Assembly (NCBI RefSeq): GCF_963668385.1
Contig: NZ_OY764327.1
Location: 6,022,724 to 6,086,723 of the forward strand
Length of the DNA: 64,000 nt
DNA from: an uncultured Carboxylicivirga sp.
Lineage (GTDB): Bacteria > Bacteroidota > Bacteroidia > Bacteroidales > Marinilabiliaceae
Reading direction: 5' to 3'
In this document: positions 1 through 64,000 of the stretch, one piece after another
Position numbering within the stretch: position 1 is the first letter of the stretch
Layout: each line of letters begins with the position of its first letter
Made by a program: the position numbers and the translations under genes
Notes under the pieces: generated by a model
What the model saw: only the letters and a program-made list of their open reading frames with translations
Database searches by the model: none
Told to the model about the DNA's origin: nothing

Positions 1-51
1 TATTTTGAGTCGATTGCACGAAGAAAATTGCTGTTTGTAAGTGGAAATTAG
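1..51 (+). CDS. Possible 3' end of a gene cut by the window start
   Basis: Reading frame 1 is open from base 1 and stops with TAG at 49-51, giving a 16-residue tail rich in basic and hydrophobic residues. It is too short to assign and could be chance. No family is recognised. Confidence 0.25.
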   Translation, partial: YFESIARRKLLFVSGN

Positions 52-318
52 CAAGCTTTGAATAAATAACTGATTAACTGCTTCAAATTTCATCGCAACA
101 GTTCACTATTACTCTTAAATTATTCATTGTAAATCAGTTCTTTATTTCAATCTGAGTTTTAAAATTTAAATCGAACTCAGGTTAATAATAAGAAACTGCA
201 AACCTATTTGTTTGCCTAGGAAAGAAGAGCCCATCAGGGCATTCGTTTATCGAGATGAAAGATAACCTGTAAAGGAAGGATCATGACTGGACTTTTATCG
301 TTAATGTTTTGCAAAACC
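52..318. other. Non-coding stretch before the cysK terminator
   Basis: AT-rich sequence of about 270 bases. No convincing open frame, tRNA or riboswitch-like structure was seen. It separates the possible end of an upstream plus-strand gene from the convergent cysK gene. Confidence 0.5.
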
Positions 319-352
319 AAAGGGTACCTAAAAGTGGTTAACAATACCCTTT
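319..352 (-). terminator. Probable cysK terminator
   Basis: Inverted repeat AAAGGGTA (319-326) and TACCCTTT (345-352). On the minus strand it lies just after the cysK stop and is followed by a short T-rich stretch. The T run is weak, so the call is moderate. Confidence 0.5.
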
Positions 353-366
353 GATTACTATTTTTA

Positions 367-1290
367 TTAATCAATATTAAAAGTGCTTAAATAACGCTCG
401 CCAGTATCAGGTAAAATAACAACAATCCTTTTTCCTTTATTCTCTGGTCGTTTCGCCACTTCAATAGCTGCCCACAAAGCTGCTCCCGAAGAATATCCAC
501 ACAAAATACCATCTGAAACAGCCGCTTTATGAGCGGTTTCAACAGCATCTTCGTTTGATACTCTTACAACTTCATCGTATACTTCTGTATTAAGAACACC
601 TGGTACAAATCCAGCTCCAATACCTTGAATTTTATGCGGACCAGGGTTTCCTCCTGACAGTACCGGAGAAGATTCAGGCTCAACAGCAACCACTTTTACA
701 TCCGGATTTTTTTGCTTCAACACTTCACCTACACCTGTAATAGTACCACCCGTACCAATACCAGCTACAAAAATATCAACTTTACCATCGGTATCGTTCC
801 AAATTTCCAAAGCGGTTGTATTACGATGAATCTCCGGATTCGCAGCATTATTGAACTGCTGTGGAATAAATGCTTTTGGTAATTCGGATGCCAATTCACT
901 GGCTTTTTCAATAGCACCTTTCATTCCTTTATCAGCAGGAGTCAGTACTAATTCAGCACCAAACTTTTTCAATAGCTTTCTGCGCTCAATACTCATACTT
1001 TCCGGCATAGTTAAAATCAAACGGTAACCTTTAACTGCTGCTACAAAAGCTAAACCTACCCCTGTATTACCACTAGTTGGTTCAACCAATACTGTATCTT
1101 TATCAATCTTACCACTTTTTTCGGCATCGGTAATCATTGCAAATGCAATACGGTCTTTTACCGAACTGGCAGGGTTAAAAAACTCAAGTTTGGCCACTAC
1201 TTCGGCAGCTGCTCCTTCTGCCAACTTATTTACTTTTACTAATGGTGTATTACCAATTAATGCGGTAACGTTTTCTGCTATTTTACTCAT
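367..1290 (-). CDS. cysK: Cysteine synthase A (O-acetylserine thiol-lyase)
   Basis: A PLP enzyme of 307 residues that makes L-cysteine from O-acetylserine and sulfide in the cytoplasm. The Schiff-base lysine is K45 in the segment NPASSVKDR. The substrate loop PTSGNTG and the glycine-rich phosphate loop GTGGTITG are intact, and the length is normal for the family. The gene lies 28 bases downstream of an Rrf2 regulator on the same strand, so the two are probably co-transcribed. That pairing recalls the CymR-CysK module of Firmicutes, in which CysK acts as the regulator's sensor; its transfer to this genome is inference. A neighbouring sulfhydrylase gene supports a sulfur amino acid region. Confidence 0.96.
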
Positions 1291-1318
1291 TATTTTAATG
1301 TTTTATGGTTATCAATAC

Positions 1319-1738
1319 TTAAATATAATACATGATGTGATCGTTTTCTTCGGTGTAATGAGCCTTTAACTTATCCAAAGTATACGACCTTAACACCTCA
1401 TCATAATCACTTTTTACTTCTTGCAAGAACAAGCCTGCTGCTTTGTTTGCATTATTTCCTTCTGATTCTATAGGTTTTTCCATTTTGTCATCCAACACAC
1501 TTACCAAATCATACAGGTTAATATTCTTCAAAGGCTTTGCTAAAAAATAACCTCCTCCTGCACCTCTCTTCACATCAACAATACCTTTTTTACGAAGAAT
1601 AACAGCAATAGCCTCAAGAAATTTCAATGGTAAATCCTCATTCTCTGCAATTTCAGCCACACCTCTTAAACTCCCCTCAGGAAGAATTGCCAAAGCCAAA
1701 ATAAATCTTAATCCATAATATACCTTCTTTGGAAACAT
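1319..1738 (-). CDS. Rrf2-family transcriptional regulator (CymR-like)
   Basis: A protein of 139 residues with the N-terminal winged helix typical of Rrf2 proteins and the wing motif GAGGGYFLAKP near residue 60. There is no cysteine anywhere in the protein. It therefore cannot ligate an Fe-S cluster as IscR or NsrR do, and resembles the cluster-free CymR type. It is first in a likely operon with cysK. Two copies of ATACT-N5-AGTAT lie upstream (1818-1832 and 1897-1911) and are candidate autoregulatory operators. The regulated pathway (cysteine supply) is inferred from position, not shown. Confidence 0.88.
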   Translation of the reverse strand: MFPKKVYYGLRFILALAILPEGSLRGVAEIAENEDLPLKFLEAIAVILRKKGIVDVKRGAGGGYFLAKPLKNINLYDLVSVLDDKMEKPIESEGNNANKAAGLFLQEVKSDYDEVLRSYTLDKLKAHYTEENDHIMYYI

Positions 1739-1817
1739 ATCCTATTCATTTACTATTTTCATAGGCAAATATGATTCAATGATTTATATTGTGCAAATAC
1801 CGAAGACCTACTTTATC

Positions 1818-1832
1818 ATACTTATTTAGTAT
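1818..1832. promoter_or_regulatory. Candidate Rrf2 operator, copy 1
   Basis: Perfect inverted repeat ATACT-TATTT-AGTAT about 80 bases upstream of the Rrf2 start. The same half-sites recur at 1897-1911 with the same 5-base spacer. Both are preceded by TC. Confidence 0.45.
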
Positions 1833-1896
1833 TATTTATTTATAAATAAATGTATATCAATACAATAACCAACAATAGTAGATTGTAATTTTATTC

Positions 1897-1911
1897 ATAC
1901 TTTTTGAGTAT
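1897..1911. promoter_or_regulatory. Candidate Rrf2 operator, copy 2
   Basis: Perfect inverted repeat ATACT-TTTTG-AGTAT, the second copy in the region between the Rrf2 gene and the outer-membrane barrel gene. It could instead be a weak hairpin after the barrel gene, but the match to copy 1 favours a protein site. Confidence 0.45.
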
Positions 1912-1950
1912 GTTTTTAGTTATTTATCCTATTATTTAAGTATTTTAATT

Positions 1951-3111
1951 CTAAAAAGCTTCACGAATAGTAAAAAACAAGCCTTTTTCATTATGATTTG
2001 AGAAACCATAATCAATTCTAAAATTAAGACCATCCTCGGGCAAGGCCTGAAATCGAAGTCCCACGCCACCAATGGCATGTAAATTAGTAAACCACGAGGA
2101 TTTTAAATCAGGTATAACCCTACCAACACCACCAAAAGCAACAGCTCCAATTCGCCACCACACCTTCTGTCGCCATTCAGCTTGTGTAAACCAGCTATTT
2201 TTATCAATATATCGATATGGATGCGGTATGCCTCTCAAATTATACTTACCACTCACCGATGGCATTTTATAAAAAGGAATATCTCCAGATGAAGCAGAAA
2301 ATACAGCCTGACAAGCCAGGATACTTTTATCATCTATCACAGATATATACCGTCGAACATCAATTGAAGTTAAATTAAAATCAAAATCACTTCCTAGGTA
2401 ATTTCGATAAAGAAGAGATGATCCCACGATCAACCAACCATTTGAAGGATACAACACATCATTTCTATTATCAAACATCAAAACAGGCCCTAAACCATTC
2501 GCCCAACCTCCTTCAAAACCGGGTATTTCGGCATTTAATAAATCTCCTTCAATATTATCCTGAGCATTCTTATTTAAATCTAACCGAAGTCCAACAAACC
2601 ACTTATCTCCAATCCCCTTGGCCACATCGGCTGAAAAAACAAATGAATTTAAATCATACTGAGAATACGGCTCTTGTTTTAAACCATTACCTATTCCAAA
2701 AAACTCATCAGGAAGAAACAAATATTGAAGCTTTGACCAGAATGTCCAGTTATTTTTCCAATAAGAGATTAAATCCAACTTAGCCTCATACATTCCTTTT
2801 GTCGAAACCTGAAAAGAGGTTGCAAGAGTAGTTGGCCGGCTCAGCTTCTGATTTGCAGATTCAATCCTCCATACCGGCATTACACCTACTTCAATACCCG
2901 TCCGGGGCGAATACCCCACTGCAGGATATACTGAAACAACATGTCTCCCCTTCTCCCAGGTTACAAAATCCAACACATCTTCGGCCAAGCCAACACCCCA
3001 CTCCAAAAAATTTACCTTAGTAGTATCATCTTGCGATTTAACCCACTGAGACAAAAACAAAAGCGAGGCTAGTAAAAAAACTTTATGAATATTGATAATC
3101 TTAGAAGTCAA
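1951..3111 (-). CDS. Outer-membrane beta-barrel protein of the BamA/TamA surface-antigen type
   Basis: A protein of 386 residues with a signal peptide (hydrophobic segment at residues 11-23, then S-Q). The C-terminal half has the Omp85 barrel pattern: an LRGIP motif, alternating aromatic residues, and a final phenylalanine. It is shorter than BamA and shows no set of POTRA domains. It is probably one of the small stand-alone surface-antigen barrels seen in Bacteroidota; cargo and role are unknown. The start codon overlaps the last 11 bases of the upstream sulfhydrylase-like gene, so translation is probably coupled even though the functions look unrelated. Confidence 0.75.
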   Translation of the reverse strand: MTSKIINIHKVFLLASLLFLSQWVKSQDDTTKVNFLEWGVGLAEDVLDFVTWEKGRHVVSVYPAVGYSPRTGIEVGVMPVWRIESANQKLSRPTTLATSFQVSTKGMYEAKLDLISYWKNNWTFWSKLQYLFLPDEFFGIGNGLKQEPYSQYDLNSFVFSADVAKGIGDKWFVGLRLDLNKNAQDNIEGDLLNAEIPGFEGGWANGLGPVLMFDNRNDVLYPSNGWLIVGSSLLYRNYLGSDFDFNLTSIDVRRYISVIDDKSILACQAVFSASSGDIPFYKMPSVSGKYNLRGIPHPYRYIDKNSWFTQAEWRQKVWWRIGAVAFGGVGRVIPDLKSSWFTNLHAIGGVGLRFQALPEDGLNFRIDYGFSNHNEKGLFFTIREAF

Positions 3112-4342
3112 GAGCCTGGTTCAAATCATCAATTAAATCATCAATATCTTCAATTCCCACCGACAATCGTATCATTGTAGAGCGAACACCCATTTCATCT
3201 TTCTCTGCTTCTGAAAACTCAGCATAAATAGTTGATGCAGGATGAATTGCTAAAGTTTTATTATCATTTAAATTAGTTGCCCTTCGAATCAACTCCAATT
3301 TATTATAAAATTGATAACAAGCCTCCTGCGATTCTAAATCAAAAGTCATGACAGCTCCAGGCTTACCGCTAAATTGTTTTTGTACCAGCTCATATCCCTC
3401 GTGTGACTTCACCCCGGGATAACTATAAGATGTGACTTTAGGATGTTTCTCGAAATAATCAGCCAATGCAATACAATTCTCAACACATCTATCAACACGC
3501 AAAGCCATAATATCCAAACCCAGATTCATAAAATGAGCAGTATGAGCCGTCATTGAAGCACCTAGATGTCGGAATATTTCTTTTCTGATGCGAGTCACCA
3601 AAGCATTCTTACCATATTTTCCATACCACGATTTTAAAGCTGGCATTAACAACCAATCAAAAGTACCATTATCAACAACAATACCGCCAAAAGCAGCAGC
3701 TCCACCTGAAATAAACTTAGTTGTAGACATAACCTCTACATCAATACCCCATTTCTTCGATTCGAAAACATATGGAGGTGTAATTGTACTATCAGCAACA
3801 ACAGCTACATTCTTAGCTTTTGCAAATGCAGATAATGCTTCCATATCAACAATTTCGAGCTGTGGATTAGTAATGGTTTCAAAAAAGTAAACCCTGGTTT
3901 TATCATCAGTAACTTTTGCAAGTTCATCCACACTCGTCATGTCTGCAAATCGAACCTCTATTCCCAAGGAAGGAAGCGTCTCTTTTAATAAGGCATACGA
4001 ATGTCCAAACAGGTGATTTGAAGCCACAATATTTGCCCCCGCCTCAACCATACTAATTAAAGCATTTGAAATAGCAGCCATCCCCGATGCCATTGCCACA
4101 ACAGCATGCGCTCCGGTTACCGCCTTCATTTTATGTTCGAAATATTCAACCGTAGGATTAGATGTTCTCGAGTAAGCATGTTCAAACTTCCGTCCCGAAA
4201 AAACTTCTTCAATCAACTCTGCACTTTCAAACTCATATGCCACACTATCATACACTGGCATATGCAATGAACCATAAGCATCTTTTTTGGGATACGCAGT
4301 ATGTAACGAACGGGTCACAAACCCTTTTTTACTTTTTTCCAT
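3101..4342 (-). CDS. Trans-sulfuration family PLP enzyme, O-acetylhomoserine sulfhydrylase-like
   Basis: A protein of 413 residues in the Cys/Met metabolism PLP family. The cofactor lysine is K209 in STTKF, preceded by the aspartate in VVADST (184) expected to pair with the pyridine ring. The Y-x-R-x-x-N-P-T segment (57-64) binds the phosphate of the partner subunit. Such enzymes make homocysteine from O-acetylhomoserine and sulfide, or run gamma/beta eliminations; sequence alone cannot separate these from methionine gamma-lyase. It is first in a two-gene unit with the outer-membrane barrel and sits 1.4 kb from the Rrf2-cysK pair. Confidence 0.85.
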   Translation of the reverse strand: MEKSKKGFVTRSLHTAYPKKDAYGSLHMPVYDSVAYEFESAELIEEVFSGRKFEHAYSRTSNPTVEYFEHKMKAVTGAHAVVAMASGMAAISNALISMVEAGANIVASNHLFGHSYALLKETLPSLGIEVRFADMTSVDELAKVTDDKTRVYFFETITNPQLEIVDMEALSAFAKAKNVAVVADSTITPPYVFESKKWGIDVEVMSTTKFISGGAAAFGGIVVDNGTFDWLLMPALKSWYGKYGKNALVTRIRKEIFRHLGASMTAHTAHFMNLGLDIMALRVDRCVENCIALADYFEKHPKVTSYSYPGVKSHEGYELVQKQFSGKPGAVMTFDLESQEACYQFYNKLELIRRATNLNDNKTLAIHPASTIYAEFSEAEKDEMGVRSTMIRLSVGIEDIDDLIDDLNQALDF

Positions 4343-4401
4343 TTGGGAACCTTTATTTTTATTGCCAGCCGTAAAAATAGGTAATAAAATTCATCATTTA
4401 A

Positions 4402-4845
4402 CTACCTCAATGCCCCTACTTCAACAGGAGTAATTTCTTCCGCATCATTTTTAAAACCCGACCGCAGGTAATTCAAAACCGAAGCTAATTCATTATCAGA
4501 TAGATTCCGATATCCCGCCATCACTCCATTATATTTTTCACCATTCACTTCAATTTCTCCCGACATACCATTTAATAATATCTTTATCAACTCTACTTTA
4601 TCACCCGAAACAACGTTATTATCAACTAAAGGAGGATACATTTTAGGAATACCAGTTGCATCGCGCTGATGACACACCATACAATGCTTTTTATAAGTCA
4701 ACTCTCCCATTTCATTTTGAACAACTTGCGTTGACATTTCTTCATTATTTACTGACACTTGTGATTTTGATGATTTTGTACCACACGAAACAAGCACAAC
4801 CAACACCACCAAGGTCAGACTTAAATAAATTGATTTTAAACTCAT
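4402..4845 (-). CDS. Lipoprotein c-type cytochrome
   Basis: A protein of 147 residues with a lipoprotein signal ending in the lipobox LVSC (lipidated C21). It has one haem-binding motif, CMVCH, at 55-59 and a probable axial methionine at M109 in the GVMAGY segment, as in class I cytochromes c. It should sit anchored in the periplasm and carry single electrons; its partner is not evident here. The residues between lipid anchor and haem domain are a flexible, polar linker. It is a single-gene unit. Confidence 0.88.
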   Translation of the reverse strand: MSLKSIYLSLTLVVLVVLVSCGTKSSKSQVSVNNEEMSTQVVQNEMGELTYKKHCMVCHQRDATGIPKMYPPLVDNNVVSGDKVELIKILLNGMSGEIEVNGEKYNGVMAGYRNLSDNELASVLNYLRSGFKNDAEEITPVEVGALR

Positions 4846-5048
4846 TAGTAATATTTTTTATTAAACTTTAAAATTCGGAAACACTCACTAATAAACTCTT
4901 CAAAAAACAACAATCAAAACCTTAAATCGTTCCATTCTACCATCTATATTTTATAAATCATCACTTAATTGAAACCAACTCAACCCACAATCGTTACTAT
5001 TGCAAATCTGACTAGCAAAAATTGAAAGCAAGAACCATACTTTTTTCG

Positions 5049-5056
5049 TACTTTTG
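5049..5056 (+). promoter_or_regulatory. Bacteroidota-type -7 promoter element
   Basis: TACTTTTG matches the TAnnTTTG consensus and lies 41 bases before the pRiA4b-ORF3-like gene. A good -33 TTTG partner was not found at the usual distance, so the call rests on the -7 element. Confidence 0.4.
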
Positions 5057-5097
5057 CACGTCAGACAACAAGCACGCAACAAAAAAACTGAGGATTC

Positions 5098-5637
5098 ATG
5101 ATTATTTACCTTAGATTATTATCAGACGAGAAGGACGATTTTGTGAAGGAGATTGCTGTTGATGACCAGCTCACTTTTGCTGATCTCCATAATTTTATTC
5201 AAGAGTTATTAAAATACGATGCCAGTCAGATGGCTTCTTTTTTTACAACTGACAAAGAGTGGAACAAGGAAACTGAAATAACACTTTTTGATATGGCAGA
5301 AATTGATTCTGCTATGTTACGTACAATGCAAGATACCGTATTAACCGAATACTTGCACGAAGTAGGACAGCGCATGCTTTATGTTTTCGATTTCTTTTCA
5401 GAAAGAGCCTTCTTTATGGAAGTAATTGAAACAGCTGATGGAAATCTGGAGAAACCGATGTGCTATAAAAACGAAGGTGAAGCTCCTGAACAAATTCAAA
5501 TAGGCGACCTTACTGGTAACATCAGAAAAGAACAAATTAATTATCACGAAGATGAGTTTGATGGATCATTAGACTCTTTAGATTTTTCTTCACTGGATGA
5601 TATTGATCTTGACAATATAGATCCCGATTATTACTAA
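5098..5637 (+). CDS. pRiA4b ORF-3-like protein
   Basis: A soluble protein of 179 residues. The N-terminal 110 residues resemble the plasmid pRiA4b ORF-3 family (PF07929): an opening strand pair followed by LxDLHxxIQ-type helix and a Y-x-F-D-F-F core. The last 30 residues are very acidic, with repeated DS-LD-FSSLDD-type units. The family has no firmly known function. The gene is followed after 18 bases by miaA on the same strand, so the two are probably co-transcribed. No transposase is nearby, so this is not evidence of a mobile element. Confidence 0.7.
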   Translation: MIIYLRLLSDEKDDFVKEIAVDDQLTFADLHNFIQELLKYDASQMASFFTTDKEWNKETEITLFDMAEIDSAMLRTMQDTVLTEYLHEVGQRMLYVFDFFSERAFFMEVIETADGNLEKPMCYKNEGEAPEQIQIGDLTGNIRKEQINYHEDEFDGSLDSLDFSSLDDIDLDNIDPDYY

Positions 5638-5655
5638 TTACTCCAGGCTAAGCAA

Positions 5656-6560
5656 ATGACAAAACACTTGGTAGTATTAGTTGGCCCCACCGGTATTGGA
5701 AAGACAGATACCGCTTTAAAGCTTGCTAAACAATTCAATACCGAAATAATATCAGCCGATAGTCGTCAGATTTACAAGGAACTAAAAATAGGAACAGCAG
5801 CACCTACCCAAGAACAGTTAGCCGCTGTTCCGCATCATATGGTGGGCACACATTCGGTCAACGACTATTATAATGCATGGCAATTCGAACAAGATGTTCT
5901 TAAACTATCTGAACAACTTTTTCAAGATCATAACTCGATCGTTTTAACAGGTGGATCGATGATGTATATAGATGCTGTTACCAAGGGCATTGACGATCTG
6001 CCAACCATAGATCCTGAACTTCGCCAGGAAGTAATGGATATGTATGAAAAAGAAGGATTAGATGCTATTAGAAGGCAATTAAAAATGTTGGATCCTGATT
6101 TTTACAACGAAGTAGATTTAAAAAATCACAAACGCGTTATGCATGCAGTTGAAGTTTGCTTAATGACAGGTAAACCATACAGCAGTCTTAGAACCAACTC
6201 CACCCGCCAACGCCCATTTAATATTATTAAAATTGGGCTGGATATGGAGCGCGAAGAACTATACGATCGAATTAATCTTCGTGTTGATCAAATGGTAAAG
6301 GACGGCTTATTTGAAGAAGCCAGAGAGTTTTATCACTTAAAGCATATCAACGCACTTAACACCGTTGGATATAAAGAGATATTTACCCATTGGATGGTGA
6401 ATACGATGCACAAACAGCAATTGATCTTATCAAACGTAATTCGCGCAGATATGCCAAAAGACAACTTTCGTGGTTTAGGCGTGATAAAGAAATGCATTGG
6501 TTTCATCCCAAAGATGCAAACGAAATCATTACATTTGTAAAACAACAAATTTTTGTTTAA
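5656..6560 (+). pseudogene. miaA: tRNA dimethylallyltransferase MiaA, single-base frameshift near the 3' end
   Basis: MiaA transfers a dimethylallyl group to A37 of tRNAs reading UNN codons. The P-loop GPTGIGKT is at residues 10-17 and the DSRQIY motif follows at about 36-41. The frame is normal up to NTVGYKEIF, then loses homology. The conserved C-terminus ([20 protein letters not shown], then [10 protein letters not shown]) is present in the -1 frame from base 6393 and stops at 6558-6560. As written the frame ends at 6540 with an unrelated tail. One missing base at about 6390-6392 explains this. It may be a real lesion or a consensus error; no classic slippery heptamer is present, so programmed frameshifting is unlikely. 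Confidence 0.85.
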
Positions 6561-6562
6561 CC

Positions 6563-6620
6563 CACCGGGCCACTTACGCATAGCCTTGCTCGCGGTTTAC
6601 ATTAAGGCCCGGTGTTTTTT
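6563..6620 (+). terminator. miaA terminator
   Basis: Nine-base stem CACCGGGCC (6563-6571) and GGCCCGGTG (6606-6614), with a 34-base loop, followed directly by six T. It begins 3 bases after the restored miaA stop, which supports the frame-corrected end. Confidence 0.8.
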
Positions 6621-6629
6621 CATTCCCAT

Positions 6630-7076
6630 ATGACTTACCATCGCCCATTCAACCTTCGCGTATACGGTTTATTAGTAAACCCTTCCAATGAGGTTTTACT
6701 AACCGACGAATACCGAATGAATATGTTTATGAGTAAATTTCCGGGTGGCGGATTAGAATATGGAGAAGGAACAATAGGATGTCTGAAGAGGGAATTTCGG
6801 GAAGAACTGAATTTGGATATTGAAATAACATCACACTTTTACACTACCGATTACTTCCAAAAAGCATTATTTTTTGAAGATATTCAGCTTATATCTATCT
6901 ACTACCTGATTAAAGCCTATAAGTGGCAAAATATTAAAACCACCTCAAAAATTTTTGATATTCAACCAACTGAAGGCGCCCAAAGCTTCAGATGGGTAAG
7001 TATAGATCAGTTAAAACCAGAAGATCTCACTTTCCCCATCGATCAAAAAGTAGCACAAATGCTCAAACAACTATAA
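6630..7076 (+). CDS. Nudix hydrolase
   Basis: A protein of 148 residues when started at the ATG at 6630. An upstream in-frame GTG at 6612 lies inside the miaA terminator and is rejected. The Nudix box is complete: G-x5-E-x7-REFREEL, starting from the GGGLEYGE segment around residue 41. Such enzymes hydrolyse nucleoside diphosphates linked to another group; the substrate cannot be read from the sequence. The 3' end overlaps that of the convergent methyltransferase gene by 6 bases. Confidence 0.85.
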   Translation: MTYHRPFNLRVYGLLVNPSNEVLLTDEYRMNMFMSKFPGGGLEYGEGTIGCLKREFREELNLDIEITSHFYTTDYFQKALFFEDIQLISIYYLIKAYKWQNIKTTSKIFDIQPTEGAQSFRWVSIDQLKPEDLTFPIDQKVAQMLKQL

Positions 7077-7793
7077 AGTCACTTCAACAATTGTATAAAA
7101 GGATTCTTCTGTCCATTCTGAAGAGTCAAATCCTCCATAAAACTCAACTGATGCGAACAAATCTTTTAAAGGCTGCTCCAACCACGATTTTTGTAATGGC
7201 AATAATATAACTTCATTATCACTCACAGCATTTCCTTTATAACTTAATGACGTTGTAAAATTAATTTTACCATCTCTCCTTAGTGAGTAGTTGCGAGCAA
7301 AGGTATAATCTCCATTTTCGATTGTTGGCAAATGATCAACCTGATCCTTAAGAATTCGATCGTAATTTATAATTTGAAAGATAAATTTACCACCCGGCTT
7401 TAACTGCTTTTTTATATTCCAGAATAGCTTTAGCACATCTGCTTGTTCTTCGAGATGTACCAAAGTATTGCCCACACAAATAATCGCATCAAAAAGAATT
7501 GAAGAATAATCTCCCAAAGCAGTACTCATATCTCCTTGCCTAAACTGAAGATCCAGAGCTTGCGGACGCTTTTCTTCCGCTTTTTCAATCATTTTTTCAT
7601 CATAATCAAAAGCTCTCACCTTTGCACTTCTTCTAGCCAATGCAATCGCCAATGATCCAGTCCCACACCCCATGTCCAAAATGGATTTCTGCGCAAGCTG
7701 ACCATTCAAAGCTTTTTCAACAAATAAAAGCTGCTTCTCGTTAAAGGGAAACAGCTGATCGTAAGCGTCTACTATATTACTATAAAATTCCAT
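7071..7793 (-). CDS. Class I SAM-dependent methyltransferase
   Basis: A protein of 240 residues with a Rossmann-type methyltransferase core. Motif I is ILDMGCGTGSLAIALA at about 38-53, and the acidic ribose-binding residue follows in the AFDYDEKMIEKA segment. The substrate is unknown. The start codon overlaps the stop of the glycosyltransferase gene (TAATG), which indicates translational coupling in a DUF4199-glycosyltransferase-methyltransferase operon. A role in modifying a lipid-linked glycan is possible but only inferred from this linkage. Confidence 0.88.
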   Translation of the reverse strand: MEFYSNIVDAYDQLFPFNEKQLLFVEKALNGQLAQKSILDMGCGTGSLAIALARRSAKVRAFDYDEKMIEKAEEKRPQALDLQFRQGDMSTALGDYSSILFDAIICVGNTLVHLEEQADVLKLFWNIKKQLKPGGKFIFQIINYDRILKDQVDHLPTIENGDYTFARNYSLRRDGKINFTTSLSYKGNAVSDNEVILLPLQKSWLEQPLKDLFASVEFYGGFDSSEWTEESFYTIVEVTL

Positions 7794-8743
7794 TAATCTA
7801 TTTTTTCTGAAATATGGTATTTATTTCGTTCTGAGCCATTACGCGACACTAATTCACCTAAAAAACCTGCTAAAAAAAGCTGTGTTCCTAGCATCATACA
7901 GGTTAAAGCAATATAAAAATACGGACTACTTGTTACAAGTGGAGCAGATATTTTGTGATATACATACCATAGCTTGCTAAGACCAAGCCACAATGCAGAA
8001 CCAAAACCGACTGTAAACATTAAAGTACCTAACGCACCAAATAAGTGCATGGGACGTTTTCCGAATTTAGATATAAACGTAACCGACATCAAATCCAAAA
8101 ATCCTTTAATCGTACGTTCTATCCCAAATTTTGAAACTCCATATTTACGCTCCTGATGCTGTACAATCTTTTCTCCAATTTTCGAAAATCCGGCTTGTTT
8201 AGCTATTAAAGGAATATAACGATGCATCTCGCCGTACACCTCAACATTTTTCACTACTTCTTTTCGATATGCTTTTAATCCACAATTAAAATCATGCAAT
8301 TTAATTCCGGACACCATTCGAACTGTACGATTAAATAGCTTACTTGGTAATGTTTTTCCTATTGGGTCAAATCGTTTCTTTTTCCAACCACTAACCAAAT
8401 CGAAACCTTCTTCCTTTATCATGCGGAATAATTCGGGTATCTCATCCGGACTATCCTGTAAGTCGGCATCCATAGTAATTACCACATCACCTTCGGCTGC
8501 ATCAAAACCACAATACAAGGCTGCTGATTTTCCGTAATTACGCCTAAACCTAATACCTCGCACCATCGAATTTGTCTGCTTCAGTTCTTCAACCACTTTC
8601 CATGAAGTATCAGAACTTCCATCATCCACAAACAATATTTCATAAGAAAGATCCAACGAGTCAACTACTCGTCGGATCCAACTAATTAATTCTTTTAACG
8701 ATTCCTCTTCGTTATATAATGGTACTATAATTGATAAATCCAT
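7793..8743 (-). CDS. Glycosyltransferase family 2, polyprenyl-phosphate sugar synthase type
   Basis: A protein of 316 residues with a cytoplasmic GT-A domain (about 1-230): the opening SIIVPLYNEEES, the nucleotide-binding FVDDGSSD, and the metal and donor site DADLQD. Two C-terminal membrane segments lie at about 233-255 and 272-297. This arrangement matches the DPM1/GtrB/ArnC group, which loads a sugar onto undecaprenyl phosphate. The sugar is not predictable. It is the middle gene of a tight operon, 3 bases after DUF4199 and overlapping the methyltransferase. Confidence 0.9.
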   Translation of the reverse strand: MDLSIIVPLYNEEESLKELISWIRRVVDSLDLSYEILFVDDGSSDTSWKVVEELKQTNSMVRGIRFRRNYGKSAALYCGFDAAEGDVVITMDADLQDSPDEIPELFRMIKEEGFDLVSGWKKKRFDPIGKTLPSKLFNRTVRMVSGIKLHDFNCGLKAYRKEVVKNVEVYGEMHRYIPLIAKQAGFSKIGEKIVQHQERKYGVSKFGIERTIKGFLDLMSVTFISKFGKRPMHLFGALGTLMFTVGFGSALWLGLSKLWYVYHKISAPLVTSSPYFYIALTCMMLGTQLFLAGFLGELVSRNGSERNKYHISEKID

Positions 8744-8746
8744 ACT

Positions 8747-9331
8747 CTATTCGACCTGCGTCTCAAATATTGGTTTTTCTTTCTTGAAGATGGCAGCTAA
8801 GATAAGAGAAATTACGAAACCCATAATAGTCGACCATAAAATTGATTTAACTGGTCCCATAAACTTGGCATCATCAATTTGGCTTTGAACATTCTCATCC
8901 AACTTCTCCATTTGTTTATCAATTTCGGACTGAGGAACACCACTCGACTCCATAAAAGCCAACGTTTTTTCAGTAACACTCTCCTGAACCTTACGAGTGT
9001 AATCCGGATCAATAAAATTATTGAATGCTAATGAATACACCGCAACTAAAACCGCTGCAATAAATGTTATAAAAGTTCCATAAAGAAGGCCATCTCCATA
9101 TTTCATAAACCCACCTAGGTCTTTATCCCGATATCTTTTTATTAAAACAGCCAACACAACAACAAAAGGAATAAAGCTTACCACTACACCAAGAATCCCA
9201 AAAACGATAAGTGATATACTTTCGATATCAACAAGCACATAAAACAGCACATTAATTACAATAAGAATAATACCAAAGATTACTCCATTATTGATTCCAC
9301 TCTTAATTAAAGGTGATTTTTCATTTTCCAT
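8747..9331 (-). CDS. DUF4199 membrane protein
   Basis: A protein of 194 residues from the ATG at 9331; a longer frame would need a TTG at 9358 and is not preferred. Four hydrophobic segments are visible: two early ones (about 15-60), one near 80-100 and one close to the C-terminus. A charged extracytoplasmic region rich in E, K and Q separates the last two. This is the DUF4199 pattern, common in Bacteroidota beside GT2 glycosyltransferases. Function is unknown; the linkage suggests a role with lipid-linked sugar handling. Confidence 0.78.
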   Translation of the reverse strand: MENEKSPLIKSGINNGVIFGIILIVINVLFYVLVDIESISLIVFGILGVVVSFIPFVVVLAVLIKRYRDKDLGGFMKYGDGLLYGTFITFIAAVLVAVYSLAFNNFIDPDYTRKVQESVTEKTLAFMESSGVPQSEIDKQMEKLDENVQSQIDDAKFMGPVKSILWSTIMGFVISLILAAIFKKEKPIFETQVE

Positions 9332-9490
9332 AAATCGGGTTTTAAATTTATATTTCAACTAAAGTACAAAAACGTCTCGAAAAAGAGTCAGCATAAGGCG
9401 AGTTTTAGTTGATATCAAAAAAAGATGAAAAATTTTGTTTTTCATTTTCACCACCTTACGAATTAACATGAAAAAAAGTACCCCGGAATA

Positions 9491-9521
9491 TTTGCACGTA
9501 AAGACTTTTGTTTTACTTTTG
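9491..9521 (+). promoter_or_regulatory. Promoter of the SRP RNA-tRNA operon
   Basis: A textbook Bacteroidota promoter: TTTG at 9491-9494, exactly 19 bases, then TACTTTTG at 9514-9521. Transcription would begin near 9528, a few bases before the mature SRP RNA. Confidence 0.75.
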
Positions 9522-9540
9522 CATCCGCAATCACAAACAC

Positions 9541-9637
9541 GGGTAAGTCCCATACGACTAGCTCCTGTTGAATTCCCCCAGGGCCTGACGGCAGCAAGGG
9601 TAGACGGTTGTAGCAGTGCGATGTGGGTAGCTTACCC
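9541..9637 (+). ncRNA. ffs: Signal recognition particle RNA (4.5S type)
   Basis: An RNA of about 97 nt closed by GGGTAAG (9541-9547) pairing with CTTACCC (9631-9637). The centre carries the conserved SRP domain IV signature with the GGCCTGACGGCAGCA segment and the matching AAGGGTAGACGG side. It guides Ffh to signal sequences and to FtsY. It ends only 5 bases before a tRNA-Thr gene and shares its promoter, so it should be released by tRNA processing enzymes. Confidence 0.93.
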
Positions 9638-9642
9638 ACCCT

Positions 9643-9716
9643 GCCGCTGTAGCTCAGCTGGCTAGAGCAGCTGATTTGTAATCAGCAGGTCGGGGGTTCG
9701 AGTCCCTCCAGCGGCT
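9643..9716 (+). tRNA. tRNA-Thr(TGT), copy 1
   Basis: 74 nt with full cloverleaf pairing: acceptor GCCGCTG with CAGCGGC, and anticodon loop TTTGTAA giving TGT. Unlike the two other copies it is followed by an encoded CCA (9717-9719). Confidence 0.97.
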
Positions 9717-9766
9717 CCAAATTAACCAATGGGTTAATGGAAAAATTTAAAATACTGAATGTAATT

Positions 9767-9849
9767 GGGGAGATACCAAAGTGGCCAACTGGGGCGGACT
9801 GTAACTCCGCTGACTTATGTCTTCGTAGGTTCGAATCCTGCTCTCCCCA
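9767..9849 (+). tRNA. tRNA-Tyr(GTA), copy 1
   Basis: 83 nt class II tRNA with a long variable arm. Acceptor GGGGAGA pairs with TCTCCCC, and the anticodon loop CTGTAAC gives GTA. No CCA is encoded. Confidence 0.97.
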
Positions 9850-9856
9850 CTTTTCT

Positions 9857-9930
9857 GCCGCTGTAGCTCAGCTGGCTAGAGCAGCTGATTTGTAATCAGC
9901 AGGTCGGGGGTTCGAGTCCCTCCAGCGGCT
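9857..9930 (+). tRNA. tRNA-Thr(TGT), copy 2
   Basis: Identical in sequence to copy 1 but without an encoded CCA. It starts 7 bases after tRNA-Tyr copy 1. Confidence 0.97.
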
Positions 9931-9964
9931 CTATTTTAATATAGCAGAAAAGGCAATTACAAAT

Positions 9965-10037
9965 GCGGAAGTAGCTCAGTTGATAGAGCATCAGCCTTCC
10001 AAGCTGAGGGTCGCGGGTTTGAGCCCCGTCTTCCGCT
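9965..10037 (+). tRNA. tRNA-Gly(TCC), copy 1
   Basis: 73 nt with acceptor GCGGAAG pairing with CTTCCGC and anticodon loop CTTCCAA giving TCC. No CCA is encoded. A terminator-like hairpin follows. Confidence 0.97.
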
Positions 10038-10041
10038 CTAC

Positions 10042-10074
10042 AAGCCATTTGATTTTTCGAGTGGCTTTTTTATT
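10042..10074 (+). terminator. Terminator-like hairpin inside the tRNA array, copy 1
   Basis: Stem AAGCCATTTG with CGAGTGGCTT (two G-T pairs) and a 6-base loop, followed by a T run, 5 bases after tRNA-Gly copy 1. A second inverted repeat, AACTGTT with AACAGTT (10084-10105), follows it. Confidence 0.65.
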
Positions 10075-10128
10075 GAAAGTTTCAACTGTTGTAATGATAA
10101 CAGTTATTATAAAATATTGAATGCAATT

Positions 10129-10211
10129 GGGGAGATACCAAAGTGGCCAACTGGGGCGGACTGTAACTCCGCTGACTTATGTCTTCGTAGGTTCGAATCC
10201 TGCTCTCCCCA
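10129..10211 (+). tRNA. tRNA-Tyr(GTA), copy 2
   Basis: Identical to copy 1 over all 83 nt. It starts the second Tyr-Thr-Gly unit, 362 bases after the first. Confidence 0.97.
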
Positions 10212-10218
10212 CTTTTCT

Positions 10219-10292
10219 GCCGCTGTAGCTCAGCTGGCTAGAGCAGCTGATTTGTAATCAGCAGGTCGGGGGTTCGAGTCCCTCCAGCGGCT
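10219..10292 (+). tRNA. tRNA-Thr(TGT), copy 3
   Basis: Identical to the other tRNA-Thr genes; no encoded CCA. The 7-base spacer from tRNA-Tyr equals that in the first unit. Confidence 0.97.
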
Positions 10293-10327
10293 CTTTCTTT
10301 TAAGAGAAGCAGAAAAAATTGCAAATT

Positions 10328-10400
10328 GCGGAAGTAGCTCAGTTGATAGAGCATCAGCCTTCCAAGCTGAGGGTCGCGGGTTTGAGCCCCGTCTTCCGCT
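10328..10400 (+). tRNA. tRNA-Gly(TCC), copy 2
   Basis: Identical to copy 1 over all 73 nt. It is followed by the second internal terminator-like hairpin. Confidence 0.97.
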
Positions 10401-10404
10401 CTAC

Positions 10405-10436
10405 AAGCCATTTGATTTATCAGGTGGCTTTTTTAT
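10405..10436 (+). terminator. Terminator-like hairpin inside the tRNA array, copy 2
   Basis: Stem AAGCCATTTGA with TCAGGTGGCTT and a 4-base loop, followed by T6. It is homologous to the hairpin after tRNA-Gly copy 1, with changes that keep pairing. A second repeat, ATTCTGTAA with TTACAGAAT (10443-10465), followed by T-rich sequence, lies before the last tRNA. Confidence 0.7.
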
Positions 10437-10476
10437 TGACTCATTCTGTAAAATAATTACAGAATACTTTTTTATT

Positions 10477-10559
10477 GGGGAGATACCAAAGTGGCCAACT
10501 GGGGCGGACTGTAACTCCGCTGACTTATGTCTTCGTAGGTTCGAATCCTGCTCTCCCCA
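10477..10559 (+). tRNA. tRNA-Tyr(GTA), copy 3
   Basis: Identical to copies 1 and 2. It ends the array; no Thr or Gly gene follows, so the third repeat unit is partial. Confidence 0.97.
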
Positions 10560-10671
10560 CTCCTACATGCTCCTTAATTTTATTTTTCGTTTGAATTAAA
10601 ATTTACAACTATTTGATATTTGTAAGTACCAATACTGTTAACCTTTTCTTTGAAAATCATACCAATTACAA

Positions 10672-10709
10672 ACAAAAAAAACACCCAATCATTAATGACT
10701 GAGTGTTTC
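10672..10709 (-). terminator. Terminator of the S1/P1 nuclease gene
   Basis: On the minus strand a stem formed by AAACACTCAGTCATT and AATGATTGGGTGTT is followed by a run of T. It lies about 30 bases after the nuclease stop codon. Confidence 0.75.
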
Positions 10710-10736
10710 TTATATAAAGTCGATTTTATTTAATCC

Positions 10737-11513
10737 TTATCCTAACAAATCATTAAGCAATATAGCCAACCTGTAACCAGCTTTCTGAATTTGCTTATAC
10801 ACTACAGGACTATATCTATAATTGTATTGATACTTAAATGTTTTATCTCCCAAATTGTCGTACACATCTTTAGTAATAAGGTGTGTTTCGTTTACCCAAT
10901 CAACAACTGAAAGTTTTTCCCAATCTTTTAAATCTTTGCCATCCGGGGCACCTGCAAACCTGGCCAATTCAGTATAACTTAGTCGGCTGTAATCGATTAT
11001 ATCTTCATCCCATACACGATGCAAGTTACTTTTCTTCCAAAACCATTTAACCTCCACTCTATTTCCACCCAAATCATCGGCTAAACCAACATGCATTGGC
11101 TGATGGGCATCACCCACCAAATGAATAATAAACTTTAAAGCAACAGCCTTATCTTCTAGGGTTGATTTTTTATCTTTCAACATTTTTACCATATCGGCCA
11201 TCACAGTAACTAAATCACCATCGGTATTTTTAACTGCTTGTTCATATGTTTGATCTAAAGGCATATTTACATAATGGGGCAATTTATTATATGGATTATC
11301 TTTATCCGATCTGATTTCATCAGCCCAATTAGCAAATAAAGGCAAATAATCATCACCCAAAATTTCTTTAATTTTAGATTTTGTCCCTTCTGTAAGTTGA
11401 CCGTATGCAATTTCGGCTATGGCTCTATGTCCTGTACTGCCCCAAGCTCCAGCATACTGAGCCGAAAACATAACTACTGATAGCAATAGTATAAATTGTT
11501 TTAAATTTTTCAT
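10737..11513 (-). CDS. Secreted S1/P1-type nuclease
   Basis: A protein of 258 residues with a signal peptide cleaved after AGA (21-23), leaving the N-terminal tryptophan W24 whose amino group helps bind zinc in this family. Other zinc-site motifs are present in order: H29 in STGHR, the aspartate of NWADEIR, HYVN, HLVGDAHQPMH and NLHRVWDED. S1/P1 enzymes degrade single-stranded RNA and DNA and release 5' nucleotides. It should act in the periplasm or outside. It is a single-gene unit facing the tRNA array with its own terminator. Confidence 0.92.
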   Translation of the reverse strand: MKNLKQFILLLSVVMFSAQYAGAWGSTGHRAIAEIAYGQLTEGTKSKIKEILGDDYLPLFANWADEIRSDKDNPYNKLPHYVNMPLDQTYEQAVKNTDGDLVTVMADMVKMLKDKKSTLEDKAVALKFIIHLVGDAHQPMHVGLADDLGGNRVEVKWFWKKSNLHRVWDEDIIDYSRLSYTELARFAGAPDGKDLKDWEKLSVVDWVNETHLITKDVYDNLGDKTFKYQYNYRYSPVVYKQIQKAGYRLAILLNDLLG

Positions 11514-11712
11514 TCTCTATTTATTGATATTATTTTCTACTAATTATAACAAACAAAGCTACTCTTATATTTTTTAAGCACGTGTATTATTTGATATTTG
11601 ATAAGCTTTTTTCACATCTGGTGTAAGTTTGAGTAATGATGCGTATTTTTGCACTTAACTATTGCAAAAGAAATAATTAAAAGGTTAATTTATATAACAA
11701 GATACATAAGCT

Positions 11713-12327
11713 ATGCTACTAAAAATATACGAGGACAATCCCAACGAACGCGAACTAAAAAAAGTTGTTGACACCTTGCGGAATGGAGGATTGGTTATTT
11801 ACCCAACCGATACAATTTATGGCATTGGCTGCGATATATACAATTCAAAAGCTGTTGAAAAGGTTGCCCGCATCAAAGGCATTAATCTAAAAAAAGCTAA
11901 TTTATCTTTTATTTGCTATGATTTGAGCCATATTTCGGACTTTACCAAACCGTTGGATAATCGAATTTTCAAAGTTATGAAGCGCAGTTTACCTGGACCT
12001 TTTACCTTTATTTTAAATGCCAACAGCAATGTTCCTAAATTATTTAAGAATAATAAAAAAACCGTTGGTATTCGTGTACCTGATAACAATATTATAAGAA
12101 CATTAGTTGATTTGCTTGGTAACCCAATTCTTTCGACCTCGGTAAAAGACGAGGATGATATTTTAGAGTACAGTACCGATCCAGAATTAATTCATGAAAA
12201 ATATGCCGACATGGTAGATATAGTAATAGATGGAGGTTATGGTGGTAACGAGCCATCAACTATAATCGATTGTACTGGTGGCGACATGGAATTAGTTCGC
12301 CAGGGCTTAGGTACAATTGATTTATAA
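11713..12327 (+). CDS. YrdC/Sua5 family L-threonylcarbamoyladenylate synthase
   Basis: A protein of 204 residues with the YrdC fold signature: the VIYPTDTIYGIGCDI segment at about 29-43, the KRSLPGPFTFIL segment near 96-107 and the GIRVPDN segment near 121-127. The family makes threonylcarbamoyl-AMP for t6A37 of tRNAs reading ANN codons. The length fits the short TsaC/YciO group and lacks the Sua5 extension; a YciO-like paralogue with a different role cannot be excluded. Its stop lies 5 bases from the convergent trkH stop. Confidence 0.85.
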   Translation: MLLKIYEDNPNERELKKVVDTLRNGGLVIYPTDTIYGIGCDIYNSKAVEKVARIKGINLKKANLSFICYDLSHISDFTKPLDNRIFKVMKRSLPGPFTFILNANSNVPKLFKNNKKTVGIRVPDNNIIRTLVDLLGNPILSTSVKDEDDILEYSTDPELIHEKYADMVDIVIDGGYGGNEPSTIIDCTGGDMELVRQGLGTIDL

Positions 12328-12332
12328 TAGTT

Positions 12333-13784
12333 TTATTCTTTCCAAAAATAGGGAGAGAAAATTAAGATAACCGTAAAAATCTCTAATCGGCCAATTAACA
12401 TTAAAATAGATAAAAACCATTTACCAAATGTTGGTATAGTATAAAAGTTAGAGGCCGGACCCACTTCTCCCAATCCAGGACCAATATTTCCGATTGATGT
12501 TGCAACGGCCCCAAGAGAGGTATCTAAGCTATACCCCATCATACTCATTACAATCATACTTAAACCAACAATCATCATATAAATAACGATAAAAGCAAGT
12601 ACATTCGTAATGATCCCCTGACCAACAGCGCGATCATTATAACGAACAGGAATTACTGCATTTGGATGCACAAGACGTTTCAATTCATAATAACTGTTCT
12701 TCATCAACAATACAATACGCACAATTTTAATACCTCCACCTGTTGAACCGGCTGATCCTCCAAAAAACATTAATAAGAAGATCATGATACTTAAAAACGG
12801 TGCCCACAACAGATAGTCGGCCGTTGCATAACCTGTGGTGGTAATTATAGAAACCACCTGAAATAAACTATCGCGAATACTTTGCTCAACGCCATGTGCT
12901 CCACCAGTAAAGTACAAAACAACAGCAACGATTGCACTCATCCCAATTACTATTCCAAAATAAGATTGAAACTCTTCATCTTTTATAACCTTAGAAAAAC
13001 GACCTTTTAAAGCACTAAATGACAAGGTAAAGTTAGCCCCGGCCAAAAACATAAAAAAGATCATTACATATTGCAGGTAAGACGAATCGTAATAAGCCAC
13101 ACTAGCTTGTTTAGTTGAGTATCCACCTGTAGCCATTGTTGTAAACGAGTGACATATGGCATCAAAAGGAGTCATTCCTCCTATCACCAATAATACAGCT
13201 TCAACAAGTGTAAAAAGTACGTATATACCATACAAACGCTTTGCTGTTTCAGTAATTCGAGGATGTAATTTATCAGGAACCGGCCCCGGAACCTCAGCAA
13301 TAAACATCTGCATTCCACCTACTCCCAACAAGGGCAATATGGCTAAAGACAGCACTATAATTCCCATACCTCCCAACCACTGAATTAAACTACGCCAAAA
13401 CAATAACCCATGAGGCAAGGCTTCGATATCGTTTAAAATACTACTCCCGGTAGTAGTAAAACCTGAAATAGTTTCGAAAAAAGCATCGGTATAAGAAGGA
13501 ATAGCCCCGCTTAACCAAAAAGGCAGTAAGCCAAAAAGGGAAAAAACCAACCATACAGAAGTAACAACCAAATAACCTTCTCTTTTACCAATATCCTTAT
13601 TAGCCTTAAAAAAGATACTGGCAAGAACTCCTCCAATAACAATACAAATTGCTGAAGAAATGAGATGATAAGGTAAATCATACTCGTTATACAAAGCTGC
13701 AATGCCTGCTGAAAGCAACATAAAAACACCTTCAACTACCAAAAGCAGTCCAAGTACTAAAAAAATAAACCGGGAATTTAACAT
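12333..13784 (-). CDS. trkH: Trk potassium uptake channel subunit TrkH, paralogue 2
   Basis: An integral membrane protein of 483 residues. The four pore loops of the Trk/Ktr superfamily are visible with their filter glycines: TTTGSS, TMATGGYS, TTTGYATAD and SIGNIGPG. It should conduct K+ (or Na+) into the cell under control of a cytoplasmic TrkA ring. It lies 50 bases downstream of a second trkH and is last in a trkA-trkH-trkH unit. The two channels share the same layout but differ throughout, so the duplication is old. Confidence 0.93.
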   Translation of the reverse strand: MLNSRFIFLVLGLLLVVEGVFMLLSAGIAALYNEYDLPYHLISSAICIVIGGVLASIFFKANKDIGKREGYLVVTSVWLVFSLFGLLPFWLSGAIPSYTDAFFETISGFTTTGSSILNDIEALPHGLLFWRSLIQWLGGMGIIVLSLAILPLLGVGGMQMFIAEVPGPVPDKLHPRITETAKRLYGIYVLFTLVEAVLLVIGGMTPFDAICHSFTTMATGGYSTKQASVAYYDSSYLQYVMIFFMFLAGANFTLSFSALKGRFSKVIKDEEFQSYFGIVIGMSAIVAVVLYFTGGAHGVEQSIRDSLFQVVSIITTTGYATADYLLWAPFLSIMIFLLMFFGGSAGSTGGGIKIVRIVLLMKNSYYELKRLVHPNAVIPVRYNDRAVGQGIITNVLAFIVIYMMIVGLSMIVMSMMGYSLDTSLGAVATSIGNIGPGLGEVGPASNFYTIPTFGKWFLSILMLIGRLEIFTVILIFSPYFWKE

Positions 13785-13834
13785 CTCCTATCGTCTAGTA
13801 TTTTACAAGTAATGACGAGTAAAAATACATAGAC

Positions 13835-15283
13835 TTATTTATTTCGCCAGAAATGAGGTGAAAAAAGTATCAAAACAGAGAATAATTCTAAACGTCCTAA
13901 AAGCATTAAGAAAGATAACACCCATTTACCAGCCTCTGGTACAGACAAAAAGTTTGTCATAGGTCCAACGGTTCCTAAACCAGGACCAATACCTCCCATA
14001 GTAGTAGCTGCAGCTCCCATGGCCGAATCCATATCCATACCCAAAAATGTAAGAATAAACGATCCGGCAACAAATATAATGAAGTATAAAATTACAAATG
14101 CCATTACTTTATAAACCACTTCTTTGGGGATTGTTTTGTCTTTTATCTTTAAAGAAAAAACAGCCAAGGGATGTGTTAACCTTTTAAATTCCAGCATTGT
14201 ATTCTTCACCAAAATATGATGACGCATAATTTTGGGCCCACCTGAAGTACTTCCTGCACATGCTCCCATAAACATGAGAATAAATATGGCATAAGTAAAA
14301 TATGGATGCCAGGCTGTATAATCTGCCGACACAAATCCGGTAGTTGTAACAATACTTACCACCTGAAATAATGCGGCTCTAAAAGATGGTTCAGCAGGAA
14401 ATTTATCATATAAGGCAAGTGTACCCGCAATCAATAAAGCAACTGATAATACCACAAAGAAGTACAACTGCAATTCTTTGTTTTGAATGACTTTTTTAAA
14501 CTTCCCTTTCCACAAAAAATAAAACAAGGTAAAGTTTACTCCGGCAAAAAACATGAACACAATCACTACATACTGAATGTACGGTGAATAGCTCATCATA
14601 CTATCATTTTTAGTTGAGAAACCACCAGAAGCTATTGTTCCGAAACTATGACACAAAGCATCGAACAATGGCATACCTCCAAACATTAAAAAGACAGTTT
14701 CGAGCAGAATTAAAGCCACATAAATACCCCACAAACTCTTTGCAGTTTTAGCAATACGTGGGTGTAATTGTTCATTGGTTATACCTCCGGCTTCAGCATT
14801 AAACAACTGCATACCACCAAATCCGAAATAAGGTAAAACAGCAACTGCTAACACCACAATACCCATACCACCAAGTAGATGCGTAACACTTCGCCACAAA
14901 AGAATTCCATGAGGTAAACCTTCTATATCAGTAACAACCGAAGCTCCGGTTGTAGTAAAACCCGATATCGATTCAAAAAACGCATCAGTAAAACGTGGTA
15001 TTGTACCACTAAGTATGTATGGAAGGCTTCCAAATAAAGCAATTACAATCCACACCAATGTAACCACAATAAAGCCTTCGCGTTTGATCATATCTTTGGG
15101 AACATTTCTGGTTAACAACCAAGAACCTCCCCCAATCACCAAAGCAATTAAACCTGAATATGTAATGGCACCAGCATCACCTTCGTGATAAAAATAGGCA
15201 ACTAAAGCACAAATAAGCATAAACAAGGCCTCGAACACAAGAACAAGACCAAGTATATTAATGATAAATTTTTTATTCAACAT
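13835..15283 (-). CDS. trkH: Trk potassium uptake channel subunit TrkH, paralogue 1
   Basis: An integral membrane protein of 482 residues, same family as the next gene. Its filter segments are TTTGAS, TIASGGFS, TTTGFVSAD and TMGGIGPG. Loop 2 and loop 4 residues next to the filter glycine differ from the paralogue (S against T; G against N), which could change ion preference or gating. The gene lies 31 bases after trkA, so it is the more tightly linked channel subunit. Confidence 0.93.
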   Translation of the reverse strand: MLNKKFIINILGLVLVFEALFMLICALVAYFYHEGDAGAITYSGLIALVIGGGSWLLTRNVPKDMIKREGFIVVTLVWIVIALFGSLPYILSGTIPRFTDAFFESISGFTTTGASVVTDIEGLPHGILLWRSVTHLLGGMGIVVLAVAVLPYFGFGGMQLFNAEAGGITNEQLHPRIAKTAKSLWGIYVALILLETVFLMFGGMPLFDALCHSFGTIASGGFSTKNDSMMSYSPYIQYVVIVFMFFAGVNFTLFYFLWKGKFKKVIQNKELQLYFFVVLSVALLIAGTLALYDKFPAEPSFRAALFQVVSIVTTTGFVSADYTAWHPYFTYAIFILMFMGACAGSTSGGPKIMRHHILVKNTMLEFKRLTHPLAVFSLKIKDKTIPKEVVYKVMAFVILYFIIFVAGSFILTFLGMDMDSAMGAAATTMGGIGPGLGTVGPMTNFLSVPEAGKWVLSFLMLLGRLELFSVLILFSPHFWRNK

Positions 15284-15314
15284 GGGTTATGCACACAAAT
15301 AGGCGATTATTCAA

Positions 15315-16655
15315 CTAGCTAAACATTTTTTCCACTTTAGCAATCCCCATTGGCATTGCAAACATCACAACCTTATCATCGGGTTCGATAACTGTATCTC
15401 CAGTTGCTATAATGGCAGATTCGCCTCGAATAATACCTCCAATATTTACATCTTTTGGTAAACCTAACTTACGCAAAGGTGCTTTTGTTACTTTTGATCC
15501 TGGCTGAGCAGTCAACTCCAGAATTTCAGCATCGGTAGCTGTTAAACATCGAACATGCGAAACATTAGCACGCAAAGTATACCGATAGATATGACTGGCA
15601 GCAATCAGTTTTTTATTAATTAATGTTCCAATACCTATATTCTCAGCCAAATCGATATAATCAATATTTTCAACCTCAGCTACTGTTTTAGGAACACCCA
15701 TTTTTTTAGCCAACTGACAAGCCAGGATATTTACTTCAGAATTACCGGTAACCGCAACAAAGGCATCCATCTTTTTAATACCTTCATCTTTTAACAGCTC
15801 TAGGTTTCGGCCATCGCCATTAATTACCAATGTATTTGAAAGTTGGTCGGCCAATCGAATAGCACGTTCTTTATCTATTTCAATCAGCTTAATATTATAT
15901 TCGTTTTCAACACTTTCGGCAACCTTTTTACCAATTCTACTTCCTCCCAAAATCATTACATTTCGGATTTCGAATTGCTTTTTACCGGCATCGTCCATTA
16001 CCTGACGCACTGCTGATTTAGTAGTAATTACATATACCAAATCATTATGCTCAATAATATCCTTTCCACGCGGAATGATGGTTACGCCATTTCGAAGTAT
16101 TGCAACAATATTATATTCCTGCTTTTCGTACATAGCCGACACTTCAGCTAGTGTTTTTCCATAAATCAAGGCATTATCACGTACTTTCAAAGCAAACATC
16201 ACCAATTTACTACCTGTAAATTCAAACATCTGGCGAGTCCCCACTTGCTTCAAGGATGCACTTACCTCTTTGGCACCAAGTTGCTCGGGATAAATCAATT
16301 CATCAATACCCAGCTTTTTGAAGAATAACTTATTCTCCTCCATCAGATATTCGTGATTATTTACCCTGGCTATTGTTGTTTTAGCTCCTAATTGTTTGGC
16401 CAGGATACATGATAAAATACTCATATCCTGATAAGGTGGCACAGCTATAAATAAATCACACGATTTAACATTGGCCTCTCTTAAATCCTCTATTGAGGAG
16501 ATGGTTCCAACAATAGTCATCAGATCAAAATGAGAGTCGACTTGTTTAAGCTTCTCTTCATCCTCGTCCATTAAAATGACGTCGTGATTAGCATTACAAA
16601 ACATCTTTGCCAGATGTGTACCGACCTCTCCTGCTCCTGCAATAAAAATCCTCAT
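15315..16655 (-). CDS. trkA: Trk system regulatory subunit TrkA
   Basis: A cytoplasmic protein of 446 residues with two RCK units. Each begins with a Rossmann NAD-binding loop: GAGEVG at 6-11 and GGSRIG at about 233-238. Each is followed by a TrkA_C domain. TrkA binds NAD(H) and ATP/ADP and gates TrkH. It is first in the trkA-trkH-trkH unit, so one regulator may serve two channels. Confidence 0.94.
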   Translation of the reverse strand: MRIFIAGAGEVGTHLAKMFCNANHDVILMDEDEEKLKQVDSHFDLMTIVGTISSIEDLREANVKSCDLFIAVPPYQDMSILSCILAKQLGAKTTIARVNNHEYLMEENKLFFKKLGIDELIYPEQLGAKEVSASLKQVGTRQMFEFTGSKLVMFALKVRDNALIYGKTLAEVSAMYEKQEYNIVAILRNGVTIIPRGKDIIEHNDLVYVITTKSAVRQVMDDAGKKQFEIRNVMILGGSRIGKKVAESVENEYNIKLIEIDKERAIRLADQLSNTLVINGDGRNLELLKDEGIKKMDAFVAVTGNSEVNILACQLAKKMGVPKTVAEVENIDYIDLAENIGIGTLINKKLIAASHIYRYTLRANVSHVRCLTATDAEILELTAQPGSKVTKAPLRKLGLPKDVNIGGIIRGESAIIATGDTVIEPDDKVVMFAMPMGIAKVEKMFS

Positions 16656-16807
16656 GATTAAACACTCTTTTTCCCAAGTTTACCCGTAGGCAAAAACATC
16701 GCAAATTAAGATATAATAAGGGCATATATCCAAATAATATTGATAGAAATAACAGCCTCATCCATTAATATCTCTCCAATAGTATATAAACACAAGGGTT
16801 TTAAGCG

Positions 16808-18781
16808 CTATTTTTTTTCATTCCATATAGCTCTCAACCCCTTTTCTAAGAACATAATCTCATCAGAACCTTTGCTCCAATCTGCATTTAAACAATAATT
16901 GGAGCTCATTTGTACCAAATAATCAAAATGGATATCATTTCTTCCTCTTTCCAAATCTAATTTTTCGCGTATAATTAATATGATCTTACCATTCACATTT
17001 TTTGTCTCAATTATAGAATCTACACTGGAGCAAGTTTGATAAAAAATGGGTTTCTGCATTACTCCATATTCAGACCATATTCCACTTAACATCCAACCGA
17101 CATCTGATTCCTTTAAATCAGTACCCATGTATACTTCATTTATATCCGGATTAAAATAATTTACTAACATTCCATTATCTGTTTCTATTATCGTAATCCC
17201 TTCTTGTGGATTTAATAACCTATTTAAGTGCGTAATCGAAACAAACAACACCAGAACCAACAACAACCATTGCAAACTTTTATAAGTTTTGGATTCTGTT
17301 CGAATTAACACCATAATCAAAGTTGCGTACAGTAGAATCATTTGCCAATTAGAAAAAGAAATATGACTAATAGATGCATAAGGCCATTCATTAATTGACG
17401 ACGCTACATTATTCATATAGCTTAATAGATCATTTAAAGCAGGAACAAACAATTGCATCACAATGGCAAAAGGACTCAATATTGCACAAATCAATGCTAA
17501 AACTAAAACAGGTGTAACTATTGGTATCAACAACCAATTAGTAAAAATAAATAAGAGAGGAAATTGATGAAATGTTGCAAGACTTATTGGTAAAGCCCCT
17601 AATTGAGCTGTAAGGGATAATGCCAAAACTGACCACAACCAACGCAAAGGTGGAAAACGAAAATACACCCAACTATTTACATAAGGATAAAAGAGTACAA
17701 TACTAGCCACAGCACAATGACTCAACCAGAATCCAACACTAAAAACAAACAAAGGATCGATTAGCAAGATGATAAACATAGATACCGACAACAGATTTAC
17801 TATTGATATTCGTCGTTGCGAAAACTTGCCTATTTCAATTACCGAAAACATGATGGTGGCCCGCAAAACTGAAGCTGAAAAACCGGTTAAAACAGCATAC
17901 AACCATAGCATAACAAATACCGAAACAAATACGGCTTTTCGATTCTTAAAAACAGCACCAAATAAAAAGGATAAAAGAAGATAAATAATACCAACATGCA
18001 AACCCGAAACCGCCAATAAGTGCATAGCTCCTGCACCAACAAAAGCTTGTTTTTGCTCTTGCGTTAACTGGAATTTATCGCCTAAAAACATTGCATTTAA
18101 TATGGCCAATTCTTCAGATTGCATTCCAAACTGCTTTAAACGACTATTGAAATATTCTTTATATTTTAAAAGGTATATCTCAAAATTAAAAGTATTTACA
18201 GGATTTGCCTGAATAGCAAAAGATGAAACAACCATCCGAAAAGCAATTCTGTTATTTTTCAAATACCTCGAATAATTAAATTGATAGGGTATTTTGGGTG
18301 AACCGTAATTCAATAATTTACCGTGCACATTAACAACTGTACCTACATCAATTGAGTTAGTTTTAGATAGATAAATTATGCCTTTTAATCCTACATACTC
18401 TTTTATTGAATCATGCAACGAACTTAAAATAACAGCTTCGTATTTGGTATTTTTCTCTGTTTCACCAACCGAACGGTTTATCCTCAACCTAAATGACTCT
18501 TTTGGGGTACTTTCAATAATATATGGTTTCCTGATGGTATAATTCAACATTCCAAAACTCAACATAAACACTATCATTAAAATACCTGACAGAAACCCCA
18601 ATTGATAATTAGGTTTAACTCTATAATACCATGTAAATAAACCATAAATAGTTAAGGCAATAACAGTAGCTACACCAACAATGGTAAATGATATACTGTA
18701 ATGATAGGAAATCCAGATACCCAACATCATTGGAATTACCAATCGTAGAAAAGGAGAGTTTGACACAAATAATTTCACCAT
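16808..18781 (-). CDS. comEC: ComEC/Rec2-family DNA uptake channel
   Basis: A membrane protein of 657 residues. It opens with two membrane segments and a soluble DUF4131-like domain (about 25-190), followed by the competence core with the signature HLLAVSGLHVGI around 260 and eight to ten further helices. The C-terminal 110 residues are soluble but show no HxHxDH motif, so the metallo-beta-lactamase domain of long ComEC proteins is missing. Short forms are usual in Bacteroidota. The protein should pass single-stranded DNA through the inner membrane. It lies 46 bases downstream of an MFS gene on the same strand. Confidence 0.9.
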   Translation of the reverse strand: MVKLFVSNSPFLRLVIPMMLGIWISYHYSISFTIVGVATVIALTIYGLFTWYYRVKPNYQLGFLSGILMIVFMLSFGMLNYTIRKPYIIESTPKESFRLRINRSVGETEKNTKYEAVILSSLHDSIKEYVGLKGIIYLSKTNSIDVGTVVNVHGKLLNYGSPKIPYQFNYSRYLKNNRIAFRMVVSSFAIQANPVNTFNFEIYLLKYKEYFNSRLKQFGMQSEELAILNAMFLGDKFQLTQEQKQAFVGAGAMHLLAVSGLHVGIIYLLLSFLFGAVFKNRKAVFVSVFVMLWLYAVLTGFSASVLRATIMFSVIEIGKFSQRRISIVNLLSVSMFIILLIDPLFVFSVGFWLSHCAVASIVLFYPYVNSWVYFRFPPLRWLWSVLALSLTAQLGALPISLATFHQFPLLFIFTNWLLIPIVTPVLVLALICAILSPFAIVMQLFVPALNDLLSYMNNVASSINEWPYASISHISFSNWQMILLYATLIMVLIRTESKTYKSLQWLLLVLVLFVSITHLNRLLNPQEGITIIETDNGMLVNYFNPDINEVYMGTDLKESDVGWMLSGIWSEYGVMQKPIFYQTCSSVDSIIETKNVNGKIILIIREKLDLERGRNDIHFDYLVQMSSNYCLNADWSKGSDEIMFLEKGLRAIWNEKK

Positions 18782-18827
18782 CAGGATATTACTTAAATAT
18801 TCAATTTAGTAAATATCAAAACTAAAT

Positions 18828-20081
18828 TCAATGCCTCTTTCTGATAACTAGTATGATAACATTAAACAGTATCAGCACAACAGAAACAACTAATAACCCG
18901 TAACCAAATCCGAAATTATCAACCAATACACCCAACACCACAGCAAAAACAGAGGTAAATATGGTTTCGCTTTGCGATTCAGCTGACAAAACAGTTGACA
19001 TTATTTTACCATTAAAATTATTGCTGATGTATTTTACAGCAATGGGTCTTCTTACATTTTGGGTAATTAAAATAATGGAAAAGAAAACAATTGCAAGCAA
19101 TTCTAAATTCTGCACATACATAACTCCTGCAATGGCACCACAAACCCATCCCGAAAGTTGAATTGTTAATAATCCGGCTAAAGCCCCTTTAAACCATCGT
19201 TCAACCTTATATGCATTCCTACTAAAGAATGCATTTATCAAATACAGAATTGTATAAAATATTCCCACAAATAAAGCTGCTTTCTTTTTATCAGGAACAT
19301 CAGTTAAAAATGGCAAACCAATAGTAAGCGTCACCAATATAGGCTGTATATAATCTTTTATCGCTTTATAATATCCGGTATAACTACTGGTAATTGTTAT
19401 AATTCGAAAGGGCCTCCAACCCGAAAAGGCTTCTTTCGTTGATAAAAAATGATTTTTAAACAACTCCCAAACATTTGTTTTATCCAATTCTTGATCGCCA
19501 TTCAGGAAAGAAGGATAAGACATCATTAACACTAAATCAATTACATAAGGAACAATAGAAACTAAGAATACATACTTATAAGAACCTATATAAAAAACCA
19601 TAACAGCGCTTACTAGTGAAGCAAGAGCAGCGCCTCTTTGCGACCATGATCGGGTTTGTCCATAATAAGCGGTTTGATGATTTTCCCATCCCTTCCTCTT
19701 CAGATAAGCTAAAATCATTGATTTATGTGTTCCTGATCGAAAAGCATCTCCAATACCATAAAAGAAAAAAGCGATTGCAAAACCTACAAATCCGTCCAAA
19801 ATATAAAACATGAGAAAGCTGATGATATATGACAGAAAAGCAAATATCATAGCCCTTTTTCGGCCAACAATATCTGCAATCATTCCCGAAGGAACCTCTA
19901 ATATGTTTATGCTAATCTCACGAATTCCATATAAAATACCTACTTGAGTATAAGTAATTCCTTTCTCGATAAAAAACAATAATAAAAATGGATCGAAGAA
20001 GCGTAGATTCTTGAAAAAGCCGTATGCACAAAACTTATAAAATTGAAGATCTTTGGAGTATCCTAAATTACTTTCTTTCAT
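18828..20081 (-). CDS. Major facilitator superfamily transporter
   Basis: A protein of 417 residues with about twelve hydrophobic segments. An MFS motif A-like loop, GMIADIVGRKRAM, lies between helices 2 and 3 at about 66-78, and a charged central loop follows helix 6. Substrate and direction are not predictable. It is probably co-transcribed with the downstream comEC gene. Confidence 0.85.
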   Translation of the reverse strand: MKESNLGYSKDLQFYKFCAYGFFKNLRFFDPFLLLFFIEKGITYTQVGILYGIREISINILEVPSGMIADIVGRKRAMIFAFLSYIISFLMFYILDGFVGFAIAFFFYGIGDAFRSGTHKSMILAYLKRKGWENHQTAYYGQTRSWSQRGAALASLVSAVMVFYIGSYKYVFLVSIVPYVIDLVLMMSYPSFLNGDQELDKTNVWELFKNHFLSTKEAFSGWRPFRIITITSSYTGYYKAIKDYIQPILVTLTIGLPFLTDVPDKKKAALFVGIFYTILYLINAFFSRNAYKVERWFKGALAGLLTIQLSGWVCGAIAGVMYVQNLELLAIVFFSIILITQNVRRPIAVKYISNNFNGKIMSTVLSAESQSETIFTSVFAVVLGVLVDNFGFGYGLLVVSVVLILFNVIILVIRKRH

Positions 20082-20141
20082 AAATAGGCTTTAGACTTCA
20101 AAAACACAATAAGCGACAGAGATGTTCAAATTAAACAAAAA

Positions 20142-20182
20142 AAGAAAGCCGCCTTAAAGCATTCTTTAAGACGACTTTCAAC
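20142..20182 (-). terminator. Terminator of the DUF3078 gene
   Basis: On the minus strand GAAAGTCGTCTTAAAG pairs with CTTTAAGGCGGCTTTC (two G-T pairs) around a 4-base loop and is followed by seven T. The plus strand would carry C-A mismatches, so the minus orientation is favoured. Confidence 0.75.
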
Positions 20183-20207
20183 TTTTAACCAAACCTAACC
20201 CTAAACT

Positions 20208-20261
20208 ATGAGAAAACTTACTCAATATCTTGTAGTACAAAGTACTTATCTATCGTTTTAA
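20208..20261 (+). other. Possible 17-codon leader-like frame in the 20082-20393 gap
   Basis: ATG at 20208 opens a 17-codon frame (MRKLTQYLVVQSTYLSF). Its start context, CCTAACCCTAAACTATGAGA, resembles those that precede SusC-type genes in Bacteroidota. No plus-strand gene follows, so it may be a relic or chance. An inverted repeat TTGTAAG (20263) with CTTACAA (20288) follows. Nothing else is seen in this 312-base gap apart from the minus-strand terminator. Confidence 0.25.
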
Positions 20262-20393
20262 ATTGTAAGATTTTGTTTTCCCTTAAACTTACAATACAAA
20301 AGTACATCCTTTTTTAATACAGTACAAAAGGATATTTGTTAATTAATGTTAATCCAAATGTTAACTTATCTTTAATATTTGTTTATCAGTTAC

Positions 20394-21794
20394 TTAAAAG
20401 TGGTATTGAAATGCTATATTAAAATTTTCGCGTATTTGAACTTGATCAGATTCTGTTGTAAAGTACCTTAAATTTCCTAACAACCTTGTGGTTAAGAACT
20501 GATTTATTTTCATATCAACTATCAATTCCCAATCAATTTGCTTTTGATTCTCACCTTTAGCATTTAGATACTCATAGAAAATGTCAACTTTCGAAGTTAA
20601 ATTAATCTCTTTTGTTAACTGATAATTAAAACTATTTACGATTGATAAACCATTTAAAATATTCGCTTTCTTATCTTCATCTATACCATATCGTGTCTGA
20701 TCAAACTTCACAGTATCCGACACAACTGTCAACCTCGATGTTAAAGGCGATAATAGTAAGGTAAATTTATTACTTGGTTTATAATCCATACCAATAGCAA
20801 ACGACATGTAAGCAGGAGCAAAAAATCCTGAAATTGGTTTAATATGTTCTTTATCTGAATTTTCATAGCCATAAAAAAACTGTGACTTAAAATTATACAA
20901 GAAACTATAATACCATTTTTTTGATGATTGTAAACCGTACTTTGTATTTATCTCTATTAAATCGTCATTTACTCTGCCTGATTCTGATTCGGAAGACATA
21001 ATACCCACTTTATGAACAATATAGTTCTCCCAACTGTGCTTACCCTTTGTAAAATTTGCATTCATACGCAAGTCACTACTCAGTGCTATATTACTCTCTC
21101 CCCCTTTAGTCCAATTATTTAAATAACCTTGTGAAAGTTGAATATTCTCCTTACCTCCAAATTCCCATGGACTTTTAGCAATAACAATCTGCTCCAGGCT
21201 TGGCTTGGTATTAAATGTATCTTTTAGCAATGTTGTTATTGCTTTTTCAACAGCCCTTCGGCTAAGCTTTCGTTTCCCAACATCAGAAACATCCGGAATT
21301 TCATTCCACAAATATTGTACATACATAGGGTGACTTATCGCTGCTTGCTGAATCACCTTATTAATAGGTCTTGTAGTATATTGAATTGTTTTCTTGTATG
21401 TAGCCTCTTCTTTTTTAATACCAATATATCTATTGTATTGATTTAAATAGTTTGAATAAAATTCATTTGGGTTGTATGTGATTTTCGGATAAGTAGTATT
21501 CTTATATTTTAGAGAAAAAGTTTGTGGCATATAATCTGATTTTTGTACATCATTATATGCATATTTGCCAATCATATCGCCTTCATAAATTTGTCTTCGA
21601 ATATATTTAGCAATATAACTTTCTGACCAATAAAGAGAATCTTTAGCATTTACTCCACTTGCCAATAATAACTGGTCAAATACAGGTCCTTGTACTACCT
21701 GAGCATCCGCTTCTTGAAAAATAGTAATAAGATTTACGAAAAGCACTATAATAAAGATAGACAGACGTTTTGTCTCTAAACTTTTTATTTGCAC
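20394..21794 (-). CDS. DUF3078 outer-membrane-type protein
   Basis: A protein of 466 residues with a signal peptide (hydrophobic segment about 12-28, then DAQ). The C-terminal two-thirds match the DUF3078 pattern: the YLNNWTKGGESNIALSSDL segment, then amphipathic strands with aromatic girdles and a C-terminal F. This suggests a beta-barrel in the outer membrane. The N-terminal 150 residues are alpha/polar and rich in Y, K and N. Function is unknown. It has its own terminator and forms a single-gene unit. Confidence 0.72.
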   Translation of the reverse strand: MQIKSLETKRLSIFIIVLFVNLITIFQEADAQVVQGPVFDQLLLASGVNAKDSLYWSESYIAKYIRRQIYEGDMIGKYAYNDVQKSDYMPQTFSLKYKNTTYPKITYNPNEFYSNYLNQYNRYIGIKKEEATYKKTIQYTTRPINKVIQQAAISHPMYVQYLWNEIPDVSDVGKRKLSRRAVEKAITTLLKDTFNTKPSLEQIVIAKSPWEFGGKENIQLSQGYLNNWTKGGESNIALSSDLRMNANFTKGKHSWENYIVHKVGIMSSESESGRVNDDLIEINTKYGLQSSKKWYYSFLYNFKSQFFYGYENSDKEHIKPISGFFAPAYMSFAIGMDYKPSNKFTLLLSPLTSRLTVVSDTVKFDQTRYGIDEDKKANILNGLSIVNSFNYQLTKEINLTSKVDIFYEYLNAKGENQKQIDWELIVDMKINQFLTTRLLGNLRYFTTESDQVQIRENFNIAFQYHF

Positions 21795-21931
21795 AACGAA
21801 ATTACTTTTAGGTTATCAACCGACAAAAATAACATCTAAAGCGGTTTTGTAAAACAAATTGTAAGAAAGATTAGCTTACAATAGCACAATAAATTTATAT
21901 CATTCCAATTGACTAATATCAGTCTCTGAAT

Positions 21932-21962
21932 TTTCATTAAAATCACACAATCATTAACTTTG
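21932..21962 (+). promoter_or_regulatory. Probable tnaA promoter
   Basis: TAACTTTG at 21955-21962 fits the TAnnTTTG consensus, and TTTC at 21932-21935 stands 19 bases upstream in the place of TTTG. The predicted start is near 21969, which gives a tnaA leader of about 200 nt. Confidence 0.5.
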
Positions 21963-21982
21963 TTACTATTAACAAACAGATT

Positions 21983-22060
21983 ATGGATTTAACGCTACAA
22001 TCAGTATTATCTTTTCGTATACATCTCAACATTAAAAACAGGGACGAGTTTGCCTGCTAA
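21983..22060 (+). CDS. Candidate leader peptide upstream of tryptophanase
   Basis: A 25-codon frame begins about 14 bases after the predicted transcription start and ends with Cys-stop, 110 bases before tnaA. The product starts MDLTLQSVLSF and ends KNRDEFAC. It has no tryptophan or proline, so it is not a copy of enterobacterial TnaC, which depends on a Trp and a terminal Pro. The stop is followed by CCTGCTATTATAGCAC, which can fold as TGCTA-TTA-TAGCA. Only its position, length and this hairpin support a regulatory role; a chance frame is possible. Confidence 0.35.
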   Translation: MDLTLQSVLSFRIHLNIKNRDEFAC

Positions 22061-22170
22061 CCTGCTATTATAGCACATACACATCACAACTTTACTTTTT
22101 ACTTGATTTTGCCTAAACCTATTTAATAAGATATGTTTTTGCATTGATGTTGATATTAATATAATTAGTT

Positions 22171-23568
22171 ATGGAATTACCATTTTCTGAATCATATAAG
22201 ATAAAAATGATTGAGCCTATCCGAAAAAGCTCAAGAGAAGAACGAGAACGCTGGATTAAAGAAGCTAAATACAATTTATTTAATTTACGGAGCGATCAGG
22301 TGTTTATTGATTTACTAACCGACAGTGGTACAGGTGCAATGAGTGACCGTCAATGGGCAGCAATGATGCTAGGAGACGAAAGTTATGCCGGTGCATCATC
22401 ATACTACAACCTAAAAAATGCCATAAAAAACATTTTAGGCTTCGAGTACTTTTTGCCAACTCACCAAGGTCGGGCAGCAGAAAACGTACTATTTTCGGCT
22501 TTAGTAAAAGAAGGTGATGTTGTACCCGGAAACTCGCATTTCGATACAACAAAAGGCCACATAGAGTTTAGAAAGGCAAAAGCAATTGATTGTACCATTA
22601 ATGAAGCTTTTGACACTACTTTACAACACCCATTTAAAGGTAATATCGACCTTAATAAGCTGGAACATGTATTAGTTACCCACCCCAAAGATAAAATACC
22701 AATGATTATTGTAACGGTAACGTGCAATACCTCGGGAGGTCAGCCTGTGTCGATGCAAAACCTTCGTGAAGTATATACTCTGGCAAAAAAATATGGTATC
22801 AGGGTTATTTTTGATTCTGCTCGTTTTGCCGAAAATGCATACTTTATAAAAGTTCGTGAAGAAGGATATTCAGATAAAAGCATCAAAGAGATTGTAACAG
22901 AAATGTACAGTTATGCTGATGGCATGACGATGAGTAGTAAAAAAGATGCCATTGTAAACATGGGCGGTTTTATCGCTCTTAAAGAAGAAGAATTATTTAA
23001 AAAAGCCAGCCAATTCAATATCATTTTCGAAGGATTTATAACCTATGGAGGTATGTCGGGTCGCGATATGAATGCCTTGGCACAAGGACTAGACGAAGGT
23101 ACGGAATTCGAATATCTACAAACGCGCATCAAACAAGTGGAATATCTTGGCAATCGTTTAATAGAATTTGGCATAACTATACAACAACCAATTGGAGGGC
23201 ATGCTATTTTTATTGATGCGAAAAAGTTTCTACCCCAAATACCTCAGGAAGAATATGTAGCACAAACACTGGCTATTGAACTTTACAAAGAAGCGGGTAT
23301 CAGAGGTGTAGAAATCGGAACACTACTTGCCGACAGAGACCCGGAAACAAGAGAAAATCGCTATCCGGCACTTGAAATGGTTCGCCTGGCCATTCCACGT
23401 CGAACCTACACAAATAATCATATGGATGTTATTGCTGTAGCCCTTAAAAATGTATTTGATCGCCGAAACGAAATCAAACAAGGTTATCGAATTATTTCAG
23501 AAGCCCCGATAATGAGGCACTTTACCGTAGAGCTTGCTCCTGCAGTGAAAGAAAGTGCCCAGTTTTAA
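22171..23568 (+). CDS. tnaA: Tryptophanase (L-tryptophan indole-lyase)
   Basis: A PLP lyase of 465 residues that splits tryptophan into indole, pyruvate and ammonia. The cofactor lysine lies in the SSKKD motif at 255-259, and the PLP aspartate in FDSARFAENAYF near 215. Tyrosine phenol-lyase is the close alternative. Two diagnostic places favour tryptophanase: H450 in MRHFT (phenylalanine in phenol-lyases) and VEIG at 380-383, where phenol-lyases have the substrate-binding Met-Glu-Arg. The same enzyme can act on cysteine and serine. It is a single-gene unit with a long leader and a strong terminator. Confidence 0.93.
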   Translation: MELPFSESYKIKMIEPIRKSSREERERWIKEAKYNLFNLRSDQVFIDLLTDSGTGAMSDRQWAAMMLGDESYAGASSYYNLKNAIKNILGFEYFLPTHQGRAAENVLFSALVKEGDVVPGNSHFDTTKGHIEFRKAKAIDCTINEAFDTTLQHPFKGNIDLNKLEHVLVTHPKDKIPMIIVTVTCNTSGGQPVSMQNLREVYTLAKKYGIRVIFDSARFAENAYFIKVREEGYSDKSIKEIVTEMYSYADGMTMSSKKDAIVNMGGFIALKEEELFKKASQFNIIFEGFITYGGMSGRDMNALAQGLDEGTEFEYLQTRIKQVEYLGNRLIEFGITIQQPIGGHAIFIDAKKFLPQIPQEEYVAQTLAIELYKEAGIRGVEIGTLLADRDPETRENRYPALEMVRLAIPRRTYTNNHMDVIAVALKNVFDRRNEIKQGYRIISEAPIMRHFTVELAPAVKESAQF

Positions 23569-23589
23569 TTATATTCCCAATTCAACAAA

Positions 23590-23620
23590 AAAGGTTGCAC
23601 AAAAGGTGCAACCGTTTTTG
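23590..23620 (+). terminator. tnaA terminator
   Basis: Stem GGTTGCAC with GTGCAACC and a short loop, then GTTTTTG, about 25 bases after the tnaA stop. Confidence 0.85.
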
Positions 23621-23803
23621 TTGTTAACACAGCCGTCCCTAAAAAGTATATTAATACTTTATTACTACATAATTTTCAACTTCCTCCTAAAAACAAACTA
23701 ACTTTTGTTTGATGACACTCATTTTTTAGTTTGCTTTGTAATCTTCAAAATATCATTACTGATATTGGAGAAAACAAGCAATAACCGACAAGACAATATT
23801 TAG

Positions 23804-25135
23804 ATGAAGGATTTAACTGTAGGGAATGAGGCGAAATTAATTTTCAGATTTGCGCTACCTATGGTATTTGCTAATCTTCTTCAACAGATGTACCACTTTG
23901 TAGATAGCATTATCGTTGGTCGCTTTATCGGAACCGAAGCCTTAGCTGCATTGGGAGCCTCCTCTCCTATTTTTTATGCCTTAATTGCTTTTATTATTGG
24001 AATTGGAAGTGGTGCAACCATTGTTATCAGTCAATATTTTGGAGCTAAAGATCTTGAAAAAGTAAAACGCGCCATCGATACTATTTTTATCTTCTTATTT
24101 TGTGCGTCTATCGTTATTACTTTCATCGGCATTTCATACAGTCACGAGATATTTACCTTGCTCAAGGTTGATGAAAAAGTAATTCCCATGGCCACTAGCT
24201 ATTTCAATGTATTTATGCTGGGGATGATTGCCTTTTTTGGATTCAGTGCTACTTCTTCAGTTCTTCGTGGCTTAGGTGATTCCATGACCCCGCTCTATTT
24301 TATGTTGATAGCAACCATAATGAACATTGTTCTTGATATTGTTTTTATTGTGGTTTTAAACTGGGGTATTAAAAGTGTGGCAGTAGCAACAGTAATTGCA
24401 CAGGCGAGTGCTTTTTTAGCTGGTGCTGTATACTTAACCCGTAAACACCAGATTATTTCATTTAATATCTTTCAATTTAAATTTGATAAAGAACTATTTT
24501 TAAAGAGTATTAAGATTGGATTACCAACCGGATTTCAACAAACCTTTGTTGCCTTAGGTATTATGGCATTAATTCGCATCACCAATAATTTTGGCACCGA
24601 TGTACTTGCTGCTTTTACCGCAGCCAGCCGGGTTGATGCTTTAGCAGCTATGCCTGCTTTAAACCTTGCAAGTGCACTATCAGCCTTTGTAGGTCAGAAT
24701 CTAGGCGCAAAAAAATTCGATCGAATCAAAAAAGGATTAAAAGCTACTTTAGGAATGGCATGGGGACTATCTTTAATTGTTATGCTTATTGTCATCTTTT
24801 TTGGCGATCATATTATGCGATTATTCACCACCAACACTAATGTAATTGACTATGGCAATAACTATTTAATAATTGTAAGTTCATTCTACCTTATTTTCTC
24901 AACCATGTTTGTTATTCATGGAACACTAAGAGGTGCAGGTGCTACCCTTATCCCAATGTTCATTACCTTATTCTCACTTTGGATTATTCGTATTCCTTTT
25001 GCTGTATTTCTTTCCAAACACTTTGGTGTTAATGGTATCTGGTGGGCCATTCCCATTGGATGGTCAATGGGATTAGTAGGATCAATAATTTACTATTTTA
25101 CCGGACATTGGAAACGAAGAGGAGTAGTTGGTTAA
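23804..25135 (+). CDS. MATE family efflux transporter
   Basis: A protein of 443 residues with twelve predicted helices in two similar halves, starting with the family pattern LPMVFANLLQQMYHFVDSIIVGRFIG at about residue 18 (shown in part). MATE pumps expel cationic drugs or metabolites in exchange for H+ or Na+; the substrate is not predictable. It converges on the CarH-like regulator gene with 5 bases between the stops. Confidence 0.92.
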   Translation: MKDLTVGNEAKLIFRFALPMVFANLLQQMYHFVDSIIVGRFIGTEALAALGASSPIFYALIAFIIGIGSGATIVISQYFGAKDLEKVKRAIDTIFIFLFCASIVITFIGISYSHEIFTLLKVDEKVIPMATSYFNVFMLGMIAFFGFSATSSVLRGLGDSMTPLYFMLIATIMNIVLDIVFIVVLNWGIKSVAVATVIAQASAFLAGAVYLTRKHQIISFNIFQFKFDKELFLKSIKIGLPTGFQQTFVALGIMALIRITNNFGTDVLAAFTAASRVDALAAMPALNLASALSAFVGQNLGAKKFDRIKKGLKATLGMAWGLSLIVMLIVIFFGDHIMRLFTTNTNVIDYGNNYLIIVSSFYLIFSTMFVIHGTLRGAGATLIPMFITLFSLWIIRIPFAVFLSKHFGVNGIWWAIPIGWSMGLVGSIIYYFTGHWKRRGVVG

Positions 25136-25140
25136 AACTA

Positions 25141-26025
25141 CTACAATTTAGTTAACTCATCAATAAAATTTTCTGCAGACAGTATCTTTATAAACTGATC
25201 TGACATTTTAGGTTGAAGTTCCTTTATCTGAAGCCCCATTACAAAAACAGGACATTGCTCAACAGCTTCTCCCAATTCAACTAAAGTTTCTTCTAATTCT
25301 TCTTTTGAATTTGCCGACACAAATGAGGTAAATAATACATCAACCTTTCGTGCTCCCATAATCACTTTTAAATCATCAATAGGAACCGAAGCTCCCAGGT
25401 AAATTACATTATACCCTTCTTTTCGAGCAATCAGACTATAAAATAACAATCCTATTTCATGCAACTCATTTTCGGGTAGAAAAAACACAATGCTCTTATC
25501 CGATTTAGAAACAAAGCTTTCCATTTCTTTGTCAATTGCAACGATAAGCTTTTGGCGGATAAGATTAGATATAAAATGTTCCTGTGCCGGAGTAATGGTT
25601 CCTGCCTGCCAAAGTACTCCTATTCGTTCTAAAAATGGAAAAAGAATGGATTCTACAGTCGATTCAAATCCCAGTTGTAAAATAGTATTAGTTAAAACAC
25701 TTGAAAACTTTGCTTCGTTTAATTCAAGCATTGCAACCATCAAACTTTCAATTTGAACATCAATATTTCCCGAATCCACACAAAGATCCAGAACTTTATT
25801 ACGCAATTCAGCCTGGCTCATCTCTGCAATTTTCGAAATCTTATATCCATTCTGATTAAGAATTGAAACATTAAGTAAACGCTTGAGATCATCATCATTA
25901 TAAAACCTTATATTAGTTGAAGTACGCTGAGGTTCAACTAATTTATAACGACGCTCCCAAATACGAATGGTGTGAGCCTTAATACCCGATATTTTTTCAA
26001 GATCCTTAATCGAATAAACTGCCAT
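25141..26025 (-). CDS. CarH/LitR-like MerR regulator with B12-binding photoreceptor domain
   Basis: A protein of 294 residues. Residues 1-70 form a MerR winged helix (IRIWERRYKLVEPQR). Residues 90-165 form the four-helix cap with W139, E149 and H150, spaced exactly as the W-x9-EH signature of light-sensing CarH proteins. Residues 178-290 form the cobalamin fold with E-x-H-x-x-G at 187-192, where H189 would be the lower axial ligand. Such proteins bind adenosylcobalamin as a repressing tetramer in the dark and release DNA in light. No carotenoid or photolyase gene is adjacent, so the target is unknown. Confidence 0.9.
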   Translation of the reverse strand: MAVYSIKDLEKISGIKAHTIRIWERRYKLVEPQRTSTNIRFYNDDDLKRLLNVSILNQNGYKISKIAEMSQAELRNKVLDLCVDSGNIDVQIESLMVAMLELNEAKFSSVLTNTILQLGFESTVESILFPFLERIGVLWQAGTITPAQEHFISNLIRQKLIVAIDKEMESFVSKSDKSIVFFLPENELHEIGLLFYSLIARKEGYNVIYLGASVPIDDLKVIMGARKVDVLFTSFVSANSKEELEETLVELGEAVEQCPVFVMGLQIKELQPKMSDQFIKILSAENFIDELTKL

Positions 26026-26186
26026 AGAGTTTTTAAATAATTTTCAATAATTAGGTTGCCTCTTTAACAGGCAATTTAAGTCGAATGTTCATCAACGCCT
26101 CGTTTTTAGTTGAACATGACTAATAAAATGTATCATAAAAGAGAGATACATCTCTTAAATAAAAAATAAGAGTCAAATAAAAAGCT

Positions 26187-26194
26187 TAACTTTG
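26187..26194 (+). promoter_or_regulatory. Probable -7 element of the yicC-gmk-nadD operon
   Basis: TAACTTTG, matching TAnnTTTG, 22 bases before the yicC start. A convincing -33 partner is not seen. Confidence 0.4.
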
Positions 26195-26216
26195 CAGCCA
26201 AAGTAAAACACATTAC

Positions 26217-27092
26217 ATGGTTCATTCAATGACAGGCTTTGGGAAAGGCATTTGTGAACTTCCCAACAAAAAAATCAACATAGAGATTAAATCACTGAAC
26301 AGCAAACAGCTGGATTTAAACACACGTATTCCTAATTTGTATCGCGAAAAAGAAATTGAAATTCGTAATACGGTTGGTAAAAAGCTAACCCGAGGGAAAG
26401 TAGATGTGAGTTTTTATGTTGAGGCAGCCACTTCGGACAAAATCACCAAAGTAAACCAACAAGTAATAAAAGATTACTATGCTCAACTAAAACAAGTATC
26501 GGCCGATTTAGGTCTTTCGGAAAACACCGATTTTTTGAAGGTAATTATGCCATTGCCCGATACAGTTAAAGTTGAATTGGCCGAATTGAATGAAAATGAA
26601 TGGAAAGCCATTGCCGTTGCTATTGAAGATGCCATTGAAGATATAACTGCTTTCCGCCAAAGAGAAGGTAAAGCTTTAGAAGCTGATATTCGCCAGAGAA
26701 TTACAACCATCGACGAATTATTACAAGAGGTACCTAATTTTGAAACACAACGAATTGATAAAATTCGTACACGTATAAAAGAAAACCTTGAAGAAGTAGC
26801 TGTTCAAACACAAGTTGACGAAAACCGATTTGAACAGGAAATTATCTTTTATCTTGAAAAGCTTGACATAACTGAAGAAAAAGTGCGCTTAGCCAACCAC
26901 TTAAAATACTTTATCGAAACATTAGAAGCCAGTGATGTTGTTGGTAAAAAGCTAGGATTCATCACTCAGGAAATTGGGCGGGAAATCAACACATTAGGTT
27001 CGAAAGCCAACGATGCGGACTTACAAAAAGTAGTGATCAGGATGAAAGATGAATTAGAGAAAATTAAGGAGCAAATCCTCAATATTCTTTAA
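26217..27092 (+). CDS. yicC: YicC family endoribonuclease-like protein
   Basis: A protein of 291 residues beginning MVHSMTGFGKG, the hallmark N-terminus of the family. The C-terminal DUF1732 region is present with the KLGFITQEIGREINTLGSKA block near 244-263. E. coli YicC has been reported to act as an endoribonuclease; the role here is by homology. It is first in an operon with gmk (17-base gap) and nadD, an order common in Bacteroidota. Confidence 0.92.
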   Translation: MVHSMTGFGKGICELPNKKINIEIKSLNSKQLDLNTRIPNLYREKEIEIRNTVGKKLTRGKVDVSFYVEAATSDKITKVNQQVIKDYYAQLKQVSADLGLSENTDFLKVIMPLPDTVKVELAELNENEWKAIAVAIEDAIEDITAFRQREGKALEADIRQRITTIDELLQEVPNFETQRIDKIRTRIKENLEEVAVQTQVDENRFEQEIIFYLEKLDITEEKVRLANHLKYFIETLEASDVVGKKLGFITQEIGREINTLGSKANDADLQKVVIRMKDELEKIKEQILNIL

Positions 27093-27109
27093 CCGGCAAA
27101 GTAAGTAGA

Positions 27110-27679
27110 ATGACTAAAAAAGGTAAATTACTTATATTTTCTGCACCATCAGGTTCGGGTAAAAGTACTATTGTACAAGCTTTATTAAAAAAGAATTTCA
27201 ACCTCGAGTTTTCAATATCAGCAACAAGTCGAGCTCCAAGAGGAGAAGAACAACACGGTTGCGAATATTACTTTTTAACGCCTGACGAATTCAGAAATAA
27301 AATTAGCGAAGATGCTTTTCTGGAATGGGAAGAAGTGTATACCGATACCTATTACGGTACTCTCAGAAGCGAAGTGGAACGTATCACAAATGCGGGTAAT
27401 AATGTTGTTTTTGATGTTGATGTTGTGGGCGGCGTAAATATCAAAAAGGAATTTAACGATACTGCATTAAGTATTTTTGTTCAACCACCTTCAATCGAAG
27501 TTTTAGAGCAGCGCTTGATTGGAAGAGCCACCGACACTCCTGAAAAAATTAAAGAGCGTTTGGCTAAAGCCGAGTACGAGTTAGGCTTTGCCTCTCAGTT
27601 CGACGAGGTAGTAGTTAACGACAATTTGGAGCACGCCATCCAACAAACAGAAGAGTTATTAACTAACTTTTTAAAGTAA
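27110..27679 (+). CDS. gmk: Guanylate kinase
   Basis: A protein of 189 residues that phosphorylates GMP to GDP. The P-loop GSGKST follows FSAPSG at about 11-22. The GMP-binding region includes SATSRAPRGEEQHGCEYYF, and the lid carries RLIGRATDTPEKIKERL. Length is normal. Its stop codon is directly followed by the nadD start. Confidence 0.95.
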   Translation: MTKKGKLLIFSAPSGSGKSTIVQALLKKNFNLEFSISATSRAPRGEEQHGCEYYFLTPDEFRNKISEDAFLEWEEVYTDTYYGTLRSEVERITNAGNNVVFDVDVVGGVNIKKEFNDTALSIFVQPPSIEVLEQRLIGRATDTPEKIKERLAKAEYELGFASQFDEVVVNDNLEHAIQQTEELLTNFLK

Positions 27680-28255
27680 ATGAAACAAATCGGCCTTTTC
27701 TTCGGATCGTTTAATCCGATACACATCGGACATTTAGCTTTAGCTAATTATATGTGCGAATTCGAAGAAATGGACGAAGTTTGGTTTGTAGTTAGTCCTC
27801 AAAATCCATTCAAAATAACCGACGATTTATTAAATACAGATGAACGTATAATTATGGCTAAGCTGGCAACTGCTGCTTATCCTAAATTTAAGGTGGAAGA
27901 TATTGAAACAAGGATGCCGATACCCTCCTATACAATCGATACTTTAACCGAACTTAGAAAAGAACACAACGATTGCTTTTTTAATATTATCATGGGAGCT
28001 GATAATATCGTTAATGTGCATCAATGGAAAGACAGCGATCGAATTATTAGCGATTATTGCATTCTGGTATATCCCCGAACGGGTTATACGACCAATAACC
28101 TATCATTGCCATTAAGTGTTAAAATCACCGATGCTCCTATCATCGAAATTTCATCAACGCAAATCAGAGAATGGTTAAAAAAAGGGTTAAACATCCCCTA
28201 CTTCATCACACCTTCAGTTGCTGATTACATTGATATTCAACAGTTATACCAATAA
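27680..28255 (+). CDS. nadD: Nicotinate-nucleotide adenylyltransferase
   Basis: A protein of 191 residues catalysing the adenylation of NaMN in NAD synthesis. The nucleotidyltransferase motif GSFNPIHIGHL lies at 9-19 and the second conserved motif ISSTQIRE near 156-163. It immediately follows gmk with no spacer, so it is translated from the same transcript. Confidence 0.95.
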   Translation: MKQIGLFFGSFNPIHIGHLALANYMCEFEEMDEVWFVVSPQNPFKITDDLLNTDERIIMAKLATAAYPKFKVEDIETRMPIPSYTIDTLTELRKEHNDCFFNIIMGADNIVNVHQWKDSDRIISDYCILVYPRTGYTTNNLSLPLSVKITDAPIIEISSTQIREWLKKGLNIPYFITPSVADYIDIQQLYQ

Positions 28256-28300
28256 AAAAGAGATCAACCATAATGACTGACCTCTCTTTATTTAGTTCAA
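28256..28300 (-). terminator. Terminator between nadD and the EEP gene
   Basis: On the minus strand AGAGGTCA pairs with TGATCTCT (one G-T pair), followed by T6. The plus-strand form has one mismatch and a weaker T run, so it may work in both directions for the convergent genes. Confidence 0.6.
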
Positions 28301-28315
28301 ACAAATATCAAATAA

Positions 28316-29365
28316 CTAAATTTCTTTTAGCAATATAATATAAACCGGGAAGTGATCGCTGTAACCACCTTGATAACGATCGCCTACATAAGTACGTAAA
28401 GGATATCCTTTATAACGACCTTCAGGTACAATCATTTTTGGTTTATTATATATATGCGATGATTTAAATTTATAAGTTGAATAATCAGTACCCATCAACG
28501 ATTCAGTAATCATTACTTGGTCAAAAAGGTTCCATTTATCTCGATATGCAAGTGTTCCAATACCGTTTTTATAGTGTTTATACATGGTATTAAACATATC
28601 TCCATCTTTCATTTTGTTCTTTTTACCAATTCCACGCAAATACATCGTAACACTCTCGTTAATAGGATCATCATTTAAATCCCCCATTAAAATAACTTTT
28701 GCGTTGGCATCGGTCGCACAAATGGAATCTACTATTGATCGACTTAATTTAGCAGCCTCTTCACGCAATGGAGCACTTCGGGCCTCACCTCCATAACGCG
28801 ATGGCCAGTGATTAACGATAAAGTGCATAGGCTCCCCATCAAAAATACCGGACACCATCAATTGATCTCTAGTATAAATTCGCTCTCCTGTTTCCTGATT
28901 ATAAATAAGCAAAGGAATCGATTTTGAATTGGTAACCTGAAAATATCGAGGTTGATAGATCAAACAAACATCCACGCCCCTTTTATCAGGCGAATCGTAG
29001 TGTACAATCTGATAATTATAGGGTTTTAACTTTGGATCATTAACCAAATCTTCAATTACAGCCTTATTTTCTAGCTCGCTCAAACCAACAACAGCAGGCG
29101 CCCCAACTCCCTTGTCTGAACCAAGCTCTGAAATAACCTCGGCCATGTTGCTAATCTTATCCCAATATCGTTTACCATCCCATTTTTTATCACCCAAAGG
29201 AGTAAATTCAGTATCTCGCACATTAGGAGTATTTATGGTATCAAATAAGTTTTCGAGATTATAAAAGGCAATTACCCCGGCCTTATAGGTTTGCGCCTGA
29301 GCAATGGTGAAAGAACCGGTAACTACAAGAATTACCAATAGAAATTTCATCAATTTATTTAACAT
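28316..29365 (-). CDS. Secreted endonuclease/exonuclease/phosphatase family protein
   Basis: A protein of 349 residues with a signal peptide ending AQAQ at about 25. The metal-dependent EEP catalytic motifs are in order: FYNLENLFD, the glutamate in GLSELEN, VNHWPSR, GDLNDDP and the final YSDHFP. Members cleave DNA, RNA, nucleotides or phospholipid head groups; the exact substrate is unknown. It is divergent from a TonB receptor and two DUF5689 lipoproteins, a linkage seen in other Bacteroidota and consistent with extracellular phosphodiester breakdown (inference). Confidence 0.88.
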   Translation of the reverse strand: MLNKLMKFLLVILVVTGSFTIAQAQTYKAGVIAFYNLENLFDTINTPNVRDTEFTPLGDKKWDGKRYWDKISNMAEVISELGSDKGVGAPAVVGLSELENKAVIEDLVNDPKLKPYNYQIVHYDSPDKRGVDVCLIYQPRYFQVTNSKSIPLLIYNQETGERIYTRDQLMVSGIFDGEPMHFIVNHWPSRYGGEARSAPLREEAAKLSRSIVDSICATDANAKVILMGDLNDDPINESVTMYLRGIGKKNKMKDGDMFNTMYKHYKNGIGTLAYRDKWNLFDQVMITESLMGTDYSTYKFKSSHIYNKPKMIVPEGRYKGYPLRTYVGDRYQGGYSDHFPVYIILLKEI

Positions 29366-29500
29366 ACTATTACATTTTTTCCGGCCGCAAGTTAGTATTT
29401 TTTATATAAAAAAAACAAATCTCTACCTTAAGCTTATGCCAATATATCAAACATTTATTGAATATTTATTCTATGTTAACCAGACATTAAGTTAATGCAA

Positions 29501-29541
29501 AATAGACGACAGACCAGACGGTCTATTTTTATTTTTTTACT
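29501..29541 (+). terminator. Terminator-like hairpin ahead of the TonB receptor gene
   Basis: AATAGAC (29501-29507) pairs with GTCTATT (29521-29527), or alternatively AGACC with GGTCT inside it, followed by TTTATTTTTTT. No plus-strand gene ends just before, so this may be a leader attenuator for the receptor operon. Confidence 0.45.
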
Positions 29542-29608
29542 TAATTTGCACTTTAATAACAACAGGAAAATTTTAGTTTGATTTTAACAGTTAAAATTAT
29601 ACACATTT

Positions 29609-32308
29609 ATGCAACCTAAATTTATGTGGCTACTGGCCTTTATATTACTCACGGGTAATATACTAGCACAAAACGCAGCCATTTCCGGCTTTGTAAAAGA
29701 TGCCGATTCTAACCAATTTATTGAGGGAGTTACCGTAGAAGTTTTAAACAACTCCTCGAAATCTACAACCGACGCTTCGGGATTTTTCACATTAGATGTT
29801 GATGGAGTTAAAAACGTACAAATTTCTTTTACCAAAGAGGGATTTCGAAGTTTAACAATTCACTCTTCCGTAACAAATGAAGGAAATACTGATTTGGGAA
29901 CTATTTTCTTAGTCAACTTATCTACTGCCAATCAGGATGTACCAACTATTACCATTACTGATTCCGACAGTGAAACAGCACTGGAATCACAAACCATTCA
30001 TGGATTATTAAGCTCTTCTCGCGATGTTTTTGTTTCGGCCGCAGCCTATACATTTGGCCCGGCTCGTTTCAGAATGAGAGGCTATGATAACGACTTACAA
30101 ACCGTAATGATTAACGGCTTTATTATGAATGAAGCTGAAACAGGTCGTCCGATCTGGTCGAACTGGGGAGGTTTAAATGATGTTATGCGCAATACCGTTA
30201 TAACAACCGATGCTTCACCAACTGGTGCCATGTACGAACCACTGGGAGGTTTAACTCAGGTAATTACCAACGCATCGGAATATCGCCCTGGTGTTAAATT
30301 GGTTTATTCAAGTTCAAACAGAAGTTATCGCAACCGCTTAATGGCAACCGGATCAACCGGTTTAATGGATAATAATTGGGCCATCACTGCATCCATCTCT
30401 ACCAGATGGAGCGAAGAAGGATATAAAGAAGCTACCTTTTATGATGCTCAAAGTTTTTTCTTTTCTGCCGAAAAAATATTCAACCAAAAACATCGTATTA
30501 ACTTCACAGCCTTAACAGCTTCGTTCGAGAGAGGTGTAGGTGGTGGAGCCATGCAGGAAGTATATAATTTAGTTGGCGATAATTATTACAATCCATACTG
30601 GGGATATCAAAATGGTGAAAAACGTAATGCAAGAGTACGTAGTGGTAACAAACCATTGTTTACCCTTCAGCATACTTGGACACCAACAGCCTCAACCAAA
30701 GTAAAAACAACTGCAGGTTACTGGTTTGGTAAAGGAGGTTATACTTCTCTTAACTGGCAAGATGCAAAGGATCCTCGTCCGGATTATTACCGAAATTTAC
30801 CAAGTTACCCTACAACATCAGCAGAAAAAGAACGTCTAGCAGACATGTGGAGAAATGATCCAAAAGTAAGACAAATTGACTGGGATAAGCTGTACTTAGC
30901 TAACCAAAGTGGAGGAAATGAAGTATCTGGGATTGATGGCAAACGAGCATTATACGTTGTTGAAGACAGAAGAAATGATATTTCACAATTTCAATTCAAC
31001 AGTAATATTGAACATGCATTTAACGACAACTGGAAAATAAATGCTGGCGTAAATGTCGATTTATACACAGGTGATGTATACAATGTGGTTGACGATTTAT
31101 TAGGTGCTGCCTACTGGCTGGATGTTGATCAATTTGCAGAACGCGACTTTCCGGATAATCCAGATGCCATCCAAAACGATTTAAACAATCCCAACCGAAT
31201 AGTAAGAGAAGGTGATATTTACTCTCATCATTACAAACCACACATCAACACATACAATGTTTGGTTGATGGCTCATCAAACAGGAGAGAAATACACAGTA
31301 TATGTGGGAGGTAATTTTAAATACAATGAGTTTTGGCGCGAAGGATTAATGCGAAAAGGCCTGTTCCCGGATAACTCTTTTGGTGATTCAGAAAAACAAC
31401 AGTTTTACACCTATGGAGTAAAAGCGGGTGGTGAATACCGTTTTACCGGACGCCATATTGTAAAAGCTAATGCCAGCTATGGGACACAACCTCCATTATT
31501 CCGTAATGCATACGTATCGCCCCGCACCCGAGACGACATTGTTAATAACCTGAAAAAAGAAGTAATTATGTCGGTTGATGCCGGATATTTTTTCACTTCT
31601 CCTAACTTTACAATGAGACTCAGTGGATATTACACTCGTATCAACGATGAGGTGAAGAATACAAATTTCTACCACGAGGACTTGCGAACTTTTGTTAACT
31701 ATACCATGTCGGGTATAGATAAACAATACATGGGATTTGAATTAGGTGGCGAATATAAAATCTCACCAACCTGGACTGTTAACACAGCCATTGCAATGGG
31801 TGATTATACTTACGAATCAAATCCTGACGTAATTATTACTCGGGATAATAATCGCAAGGTAGAAGAAACCAACCAGGTAAGATCAAAGGGCTTTAAAATT
31901 GCAGGAACACCTCAAAACGCCTATACTGTTGGTATTAAATACAACTCACCTAAATACTGGTGGGCAGGTGTATCAGCCTCTTACTTCGATAAAATATACA
32001 TGGACTTCAACCCTGTAACACGCACTGCTGATTCAAAACTTCCTTCTAATCCATATTGGAGATGGAGCCTGCAAGAAAAATTAGATGCAGCTTATACTAT
32101 TGATGCTTTTGCAGGTAAGAGCTGGAGAATTAATGGTTACTACATTTCGCTTAGTGCAAATATTAATAATGTTACCAACAACCAAAGTTTTATAACCGGA
32201 GGATACGAACAATTACGTTACAACGCAGACCGTCCAGAGCTTTTTGCTCCTAAGTATTACTACTTCTACGGTCTCAACTATTTTGCAAACCTAAGTGTTA
32301 GTTTCTAA
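29609..32308 (+). CDS. TonB-dependent outer-membrane receptor
   Basis: A protein of 899 residues. It has a signal peptide (1-20, ending LAQ), a carboxypeptidase-regulatory-like beta-sandwich (about 24-110), a plug domain (about 130-230, including FRMRGYDNDLQTVMINGF), and a 22-strand barrel ending in F. It should import a bulky ligand across the outer membrane using TonB energy. It is not of the SusC length, and the following genes are DUF5689 lipoproteins, not SusD. The ligand is not known; the divergent EEP enzyme suggests a nucleotide or phosphodiester product. Confidence 0.92.
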   Translation: MQPKFMWLLAFILLTGNILAQNAAISGFVKDADSNQFIEGVTVEVLNNSSKSTTDASGFFTLDVDGVKNVQISFTKEGFRSLTIHSSVTNEGNTDLGTIFLVNLSTANQDVPTITITDSDSETALESQTIHGLLSSSRDVFVSAAAYTFGPARFRMRGYDNDLQTVMINGFIMNEAETGRPIWSNWGGLNDVMRNTVITTDASPTGAMYEPLGGLTQVITNASEYRPGVKLVYSSSNRSYRNRLMATGSTGLMDNNWAITASISTRWSEEGYKEATFYDAQSFFFSAEKIFNQKHRINFTALTASFERGVGGGAMQEVYNLVGDNYYNPYWGYQNGEKRNARVRSGNKPLFTLQHTWTPTASTKVKTTAGYWFGKGGYTSLNWQDAKDPRPDYYRNLPSYPTTSAEKERLADMWRNDPKVRQIDWDKLYLANQSGGNEVSGIDGKRALYVVEDRRNDISQFQFNSNIEHAFNDNWKINAGVNVDLYTGDVYNVVDDLLGAAYWLDVDQFAERDFPDNPDAIQNDLNNPNRIVREGDIYSHHYKPHINTYNVWLMAHQTGEKYTVYVGGNFKYNEFWREGLMRKGLFPDNSFGDSEKQQFYTYGVKAGGEYRFTGRHIVKANASYGTQPPLFRNAYVSPRTRDDIVNNLKKEVIMSVDAGYFFTSPNFTMRLSGYYTRINDEVKNTNFYHEDLRTFVNYTMSGIDKQYMGFELGGEYKISPTWTVNTAIAMGDYTYESNPDVIITRDNNRKVEETNQVRSKGFKIAGTPQNAYTVGIKYNSPKYWWAGVSASYFDKIYMDFNPVTRTADSKLPSNPYWRWSLQEKLDAAYTIDAFAGKSWRINGYYISLSANINNVTNNQSFITGGYEQLRYNADRPELFAPKYYYFYGLNYFANLSVSF

Positions 32309-32319
32309 GAAATACAATC

Positions 32320-33708
32320 ATGAAAAAACTAAATAGCAAACTACTTTTTATTACCCTACTTACAACTGTCCTTACCTGGTCGTGCGACATGAATAACGAA
32401 GATGCACCTCCATACATTGAATTTGTACCAGCACCTAACGTTAGTTCCGTTACCCATATTAAGTCATTGTATGACCAAGAAATGGAAAAATACTATCGCG
32501 ATCGTGTACCGGTTGAAATTACAGAAGACATCTGTTTAAAAGGGATTATCAGTGCCGATGATAAAACATCGAACGGTAACCTTTATAAAGAAGCCTACCT
32601 GCAAGACGAAACCGGTGGTATAAAATTAGTATTTGTATCTACCGGTGGTATCTATGCCAACGACTCGGTTGTTATTAATATGAAAGGCTTATACATTGGC
32701 GATTATGGCGATTTCATCCAGATTGGTGGTATACCTTATACAGATACTAATGGCAACTTGCGTGTATCCGGAATTGACAAGTATGACTGTCTAAAACGTA
32801 CCAAAATCGATGGTCAGGAATTACAACCATTATTGATTAGCATTGACCAAATTGGCGAAGAACATATGGGTATGTTAATCGAACTACAAGATGTGCAATT
32901 CAGAGATGATGAAATTGGTAAAACCTATGCTACACCAGAAACTGATGATCAAGAAGCCTCAACCGAAAACCGCATTATGACAGATTGTAATGGCAATGAA
33001 ATTACAGTTCGTTCAAGTGGATATTCTTCGTTTGCAGGTGATTTATTACCACAAGGAAAAGGAAGCATTGTTGGTATACTAACTAAGTATACTTCTACAT
33101 ACCAATTAGTAATTCGTAATATCGACGAAGTACAATTAGATGGTAATCGTTGCGGGGATGATAATGATGTAACTCCAACTCCAATTGACATTGCATTAGG
33201 CAGTGCTGTTGAATCGATCATCGAAGATTTTGGTACACAAACATCCAATAATGACATTACCATCGATGGTTGGAACAACTTTGCCACTGTCGGGACTCGT
33301 ACCTGGAGATGCAAAACCTACAATGATGAGGTATATGCTCAAGCTACAGGTTTTTCTTCAGGAGAAGCAGCTATTGAATCTTGGTTGTTGTTGCCTCCTG
33401 TTAGCAATTCGGGAAGTAAAACCATAAGTTTCCAAACAGAATATGCATATTGGGCACACGCAGATGGGAACACTCCTCTTAAATTAGTTTATTCTACCGA
33501 TTTTACAGGAGGTGATCCTACTATAGCAAGCTGGACAGAGTTAAATGCAACTTTTGCTACCAATGGAGTTGACTTACAAAACACTTGGGTTAACTCAGGT
33601 TCAATTAACCTACCTGACTCAAACAATCCACTTGTAATTGCATTTGTTTATACAGGTTCAGATACAGAAAAGACATCAATGCGAATTGACAACATTATAA
33701 TCAACTAA
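32320..33708 (+). CDS. DUF5689 lipoprotein with C-terminal jelly-roll domain
   Basis: A protein of 462 residues with a lipoprotein signal ending WSC (C22). Residues about 40-275 match DUF5689, an OB-fold-like module: VEITEDICLKGIISADD, then YLQDETGGIKLVF, then GDYGDFIQIGG. Residues about 300-462 look like a cleaved-adhesin/choice-of-anchor J beta-sandwich. It is surface- or periplasm-anchored and probably partners the upstream receptor (11-base gap). The binding target is unknown. Confidence 0.8.
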   Translation: MKKLNSKLLFITLLTTVLTWSCDMNNEDAPPYIEFVPAPNVSSVTHIKSLYDQEMEKYYRDRVPVEITEDICLKGIISADDKTSNGNLYKEAYLQDETGGIKLVFVSTGGIYANDSVVINMKGLYIGDYGDFIQIGGIPYTDTNGNLRVSGIDKYDCLKRTKIDGQELQPLLISIDQIGEEHMGMLIELQDVQFRDDEIGKTYATPETDDQEASTENRIMTDCNGNEITVRSSGYSSFAGDLLPQGKGSIVGILTKYTSTYQLVIRNIDEVQLDGNRCGDDNDVTPTPIDIALGSAVESIIEDFGTQTSNNDITIDGWNNFATVGTRTWRCKTYNDEVYAQATGFSSGEAAIESWLLLPPVSNSGSKTISFQTEYAYWAHADGNTPLKLVYSTDFTGGDPTIASWTELNATFATNGVDLQNTWVNSGSINLPDSNNPLVIAFVYTGSDTEKTSMRIDNIIIN

Positions 33709-33723
33709 TACAAATAATTTACC

Positions 33724-35466
33724 ATGAGACTTTTAAAATTAAACATCTACATTTTGCTTTTGGCCTTTGTAGGCTTTAGCTGTAGCGAAGATCCGGATGC
33801 TCCAACTCCTCCGGGACAAGAAACACCGGATGCAACAAAAACCATCAAAGACTTAAAAGCTTTAGTTACGGGCGATGATGCGTATGAGATTCCTGCCGAC
33901 TACGTTATTAAAGCAGTAGTCTTATCCAACCAAGGTGAATCAAACAACTTTTATCGTTCTTTATTCATTCAGGATGATGAGACAGCTATTAAAATTAGTT
34001 GTGAAAAAGAATCTCTTTACGAAACATTAAAACAAGGTCAGGAAGTAACATTAGTTGCAGAGGGACTATATGTTGCTAAATCGTACGACACCTATGTAAT
34101 TGGTTCTGCTGCCAGCGATGATAATTACAAAGTAACCATTATTTCACCAGACAAATTAAGCAAAGTATTAATTGCTGGTGAAGAAGATCAAACATTTAAA
34201 ACAACTGAAATTACAGATTTATCAAAACTTAGTGCCGACATGGTAGGCTCATGGGTTAAAATTAGTAATGTCCAAGTTGTAGAAAGTCAAATTGGTAGTG
34301 TTTTAGCCGATGGAACTACAAGTTACGGTACTGTTAATATGACTGATGCCAATGGTGTTACTTTCCAAATTAGCACAAACCAATATGCCAACTTTGCTGA
34401 TTTTACAATGCCTGAAGGTAGCGGTAGTATCTCTGGTATTTTAGGAACATACAGTACTAATTTCCAGGTTACATTAACCAGCACTGATGATCTTGATTTA
34501 ACTGGCGAACGTTTTGAGGTTGATAACGGTGGAAATTTAGAAGGAACAGGTACAAATAACGATCCTTATACTATTACAGATGTTTTATCTACACTTGACG
34601 ATGGATCTATCTCTGGATGGGTAAAAGGATATATTGTTGGTACAATTCCTGCGACAAGCGAAGCTACATTAACAGGTCCTTTCTCTGTAAATACCAATAT
34701 GTTAATTGCAGAATCAGCAGACGAAACAGATGTTGCAAAAATGGTTTCAGTACAATTACCTGCTGGAGCTATTAGAACAGCATTAAATCTTCAGGATAAC
34801 GAAAGCAATCTAGGTAAAGAAGTTATGGTCTTAGGTTCATTGGAATATTACTTTGGATTTAAAGGGATAAAAAGCCTAACCGGTTACTGGATTGATGGAG
34901 CAGGTATTGACCCTGATAATAGAACTGAAGATGCTCCAACCGCTGAAGCCGATTACCCTGACGGAAGTTTCTACTTTGAAAACTTTGAAAATGCCATGGC
35001 TGACATGGATATTTATATCACAGGTATGCGTAACCTTGCTCAAACAGGAGAAAGATTTTGGCGAGGTGCGATTTATAGTAATAACACATATGCACAAGCT
35101 ACTGCATATAATTCAACAGACGCAACTAACGATATCTGGATGGTGACACCTGCGATCAGTCTTGACGGAAAAACCAACCCAACCTTTAATTGTGATTTAA
35201 AAGGAGGTTATGATAATGGTGCAACAATAGAAGTATATGTACTTACAGATTTCGATGGATCGAATGCATGGGATGCCACTGCTACTCAGTTGCAAGTAAC
35301 TTTACCAAGCGTTCCTTCCAGCGGATATGGTGCAGATTGGGAAAGTTCTGGTGACATTGATTTATCATCTTTCTCTGGAACAATTCACATCGCATTCAAA
35401 TATTCTGGAGGCGAAGGAAAAACAACAACCTGGCAAGTTGATAACATTAACTGTTTCGAAAAATAG
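33724..35466 (+). CDS. DUF5689 lipoprotein with DUF6359-like and jelly-roll domains
   Basis: A protein of 580 residues with a lipoprotein signal ending FSC (C20) and a proline-rich linker. Domains in order are DUF5689 (about 38-265), a DUF6359-like OB module beginning GTGTNNDPYTITDVL (about 275-395), and a C-terminal choice-of-anchor J sandwich (about 415-580). It is the third gene of the receptor operon, 15 bases after the previous one. With its paralogue it gives three OB-like modules in tandem genes, suiting recognition of a polymer such as nucleic acid; this is inference. Confidence 0.78.
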   Translation: MRLLKLNIYILLLAFVGFSCSEDPDAPTPPGQETPDATKTIKDLKALVTGDDAYEIPADYVIKAVVLSNQGESNNFYRSLFIQDDETAIKISCEKESLYETLKQGQEVTLVAEGLYVAKSYDTYVIGSAASDDNYKVTIISPDKLSKVLIAGEEDQTFKTTEITDLSKLSADMVGSWVKISNVQVVESQIGSVLADGTTSYGTVNMTDANGVTFQISTNQYANFADFTMPEGSGSISGILGTYSTNFQVTLTSTDDLDLTGERFEVDNGGNLEGTGTNNDPYTITDVLSTLDDGSISGWVKGYIVGTIPATSEATLTGPFSVNTNMLIAESADETDVAKMVSVQLPAGAIRTALNLQDNESNLGKEVMVLGSLEYYFGFKGIKSLTGYWIDGAGIDPDNRTEDAPTAEADYPDGSFYFENFENAMADMDIYITGMRNLAQTGERFWRGAIYSNNTYAQATAYNSTDATNDIWMVTPAISLDGKTNPTFNCDLKGGYDNGATIEVYVLTDFDGSNAWDATATQLQVTLPSVPSSGYGADWESSGDIDLSSFSGTIHIAFKYSGGEGKTTTWQVDNINCFEK

Positions 35467-35482
35467 TATTCTATAAAACATC

Positions 35483-35519
35483 AAAAAGCCATGTTCTCAA
35501 TTGAGCATGGCTTTTTTTA
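35483..35519 (+). terminator. Terminator of the TonB receptor operon
   Basis: Stem AAAAAGCCATG with CATGGCTTTTT, with CTCAATTGAG inside the loop, followed by T7, 16 bases after the last stop. Confidence 0.9.
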
Positions 35520-35640
35520 TAGGAATTAATTGAAAGAAAAAATTAAGAAAAGTTTTTCCCTTCCATTTGACATCATGCTATTTTTTTGTCTATTTGTATT
35601 TTGATATTTATTACAGATATATTTTAATTTAAAAACAAGA

Positions 35641-36834
35641 ATGGGTAAAGTTCTGATTATTGGCGCAGGCGGTGTAGGAACCGTTGTAGCCCATAAAATG
35701 GCATCCTTGCCAGAGGTGTTTACAGAAATAATGTTGGCAAGTCGTACAAAAAGTAAGTGTGATGTCATTGCCAATAAAATTGGAAACAACAGGGTACAAA
35801 CAGCGCAGGTTGATGCCGACAATGTACCTGAGTTGGTAGAATTGATCAATTCTTTCAAACCGGATATCGTAGTTAACGTGGCTCTTCCTTACCAGGACTT
35901 GACCATTATGGATGCCTGTTTAGAAACCAAAACTGCTTATCTCGATACCGCTAACTACGAACCATTAGATGAAGCCAAGTACGAGTACAAATGGCAATGG
36001 GCGTACAAAGAGCGATTTAAAGAAGCTGGCATTACAGCCATTTTAGGCTGTGGTTTTGATCCGGGCGTAACCAGCATTTACACTGCTTATGCAGCCAAAC
36101 ACCATTTCGATGAAATTCAATATTTGGATATTGTTGATTGTAATGGCGGCGATCATGGTAAAGCATTTGCTACTAATTTCAACCCCGAAATCAACATCCG
36201 CGAAGTAACCCAAAAAGGAAAATATTGGCAAGATGGTCAATGGGTAGAAACAGAACCACACGAAATTCATAAACCATTGAATTACCCAAATATTGGCGAT
36301 CGCGAATCGTATGTTATTTATCACGAGGAACTGGAATCGCTGGTTAAGAATTTCCCAAGTATCAAACGTGCTCGTTTCTGGATGACGTTTGGTCAGGAAT
36401 ACCTGACTCACTTGCGCGTAATTCAAAATATTGGAATGGCCGGTATTGAGCCTATTATGTATGAAGGCAAGGAAATTGTTCCTATACAATTCTTAAAAGC
36501 TGTTCTTCCTGATCCAGGTGACTTGGGCGAAAACTACACTGGAGAAACATCAATTGGATGCCGCATTAAAGGAGTAAAAGATGGTGAAGAAAAAACTTAC
36601 TACGTATATAATAACTGCAAACACCAGGATGCATACAACGAAACAGGTGCACAAGGTGTGAGCTACACTACTGGTGTTCCTGCTACTATTGGTGCAATGA
36701 TGTACCTGCAAGGTTTATGGAAAAAACCAGGTGTATTTAACGTTGAAGAATTTGATCCGGACCCATTTATGGAACAACTTAATATGTTAGGTTTACCTTG
36801 GAATGAATTACACAATGTTGATCTTGAGTTGTAA
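35641..36834 (+). CDS. Carboxy(nor)spermidine dehydrogenase (saccharopine dehydrogenase family)
   Basis: A protein of 397 residues with an N-terminal NAD(P)-binding loop, GKVLIIGAGGVGTVVAHKMA, and the family pattern LDTANYEP near 101-108. It condenses aspartate semialdehyde with putrescine or diaminopropane and reduces the Schiff base to carboxyspermidine or carboxynorspermidine. The decarboxylase for the next step is encoded 2.5 kb downstream on the same strand, which supports this role over lysine metabolism. It has its own strong terminator. Confidence 0.9.
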   Translation: MGKVLIIGAGGVGTVVAHKMASLPEVFTEIMLASRTKSKCDVIANKIGNNRVQTAQVDADNVPELVELINSFKPDIVVNVALPYQDLTIMDACLETKTAYLDTANYEPLDEAKYEYKWQWAYKERFKEAGITAILGCGFDPGVTSIYTAYAAKHHFDEIQYLDIVDCNGGDHGKAFATNFNPEINIREVTQKGKYWQDGQWVETEPHEIHKPLNYPNIGDRESYVIYHEELESLVKNFPSIKRARFWMTFGQEYLTHLRVIQNIGMAGIEPIMYEGKEIVPIQFLKAVLPDPGDLGENYTGETSIGCRIKGVKDGEEKTYYVYNNCKHQDAYNETGAQGVSYTTGVPATIGAMMYLQGLWKKPGVFNVEEFDPDPFMEQLNMLGLPWNELHNVDLEL

Positions 36835-36855
36835 TAATCACACAACGATATATTT

Positions 36856-36893
36856 AAGAGGATGGCTAAGATTATAGCCATCCTCTTTTTTTT
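36856..36893 (+). terminator. Terminator of the carboxynorspermidine dehydrogenase gene
   Basis: Twelve-base perfect stem AAGAGGATGGCT with AGCCATCCTCTT, followed by T8. Confidence 0.92.
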
Positions 36894-37672
36894 ATTAATT
36901 TCTGGTTATATCGAAATCCTTCCGTGCATATTTCGGGTTACCATCATGATATAATCGTGTCTACTTCAAATTAAACTCAATATATATTCATATTAAACTC
37001 ATATTAAATTCGATTTTAATTGAATTTAATATGTCTTAAATAAGAGCTAACAATAACTTATAATTCAATCAGGATCGAAATTATCACAAAGTTAATTGCA
37101 TTCTAACACCCATATACATCCCTTTAATAATGGATAAAACAAAATAATCATAGCCAACCGGTTCATTCTAATATACCGCAAGCATACATGAATACTAAGC
37201 ATGAAAAAAATTGAATATCAGCACAGCTAAAAGCAACTGCTTCCCTAATGGATAATAGATTATCTATTAATCACTACATATACAACAAATAGCTAGATTA
37301 GCATATTTTTCTTTCCATTCCTTTGCTATTTACAAACAAACCACTTTTAAATAATCAATTCGAAACTATTATCTTTTTATTTATTACAAATTATCATTTT
37401 TCATTTTTCCCAATCCTCCCCCTATTTAATAGCTAAATAATCCACATTTTAATGCAAAACTCACTTATACCCCCAATTACGCAACTAAACACACTCACTT
37501 ATTGACACTTTATCAATAGATACCCCCTTTTTTGCAATAGTGTTGATTTGATAGTATAACTAACCTTTATCTTATTTTTTGAAAGTTTTTGTTGATTTTA
37601 AATATTAATTCATTACTTTTGACATACAAATTTAAATCAAATACTCCATTACAATTATAAAAGTAGAACGAC
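36894..37672. other. Long AT-rich intergenic region before asnB
   Basis: Nearly 780 bases with no credible gene on either strand. It contains tandem CATATTAAA-like repeats (36980-37010), a perfect 11-base inverted repeat ATATTAAATTC (37001-37011) with GAATTTAATAT (37022-37032), and the asnB promoter near its right end. A regulatory RNA or eroded gene cannot be ruled out. Confidence 0.6.
37592..37621 (+). promoter_or_regulatory. asnB promoter
   Basis: TTG (37592-37594), then 19 bases, then TACTTTTG (37614-37621), matching the Bacteroidota -33/-7 consensus. It lies 51 bases before the asnB start. Confidence 0.6.
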
Positions 37673-39259
37673 ATGTGTGGATTTGCAGTGTATACAGGAA
37701 GTGACAAAATGGACAAACTCACGTTTGCCAGTGAGTTCAAAAAGATCCAGTACCGTGGGCCAGATAACTCAATTACCCGCGATTTTGAAGATGATGGTTG
37801 GATGGGATTCCACCGCCTGAGCATTATGGATGTATCAGCAGCCGGTAACCAGCCTTTAGTTTATAAGCACATTAATTTGGTATGTAATGGAGAGGTATAC
37901 AATTATAATGAGCTAAAAGCTGAGTACGAATCATCATTCGAGTTCAAATCAAATAGCGATTGTGAGGTAATCATTCCTTTATTTTTAGAAAAAGGAATTG
38001 AAGAAACAGCCAAATCATTAGATGCAGAGTACGTATTTGTTATTTACGACTCGGTAGCCAAAAAATATTTTGCAGCACGCGATCCAATCGGTATCCGTCC
38101 ATTATTCTACGGATATTCAAAAGATGGCGACATCATGTTTGCCAGCGAAATGAAGAGCTTGCACAAACTTTGCGACGAGGTAAAACCTTTCCCTCCTGGA
38201 TATTATTATGATGGCGAAAACTTTAAGCAGTATCGCGATATATCAAAAGTAGATGCTTTTGTTGAAGATGATTTAGAAACGGTATATAAAAACATCAACG
38301 AAAAATTAACTTTAGGTATTGAAAAAAGACTAACTGCTGATGTACCGGTAGGGTTTCTTTTAAGTGGAGGTTTAGATTCTAGTATTGTCTGTGCCGTTGG
38401 TGCTAAAATGCTGAATAAACCTATCAGAACATTTGCTGTTGGTATCGAAGACGATCCTATCGATACAAAATATGCTCGACAGGTAGCTGATTACCTGGGA
38501 GCGGACCATACAGAAGTATTATTTAAGCGTCAGGATATTTTTGATTCCCTTAGTCACCTTATTTATTGCATCGAAACATACGATATAACCACTATTCGTG
38601 CTTCAATGGGAATGTATATGGTAACCAAATACGTTGCCGAAAACACCGATATCAAAGTACTGATGACGGGTGAAATAAGCGATGAAATTTTCGGATATAA
38701 ATACACCGATTATGCTCCTTCGCCAGAAGCATTTCAGGAAGAAGCTGAAAAAAGAATCAAAGAAATTTACATGTACGATGTGCTGCGTGCCGACAGAAGC
38801 ATCTCGTGTAATGGATTAGAGGCACGCGTTCCTTTTGGCGATCTGGACTTTGTTAATTATGTAATGAGCATTCCTGCCGAAAAGAAAATGAACTTTACAG
38901 GTGTTGGAAAATACTTATTACGCAAAGCTTTCGAAGGAGATTATCTCCCTCATGATATTCTTTATCGCGAAAAAGCAGCTTTCTCTGACGCAGTAGGACA
39001 TAGTTGTGTTGATTACCTGAAAGCCTATGCTGAAGAATTATATACAGATGAAGATGTACAAAAAGCGCAATTTAAATATAAGCATGCATCACCTATTTCA
39101 AAAGAATCATTGATGTATCGCGAGATATTTGAATCACATTTCCCAGGCCGAAGCGAAACTGTTGTTGACTTCTGGATGCCTAACAAAACTTGGGAAAACT
39201 GTGATGTAAACGACCCAAGTGCACGCGTGTTACCAAATTACGGAGCAAGCGGTAGCTAA
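37673..39259 (+). CDS. asnB: Glutamine-hydrolysing asparagine synthetase B
   Basis: A protein of 528 residues. The glutaminase domain begins with the nucleophile C2 (MCGFAVY, where MCGIAG is more usual) and includes QYRGPD and CNGEVYNY. The synthetase domain has the pyrophosphate loop SGGLDSS near 231-237 and LEARVPFGDLDF near the end. It makes asparagine from aspartate, ATP and glutamine. It lies between the two polyamine genes but has its own promoter and terminator, so co-regulation with them is doubtful. Confidence 0.93.
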   Translation: MCGFAVYTGSDKMDKLTFASEFKKIQYRGPDNSITRDFEDDGWMGFHRLSIMDVSAAGNQPLVYKHINLVCNGEVYNYNELKAEYESSFEFKSNSDCEVIIPLFLEKGIEETAKSLDAEYVFVIYDSVAKKYFAARDPIGIRPLFYGYSKDGDIMFASEMKSLHKLCDEVKPFPPGYYYDGENFKQYRDISKVDAFVEDDLETVYKNINEKLTLGIEKRLTADVPVGFLLSGGLDSSIVCAVGAKMLNKPIRTFAVGIEDDPIDTKYARQVADYLGADHTEVLFKRQDIFDSLSHLIYCIETYDITTIRASMGMYMVTKYVAENTDIKVLMTGEISDEIFGYKYTDYAPSPEAFQEEAEKRIKEIYMYDVLRADRSISCNGLEARVPFGDLDFVNYVMSIPAEKKMNFTGVGKYLLRKAFEGDYLPHDILYREKAAFSDAVGHSCVDYLKAYAEELYTDEDVQKAQFKYKHASPISKESLMYREIFESHFPGRSETVVDFWMPNKTWENCDVNDPSARVLPNYGASGS

Positions 39260-39300
39260 AAAATTTAGCAAAACATTAGCCATAGAATACATTAACCACG

Positions 39301-39336
39301 AAAAAGCCGGAATGCATTGAGCATTTCGGCTTTTTT
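39301..39336 (+). terminator. asnB terminator
   Basis: Stem AAAAAGCCGGAATGC with GCATTTCGGCTTTTT (one internal G-T), followed by T, 41 bases after the asnB stop. Confidence 0.88.
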
Positions 39337-39362
39337 ACTTTATTTGCAAAAAAATAGAAGCG

Positions 39363-40505
39363 ATGGCTATTGACTACAAACAAATACCATCTCCTTGCTA
39401 CGTTTTAGACGAAACACGATTAAGGAGAAACCTCGAATTGATTAAATCAGTTCAAGATAAAGCAGGCATTGAGATCATCATGGCCTTTAAAGCCTGTGCT
39501 ATGTGGAGTGCATTTCCAATTATTAACGAATACATTCCACGTGCTGCCGCTAGTTCCATTCACGAAGCTCGTTTGGCCTTTGAAGAAATGGGAACGAAAG
39601 CTCACACCTACTCTCCTGCTTTTACAACAAAAGAGTTTGCTCAAATACTTAATTATAGCAGTCATATTACCTTCAACTCACTTACGCAGTTTGAGATGCA
39701 CAAAGAAACCCTTGCTGAACATAGCGAGCAAGTTTCTGTTGGATTACGCATTAATCCTGAGTTTAGTGATGTTGAAACTGATTTATATAATCCTTGTGCT
39801 CCCGGAACTCGTTTAGGTGTTGCTACGAGCAACTTACCTAGCGAATTACCTGTAGAAATCGAAGGACTTCACTTTCATTCGTTGTGCGAATCTTCATCAT
39901 TTGATTTGGAGAAAACACTGGAAGCTATTGAAGAAAAGTTTGCCTCGTATCTAACCCAGGCTAAATGGATAAATATGGGTGGCGGACATTTAATGACTCG
40001 TAAAGGCTATGACACCGATCATTTAATTAAGATACTAAAAGCTTTTAGAGAAAAGTGGAACCTGAAAGTAATTTTGGAACCTGGCAGTGCTTTTATGTGG
40101 CAAACAGGCGACTTAGTTTCATCTGTTGTAGATATTGTGATGGATCATGGAATCAGAACAGCTATTTTAGATGTATCGTTTACAGCCCACATGCCCGATT
40201 GTCTGGAAATGCCATACAAACCCAAAATAACAGATTCGTATCACGAACCTGTTGAAGGTAAGCCAACCTATCGCTTAGGCGGAAACAGTTGCCTGGCTGG
40301 CGATTATATGGGACTATGGTCGTTCGATAAGGAACTAAGCATTGGCGATCAGCTTATTTTTGAGGATATGATCCACTACACCATGGTTAAAACTACCATG
40401 TTCAATGGAGTACCTCATCCGGCCATTGCCATTTGGAATGATAAAAAAGGATTGAATATAATTCGTGAATTTACTTACGAAGATTATAAAGGTAGAATGG
40501 GCTGA
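39363..40505 (+). CDS. nspC: Carboxynorspermidine decarboxylase
   Basis: A protein of 380 residues of the alanine racemase-fold (type III) PLP decarboxylases. The cofactor lysine is in AFKACA at about 41-46, the HFHSLCE segment lies near 170, and the catalytic cysteine is in GGNSCLAGD near 305. It decarboxylates carboxyspermidine or carboxynorspermidine to the polyamine. Together with the dehydrogenase at 35641 it completes the pathway that replaces S-adenosylmethionine-based spermidine synthesis in many Bacteroidota. Confidence 0.93.
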   Translation: MAIDYKQIPSPCYVLDETRLRRNLELIKSVQDKAGIEIIMAFKACAMWSAFPIINEYIPRAAASSIHEARLAFEEMGTKAHTYSPAFTTKEFAQILNYSSHITFNSLTQFEMHKETLAEHSEQVSVGLRINPEFSDVETDLYNPCAPGTRLGVATSNLPSELPVEIEGLHFHSLCESSSFDLEKTLEAIEEKFASYLTQAKWINMGGGHLMTRKGYDTDHLIKILKAFREKWNLKVILEPGSAFMWQTGDLVSSVVDIVMDHGIRTAILDVSFTAHMPDCLEMPYKPKITDSYHEPVEGKPTYRLGGNSCLAGDYMGLWSFDKELSIGDQLIFEDMIHYTMVKTTMFNGVPHPAIAIWNDKKGLNIIREFTYEDYKGRMG

Positions 40506-40509
40506 TAGC

Positions 40510-40899
40510 CTATTCTATCTCTAAAAATTCTTTGATAGGTCCAAGGAAATATTCATTCCAGCCTTCTACTATTTCATCAAACGCTTCGTTGGGTATGTTG
40601 GTATGAAATACATCAACCTGAACTTTACTACCCCCTTGCGGAAATAATTTGATGGTTACTATAGATTGTTCTTCTTGCGGACCGAAATACCATTCCTGAA
40701 CAATTCGTTGCTGGTCTTCCACTTCAACGATATGACCGACGATATCGCCTTCCCATAACGAAAATTCTGAACCAGGTACCGTACTCATAACAGCAGGATA
40801 ACCACTCCACAATTCAATGGTAAACGGATTGGTGAAAGCTGCAAATACATCTTCTACCTCCGCTTTTATCTTAATACGCGTTTTAAAATCTTTTGGCAT
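40510..40899 (-). CDS. START/SRPBCC domain protein (AHSA1-like)
   Basis: A protein of 129 residues when started at the ATG at 40899 (MPKDFKTRIKIKA). A longer frame reaches 40959 but its extension runs through the terminator of the upstream gene, so it is rejected. The sequence follows the AHSA1-type pattern: VEDVFAAFTNPFTIELWSG early, EWYFGPQEE in the middle, and a long C-terminal helix with W. Such proteins bind hydrophobic ligands in a helix-grip pocket or stimulate chaperones. No specific role can be assigned. Confidence 0.75.
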   Translation of the reverse strand: MPKDFKTRIKIKAEVEDVFAAFTNPFTIELWSGYPAVMSTVPGSEFSLWEGDIVGHIVEVEDQQRIVQEWYFGPQEEQSIVTIKLFPQGGSKVQVDVFHTNIPNEAFDEIVEGWNEYFLGPIKEFLEIE

Positions 40900-40925
40900 A
40901 AAACAGTTGTTTCTGCAAAGAAACG

Positions 40926-40957
40926 AAAAAAGGTCTTGCCACCCAATCAGCAAGACC
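40926..40957 (-). terminator. Terminator of the 41358-40987 gene
   Basis: Minus strand: GGTCTTGC pairs with GCAAGACC around a 10-base loop and is followed by T6. It lies 30 bases after that gene's stop. Confidence 0.85.
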
Positions 40958-40986
40958 AAAATCCAAAACCGTTTCTGATAAAAATC

Positions 40987-41358
40987 TTAAATCCCCAAAG
41001 CATTTATCAAATCAGCCACACGGTAAAAATGAATCTTCGATATATTACCCATTTGTTTTCGAAGCGATTCATGCTCTTTAAAATATTTATGATCATTTGT
41101 AATCGGAAAATCCTTGTTATAATACTGCATTTCGTTTTCCTGTACTTTAATCAGATTAAGCAATTTCTTCAACTGATCGGTATGTTCATCCAATACCATC
41201 AATTCAACAGCATTAAGCTCTTCAATATGATTTTCAGACTTTACTTCCTCGTTTCTGTCTTTCAAAATATTAATCTCCTGAATAAATAAAGACAGGCGAT
41301 TCTTCCACATTTTGTACTCAAAATCGAGATCCACCAGGTTTATCTTACCATTTTTCAT
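40987..41358 (-). CDS. Conserved hypothetical helical protein
   Basis: A protein of 123 residues with no recognised family. It is strongly helical and charged, with heptad-like leucine/isoleucine spacing over about residues 20-80 and no membrane segment or signal. It likely forms a coiled coil. It has its own terminator and is divergent from the efflux operon across a 455-base gap; there is no DNA-binding motif to suggest it controls that operon. Confidence 0.6.
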   Translation of the reverse strand: MKNGKINLVDLDFEYKMWKNRLSLFIQEINILKDRNEEVKSENHIEELNAVELMVLDEHTDQLKKLLNLIKVQENEMQYYNKDFPITNDHKYFKEHESLRKQMGNISKIHFYRVADLINALGI

Positions 41359-41813
41359 ATAACTGGCATTAGAGGTTACATTTTATTAATTTACCCAAAA
41401 TACTTATCACTTCAAAATGTTTTAGTTACTTCTTTATTCATTTAATTTAACAGTTAAATTAGGTTGATACTTGAAATTTAAAGTTAATGGTAAACCTAAA
41501 GGACTTAAAAAAACAACTTGGTTGAGACAGTAATTATTTTCCTTTTCCAATCACCCTTTAAAAGCCACACTCAGGTTCTTCACTTTTGTATTTTTTTCAA
41601 CACCTAATATTTCTTTACAAATAAAATTCTTACCACTTAATTATCAGTAACATATAAAATCAACACATTTCATTTAACTAAAAAAAAACATACTTTTTAA
41701 ATACAATTTAAACCATATTCAAGCTTGAACGTTACTTTTCGACATATCTATTTATGTTATTATCTATATATTTGCATTCTTTAATAAATAAAACGAGCCA
41801 AATAATTATAAAT
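41359..41813. other. Intergenic region upstream of the efflux operon
   Basis: Contains a 19-base palindrome TAATTTAACAGTTAAATTA (41443-41461), a possible operator, and a TATATTTG -7-like element at 41767-41774, 40 bases before the TolC start. No gene or structured RNA was recognised in the rest. Confidence 0.5.
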
Positions 41814-43148
41814 ATGCATACAAAAAAACTAGTAACAAAACTCCTTTTCATCTGTGCAAGCCTAAGTGCAGGCTTCTCAATACAAGCACAAGATACATCT
41901 AGTGTTTTAACATTAAAACAAGCATTACTGCTTGCTGAAAAAAACAATACCGAAATATTAAAAAGTCTAGCCGATGTAAAAAAATCACAAGCAGACAAAC
42001 AAAATGGATTAGCTGCTTTTTTACCAACAGTTGAGTTATCCTATAATTATGCCACCACAAACGATCCTCTTTATGCATTTGGAAATAAACTACAGCAAGG
42101 AATTGTAACTCAAAACGATTTCAATCCTTCTATTTTAAATAATCCAGATAGAATTGATCACTTTAACACACAGTTAAAGGTTGAACAGCCTATAATTAAT
42201 GTAGATGCGTGGATGGCTAAGAGTTCTGCTAACCATGCAACAAAGGCTGCTGAGTTAAAAAGTGACTATACCAAAGAACATATTCGCTTTGTTGTTAAGC
42301 AAACTTACTATGCCTTACATCTTGCTAAAGAAAAGCTAACCGTGCTTACAAAAGCATATAATGCAACAGAAGCCTATGTTAAGGTAGCTAAAGACAATAT
42401 GGAACAAGGATATCTTAAAAACACGGATGTCCTTGCAGTAAAAGTCAGGTTACTGGATTTAGAAGCGAAGGTGAAAGAGGCCGAGAATCAGATTCAGTCG
42501 GTGAGTGAAATGTTGAATTTTCTTCTTGGAAGAGATCTTAACACAGAGATTAAAACAGCTGATAAAATCAATAAGGTTGAATTTACAAATACAGGTACTA
42601 TTACGGTTGCAAACCGCTCTGATGTGATGGCTATTTACAATGGATTGGAAGCAACCCGTTTAATGAAAAAAAGTGCCTTGATGCAATTTATGCCTCGTAT
42701 CAACGGATTTGGTATATACAATCTTTATGACTCTGAATTCGCCTCTTTTGACACAAACAGCTGGATGGTTGGATTAAGTCTTCAATGGAAAATATTTAAT
42801 GGTGGAAAAAACATTGGCAGCATCAATAAGTCAAAGGCTGTGTTAACCAAAACAGAACTATCCTACAAAGAATATATCGAAAAAGAAAACATTGAACTTT
42901 CAAAAGCAATACGCAATATCAGCGTCAAGGAAAGTCAGGCGATGAGCTATCAATTAGCCGCTGAACAGGCAAAAGAATCAATGCGCATTATGTCTGAAAG
43001 ATACAAGGAAGGCCTTGAGCGCACTTCTGACTTATTGGCTAATGAAGCCAGTTTTGAAGAAAGTGAATTGAAACGAATCAATGCAATTTACCAATACAAT
43101 GTTGCCGTATTTAAATATCAACTATTGGTATCAGAATCCAACTTATAA
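41814..43148 (+). CDS. TolC family outer-membrane efflux protein
   Basis: A protein of 444 residues from the ATG at 41814, which places a normal signal peptide (MHTKKLVTKLLFICASLSAG) at the N-terminus; an in-frame ATG at 41754 would add 20 residues ahead of it and is rejected. Two OEP repeats of long helices and short strands are visible, with the opening LTLKQALLLAEKNN. It forms the outer-membrane duct of the tripartite pump encoded by the next two genes. Confidence 0.9.
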   Translation: MHTKKLVTKLLFICASLSAGFSIQAQDTSSVLTLKQALLLAEKNNTEILKSLADVKKSQADKQNGLAAFLPTVELSYNYATTNDPLYAFGNKLQQGIVTQNDFNPSILNNPDRIDHFNTQLKVEQPIINVDAWMAKSSANHATKAAELKSDYTKEHIRFVVKQTYYALHLAKEKLTVLTKAYNATEAYVKVAKDNMEQGYLKNTDVLAVKVRLLDLEAKVKEAENQIQSVSEMLNFLLGRDLNTEIKTADKINKVEFTNTGTITVANRSDVMAIYNGLEATRLMKKSALMQFMPRINGFGIYNLYDSEFASFDTNSWMVGLSLQWKIFNGGKNIGSINKSKAVLTKTELSYKEYIEKENIELSKAIRNISVKESQAMSYQLAAEQAKESMRIMSERYKEGLERTSDLLANEASFEESELKRINAIYQYNVAVFKYQLLVSESNL

Positions 43149-43185
43149 ACCTCAAAATTAGATAACAACAAAAAATAATATAATT

Positions 43186-44253
43186 ATGAATAAGACTTTT
43201 CTTTTACTGATGGGTGCAGTAATACTTTTGCACAGTTGTAGTTCCGAATCAGCAAAAAATAACAATAAGCAAGCCGTTGCTTCAAAAACAATAACCATTA
43301 AAGCTGATAAAGTTGCCAAAATGTACACATTCTCAGGTACTGTTTCGTCGGTGAAAAAATCGACTTTAAGCACCCGAATTATGGGCCAGATAGAAAAAGT
43401 ATTGGTGCACGAAGGCGATAGGGTTCAAAAAGGACAATTATTAGTGGCTTTAAAAAGCAATGATATTATTGCCAAAAAAAGTCAGGTTGAAGCTAATATA
43501 GCGGCAGCAAAAGCATCCTTTGAGAATGCCAAAACAGATTATAACAGAATAAAATCGCTATTTGAAAGCAAAAGTGCTACCCAAAAGGAATTAGACGACA
43601 TTACCACTCACTATTTAATGGCCAAAGCTCAGTTAACTGCTGCAAAAGAAGCTAAAATACAGGTGGAAGAAACCTTGAATTATGCCGATATAAAAGCTCC
43701 GTATGATGGCGTGATAACCGACCGTTTTATTGATGGTGGAGACATGGCTAATCCGGGGATGCCGTTGATAGCAATTGAATCTCCATCTAAGTTTGAAGTT
43801 ATCACACGAGTGCCTGAATCTGAAATCAACTTAATAGAAAAGGCCGATTCTGTAAAAGTACAGCTTAATCACTCCACACAAAACATTAAGGGTTACGTTG
43901 CCCGTGTTAGTCCATCCAGCCGTTTCTCAGGTTCGCAATTCGAAGCTCGTGTTATTCTTGAGCCAACAAAAGAACAGCTTTCGATAATCAGAAGTGGAGT
44001 TTTTGCTAAAGTGGAATTAGCCAAAGGCAGCGAAGAAAAAATATTGGTACCTACTAACTTAATTGTTAACCGAGGACAATTAAACGGTATTTGGAGTGTG
44101 AGTGCATCGGGCCATGCCATATTACGATGGGTTCAATTAGGTGAAACACGGGGAAATAAAACAGAAATCATTTCAGGTTTATCAACGGGCGATCAACTCA
44201 TTTTAGAGAGCAAAAGTCGCTTATACGATGGACTTCTACTTAGTCTTAACTAA
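43186..44253 (+). CDS. RND efflux periplasmic adaptor (membrane fusion protein), lipoprotein
   Basis: A protein of 355 residues with a lipobox LHSC (lipidated C18). The lipoyl half-motif VLVHEGDRVQKGQLLVAL lies near 83-100, followed by an alpha-hairpin (about 105-165), the second lipoyl half near 175 (ADIKAPYDGVITDRF) and a beta-barrel domain. It bridges the TolC duct and RND pump and lies between their genes, 37 bases after tolC. Confidence 0.92.
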   Translation: MNKTFLLLMGAVILLHSCSSESAKNNNKQAVASKTITIKADKVAKMYTFSGTVSSVKKSTLSTRIMGQIEKVLVHEGDRVQKGQLLVALKSNDIIAKKSQVEANIAAAKASFENAKTDYNRIKSLFESKSATQKELDDITTHYLMAKAQLTAAKEAKIQVEETLNYADIKAPYDGVITDRFIDGGDMANPGMPLIAIESPSKFEVITRVPESEINLIEKADSVKVQLNHSTQNIKGYVARVSPSSRFSGSQFEARVILEPTKEQLSIIRSGVFAKVELAKGSEEKILVPTNLIVNRGQLNGIWSVSASGHAILRWVQLGETRGNKTEIISGLSTGDQLILESKSRLYDGLLLSLN

Positions 44254-44285
44254 ATCAACTACCAGTAACCAAAAGAATTCAACAG

Positions 44286-47200
44286 ATGAAGACAGGTTTT
44301 GCGGGCACAATAGCCCGATTATTTATAAATTCGAAATTAACACCATTATTAATGGTGGCCTTTTTGGCAATTGGTATTTACAGCTCATACCTTACACCGC
44401 GCGAAGAAGAGCCTCAGATTGACGTGCCCATTGCAGATATTTATTTTCGTTATCCGGGTGCCAGCCCTAAAGAAGTAGAATCGAGAATTGTTAAACCCAT
44501 TGAAAAAATCATTTCCAATGTAAAAGGAGTTGAATACGTTTACTCCACCTCTATGCCCGAACAAGCAATGCTGATTGTTCAATTCTATGTGGGTGAAGAT
44601 GTGGAAAGAAGTCTGGTAAAATTGTACAACGAAATCATGAAGAACATGGATTTGATGCCACAAGGATCATCAATACCTTTAGTAAAGACACGTTCGATTG
44701 ATGATGTACCAGTATTAGGCTTGACTTTATGGAGTGAGAATTATTCCGACTATCAACTAAAACGTGTTGCTCAGGAGCTCAATTCTGAAATTGAGAAAAT
44801 AACTGATGTATCAGAAACCAAGATCATAGGTGGACGCAACAGAGAAATACAAGTTATATTGAATCGAAATAAAATGGCTGCTTATAAAGTTGATCCATTA
44901 ATGATTGCCCAAATGATTCAATCATCGAACCAACAATCCTCTTCCGGATCGTTCAACCAAAACAACAATGAGTATTTAGTAACCACCGGTACCTTTTTAG
45001 AATCGGCCGAGGAAGTAGGAAACCTGGTTATCGGAAATAATAATAACCAGCCCATTTATCTTCATCAGGTAGCTACTATTAACGACGGCCCTCAGTTACC
45101 AGCCAATTATGTAGCTTTTGGTTACGGTTCGGCTAATAACGAAAAAGATAATTACCCGGGTGAATATAATGCGGTTACCGTATCTGTGGCAAAAATAAGA
45201 GGTGCGGATGCCATGCGTTTAACCGAACAAATTGAGCACAAGATTGAAGCCTTAAAGTCGGAATTAATTCCCGAGGATATTCATGTAGAAATTACACGTA
45301 ACTATGGAGAGTCGGCGTCAGACAAAGTGGGTGAGTTATTGCTACACCTTATGGGGGCCATTGTAGCTGTAACTATAGTAGTTATGCTTGCTATGGGATG
45401 GCGCGGTGGATTAGTCGTATTTATATCTGTACCCATCACCTTTGCATTAACCATGTTTAGTTATTATTTTCTGGATTATACACTAAACCGCATTACCTTA
45501 TTTGCATTGGTATTTGTAACCGGGATTGTTGTTGATGACTCTATCATCATTGCCGAAAATATGCACCGGCATTTTAAAATGCGCGAGCTACCATTTTGGC
45601 AAGCTGCCTTACGCTCCATCGACGAAGTAGGTAACCCAACTATACTGGCTACATTCACCGTAATAGCTGCTGTTCTGCCAATGATTTTTGTATCAGGCAT
45701 GATGGGGCCTTATATGAGTCCGATGCCAATTGGAGCTTCAATTGCAATGATCTTCTCATTATTTGTTGCGTTGATGATCACACCATGGTTAGCTTATCGT
45801 TTATTAAAAACGGAAGACGATGAGGATGACACCAAAGATTATTCGTTGGAAAAAACCATCATCTATAAAATTTATAACAAAACAATGCGCCCCATGATCG
45901 ATAGTCCTGTGAAAAGATGGTCGTTCATTATAGGGGTAACCCTCTTGCTTTTTGCATCAGCTAGTTTATTCTTATTTAAGGTTGTAACAGTTAAGATTTT
46001 GCCTTTCGATAATAAAAACGAATTTCAGGTGGTGGTAGATATGCCCGAAGGCACAACATTGGAGCAAACAGCCAATGTAACCAAAGAATTAGCTGCTTAC
46101 CTGAGAAATCATGAAATGGTTGATAACTACCAAACCTATGTAGGTACATCGGCTCCAATAAATTTTAACGGATTGGTTCGTCATTACGACATCCGACGAG
46201 GCTCTAATGTTGCTGACATTCAGGTAAACCTGGTATCGAAAAAAGAGCGAGACATACAAAGTCATGGCATTGCTAAGGAACTACGCCCTGCTCTTCAGGA
46301 AATTGGTAAGAAGTTTAAAGCTAACGTAAAAGTAGTTGAAGTACCTCCCGGACCTCCTGTGATGTCCACTCTAGTGGCCGAAATTTATGGCCCCGATCAT
46401 GATTCACAAATACAGGTAGCCAAACAAGTAAAAGATTTATTTAAAACCACAGAAAGTGTTGTTGATATTGATTGGATGGTGGAAGACGATCAAACAGAGT
46501 ACACCTTCAATGTAAATAAAGAAAAGGCGGCTCTTTATGGCATTACACCTCAACAAGTAGTACATGCCATCAACATAAACCTTCGGGGGGCTACCGTTTC
46601 GCATTTATATGCCGAAAAAGATCACCAACAAGTTGGTATCCAACTACGATTATCGCAACAAGACCGGAATAATCTGGATGCAATAAAGAAAATCAACCTA
46701 CTCTCTTCATATGGTGATATGGTAGCGGTTGGAGACATTACCGATATTGGAGAAAAAACGAAAGAAAAAAGCATCTATCGCAAAAATCAAAAAGAAGTTG
46801 TATACGTCACTGCCGACGTTGCCGGAGCACTGGAGAGTCCTGTTTATGCCATTTTAGATATGTCGGAAAGACTTGATGAAATATCACTTCCGGATGGCTA
46901 CAACATTGAAGAGTTCTACAATGGCCAGCCTTTCCTCGAAAATGAGTTTGGCTTAAAATGGGATGGCGAATGGCAAATTACTTATGAAGTATTTCGTGAT
47001 TTAGGAACTGCTTTTGCTGTAGTATTGGTAATTATTTACATGCTGATTGTGGGGTGGTTCCAAAATTTGAAAGTACCATTTGTTATGATGATTGCCATAC
47101 CATTGTCGTTGGTTGGTATCGTTTTAGGACATTTAATGCTGAATGCTTTCTTTACGGCTACCTCAATGATTGGTATGATTGCACTGGCGGGTATAATGGT

Positions 47201-47531
47201 CCGAAACTCTATTCTACTAATCGACTTTATCAATATTCGTTTAAGCGAAGGTGCTGATTTGAAAGAAGCTGTGATTGAAGCAGGTGCCGTGCGTACCACT
47301 CCTATTTTATTAACAGCCGGAACAGTAGTAATCGGGGCCATTGTTATTTTGTTTGACCCTATTTTTCAAGGTCTGGCAATATCATTAATGGGTGGAACCA
47401 TTGCTTCAACGTTTTTAACACTAATCATCGTTCCTCTTATCTTTTATATGGTTGAAAAAAAAGGTGACGCCAAAAATACTGATAACGATTATACAGCCGA
47501 AGAAGAAGATAAAAATGACGCTGATTTATAA
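44286..47531 (+). CDS. RND efflux transporter permease
   Basis: A protein of 1081 residues with the AcrB architecture: helix 1 near 17-36, a large periplasmic porter domain, helices 2-6, a second porter domain and helices 8-12. The proton-relay pair D417-D418 lies in TGIVVDDSI in helix 4. In helix 10 the usual lysine position carries arginine (GIMVRNSILL). Substrates may be drugs, bile salts or metals; the sequence does not decide. Confidence 0.93.
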   Translation: MKTGFAGTIARLFINSKLTPLLMVAFLAIGIYSSYLTPREEEPQIDVPIADIYFRYPGASPKEVESRIVKPIEKIISNVKGVEYVYSTSMPEQAMLIVQFYVGEDVERSLVKLYNEIMKNMDLMPQGSSIPLVKTRSIDDVPVLGLTLWSENYSDYQLKRVAQELNSEIEKITDVSETKIIGGRNREIQVILNRNKMAAYKVDPLMIAQMIQSSNQQSSSGSFNQNNNEYLVTTGTFLESAEEVGNLVIGNNNNQPIYLHQVATINDGPQLPANYVAFGYGSANNEKDNYPGEYNAVTVSVAKIRGADAMRLTEQIEHKIEALKSELIPEDIHVEITRNYGESASDKVGELLLHLMGAIVAVTIVVMLAMGWRGGLVVFISVPITFALTMFSYYFLDYTLNRITLFALVFVTGIVVDDSIIIAENMHRHFKMRELPFWQAALRSIDEVGNPTILATFTVIAAVLPMIFVSGMMGPYMSPMPIGASIAMIFSLFVALMITPWLAYRLLKTEDDEDDTKDYSLEKTIIYKIYNKTMRPMIDSPVKRWSFIIGVTLLLFASASLFLFKVVTVKILPFDNKNEFQVVVDMPEGTTLEQTANVTKELAAYLRNHEMVDNYQTYVGTSAPINFNGLVRHYDIRRGSNVADIQVNLVSKKERDIQSHGIAKELRPALQEIGKKFKANVKVVEVPPGPPVMSTLVAEIYGPDHDSQIQVAKQVKDLFKTTESVVDIDWMVEDDQTEYTFNVNKEKAALYGITPQQVVHAININLRGATVSHLYAEKDHQQVGIQLRLSQQDRNNLDAIKKINLLSSYGDMVAVGDITDIGEKTKEKSIYRKNQKEVVYVTADVAGALESPVYAILDMSERLDEISLPDGYNIEEFYNGQPFLENEFGLKWDGEWQITYEVFRDLGTAFAVVLVIIYMLIVGWFQNLKVPFVMMIAIPLSLVGIVLGHLMLNAFFTATSMIGMIALAGIMVRNSILLIDFINIRLSEGADLKEAVIEAGAVRTTPILLTAGTVVIGAIVILFDPIFQGLAISLMGGTIASTFLTLIIVPLIFYMVEKKGDAKNTDNDYTAEEEDKNDADL

Positions 47532-47569
47532 TTATATCCTCAATTAACTAACTAAACAATTGTATTAAA

Positions 47570-47872
47570 ATGAAAATGCTTTTCACCACATCTGCAGCTA
47601 ATCACAGCGAGCAGATTCAAAAAATTTTTAGCGAGCACAATGTTACTTTTTACAATGAGTTTGAAGTAGGTGGTATTGAAAAAATAAAAAAACCTCATCG
47701 ATTAGGTAATTGGTTTGGCCACGGCAATCAACCATTGAGTAGAATAGCTTTTTTTACAATGGTAGAAGATGAAGAGGCCAAAAACCTAATGTTAAAATTG
47801 GAAGAGTGTAAAAAGAAGATACCAGATTGTAAACTTCATGCCTATTTATTAAACATTGAAAAAGGTGTTTAA
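47570..47872 (+). CDS. Small PII-like protein of the efflux operon
   Basis: A protein of 100 residues, 38 bases after the RND gene and before the operon's terminator. The pattern of strand-helix-strand repeats (KMLFTTSAANHSEQIQKIF..., then RIAFFTMVEDEEAKNLMLKL...) suggests a ferredoxin-like PII/CutA fold. It lacks a visible PII T-loop signature. Similar small genes follow RND operons in other Bacteroidota. A regulatory or metal-sensing role is possible but unproven. Confidence 0.6.
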   Translation: MKMLFTTSAANHSEQIQKIFSEHNVTFYNEFEVGGIEKIKKPHRLGNWFGHGNQPLSRIAFFTMVEDEEAKNLMLKLEECKKKIPDCKLHAYLLNIEKGV

Positions 47873-47925
47873 AACGAAAATACTTCAATAATTGAAAGAA
47901 TTGCTGTGTTTTTGAACTTTGTAAT

Positions 47926-47956
47926 AAAAGCCGGAGGTAGATCTTCCGGCTTTTTT
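47926..47956 (+). terminator. Terminator of the efflux operon
   Basis: Stem AAAAGCCGGA with TCCGGCTTTT and a 9-base loop, followed by T, 54 bases after the last stop. Confidence 0.9.
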
Positions 47957-48069
47957 ATGGCCTAAATAAACAAACTTCATGATTAATAGAATAAGTCAGT
48001 CCTCTTTTTCATTCTTTCAAATAAACATCATGCTTTTTAATACGTTATTATGCCTAAACAGAATAGAAT

Positions 48070-48966
48070 ATGATTAACTCTGATAATATAGCAGAACAAT
48101 TCGAACAGCTTCAGCACCAAATTTGTAAGATATTAGATACTGCAGATGGCCAATCTGTATTTGAGATGAATGAATGGCAAAAAGACATAGGCAGGGGTGT
48201 TTCAGGAGTAATGCAAAACGGTAAATACATAGAAAAAGCAGCCGTCAATTTTTCAAAAGTAAGTGGTCCTTTCACTCAACAAATGGCCCAATTACTAGGC
48301 GAAAATGCCACACACTACACTGCTACAGGAGTTTCTTCCATTCTTCACCCGGTTAATGTTCATGTACCAATTATTCACATGAATGTTCGATACTTTGAGC
48401 TGGATAATGGTATTAGCTGGTTTGGTGGAGGCATTGATCTTACTCCTCATTACATTATAAAAGAAGATGCCCGATGGTTTCACCAGCAATTGAAAGAGGT
48501 GTGCGATAATGCTCATCCTAATTTCTACAATCGATTTAAACCTTGGGCCGACGAATACTTTTACTTACCTCATAGAAACGAAACGCGTGGAATTGGAGGT
48601 ATCTTCTTTGATAGAATCAAACCCGGAAAGGAATTGAATTTGGAAGAATTACTTCAGTTTTGTCTTCGATTAGGAGAATTATATCCTCAAATCTATTCCG
48701 AATTAATTCGTCGTCATGGTGACAAACCTGTTACCAAAGAAGAACGAAAATGGCAATTGCTTCGTCGAGGCAGGTATGTTGAATTTAATTTAGTACACGA
48801 TAGAGGCACCAAATTTGGGCTGGTATCAGGTGGAAATACCGAATCAATATTACTTAGCATGCCCCCCGACGCATCCTGGGAATATATGCACACGCCAGAA
48901 AAAGACTCTAAAGAAGCGGCAACATTAGCTTTACTTCAAAAAGATATAGATTGGATTAACATCTGA
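48070..48966 (+). CDS. hemF: Oxygen-dependent coproporphyrinogen III oxidase
   Basis: A protein of 298 residues that converts coproporphyrinogen III to protoporphyrinogen IX using O2. Family blocks are present: HPVNVHVPIIHMNVRYFE, WFGGGIDLTPHY, FFLPHR-like YFYLPHRNETRGIGGIFFD, and RRGRYVEFNLVHDRGTKFGL. Length is standard. It implies haem synthesis under oxic conditions and fits the cytochrome at 4402. It is a single-gene unit. Confidence 0.95.
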   Translation: MINSDNIAEQFEQLQHQICKILDTADGQSVFEMNEWQKDIGRGVSGVMQNGKYIEKAAVNFSKVSGPFTQQMAQLLGENATHYTATGVSSILHPVNVHVPIIHMNVRYFELDNGISWFGGGIDLTPHYIIKEDARWFHQQLKEVCDNAHPNFYNRFKPWADEYFYLPHRNETRGIGGIFFDRIKPGKELNLEELLQFCLRLGELYPQIYSELIRRHGDKPVTKEERKWQLLRRGRYVEFNLVHDRGTKFGLVSGGNTESILLSMPPDASWEYMHTPEKDSKEAATLALLQKDIDWINI

Positions 48967-49084
48967 TTTTATAAGGATGAAATAAAACCCACTTCACCAC
49001 TCTTTTTATCCTCTTGACAAATATAGTAGCAGAATTAATTCTTTTATTGTAGTATAATCGCATCGAATCACATAGGAGAAAATT

Positions 49085-50803
49085 ATGAAAAAACTATTAT
49101 TCTATTTTATGTTTCTGCTTGCATTCGCTGCCGTCCAGTACAGTTGCGATCGTTCATCAGACATTGAAGTAGGCGACAATGATGACGACAATTCAAGTGG
49201 CGAAAGTCATGATGAAGATATCGATTACGAATGGGATTCGAGCAATGGTACTCTCATTGCATTGGAGGCAACATCGATATACGTTGAAGGATCAGGGGTA
49301 ACTGTTTCTGGCACGGTGGCTACTATCGATAGCGGAGGTTATTATACTGTAACAGGTACTCTTAACGATGGGCAGCTACGCGTTAACACAACCGATACAG
49401 AAAGTGTTCACATTCAATTAAACGGAGCCTCCATAACATGCTCTAACAATGCAGCCATTTTTATTGAAGATTCTGAGAAAACCATTATTATGCTGGCCGA
49501 TGATACATATAACAGCCTTACCGATGGATCCTCTTATGGAAATGAAGAAGACGCTAACGCAGCTCTCTATAGTAAATCTGATCTTACTTTATATGGCAAT
49601 GGAACCCTAATTGTAAAAGCTAATTACAACGATGGTATTACCAGTAAAGACGGATTGATTATATCAGGAGGAAATTACAATATTATTGCAGCCGACGATG
49701 CTATTCGAGGTAAAGATTATTTGATCATAAAAGATGGAATTTTTGATATTGAGGCAGGTGGAGATGGTTTTAAATCTGATAACGAAGATAATGGTACGGG
49801 ATATATCGCTATTGATTATAGCGAATGTAATATTGTTTGCGATGGTGACGGTATACAGGCTACCAGCGATTTATCCATTTCAGCAGGTTATTATACAATT
49901 GAATGTGCCGGAGGTTCAACAGGATATTTAGCTGCAGATGCTTCGGCCAAAGGTCTTAAAGCCGGATCGTCACTTATAATAGATGGTGGCTCATTCACGA
50001 TCAATACACCTGATGATGCTATTCATTCCAATGACGCAATAATCATCAATGGAGGAACATCTGAAATTGCGGCCGGCGATGATGCTATTCATGCCGATAA
50101 TACACTTGAAATTAACGATGGCTACTACTCTATTTCGGAATGTTACGAAGGGGTTGAAAGTAATGTTATCACCATAAACGGAGGATCAGTAGTTTTACAT
50201 TCGAGCGATGATGGAATAAACGCTGCTAACGGATCCGGCGGTATGGGGGGAGGAAATTCAACACTAGCTATCAATGGTGGATTTATTGCTGTATATGCTT
50301 CAGGTGATGGCATTGATGTGAACGGTTCTGCAACCATGACCAGCGGTACAGTATTGGTTCACGGGCCTATCAGCAATGGAAACGGACCACTGGACTACGA
50401 TGGAACCTTTTCCATCTCGGGTGGAATATTAGTTGCCGCAGGAAGTTCTGGAATGGCACAAGCTCCAAGTTCATCATCACAAGCCTCGGTGCTGATAAAC
50501 TTTACATCCAGCAATGCAGGTAACACCATGTTTAACCTTCAATCGGCTGCTGGTGACGAAATCATTACATTCACTCCGGGCAAAACATATCAGTCTATTG
50601 TAATATCAAGTCCTGATATCAATGTAGGATCCAGTTATTCTGCCTATTTAAATGGATCGCATAGTGGCTCTGAAAACGAAGGACTATATACAAATGGAGT
50701 TTATTCTTCCGGCAATCAGTATACGAGTTTTACAGCCAATAGTACCACCACAACTATTGGAAGTTCCAGCGGAGGTGGTGGAGGTGGCCCAGGAAGACCT
50801 TAA
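49085..50803 (+). CDS. Cthe_2159-type beta-helix carbohydrate-binding lipoprotein
   Basis: A protein of 572 residues with a lipobox QYSC (lipidated C21) and a very acidic linker (about 26-50). Residues 60-470 consist of right-handed beta-helix rungs repeating patterns such as DDAI-x-NDAIIINGG and GDGID, rich in D, N and G, as in the Cthe_2159 family (PF14262). Family members bind acidic polysaccharide and calcium. The C-terminus is Ser/Thr rich and ends in a glycine run followed by PGRP. It is followed by a sensor kinase, regulator, polyphosphate polymerase and DUF4956 genes, which often accompany this family. Confidence 0.85.
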   Translation: MKKLLFYFMFLLAFAAVQYSCDRSSDIEVGDNDDDNSSGESHDEDIDYEWDSSNGTLIALEATSIYVEGSGVTVSGTVATIDSGGYYTVTGTLNDGQLRVNTTDTESVHIQLNGASITCSNNAAIFIEDSEKTIIMLADDTYNSLTDGSSYGNEEDANAALYSKSDLTLYGNGTLIVKANYNDGITSKDGLIISGGNYNIIAADDAIRGKDYLIIKDGIFDIEAGGDGFKSDNEDNGTGYIAIDYSECNIVCDGDGIQATSDLSISAGYYTIECAGGSTGYLAADASAKGLKAGSSLIIDGGSFTINTPDDAIHSNDAIIINGGTSEIAAGDDAIHADNTLEINDGYYSISECYEGVESNVITINGGSVVLHSSDDGINAANGSGGMGGGNSTLAINGGFIAVYASGDGIDVNGSATMTSGTVLVHGPISNGNGPLDYDGTFSISGGILVAAGSSGMAQAPSSSSQASVLINFTSSNAGNTMFNLQSAAGDEIITFTPGKTYQSIVISSPDINVGSSYSAYLNGSHSGSENEGLYTNGVYSSGNQYTSFTANSTTTTIGSSSGGGGGGPGRP

Positions 50804-50826
50804 GAAACTGTTTTTCTTTCATACTC

Positions 50827-50862
50827 AACATAGTCTCTTGTTAATGTACAAGAGGCTATGTT
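50827..50862 (+). terminator. Strong hairpin after the beta-helix gene
   Basis: Fifteen-base stem AACATAGTCTCTTGT (50827-50841) with ACAAGAGGCTATGTT (50848-50862) and one G-T pair. No T run follows, so it may be a processing or pausing element or a weak terminator. Confidence 0.5.
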
Positions 50863-50934
50863 ACTTATTCCCATCCCACACCACTATGAATAGTTAAAAA
50901 TCATATATTTACTATTCAAATTAAATTTATCCAA

Positions 50935-52140
50935 GTGACAGAATCACCTTTTAAATTAGATACTCGAGCAATTAATTGGTTAGCTGCTATTATCATCGGT
51001 TTATTTGTGATATTTCCGGATATTGTACGATTTATCGATACCGATGATGATATTGTACCACCACATCAAATAGAACAATTCCGACCTACCCCACCCGATC
51101 AACAAATCAATCCTTACTCCCCTAATAATCATTTACCTGAAAAACCTCCTATCAATCCAGATTTTAAACCTCTTAAACCAGATTTTGATAACGGATTTCC
51201 AAAAATTGTATTCGAGTTTTTTTACTTCTTTGCCTTATCATTAATCCTACTTTTTATTAACAACCGAATTACAAATCCTTTCACTCACTTAAAGAAACTT
51301 ACCCGATACCGACTGGCTATTTCCATAATATCAACTTTATTCATCTGCATTTTAGCTCAATATATTTATTCGCTTCTAAAAGGATTTTATTCTCACGGAC
51401 CCAACTTTGGCTTTTTCAACGGAATGGTATTATTCAAATGTTTCTTTGTGAGTATCATCACCGTACTTTTTAGTCAATTAACTCTGGTTTTATTTAAACA
51501 ACAAGAGATTAGATTTGAGATGGAGCAGTTACGTTCAGAAAATTTACAAAATCGTTTCGATGCCTTAACCTCACAAATCAATCCTCATTTCTTTTTTAAT
51601 TCACTCAATGCTTTGTCTGGATTAGTGCGAATAAAAGACAATTCAAATGCACTAAAATACATCAACGAATTGTCTGTTATATTTAGATATGTCTTAAAAG
51701 GTAAATGGCAGGAATTAGTAGTATTGCAAGATGAAATGCAATTTTTAGAGGCATATCAATATCTGCTACAAATCAGATATGGCGAACGACTTTCGTTCAA
51801 CATCAACATTAATAGTGAAGATGAACAAAACTATCGATTACCTTATTTATCGCTTCAACCCTTGATTGAAAATGTAATTAAACACAACATTATCAGCACC
51901 AGCTATCCCATGAAAATCAATATCTTTATTCAAAACAAAGATACATTGATTGTATCCAATCTAATTCAGCCTAAAATTGAAGTTGAACCAAGTACCGGAA
52001 TAGGATTAAACAATCTTAGTAACAGATACAAACTACTGGTTGATAAAAATATTCAATCCTACATTGATAAAGATTTGTTTATTGTAGAATTACCACTAAC
52101 CTCTGTAGACCAAAATAAAAATGAAAGCACTGATTATTGA
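50935..52140 (+). CDS. LytS-type sensor histidine kinase
   Basis: A protein of 401 residues from a GTG start. Helix 1 is at about 14-33, followed by an outside loop (36-89) with many prolines and acidic residues, then helices at about 92-108, 125-147 and 162-187. The kinase domain has the phosphorylated H218 in SQINPHFFFNSLN and the ATP-binding N box LIENVIKHN. The last 20 bases overlap the LytTR regulator gene. The loop is unusual and may be the sensor; its ligand is unknown. Confidence 0.9.
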   Translation: MTESPFKLDTRAINWLAAIIIGLFVIFPDIVRFIDTDDDIVPPHQIEQFRPTPPDQQINPYSPNNHLPEKPPINPDFKPLKPDFDNGFPKIVFEFFYFFALSLILLFINNRITNPFTHLKKLTRYRLAISIISTLFICILAQYIYSLLKGFYSHGPNFGFFNGMVLFKCFFVSIITVLFSQLTLVLFKQQEIRFEMEQLRSENLQNRFDALTSQINPHFFFNSLNALSGLVRIKDNSNALKYINELSVIFRYVLKGKWQELVVLQDEMQFLEAYQYLLQIRYGERLSFNININSEDEQNYRLPYLSLQPLIENVIKHNIISTSYPMKINIFIQNKDTLIVSNLIQPKIEVEPSTGIGLNNLSNRYKLLVDKNIQSYIDKDLFIVELPLTSVDQNKNESTDY

Positions 52141-52876
52141 AGACGAACATACAGCAGCCGAAAATCTGAAAGCTATTATTAAAGAAGAATCTCGGGATAT
52201 GGAAATCATCGATGTGTTGGATAGTATTCAATCTTCAGTTGAGTACCTAAATAATCAACCAATGCCCGATGTCATTTTTATGGATATTCATTTGGCTGAC
52301 GGACAATCATTCTTAATTTTTGAACAAGTAGAAATTACCTGCCCTGTAATTTTCACTACAGCATATGACGAATATGCACTTGAAGCCTTTAAAGTAAATA
52401 GTATCGATTATTTATTAAAGCCTATTCAACCCGAAGATGTTAGTAGAGCCATCAGAAAACTAAACCAATTAACCAACACTGATAAAGATGAATACACCGA
52501 AAGAATTGAAAGCTTTTTAGCCAGCCGTATCACTTATACTAAAACGTTTTTAATTCCTTATAAAGATAAACTTATTCCTATTTCAACCGCTCAAATAGCT
52601 TTTTTCTACACTTCCAATGAAGCTGTTTCGGTCACCACCGTTGACGGAAGATCCTACCCAATGGATAAATCGTTAGACACATTAATGAACAAACTCGATC
52701 CCGGTTCTTTTTTCAGAGCAAACCGTCAATTTATTATTGCCCATCAAGCCATAAAGGAAGTAGCCATTTGGTTCGGCAATCGCTTATCTGCCACTTTAGT
52801 TGTACCAACCGAGGAACGCATAATCATCAGCAAAGCAAGAGTTTCGTCCTTTAAAAAATGGCTTGCTCAAAATTAG
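52121..52876 (+). CDS. LytTR-family response regulator
   Basis: A protein of 251 residues with a receiver domain (phospho-acceptor D55 in FMDIHLAD, lysine in YLLKPI) and a C-terminal LytTR DNA-binding domain (about 145-250, including the family's FFRANRQFII). It is partner to the overlapping kinase gene. Its position between the beta-helix gene and the polyphosphate polymerase gene suggests that it controls this locus. Confidence 0.93.
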   Translation: MKALIIEDEHTAAENLKAIIKEESRDMEIIDVLDSIQSSVEYLNNQPMPDVIFMDIHLADGQSFLIFEQVEITCPVIFTTAYDEYALEAFKVNSIDYLLKPIQPEDVSRAIRKLNQLTNTDKDEYTERIESFLASRITYTKTFLIPYKDKLIPISTAQIAFFYTSNEAVSVTTVDGRSYPMDKSLDTLMNKLDPGSFFRANRQFIIAHQAIKEVAIWFGNRLSATLVVPTEERIIISKARVSSFKKWLAQN

Positions 52877-53078
52877 TCATTTCATCTCCTCTAAAATTTC
52901 CTACTTCACCTCCTAAATTGGTTGCTTTATAGACAAGACGCCATACTATCCCATCTATTTAAAGTAAAATCGTAGTGGAAACAGGTTAAATACGACACTC
53001 TTAACCATTCCACACAGGAAAACATTTTACGAATCAATCCAACCTGATTGAGATTGGATACAATACATTACAAGAATT

Positions 53079-53849
53079 ATGAAAACGTTGGATACTTCCT
53101 ACTTCGATCCTATATCTCTCGAACAAATGGATGGAGTTAAGTTGATGAATCGGACAGATACAAAGTACTGTACTACCCTGGAACAACTCGACAAATTATT
53201 GAAGAAAATTGAGCCTTATTATTATGCCTTAACTATGGAGGGTGAAAATCAACTTCCTTACTCAACAACGTATTTCGATACACCATCAGCCAACATGTAT
53301 TGTAATCACGTTAGAGGGAAAAAGAACCGATATAAAATCAGGCGACGCACCTATCTTTCTACCGGCATTCATTTTATGGAAATTAAGTTTAAAAACAATA
53401 AAGGAAGAACCATTAAAGAACGTATTTCTACACAAGCCATCTTTGATCAATTAAGCAGCGAAGAGCAAGTATTTTTAAACGAACACACTCCTTTTAATCC
53501 GTTTCAATTATCACCTGGTTTATACAATAGTTTTAGCAGATTAACGCTGGTTAACCACAACTTTAAAGAACGTTGTACGATTGATTTTAATTTACTTTTT
53601 GCGCACGACAACGAGATACTGACATTAAAAGATTTGGTTATTATAGAACTTAAAACCGGGCAACGCGACATACACTCCAATCTGGCCATTGCTCTAAGAG
53701 ATATGAGGATTAAACCCTCCAGTTTCAGTAAATACACCATGGGCAGATCATTACTGGATGAAAAGCTTAAAACAAACGCTATTAAACCTAAGCTTCGCAA
53801 CTTAAAGAAACTATCTAGAATCTCTTTTCTATCACCTCAATTAACTTAA
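53079..53849 (+). CDS. VTC-domain polyphosphate polymerase
   Basis: A protein of 256 residues matching the VTC catalytic tunnel domain without SPX or membrane parts. Basic and acidic tunnel motifs are in order: MNRTDTKY (23-30), the YFDT segment near 66, KIRRRTY near 87, MEIKFKNNKGRTIKER near 98-113, the IIELKTG near 188-194 and FSKYTMGRS near 212-220. In yeast Vtc4 these bind ATP and growing polyphosphate. The next gene, a DUF4956 membrane protein 6 bases downstream, is the likely membrane partner. Confidence 0.9.
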   Translation: MKTLDTSYFDPISLEQMDGVKLMNRTDTKYCTTLEQLDKLLKKIEPYYYALTMEGENQLPYSTTYFDTPSANMYCNHVRGKKNRYKIRRRTYLSTGIHFMEIKFKNNKGRTIKERISTQAIFDQLSSEEQVFLNEHTPFNPFQLSPGLYNSFSRLTLVNHNFKERCTIDFNLLFAHDNEILTLKDLVIIELKTGQRDIHSNLAIALRDMRIKPSSFSKYTMGRSLLDEKLKTNAIKPKLRNLKKLSRISFLSPQLT

Positions 53850-53855
53850 ATATTA

Positions 53856-54539
53856 ATGACTACAAATATTTTATCTGTCACATCACTATATACGTATTTA
53901 TTAGAAACATTTGGCTGGGAAGAGAACCTACGCTTTTTAGACATTAAACTGATTAATGTTAGCGACTTAACGGAATTAATAGTTCGGTTTGCACTCAACC
54001 TATTACTCATTTTTGTGATTGTGCATTTTATGTACGCCCGAGGCAGTAAACGCAAAGACTTTTATTTTAGCTACTTATCTATTGGTGTATTAGTTTTTTT
54101 AATGTGCTTTTTACTAAGTAGTGTCAAACTTGAATTGGGTTTTGCCATGGGATTGTTTGCCATTTTTGGTATTATCCGCTACCGAACCGATGCTATACCC
54201 ATTAAAGAAATGACCTATCTATTTATAGTGATTGGAATCTCGGTAATAAATGCCTTAGCAAATAAAAAAGTAAGCTACAGTGAATTAATGTTTACCAATG
54301 GCATTATTCTACTTGGATTATGGTTTCTTGAAAAACGACTTAGCCTGAAACAAGAAAACTGCATTACTCTTATCTACGAAAGAATAGAAAATATACATAC
54401 TCTGAAGCAAGATGAACTATTAAATGATTTAAAAAATCGAACTGGAATAGCAATCAAACGGTATGAAATTCAGAAAATAGATTTTTTACGAGACGTTGCA
54501 GAAATAACTCTGTATTTCAATGCTAATGGAAAAGACTAA
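53856..54539 (+). CDS. DUF4956 membrane protein
   Basis: A protein of 227 residues with four to five hydrophobic segments (about 43-66, 70-92, 96-112, 122-140, 148-162). It carries the family's core MGLFAIFGIIRYRTDAIPIKEM and a soluble C-terminal alpha/beta part of about 65 residues. Function is unknown. In many bacteria this family is the immediate neighbour of VTC-type polymerases, which suggests that it anchors the enzyme or moves the polymer across the membrane (inference). Confidence 0.85.
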   Translation: MTTNILSVTSLYTYLLETFGWEENLRFLDIKLINVSDLTELIVRFALNLLLIFVIVHFMYARGSKRKDFYFSYLSIGVLVFLMCFLLSSVKLELGFAMGLFAIFGIIRYRTDAIPIKEMTYLFIVIGISVINALANKKVSYSELMFTNGIILLGLWFLEKRLSLKQENCITLIYERIENIHTLKQDELLNDLKNRTGIAIKRYEIQKIDFLRDVAEITLYFNANGKD

Positions 54540-54556
54540 TTACTAACACATACCTG

Positions 54557-55210
54557 ATGAAGCAATATCACTTATCATACAAGCACTTTACCATTACCTT
54601 AATGTCCCTTATTTCAATATCGCTATCGGCACAAACCACCGAAAACGAATGGCAGACTCGTACTGCGTTTACTGCTCAGTTTAAATTGGCAAAAAAAATT
54701 AAACTCGACATTGCTCCGGAACTCCGTTTTGAAGATCAGTTTAAGTTAGACAGAAGTCAACTGGAGGCTGAACTTAAATACAAAGCATTTGACTTCTTAA
54801 CTATTGGTACACGTTATCGCTATATTATCAATTATAGAGACAATAAAGATACTGAATACATGCACCGTTACATGTTGAATGCAACCATAAAAAAAGAGTT
54901 TGATCGATGGGAACCAGGTTTCCGATTAAGCTATACCGATTATACTGATGACAATAGCGGATCTGCCTTTTTACGCTACAAAGCATTTACATCGTACAAC
55001 TTAAAAAACTGTAAATTTACTCCTAAGTTTGCCATTCAAGCCTATCATGACATTAGCAACTCCGAATGGTATAAAATTAGATACGAAGCCGGATTTGATT
55101 ACAAACTTTTTAAAAAGAATAGTATAAGCTTTGCCTATAAATTAGATTACTATCTGAACGAAGCACGAAACCGTCATGTAATTGACATTGGATATAAAGT
55201 TAGGTTTTAA
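54557..55210 (+). CDS. DUF2490 outer-membrane protein
   Basis: A protein of 217 residues with a signal peptide (hydrophobic about 11-26, then AQT). The rest is a series of amphipathic strands with aromatic ends and a C-terminal KVRF, typical of a small outer-membrane barrel of the DUF2490 family (NEWQTRTAF near the mature start). It is the last gene of the VTC-DUF4956 unit, 17 bases downstream, placing an outer-membrane pore or assembly factor in that system. Confidence 0.82.
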   Translation: MKQYHLSYKHFTITLMSLISISLSAQTTENEWQTRTAFTAQFKLAKKIKLDIAPELRFEDQFKLDRSQLEAELKYKAFDFLTIGTRYRYIINYRDNKDTEYMHRYMLNATIKKEFDRWEPGFRLSYTDYTDDNSGSAFLRYKAFTSYNLKNCKFTPKFAIQAYHDISNSEWYKIRYEAGFDYKLFKKNSISFAYKLDYYLNEARNRHVIDIGYKVRF

Positions 55211-55212
55211 CA

Positions 55213-55275
55213 AAAAACCGGAAGAGTCTCCCATCATCCCCGATTGTAAAGACTTTTCCGGTTTATTTTTTTACC
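55213..55275 (+). terminator. Terminator of the VTC-DUF4956-DUF2490 unit
   Basis: AAACCGGAAGAGTCT pairs with AGACTTTTCCGGTTT around a 20-base loop, followed by ATTTTTTT. The stem could serve both convergent genes. Confidence 0.8.
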
Positions 55276-55282
55276 TAATTAA

Positions 55283-56851
55283 CTATCTTCTTCCTCCACC
55301 AGAGCGTCCACCTCCACCTGAATTACGGGCAGGTGATGTTGAACGTGGAGTACTCATATTTGATCTGAAACTTTCATTCGATCTGTAATTGTTATAATTC
55401 ATTGGACTAGTCGTGGTTCGATTTGAGTTTTGATTGCTTCTCGTATTCGATTGTTGCGACTGCCTCGTTGTATTCTGGTTCGATCGATTCGATTGAGTAT
55501 TTGAACTCTGCCTTGTCGATTGAGACTGACGGGTTGTTGCCTCTCTCGAGGTAGCTTGATTCGACTGCCTGGTTGTTGCTTGTCGCGATGACTGATTTCC
55601 CTGACGGGTGGTAGCCTGACGTGAATTATTGCTTACTTCCCGAGTTGACTGTCGGGTTGTTGGCCTGGTTTCGCGAGATGCAACTCTGTCGTTTTTCACT
55701 CTTCCGCTCGAACTTAATACATTATCTCTTCTACTATCAATTTGTCGTAACTGTCTTCTATCAACCTGTCTGTTATCACTAATATTTCGGCGAACAGTAC
55801 GATTAAAATCATATCGTGAATATGGATGACGATAAGAATGACGGCAGTAATGATAAGCTAAATGAGGATACCTGTTTGGATATCTATGAAATTGCCACCC
55901 AACATACCAATACGATGGCATGCCAATAAACACCATTCCCCCGCCAGGTCCATAATAAAAACCAGTATGATAATACCATGGATAAGGTCTCCAATAAGGA
56001 GATGAATACCATGTAGGGTATCCATACCAATATGAGTAATGATGTACATAAACAACTTCGGTTACTGTTTCAACAGGTTGCGCAACATTTCCATTACCTG
56101 TTTCTTCGGTATATTGCTGCGCAGCCTCAACCATTTCAGCCATTGCCTGATCATCTTGTTCAAGCTGTGCTTTATAATCAGCTAACTCTTTACGTTTCTG
56201 CTCATTGATCTCGAGATAACGAGTTTCTAAATCAGCTTCCAACGCCTTGGGATCTTCACGATAAGCCTGACCAACCAAACGTACCATTTCGAGATTATCT
56301 GACATGGTACTTAATACTTCGGGATACTCCAGCATACGTTTCATGCTTTTTTGCAACGATTCATCGTAAGTCGAAAGCATATTGTTAAAATCTTTCTTAT
56401 TCTTCTGATTTAATCGATGTATGGCATACAAGGCATCATATTCAGTAGATCCGTATTTCTTGCACGATTCATGAATATCCTCAGGATAAATCATGGCTAG
56501 TAGTTCCACTTCTTTTTTTGACTTTTTACCACCTTCTACCAAATCAGCAATTAGATCAGGATAGCGGGTTAAATCATATAACCCTTCTTGCACATCTCTT
56601 TTATATGGCTTTAAAATATTCTGAAAAGCAGAACCAGAGTTATCTTTCAACTCATCCATTTTCACGAACAACTCTGGGTATAACGATACTGTCAAAATAT
56701 CTTTTCGAATAGTTAAATCATACGCTGCCAATCCATCCATCAACAAGCTGTCTTCCTCAACCAATTCCCTGTACCCAATACTCTGAGCATTCACCAGTGT
56801 AGCTGCGGAGAAAAAACTGATCATCACTAATAAATAAATTCGTGTTCTCAT
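55283..56851 (-). CDS. Secreted protein with an R/Q/S/T/N-rich disordered tail
   Basis: A protein of 522 residues from the ATG at 56851; an upstream in-frame start would add residues ahead of a clear signal peptide (MRTRIYLLVMISFFSAATLV). Residues 30-245 are helical and charged with recurring YPEL/YPDL/YPEV motifs. A Tyr/Trp/Pro/His/Gly-rich stretch (about 265-345) follows. The last 170 residues are low complexity, dominated by R, Q, S, T and N with repeated ATTRQ units, ending in a Gly-Arg run. No family is recognised with confidence. It converges on the DUF2490 gene. Confidence 0.7.
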   Translation of the reverse strand: MRTRIYLLVMISFFSAATLVNAQSIGYRELVEEDSLLMDGLAAYDLTIRKDILTVSLYPELFVKMDELKDNSGSAFQNILKPYKRDVQEGLYDLTRYPDLIADLVEGGKKSKKEVELLAMIYPEDIHESCKKYGSTEYDALYAIHRLNQKNKKDFNNMLSTYDESLQKSMKRMLEYPEVLSTMSDNLEMVRLVGQAYREDPKALEADLETRYLEINEQKRKELADYKAQLEQDDQAMAEMVEAAQQYTEETGNGNVAQPVETVTEVVYVHHYSYWYGYPTWYSSPYWRPYPWYYHTGFYYGPGGGMVFIGMPSYWYVGWQFHRYPNRYPHLAYHYCRHSYRHPYSRYDFNRTVRRNISDNRQVDRRQLRQIDSRRDNVLSSSGRVKNDRVASRETRPTTRQSTREVSNNSRQATTRQGNQSSRQATTRQSNQATSREATTRQSQSTRQSSNTQSNRSNQNTTRQSQQSNTRSNQNSNRTTTSPMNYNNYRSNESFRSNMSTPRSTSPARNSGGGGRSGGGRR

Positions 56852-56997
56852 AATTTCGGTTTTTATGTGAGACAAGCTAAAATATGAATATATGAATGCA
56901 ATTGCCATGCCCAAAATCCATTTTGGCTAATAAGTTTTACTAAGTTGTGGTTTTATACTGAACAGAAGTGTTTTTTCAATGGTAGCTAAACAATTGA

Positions 56998-57041
56998 TTA
57001 CAAATAAAAAGAAAAGCACAACTTGCTGAAGGTTGTGCTTT
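56998..57041 (-). terminator. Terminator of the 2-oxoacid oxidoreductase operon
   Basis: Minus strand: AAAGCACAACC pairs with GTTGTGCTTT and is followed by TCTTTTTATTT. It lies 25 bases after the frame-corrected end of the gamma subunit. Confidence 0.8.
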
Positions 57042-57065
57042 CTCTGGATTTTCATAATTTGATCT

Positions 57066-57669
57066 TTACAGATCGTTGGATTTTGCCTTTCGGGCAATAG
57101 TTAACTGATATGGCTCATCATCGAAACTAAAGTTTTTTAATAATTTCAGCTCCACGATCAATCGCTTTCTCATTCATTGGAATAAGATGATGATGACGCT
57201 CTGGCAAGGACTTCTTCAAACCAGCAATTACATTTTCCATTGCAACCACAGGTTTAACTTTCAAAAATCCACCCAAAACAATCATGTTAAATGTTTTAAC
57301 AGAATTCATTCGGGCTGCTTCTTCGGTGGCATCCACACGGTAAATATTTATATCGGTACGTTCCGGATGACGTGTTATACCATTTCCATCATAAATTAAT
57401 GTTCCGCCTGGCTTTACATCTTTTTCGAATTTATCCATGGACTGCTGATTTAAAATAACAGCAGTATCAAATTCGTGAAGAATAGGCGAACTGATTCGCT
57501 CATCGCTCAGAATGACCGTTACATTGGCCGTTCCTCCGCGCATTTCAGGACCATACGATGGCATCCAGCTTACTTCCTGACCTTGCATTACACCCGAGTA
57601 AGCTAGTATTTTACCCATTGAAAGTACACCCTGACCGCCGAAACCGGCTATGATTATTTCTTCTTTCAT
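57066..57669 (-). CDS. 2-oxoacid:ferredoxin oxidoreductase gamma subunit, possible 3' frameshift
   Basis: As written the frame runs 57669-57127 and gives 180 residues with the gamma-subunit hallmarks GFGGQGVLSMGKILA near 9-23 and PSYGPEMRGGTA near 37-48. It stops right after a run of six T (57133-57138 on the plus strand). If the run were five, reading would continue into IIKNFSFDDEPYQLTIARKA and stop at 57066-57068, just before the terminator. The extension is protein-like, but many gamma subunits end where the written frame ends, so the shift is unproven. The subunit transfers the acyl group and electrons with the other three. Confidence 0.75.
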
Positions 57670-57693
57670 TTTTTTAATTTTTAATCAAGATGA

Positions 57694-58458
57694 CTACTCG
57701 TCTTTTAAATCGCCCAAAGGATACATTGGAAACATATTTTCTTCCATCCATTCGTTGGCTTTTACCGGACTCATTTTCCATCCTGAGTTACAAGTTGAAA
57801 CAATCTCAACCAACGAAGTTCCTTTATTTGCCAATTGATTTTCAAACGCCTTACGCAAAGCTTTTTTAGTTTTGCGGGCATTAGCAGGTGTATGAACCGA
57901 CTGACGCGTTACATAACAAGTACCTGGTAATTGTGCCAATAAATCGGAAATCTTAATAGGCATACCATCATGACTAACATCACGGCCTTGCGGACAAGTA
58001 GCAGCTTTCATTCCCGGTAAAGTGGTGGGAGCCATTTGCCCTCCTGTCATACCGTAGATACCATTGTTAATAAAGATAATAACAACATCTTCGCCACGGT
58101 TACAAGCGTGAATGGTTTCGGCAGTACCAATTGCTGCTAAATCACCATCGCCCTGATAAGTAAAAACAACTCTATCGGGCAATAAACGTTTAATTGCAGT
58201 TGCTAAAGCAGGTGCTCTACCATGCGCAGCTTCCTGCCAATCGATATCAATGTAATTATATAATAATACAGAACATCCTACTGGAGCTACTCCTACAGCT
58301 TTTTCCTGAACACCTAATTCTTCAAGTACCTCGGCCAGCAATTTATGCACAGTACCATGGCTACATCCAGGACAATAGTGCATTGTTGCATCTAACAACA
58401 AAGGTGTTTTCTGATAAATGATATTCTCAGGAGATATTATTGAATTTGTCTCTGACAT
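57694..58458 (-). CDS. 2-oxoacid:ferredoxin oxidoreductase beta subunit (thiamine pyrophosphate-binding)
   Basis: A protein of 254 residues. The cysteines in HYCPGCSHG near 27-35 and the TPP-binding motif GDGDLAAIG through NNGIYGMTGGQ near 98-135 are present. It decarboxylates the 2-oxoacid on TPP. The gene lies between the alpha and gamma subunit genes with 3- and 24-base gaps. Lack of a fused ferredoxin domain fits the four-subunit type. Confidence 0.93.
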   Translation of the reverse strand: MSETNSIISPENIIYQKTPLLLDATMHYCPGCSHGTVHKLLAEVLEELGVQEKAVGVAPVGCSVLLYNYIDIDWQEAAHGRAPALATAIKRLLPDRVVFTYQGDGDLAAIGTAETIHACNRGEDVVIIFINNGIYGMTGGQMAPTTLPGMKAATCPQGRDVSHDGMPIKISDLLAQLPGTCYVTRQSVHTPANARKTKKALRKAFENQLANKGTSLVEIVSTCNSGWKMSPVKANEWMEENMFPMYPLGDLKDE

Positions 58459-58461
58459 GAC

Positions 58462-59541
58462 TTACGCTTTTAAGAATTTGTTTTCTAATGCCTCAACTAC
58501 TTCACCTGGTGAGTGAATAGCGCCTCCTAAACGACCATAATGCTCAACACGCACTTTACCTTCAACAGATAAACGAACGTCTTCAACCATTTGTCCAGCA
58601 CTCATCTCAACTGACAACATTCCTTTCACTTTATCAGCATAATGAGCAATTTGCTTGGTTGGGAATGGCCATAAAGTAATTGGACGAAGCAAACCTACTT
58701 TAATTCCTTTCTCACGCGCTATCTCTGCAGCTTTTTGGCAGATACGAGCACTTGATCCATAGGCTACTAATAAGTATTCTGCATCATCGCACAAATACTC
58801 TTCGTAACGAACTTCATTGTCTTCGCAGTCACGATATTTTTTCTGAAGCTTATGATTAAATGCTTCCTGCACACTTGGCTCTAGCTGAACAGATGTAATA
58901 ATATTACGCTCTCTGTTTTTCTTACCCATGGTTGCCCAAGGGTGATTTTCTTCGATATATTCGTTGGTCCAACGAGGCTTATATTCACCTAACTCCACTT
59001 TTTCCATCATCTGACCAATCACACCGTCAGACAAAATAACTGCCGGATTACGATATTTAAAGGCCAAATCAAAAGCTAACTCAACAAAATCAGCCATTTC
59101 CTGAACCGAAGCTGGTGCTAATGTAATCAACTTGTAATCACCATGACCACCACCTTTTACTGTTTGGAAATAATCGGATTGAGCTGGTTGAATAGTTCCC
59201 AAACCTGGCCCCCCCCTAACAACGTTTACAACGACGCAAGGCAACTCAGCCCCTGCCAAATAAGTCATGCCCTCCTGCATCAAACTGACGCCCGGGCTTG
59301 AAGATGATGTCATAACACGTTTACCGCATCCGGCACCACCGTATACCATATTAATTGATGCAATTTCACTTTCGGCCTGTAGAACAACCATTCCGGTTGA
59401 TTCCCAAGGAGCCTGGTCCATGAGGGTTTCCATCACTTCCGACTGAGGAGTAATAGGATATCCAAAATACCCGTCAACACCACAGCGGATAGCAGCTTCT
59501 GCTATTGCCTCATTACCTTTCATTAATTTTAGTTCTCTCAT
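58462..59541 (-). CDS. vorB: 2-oxoacid:ferredoxin oxidoreductase alpha subunit, VorB-like
   Basis: A protein of 359 residues starting MRELKLMKGNEAIAEAA, with the substrate and TPP segment GYFGYPITPQSEVME and the SSPGVSLMQEG motif. It resembles subunits annotated as branched-chain (3-methyl-2-oxobutanoate) oxidoreductase in Bacteroidota, but 2-oxoglutarate or arylpyruvate specificity cannot be excluded. It is second in the delta-alpha-beta-gamma gene order. Confidence 0.88.
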   Translation of the reverse strand: MRELKLMKGNEAIAEAAIRCGVDGYFGYPITPQSEVMETLMDQAPWESTGMVVLQAESEIASINMVYGGAGCGKRVMTSSSSPGVSLMQEGMTYLAGAELPCVVVNVVRGGPGLGTIQPAQSDYFQTVKGGGHGDYKLITLAPASVQEMADFVELAFDLAFKYRNPAVILSDGVIGQMMEKVELGEYKPRWTNEYIEENHPWATMGKKNRERNIITSVQLEPSVQEAFNHKLQKKYRDCEDNEVRYEEYLCDDAEYLLVAYGSSARICQKAAEIAREKGIKVGLLRPITLWPFPTKQIAHYADKVKGMLSVEMSAGQMVEDVRLSVEGKVRVEHYGRLGGAIHSPGEVVEALENKFLKA

Positions 59542-59574
59542 GTGTGACTAAATTTCCTTTATTCAGTTTTACAT

Positions 59575-59811
59575 TTAAGCAGTGGCACCTGCTTTAGCGC
59601 GATAAACAGTAATACATGTATCGGGGCATACAACTGCACAGTTAGAACACCCAATACACGACTCAGGATTAGCCATGTAGGCGTAATGATATCCCTTACC
59701 ATTTACCTCGGTGGCCAAATCAATCACTTTTGTGGGACAAGCTGTAATGCACACTCCACAACCTTTACAGGCTGTTGTGTCTACAACAATTGCACCTTTT
59801 GCTTTTGCCAT
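59575..59811 (-). CDS. 2[4Fe-4S] ferredoxin (delta) subunit of the oxidoreductase
   Basis: A protein of 78 residues with two complete cluster motifs: CKGCGVCITACP at 15-26 and CIGCSNCAVVCP at about 52-63. It passes electrons from the TPP subunit to free ferredoxin or flavodoxin. It is first in the operon, 33 bases before the alpha subunit gene. Confidence 0.94.
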   Translation of the reverse strand: MAKAKGAIVVDTTACKGCGVCITACPTKVIDLATEVNGKGYHYAYMANPESCIGCSNCAVVCPDTCITVYRAKAGATA

Positions 59812-59937
59812 AATTTTTGAGTCTTTAATTTAACTTCAAATTTACACATCACTCCTTAAAAACAACATGACTACTGTCACTATTTACTTGTTTTTAAACA
59901 CATAAAGACAACTATTAATTTGTCACACACTTTGCCG

Positions 59938-61275
59938 TTATGCATGATTATTTCTGAACAACTCTAATCTCTCTTTTAACTCAGTAAAGCGTTCTTTACC
60001 GGTTTGTGATACACAGGCTCGTAAACCTTGTTGCTTACTACCCGTTTTACCTAAGGTTATGGCACTTATTCCATAATACAACAATTCGTGCAACAGATCG
60101 CCACCACTCATATTGCCATACTTAATGGTAAAGTAAAAACCATCAGCCAAAGGCTCATTCATATCCTTATCATATATCAACTCAAAACCATTGGTTAAAA
60201 ACAATTCCTTCATCCAGGCACTTCTATTGCCATACTCTTTTACTTCTTCAAGAAATTGAAATTTACCATCGCAAGCTGCTTTCAGCATTGCTGCCAAAGC
60301 ATACTGTGCCGAATGAGATGTTCCCGAAGATAAACTATACAAAACACGCGACACCAACACCTGTCCGTATTTTGGCAACCCGAAACGTTTCTGCAAATGG
60401 TCGTATTTGCGATGAAACAGTTTATCTGAAACACACATCAATCCGGTTCGTTGACCTGCATAACTAAAGGCTTTGGAACTGGAAATCAACAATACATAAT
60501 TATCGGTGTATTTTCCAACACTTGCCTGATATGGCTCTTCAAAAGGACGCGATAAATCTTTTCGAAAATCCATTGCAAAGTAAGCGAGATCTTCGATAAC
60601 AACCACATCATATTGGGTGGCTAATTCACCAATAATTTGCAACTCCCTATCCGTAAAACAAATCCACGAAGGATTATTCGGATTTGAATAAATCAGCGCT
60701 GCTATTTTTCTTGTTGCTAAGTATGATTCCAGCTTTTCGCGTAACGCTTCACCCCTGTATTCATAAACATCAAACGATTGGTAATTATATCCCAACACAT
60801 CCAATTGCTGCTTCTGAACAGGAAAACCCGGATCGATAAACAATACAGTATCTTTTTGACTTGATAATTGTCCACTCACTAAAAAATTAGCATAAGATCC
60901 CTGCATTGAACCAACTGTTGGCACACATCCTTCAGGTGAAATATCCAGATTTACAAAAGCTTTTACAAAACGACTGGCTTCTTCTTTTAAGGGTTTGATT
61001 CCCTCAAGCATAGGGTACTTTGAGGCAACGCCTTTTTGCAATGCTTCAATTTCAGCATTGGTTCCAATATCTGAAGGTTTCAGTCCAGGAACACCCATCT
61101 CCATACGAATAAACTTTTCTCCCGACTCCTGTTCGATATCATTTACAATAGAAACAATTTCGCGGATAGTAGCCTGATTAAGATCCGTAATTTGATATTT
61201 ATCCAATACCCGATCAACTAACGTTTTAGATATTGGTGTGCTGATATTTTGTTGCATTGCTTTATTATTTGACAT
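59938..61275 (-). CDS. Class I/II pyridoxal phosphate aminotransferase
   Basis: A protein of 445 residues from the ATG at 61275; the longer frame would use TTG. The fold-type I signature is complete: YSNPNNPSW, the aspartate/tyrosine segment IEDLAYFAMD, and the PLP lysine in SSSKAFSYAGQRTG. The substrate is probably an amino acid whose 2-oxoacid feeds the oxidoreductase encoded 126 bases downstream. The exact amino acid (aromatic or branched-chain) is not decided by sequence. Confidence 0.9.
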   Translation of the reverse strand: MSNNKAMQQNISTPISKTLVDRVLDKYQITDLNQATIREIVSIVNDIEQESGEKFIRMEMGVPGLKPSDIGTNAEIEALQKGVASKYPMLEGIKPLKEEASRFVKAFVNLDISPEGCVPTVGSMQGSYANFLVSGQLSSQKDTVLFIDPGFPVQKQQLDVLGYNYQSFDVYEYRGEALREKLESYLATRKIAALIYSNPNNPSWICFTDRELQIIGELATQYDVVVIEDLAYFAMDFRKDLSRPFEEPYQASVGKYTDNYVLLISSSKAFSYAGQRTGLMCVSDKLFHRKYDHLQKRFGLPKYGQVLVSRVLYSLSSGTSHSAQYALAAMLKAACDGKFQFLEEVKEYGNRSAWMKELFLTNGFELIYDKDMNEPLADGFYFTIKYGNMSGGDLLHELLYYGISAITLGKTGSKQQGLRACVSQTGKERFTELKERLELFRNNHA

Positions 61276-61300
61276 TATTACCAACCTTGTAATAATGACA

Positions 61301-61326
61301 TAAAAAAGGTGGTATAATATACCACC
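61301..61326 (-). terminator. Flavodoxin terminator
   Basis: GGTGGTAT (61308-61315) and ATACCACC (61319-61326) around a 3-base loop. On the minus strand T6 follows, 14 bases after the flavodoxin stop. Confidence 0.85.
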
Positions 61327-61339
61327 ACTTCTTTATATG

Positions 61340-61864
61340 TTAGAAACCAAACTTATTAATAAGTTGGTTTACCCAATTCTTTACTCTGAGGTCTGTCATT
61401 TCTGGTTCACTATCTTCGTCAACCGGAAGCCCAAGAAACTGTCCATCTCGAACACCTTCTGATTCGCTAAAATCATATTCATCAACTGAACAAAAACCAA
61501 CTATTTCCACATTTTGCTCTTCCAGTCTTTCATATATCCATCCTATTGCATCGCAGAAATGCTCTGGATATTGAATATGATCACCCAAACTATATATGGC
61601 GGCTTTTTTGCCAGTCCAATCAGCATCTTTTAATTTGGTGAGAAATACATCCCAATCAGTATCCTTATATTCCGAATCCCAATTGTTTTTACCAATGGTG
61701 GAAGCTCCTAAAATTACTTTATCAAATCTATTGATTTCTTCCCCTTTACATCCCTTTACAGGTACAAGTTCAACACGATCTTTTCCAAGTCGTTCCGCTA
61801 TTAAACCAGCTACTTTTTCAACACTGCCAAGTTGCGGACCATAAAAGATTCCAATGTGTGACAT
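61340..61864 (-). CDS. Flavodoxin (long-chain) with an unusual phosphate loop
   Basis: A protein of 174 residues with the flavodoxin fold. Clear family blocks are GASTIGKNNWDSEYKDTDWD, YSLGDHIQYPEHFCDAIGW and LGLPVDEDSEPEMTDLRVKNWV. The FMN phosphate loop, normally with three Ser/Thr as in GSDTGNTEKVA, reads GPQLGSVEKVA, so most of the hydroxyl ligands are missing. Cofactor binding may be altered. It may carry electrons from the neighbouring 2-oxoacid oxidoreductase in place of ferredoxin. Confidence 0.88.
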   Translation of the reverse strand: MSHIGIFYGPQLGSVEKVAGLIAERLGKDRVELVPVKGCKGEEINRFDKVILGASTIGKNNWDSEYKDTDWDVFLTKLKDADWTGKKAAIYSLGDHIQYPEHFCDAIGWIYERLEEQNVEIVGFCSVDEYDFSESEGVRDGQFLGLPVDEDSEPEMTDLRVKNWVNQLINKFGF

Positions 61865-62068
61865 AGTTTGCGTTTTACTAATTCTGTTAATTCAAATATG
61901 CTTTTTTTATATGAGATATGCAACTCTCCTTTTAAACTGTAACATGATACTTTTAGATAAAAGCCAATGTAACAATAACTACAACATATTAAAGTAATTA
62001 TAAAAAGAGTTTAACATCTCCTTTTCTTTGTATTGCAATAAAAATCGCATTATCATACCTACAACAAA

Positions 62069-64000
62069 CTACTTTTCTAACCTAATTCGCGCATCTACAG
62101 CAGTTATCTTACTTCCCTCACCTAACAAAGGATTAATATCTAATTCTTTGATTTCTGGTGCAACGTGTAGGAGTTGCGATAATCGAACTATAATCTCTGC
62201 AAATAATTTCTCATCAACTCCTAATTTCCCCCGAACACCTTCGATTATCTTATAGCCTTTTAAATTTCTAATCATCGATAAAGCTTCATTGACAGATACT
62301 GGGGCCAAGGCAGTACTTACATCTTTAAGAACTTCGACAAAAATACCACCCAAACCACACATTAGCAGATGCCCAAAACCCGGTTCATAGCTTGCACCGA
62401 TAAATAATTCAACACCACTAATCATCGGTTGTATCATCACTGAAGTTGCGCCTTCAATTTTCATCATACGCTGAAACTCGATGGTTAACTGCTCATCTGA
62501 TTTTACATTTAATGCAACTCCTCCAACATCTGATTTATGTACAGGCCCAACAACCTTCATCACCAAAGGGTAACCAAGCTCATCAATTGAGTCTAATAAA
62601 TCATCAACCTTATTACTAACAACTTCTTTTACTCTTGGAATTCCTGCAACGTCAAATAATTGCTGCACTTGCTTAGGATAAATGTAGCCCGAATCACATG
62701 TTTCGATAACACTCCGAATCTGTTCTTTATCCACAAGTATTCTTTGTACAATATCTGTTTGTTTATTCTCCGATTGACGAACCTTAGTTAAAGCCTTGCC
62801 AAAATTCACCTCATCGGTAAATCCAAAATTTCCTTTATCTAAAAACTCATCAATGGCATCTTTGGCATTTACAACCGATGGCAGAACCGGGTAAATTGGC
62901 TTTTTACACTTATTCAGCTTATCATTCAAAACATTATACACCTCGTTAATTGGAAACAGTCCCGGACTTCCAAAAATAACGACCATACCATCAATATGAT
63001 CAAAATCATTTTCACATGCATCTATGATTTGACCCAATTGCTCAGCCGTTCCCGTTGCTAAAAAATCAATTGGATTCGCGACACTCGATCCTGCATATAA
63101 TTTTTGTAGTAATTCTGCAGCTTTTTCTCCTTTAATCGGAGGTACTGATAATCCACCCTCCGATAGAATATCAGTTAACATTACAGCTGGTCCTCCGGCA
63201 TGTGTTATCACTGCAATATTTTTCCCTTTCAACTCTTTCGCCATAAAAACAGCAGCAACATCAGCCAACTCATCACGTCCATAACAACGAACAATTCCTG
63301 CCTTACGAAATAATGCATCAACAGCCACATCGCTACTTACCAATGCTCCGGTATGACTTGATGCAGCCCTACTACCTGCCTCTGAAATACCCGCTTTTAT
63401 TGCGGCAATTCTGCAACCTTTTTGAATAAGCGAAAAGGCATGTTTCAATAGTTTTTGTGGATTACTAATACTTTCAAGATACAACAGCTTGATTCGAGAA
63501 CTAGTATCAGGATCAAAAGTAACATCTAAATACTCCAAAACTTCTTCAACACCCACCTGAGCGCTATTTCCAACCGAAAAAACACTATTAAATTTCAAAC
63601 CTCTTGACATGCCTGCTTCCATAATAAAAACCGCAGTTGCACCCGAGCCCGAAATAAAATCGGCACCATCTTTTTCCAATGGTGGTATGGGAGTTGTAAA
63701 AACACTGTTATGATGAGTTGTTAAAACCCCTATGCAATTAGGACCAATCAATGATCCTCCAACTTCATTTACAACATCTACAATTTGCTTTTCCATTGCA
63801 GCCCCGGCCTCGTTTTCTTCTCCAAAACCAGCTGAAATAATAATAAAGGCTTTTGTACCTTTTTGTCTAGCCAAAACTTCAACGGTTTGAGGACAAAATT
63901 TAGCAGCTACAGCAATTACAGCCAAATCAATACCTTCCGGCAAATCGGCAACATTTGCATAAGCCTTAATTCCCTGAACAGATGTACTTTTTATGTTGGT
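62069..64000 (-). CDS. Acyl-CoA synthetase (NDP-forming) alpha-beta fusion, 5' end cut by the window
   Basis: The frame is open to base 64000; at least 643 residues are present and the start lies outside. Visible parts are the second half of the CoA-binding domain, the succinyl-CoA ligase-like domain with the phospho-histidine motif ASSHTGALVSSD, and a C-terminal ATP-grasp domain (about the last 220 residues, with YPLVMKVVGPVHKSDVGGV). It would convert acyl-CoA, ADP and phosphate to acid, CoA and ATP. The neighbours supply such acyl-CoA from 2-oxoacids. Confidence 0.9.
   Translation of the reverse strand, partial: TNIKSTSVQGIKAYANVADLPEGIDLAVIAVAAKFCPQTVEVLARQKGTKAFIIISAGFGEENEAGAAMEKQIVDVVNEVGGSLIGPNCIGVLTTHHNSVFTTPIPPLEKDGADFISGSGATAVFIMEAGMSRGLKFNSVFSVGNSAQVGVEEVLEYLDVTFDPDTSSRIKLLYLESISNPQKLLKHAFSLIQKGCRIAAIKAGISEAGSRAASSHTGALVSSDVAVDALFRKAGIVRCYGRDELADVAAVFMAKELKGKNIAVITHAGGPAVMLTDILSEGGLSVPPIKGEKAAELLQKLYAGSSVANPIDFLATGTAEQLGQIIDACENDFDHIDGMVVIFGSPGLFPINEVYNVLNDKLNKCKKPIYPVLPSVVNAKDAIDEFLDKGNFGFTDEVNFGKALTKVRQSENKQTDIVQRILVDKEQIRSVIETCDSGYIYPKQVQQLFDVAGIPRVKEVVSNKVDDLLDSIDELGYPLVMKVVGPVHKSDVGGVALNVKSDEQLTIEFQRMMKIEGATSVMIQPMISGVELFIGASYEPGFGHLLMCGLGGIFVEVLKDVSTALAPVSVNEALSMIRNLKGYKIIEGVRGKLGVDEKLFAEIIVRLSQLLHVAPEIKELDINPLLGEGSKITAVDARIRLEK

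Follow-up and report, generated by a model that had tools for sequence, protein, structure and literature searches.

The locus lies in the 6.27-Mb genome of an uncultured Carboxylicivirga sp., within a 64,000-nt stretch of contig NZ_OY764327.1 that was analysed as a whole and that we call the window. Gene calls and Pfam bear out the original prediction of six consecutive plus-strand genes, and two promoter elements accompany them (Table 1). All six gene products have Pfam matches above the curated cut-off of their family, and their identities can be read directly from the sequence. A search of eight proteins against NCBIfam returned no match. The kinase and regulator genes overlap by 20 bases, and 6 bases separate the VTC gene from the DUF4956 gene.

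Table 1. Genes and promoter elements of the locus (positions in the window).
Feature	Position	Strand	Details
Cthe_2159 promoter element	48991..49060	+	ACTTCACC, then GTATAATCG 61 bases on
Cthe_2159-family acidic beta-helix protein	49085..50803	+	572 aa; Pfam PF14262 1e-88
LytS-type sensor histidine kinase	50935..52140	+	401 aa, GTG start; Pfam PF06580 (His_kinase) 4.6e-23
LytTR response regulator	52121..52876	+	251 aa; PF04397 (LytTR) 2.5e-18, PF00072 (Response_reg) 4.9e-14
VTC operon promoter element	52903..52972	+	ACTTCACC, then GTAAAATCG 61 bases on
VTC-domain protein, candidate polyphosphate polymerase	53079..53849	+	256 aa; Pfam PF09359 1.4e-24
DUF4956 membrane protein, candidate inner-membrane conduit or anchor	53856..54539	+	227 aa; PF16316 1.9e-50
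DUF2490 protein, putative outer-membrane porin family	54557..55210	+	217 aa; PF10677 7.1e-11

The VTC protein had been described as soluble, with intact tunnel motifs, and its sequence is broadly in keeping with this. Kyte-Doolittle hydropathy gives it no membrane segment, and an alignment of 26 sequences shows no variation at its tunnel-type residues, RxKxRxR (84-90), ExKxK (101-105), ExK (190-192), and SKY (217-219). These were assigned by motif and are candidate counterparts of R264, R266, and E426 of yeast Vtc4. Pfam finds the VTC domain only (87.4 bits, with a cut-off of 23), and neither an SPX domain nor membrane helices. We reasoned that this protein would build a polyphosphate chain from ATP in the cytoplasm. 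Another triphosphate-tunnel enzyme, a tripolyphosphatase for example, acting with DUF4956 on some other substrate, would fit the distance of the sequence from solved yeast VTC: the single sequence had no match in the PDB, and the best match of the profile was a weak one to Vtc2 (E 0.093). It would also fit the occurrence of DUF4956 without VTC. However, the Pfam cut-off is exceeded by 64 bits, the tunnel-type residues do not vary, and the neighbors in other phyla include a phosphate transporter, a phosphatase, and a phytase-like gene, and we regard such an enzyme as distinctly unlikely. In Nitratireductor, the genes adjoining VTC-DUF4956 match PHO4 (1.7e-106) and a phytase-like family (1.3e-28); phosphate genes also stand next to the pair in Shinella and in Deinococcus QL22. 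Since PPK1 is also encoded in the window's genome, VTC would be a second polyphosphate route there. We know of no activity for any protein of the cluster, and the literature matches listed, from a search with most subscription journals and preprints outside its range, included no functional study of bacterial VTC or DUF4956.

VTC and DUF4956 are a real unit. Among 80 related loci, 76 carry the two genes on one strand with VTC immediately before DUF4956, and two of the four exceptions sit at the start of a contig. Both families are frequent in the phylum: a survey of 148 genomes found VTC in 29 and DUF4956 in 45. DUF4956 was present in all 29 VTC genomes (Fisher 1.2e-19, for genomes that are not independent) and lay within 1 kb of 30 of the 34 VTC matches. 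Rare adjacency, the result that would count against the original prediction, was sought in the related loci and in the phylum survey and was not found. A VTC match was absent from 16 of the 45 DUF4956 genomes and from 13 of the 31 survey loci with an HlyD-type adaptor, which means that DUF4956 is not tied to VTC. These data also bear on the explanation that the six genes are adjacent by chance and share no function. Within 6 kb, only a minority of the 80 loci have Cthe_2159 (8) or the two-component genes (22 each), as chance would allow, but the adjacency, the co-occurrence, and a promoter pattern found only at two operons in the genome make it very improbable; for VTC-DUF4956-DUF2490, a chance neighborhood is already largely refuted.

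What might DUF4956 do for VTC? The protein has about four membrane segments by Kyte-Doolittle hydropathy, and R108 and R110 are invariant across both DUF4956 subfamilies. Comparison with solved structures found nothing (best E 1.1). A kinship with MgtC/SapB, suggested by eye, was rejected at an hhalign probability of 0.4%, obtained with only 6 MgtC rows. The available text on the yeast VTC complex (Vtc1/3/4) describes coupling of polyphosphate synthesis to translocation (PMC9911596). Like that complex as described there, the locus has a VTC domain with conserved basic residues, a multi-helix membrane part, and conserved arginines near the membrane. The window's VTC differs in being a soluble protein that carries neither a further Pfam domain nor membrane helices; its membrane partner is DUF4956, and an outer-membrane neighbor is added. 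By this analogy, DUF4956 may anchor VTC at the inner membrane and pass the chain, taking the role of the yeast VTC membrane helices.

The third gene of the operon would then provide an outer-membrane pore or anchor. The window protein matches DUF2490 (PF10677) with 42.6 bits, and the family is termed a "putative porin family" (TC 1.B.81) in the accessible part of PMC4827864. Of the 80 related loci, 57 have DUF2490 no more than 6 kb away and 23 lack it in that range, although some of the loci counted as lacking DUF2490 or an adaptor are cut by contig ends. No HlyD-type adaptor was found within 1.5 kb in any of these 80. The phylum survey gave another picture: within three genes of its 47 DUF4956 loci there was an HlyD-type adaptor in 31, DUF2490 in 8, neither in 8, and both in none. 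An outer-membrane neighbor, part of the original prediction, or a trans-envelope one is thus common (57 of 80 related loci and 39 of 47 survey loci) but not universal. The HlyD-type profile matches EmrA (3.3e-26), and Pfam HlyD_3 is matched by 21 of the 31 members; taken together, the 11 VTC-side adaptors that were tested matched solved adaptors only weakly (8e-08). One locus (L172) carries CotH, DUF4956, HlyD, OEP (4.3e-17), and VTC in a single run. Of the 14 proteins placed in a TolC-type group, just 3 have a match to Pfam OEP, and a profile of the group did not find OEP in the PDB. On the DUF4956 tree, a single change accounts for the split between DUF2490 and HlyD (FastTree, which warned of long branches), and this points to one lineage switch, not many; repeated independent swaps between the two were rejected, as the tree requires only the single change.

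Phosphate-selective porins of the Porin_O_P family (PF07396) include OprO, which is polyphosphate-selective. On a Pseudoalteromonas plasmid, a Porin_O_P gene (2.4e-47) directly follows DUF4956, beginning one base past it; this is one plasmid record, and VTC there is a fragment. The window, by contrast, carries DUF2490, a separate Pfam family. DUF2490 itself was seen on a plasmid in one Bacteroides record. In Bacteroides thetaiotaomicron, BT3498-BT3499 pair DUF4956 with DUF2490 as the window does and are listed as one unit in the available part of PMC10434189, where they appear only in a table of expression values (-7.6, p 0.175).

In the reading that we prefer, the locus would be a regulated machine that couples polyphosphate synthesis to export across the envelope, and we give this a probability of about 50%. 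In other lineages, the place of DUF2490 would be taken by an HlyD-type adaptor, accompanied in some few loci by a TolC-type protein, or by a Porin_O_P porin. It is also conceivable that polyphosphate stays at the inner membrane face, and that DUF2490 and the other outer proteins carry nothing and are adjacent for regulation. The 8 of 47 survey loci with neither DUF2490 nor HlyD, and the 23 of 80 without DUF2490 in range, are in keeping with this. But three envelope families, DUF2490, HlyD-type, and Porin_O_P, adjoin DUF4956 or VTC, and HlyD-type proteins account for only 1 of 244 genes outside operons in the survey, so we hold retention at the inner face to be rather unlikely. If the cluster does export polyphosphate, it would be a second, PPK-independent bacterial route, built for the envelope, and would put VTC, DUF4956, DUF2490, and CotH into one frame. 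The gene set is small and testable, with one regulator and two promoters named.

For the sensor, a Pro/acidic outside loop had been proposed; hydropathy (Kyte-Doolittle) places a Pro-rich stretch between the first hydrophobic segments of the kinase. The promoters upstream of Cthe_2159 and of the VTC operon share a motif with an internal gap of 53. This exact pattern, with identical spacing, occurs only at these two promoters in the whole 6.27-Mb genome, the patterns all having been written after the sites had been seen. The second half-site of the Cthe_2159 promoter, CCTCTTGAC, comes 21 bases after CCACTTCAC and matches at 7/9, while that of the VTC operon is weak (5/9). Taken alone, the match between the two window promoters is not significant: 218 of 2000 shuffles gave matches as good, and so did 90 window pairs out of up to 1000 drawn at random. 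The promoter claim is therefore based on cross-species conservation and on uniqueness in the genome. Six relatives show a clear repeat pair (period 21-22) upstream of the VTC gene; five of them have CotH and one (L023) has Cthe_2159. The motif is shown by only three of eight related Cthe_2159 loci, and the second half-site is poorly kept in L012 and L013 (3-5/9 at both promoters). For LytTR targets, the available text of PMC11347149 describes two direct repeats of 9 bp in the upstream region, with a spacing of 10-13 bp. Because the motif is common to the two promoters and unique in the genome, it ties the Cthe_2159-kinase-regulator group to the VTC-DUF4956-DUF2490 group and suggests a single regulon. 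LytS/LytTR would then turn on its own surface protein and the VTC operon, presumably by direct binding of LytTR to the shared element.

The surface protein itself differs between loci. Cthe_2159 had been put forward as a member of the cluster. It is present here and strongly acidic (73 D+E vs 16 K+R), but as a partner it is the rarer one: Cthe_2159 is found in 8 of the 80 related loci and CotH in 25 (within 6 kb), and the survey has Cthe_2159 in 6 of 148 genomes, 4 of them above the cut-off. CotH, a kinase-fold lipoprotein, is the commoner surface partner. The Cthe_2159 protein has a lipoprotein-like N-terminus (SC|DRSSDIE), a status read from sequence, and matches PDB 4peu/4phb (2.6e-28). Pfam names the family carbohydrate-binding; to hold polyphosphate, a protein this acidic would require bridging by Ca2+.

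CotH opens another possibility, phosphorylation outside the cytoplasm. VTC would make polyphosphate or a short oligophosphate, DUF4956 would pass it out, and CotH kinases would use it as their phosphate donor; the Cthe_2159 loci would be a derived form that has no kinase. CotH occurs in 28 of the 29 VTC genomes of the survey, and in 41 of 45 genomes with DUF4956 against 18 of 103 without it. CotH, VTC, and DUF4956 run together in Deinococcus taeanensis, and one cluster CotH matches the solved CotH 5jd9 (4.1e-21). The same genes appear beside Gram-positive Pel clusters, whose accessory genes are given as CotH, polyphosphate polymerase, DUF4956, and DUF4832 in the available text of PMC7112168. 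As in those clusters, polymerase and DUF4956 genes are contiguous in the window; unlike them as described there, the window has Cthe_2159 in place of CotH, a LytS/LytTR pair, and DUF2490, and a Pel gene is absent from its six genes. The window thus shares the VTC/DUF4956 adjacency of the CotH-VTC-DUF4956 gene sets but not a CotH within the cluster. Against a donor role, CotH was not within 6 kb at 7 of the 8 Cthe_2159 loci, and, by our CotH profile, no more than 8 of the 47 survey loci have the gene at a distance of three genes or fewer from DUF4956.

Previous CotH work reportedly used ATP, which also speaks against it, and we consider this role possible though unlikely. Outside the cell, no phosphate donor is known to us that CotH kinase-fold proteins could use; exported polyphosphate, if it feeds them, would explain how they work where ATP is absent. 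More speculative is a widened form of the export model, in which DUF4956 would be a widespread polyphosphate exporter, fed by VTC and with DUF2490, HlyD/TolC-type, or phosphate-type porin exits, and its polyphosphate would serve surface CotH kinases as a source of energy or of phosphate. We find this rather doubtful. The absence of CotH noted in the original prediction holds for the cluster itself; some 33 kb from it, the same genome carries another VTC gene, and next to that a divergent CotH-like gene.

The original prediction described six consecutive plus-strand genes, and this description is correct, both in gene positions and in domain matches to all six families (see table). The genome that holds them is a single contig of 6,271,090 bases, in which the window spans 6022724-6086723; a coproporphyrinogen oxidase gene precedes the cluster. 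Judged by the DUF4956 protein, its closest named relatives are Marinilabiliaceae, for example Carboxylicivirga linearis, at 84-85% identity.

Coordinates of the cluster and of other features, in the window or in related loci (L plus number, a locus fetched around a DUF4956 match)
Feature	Location	Strand	Description
Six-gene run	window 49085-55210	+	Matches: Cthe_2159, His_kinase (LytS type), LytTR + receiver domain, VTC, DUF4956, DUF2490
Inverted repeat	window 55212-55267		Between cluster and facing minus-strand gene
Gene after cluster	window 55283-56914	-	543 aa; tail rich in Arg/Ser/Asn/Gln; DUF3300 similarity weak, under the cut-off
Eight-tRNA array	window 9643-10560		Thr, Tyr, Thr, Gly, Tyr, Thr, Gly, Tyr; Tyr-Thr-Gly units repeated; one anticodon per amino acid
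Lone second DUF4956 of the window's genome	L092:8560-9207 (genome 5993628)		About 82 kb before the first
Variant gene order	L094:8037-14165		Large protein, small protein, DUF2490, VTC, DUF4956; large protein is a 1183-aa CotH with lamin-tail domains and secretion tail
Variant gene order	L097:5305-11398		Same order as L094
Small secreted-looking protein	L017:94-501		Also in nine more loci of one cluster, mostly just 5' of VTC; L017 member: Metal_resist 1e-06, weakly LTXXQ (Spy-like)
Similar small secreted-looking protein	L172:3405-3809		Identified by eye

A conserved VTC-DUF4956-DUF2490 neighborhood had been put forward as a check. We labeled genes, with profiles built from the window's proteins, in the best 80 of 115 related loci, which came from species genomes and were picked by similarity to DUF4956, with a bias to close relatives. 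The neighborhood held up: in 76/80 loci, VTC sits immediately 5' of DUF4956 with both on one strand (two of the four exceptions are at a contig start); DUF2490 follows DUF4956 directly in 52 loci, and 57 have it within 6 kb. In a phylum survey of 148 genomes, we found VTC in 29, DUF4956 in 45, CotH in 59, and Cthe_2159 in 6, of which 4 are above its cut-off. All 29 VTC genomes have DUF4956 (Fisher 1.2e-19, a value that overstates the association because the genomes share ancestry), and 30 of 34 VTC matches have it within 1 kb. Of the remaining four, two are 2.7-2.9 kb away, one is the second VTC of the window's genome, and one is a short match located on a different contig.

For the envelope-crossing neighbors of DUF4956, we fetched flanks for the 47 survey matches outside the window's genome and counted as operon members those within three genes. 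VTC is in the operon in 31 loci, and DUF2490 and CotH (the latter by a profile built here) are in 8 each. A protein of 326-376 aa is likewise present in 31. Its sequence identifies this protein as an HlyD-type periplasmic adaptor: 21/31 match Pfam HlyD_3, 19/31 match HlyD_D23, and EmrA is hit by the profile of the whole family (3.3e-26). Taken as their own group, the VTC-adjoining adaptors (n = 11) are weakly similar to solved adaptors (8e-08). Among genes outside the DUF4956 operons, the HlyD type occurs once in 244. In 14 loci, the adaptor is followed by a further protein that profiles built here group with the TolC type; Pfam OEP is matched by 3 of the 14 (best, 4.3e-17), and a search of solved structures with the group profile found no TolC/OEP-type structure. 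L172 has CotH, DUF4956, HlyD, OEP, and VTC all in one row. DUF2490 and HlyD never occur together in the 47 loci, and neither is present in 8. A tree built from 144 DUF4956 proteins needs a single change to separate the two partner types: DUF2490-type and HlyD-type are two DUF4956 subfamilies, each with its own partner, rather than the outcome of repeated swaps. Counting against a strict envelope-neighbor rule, DUF2490 is missing within 6 kb in 23 of the 80 related loci, and a HlyD-type adaptor lies within 1.5 kb in 0/80. VTC was not found in 13 of the 31 adaptor loci, and the DUF4956 family is therefore wider than polyphosphate. DUF4956-HlyD operons without VTC (L154-L156, L161, L162, L165-L169, L171, L174) are preceded by a gene of 182-195 aa, a DUF6580 membrane protein in L154 (7.5e-58), and then have a protein of about 410 aa, mostly without a Pfam match. 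They may represent a further system built on DUF4956 and acting on a different substrate.

Eleven plasmid records carry DUF4956, and we inspected six, from other phyla. The Deinococcus taeanensis plasmid has CotH-VTC-DUF4956 (Pfam-checked). In Deinococcus QL22, acid phosphatase and phosphonate/phosphate uptake genes adjoin VTC-DUF4956; the Nitratireductor plasmid carries sigma/anti-sigma, MsrB/MsrA, DUF4956-VTC (by annotation), a PHO4 phosphate transporter (1.7e-106), and a phytase-like protein (1.3e-28), and that of Shinella has DUF4956-VTC-phytase-like (by annotation). An unannotated Streptomyces plasmid has DUF4956 and then a VTC-like frame. Pseudoalteromonas, the only one of the six with a porin adjoining DUF4956, carries a lamin-tail protein, a frame of 104 aa similar to the VTC C terminus, and DUF4956, with the Porin_O_P porin (2.4e-47) one base after DUF4956. 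The phosphate-related neighbors in these records speak for a phosphate compound as the substrate.

The VTC protein has no membrane segments, and DUF4956 would supply those it lacks. Where the third hydrophobic segment of DUF4956 ends, residues R108 and R110 are kept in 70/70 DUF2490-type and 31/31 HlyD-type rows, and in 4/5 and 5/5 rows from other phyla. Chain passage through yeast VTC needs basic residues of the membrane helices, according to an excerpt of the yeast work (PMC9911596). Likening R108 and R110 to these residues makes DUF4956, by analogy, a candidate conduit for the chain. With PPK1 present in the window's genome, the VTC system would be a dedicated extra polyphosphate route beside it.

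CotH is a commoner partner than Cthe_2159. Of the 80 related loci, 25 have a CotH-profile protein within 6 kb, usually right after DUF2490; the two tested match Pfam CotH at 1e-69 and 3.6e-73, and one cluster CotH is similar to the spore-coat CotH of known structure (4.1e-21). Cthe_2159 occurs in 8 of the 80, one of which (L060) also has CotH, and in L014 and L067 it occupies the CotH position, between DUF2490 and the kinase-regulator pair. In the 148-genome survey, CotH is present in 41/45 genomes with DUF4956 versus 18/103 without, and in 28/29 VTC genomes, the sole exception being the window's own. That genome has a second VTC 33 kb after the first, and next to it lies a CotH-like gene of divergent sequence (Pfam, 7.6e-07). 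L011, from a same-genus genome, has a single operon made up of VTC, DUF4956, and a CotH-like gene; its VTC is 68% identical to this second VTC and its CotH-like gene 48% identical to the divergent one. The lack of CotH in the window's cluster therefore looks like a local replacement. The lone second DUF4956 is 74% identical to that of the CotH-DUF2490-VTC-DUF4956 operon of a same-genus genome (L094), as if it were a remnant of a broken-up operon. Most of the CotH lipoproteins listed carry a Cys, next a basic residue, and then acidic ones, a pattern that resembles the surface-export signal of Bacteroidota lipoproteins; Cthe_2159 proteins have a similar, less regular one.

We found no published function for DUF4956 in the literature searched, and none for bacterial VTC among the matches listed. 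From the portions of the sources available, CotH, a polyphosphate polymerase, and DUF4956 adjoin the Pel genes of Gram-positive bacteria (PMC7112168), C. perfringens has a VTC/CotH locus (PMC2879425, PMC11677781), DUF4956-DUF2490 is one entry (p 0.175) in a B. thetaiotaomicron iron study (PMC10434189), and a Bifidobacterium expression table includes a DUF4956 gene (PMC6848847). To our knowledge, the envelope-neighbor pattern of DUF4956, Cthe_2159 taking the place of CotH, the split second system in the window's genome, and the promoter elements are new.

In the element common to the Cthe_2159 and VTC promoters, ACTTCACC (or AGTTCACC) and GTAWAATCG stand exactly 61 bases apart, 5' of both genes in the window and at both promoters in L012 and L013; the VTC promoter of L027 keeps the distance but has TAAAATTG as its second block. 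A looser pattern found ten rows in 113 upstream regions (two loci duplicate others), all including spacing 61 and all from Cthe_2159-type loci, covering just 3/8 related ones (L012, L013, L027). In the whole window genome, the block pair occurs twice, at the two cluster promoters (reversed control, 0). Among 19 other genomes, it occurs in 7, including two (G053, G209) with both promoter sequences, along with six other matches; the reversed control matched once. The window's own promoter pair, taken alone, is not a significant match. Judging from the upstream sequences described here, both operons are probably under the control of the LytTR regulator whose gene lies between them. LytTR sites are 9-bp repeat pairs spaced 10-13 bp, as given in part of a published account (PMC11347149). 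Upstream of Cthe_2159 in L027, CCACTTCAC and CCACTTCCC, 21 bases apart, form a LytTR-like direct repeat, the second copy of which matches at 7/9 (Cthe_2159) and 5/9 (VTC) positions in the window and at just 3-5/9 in L012 and L013. A clearer, different repeat consists of two copies of (T)TCGTTGAT or a near variant, with a period of about 21, and occurs 60-112 bases 5' of VTC in six relatives, L017, L020, L021, L022, and L029 with CotH and L023 with Cthe_2159; it is in 5/13 CotH loci carrying both regulator genes. The pattern, written from these sites, has eight matches in 1.16 Mb, six of which are the sites themselves. At three of the six, a TAnnTTTG box, the Bacteroidota -7 box, follows 55 bases after the pair.
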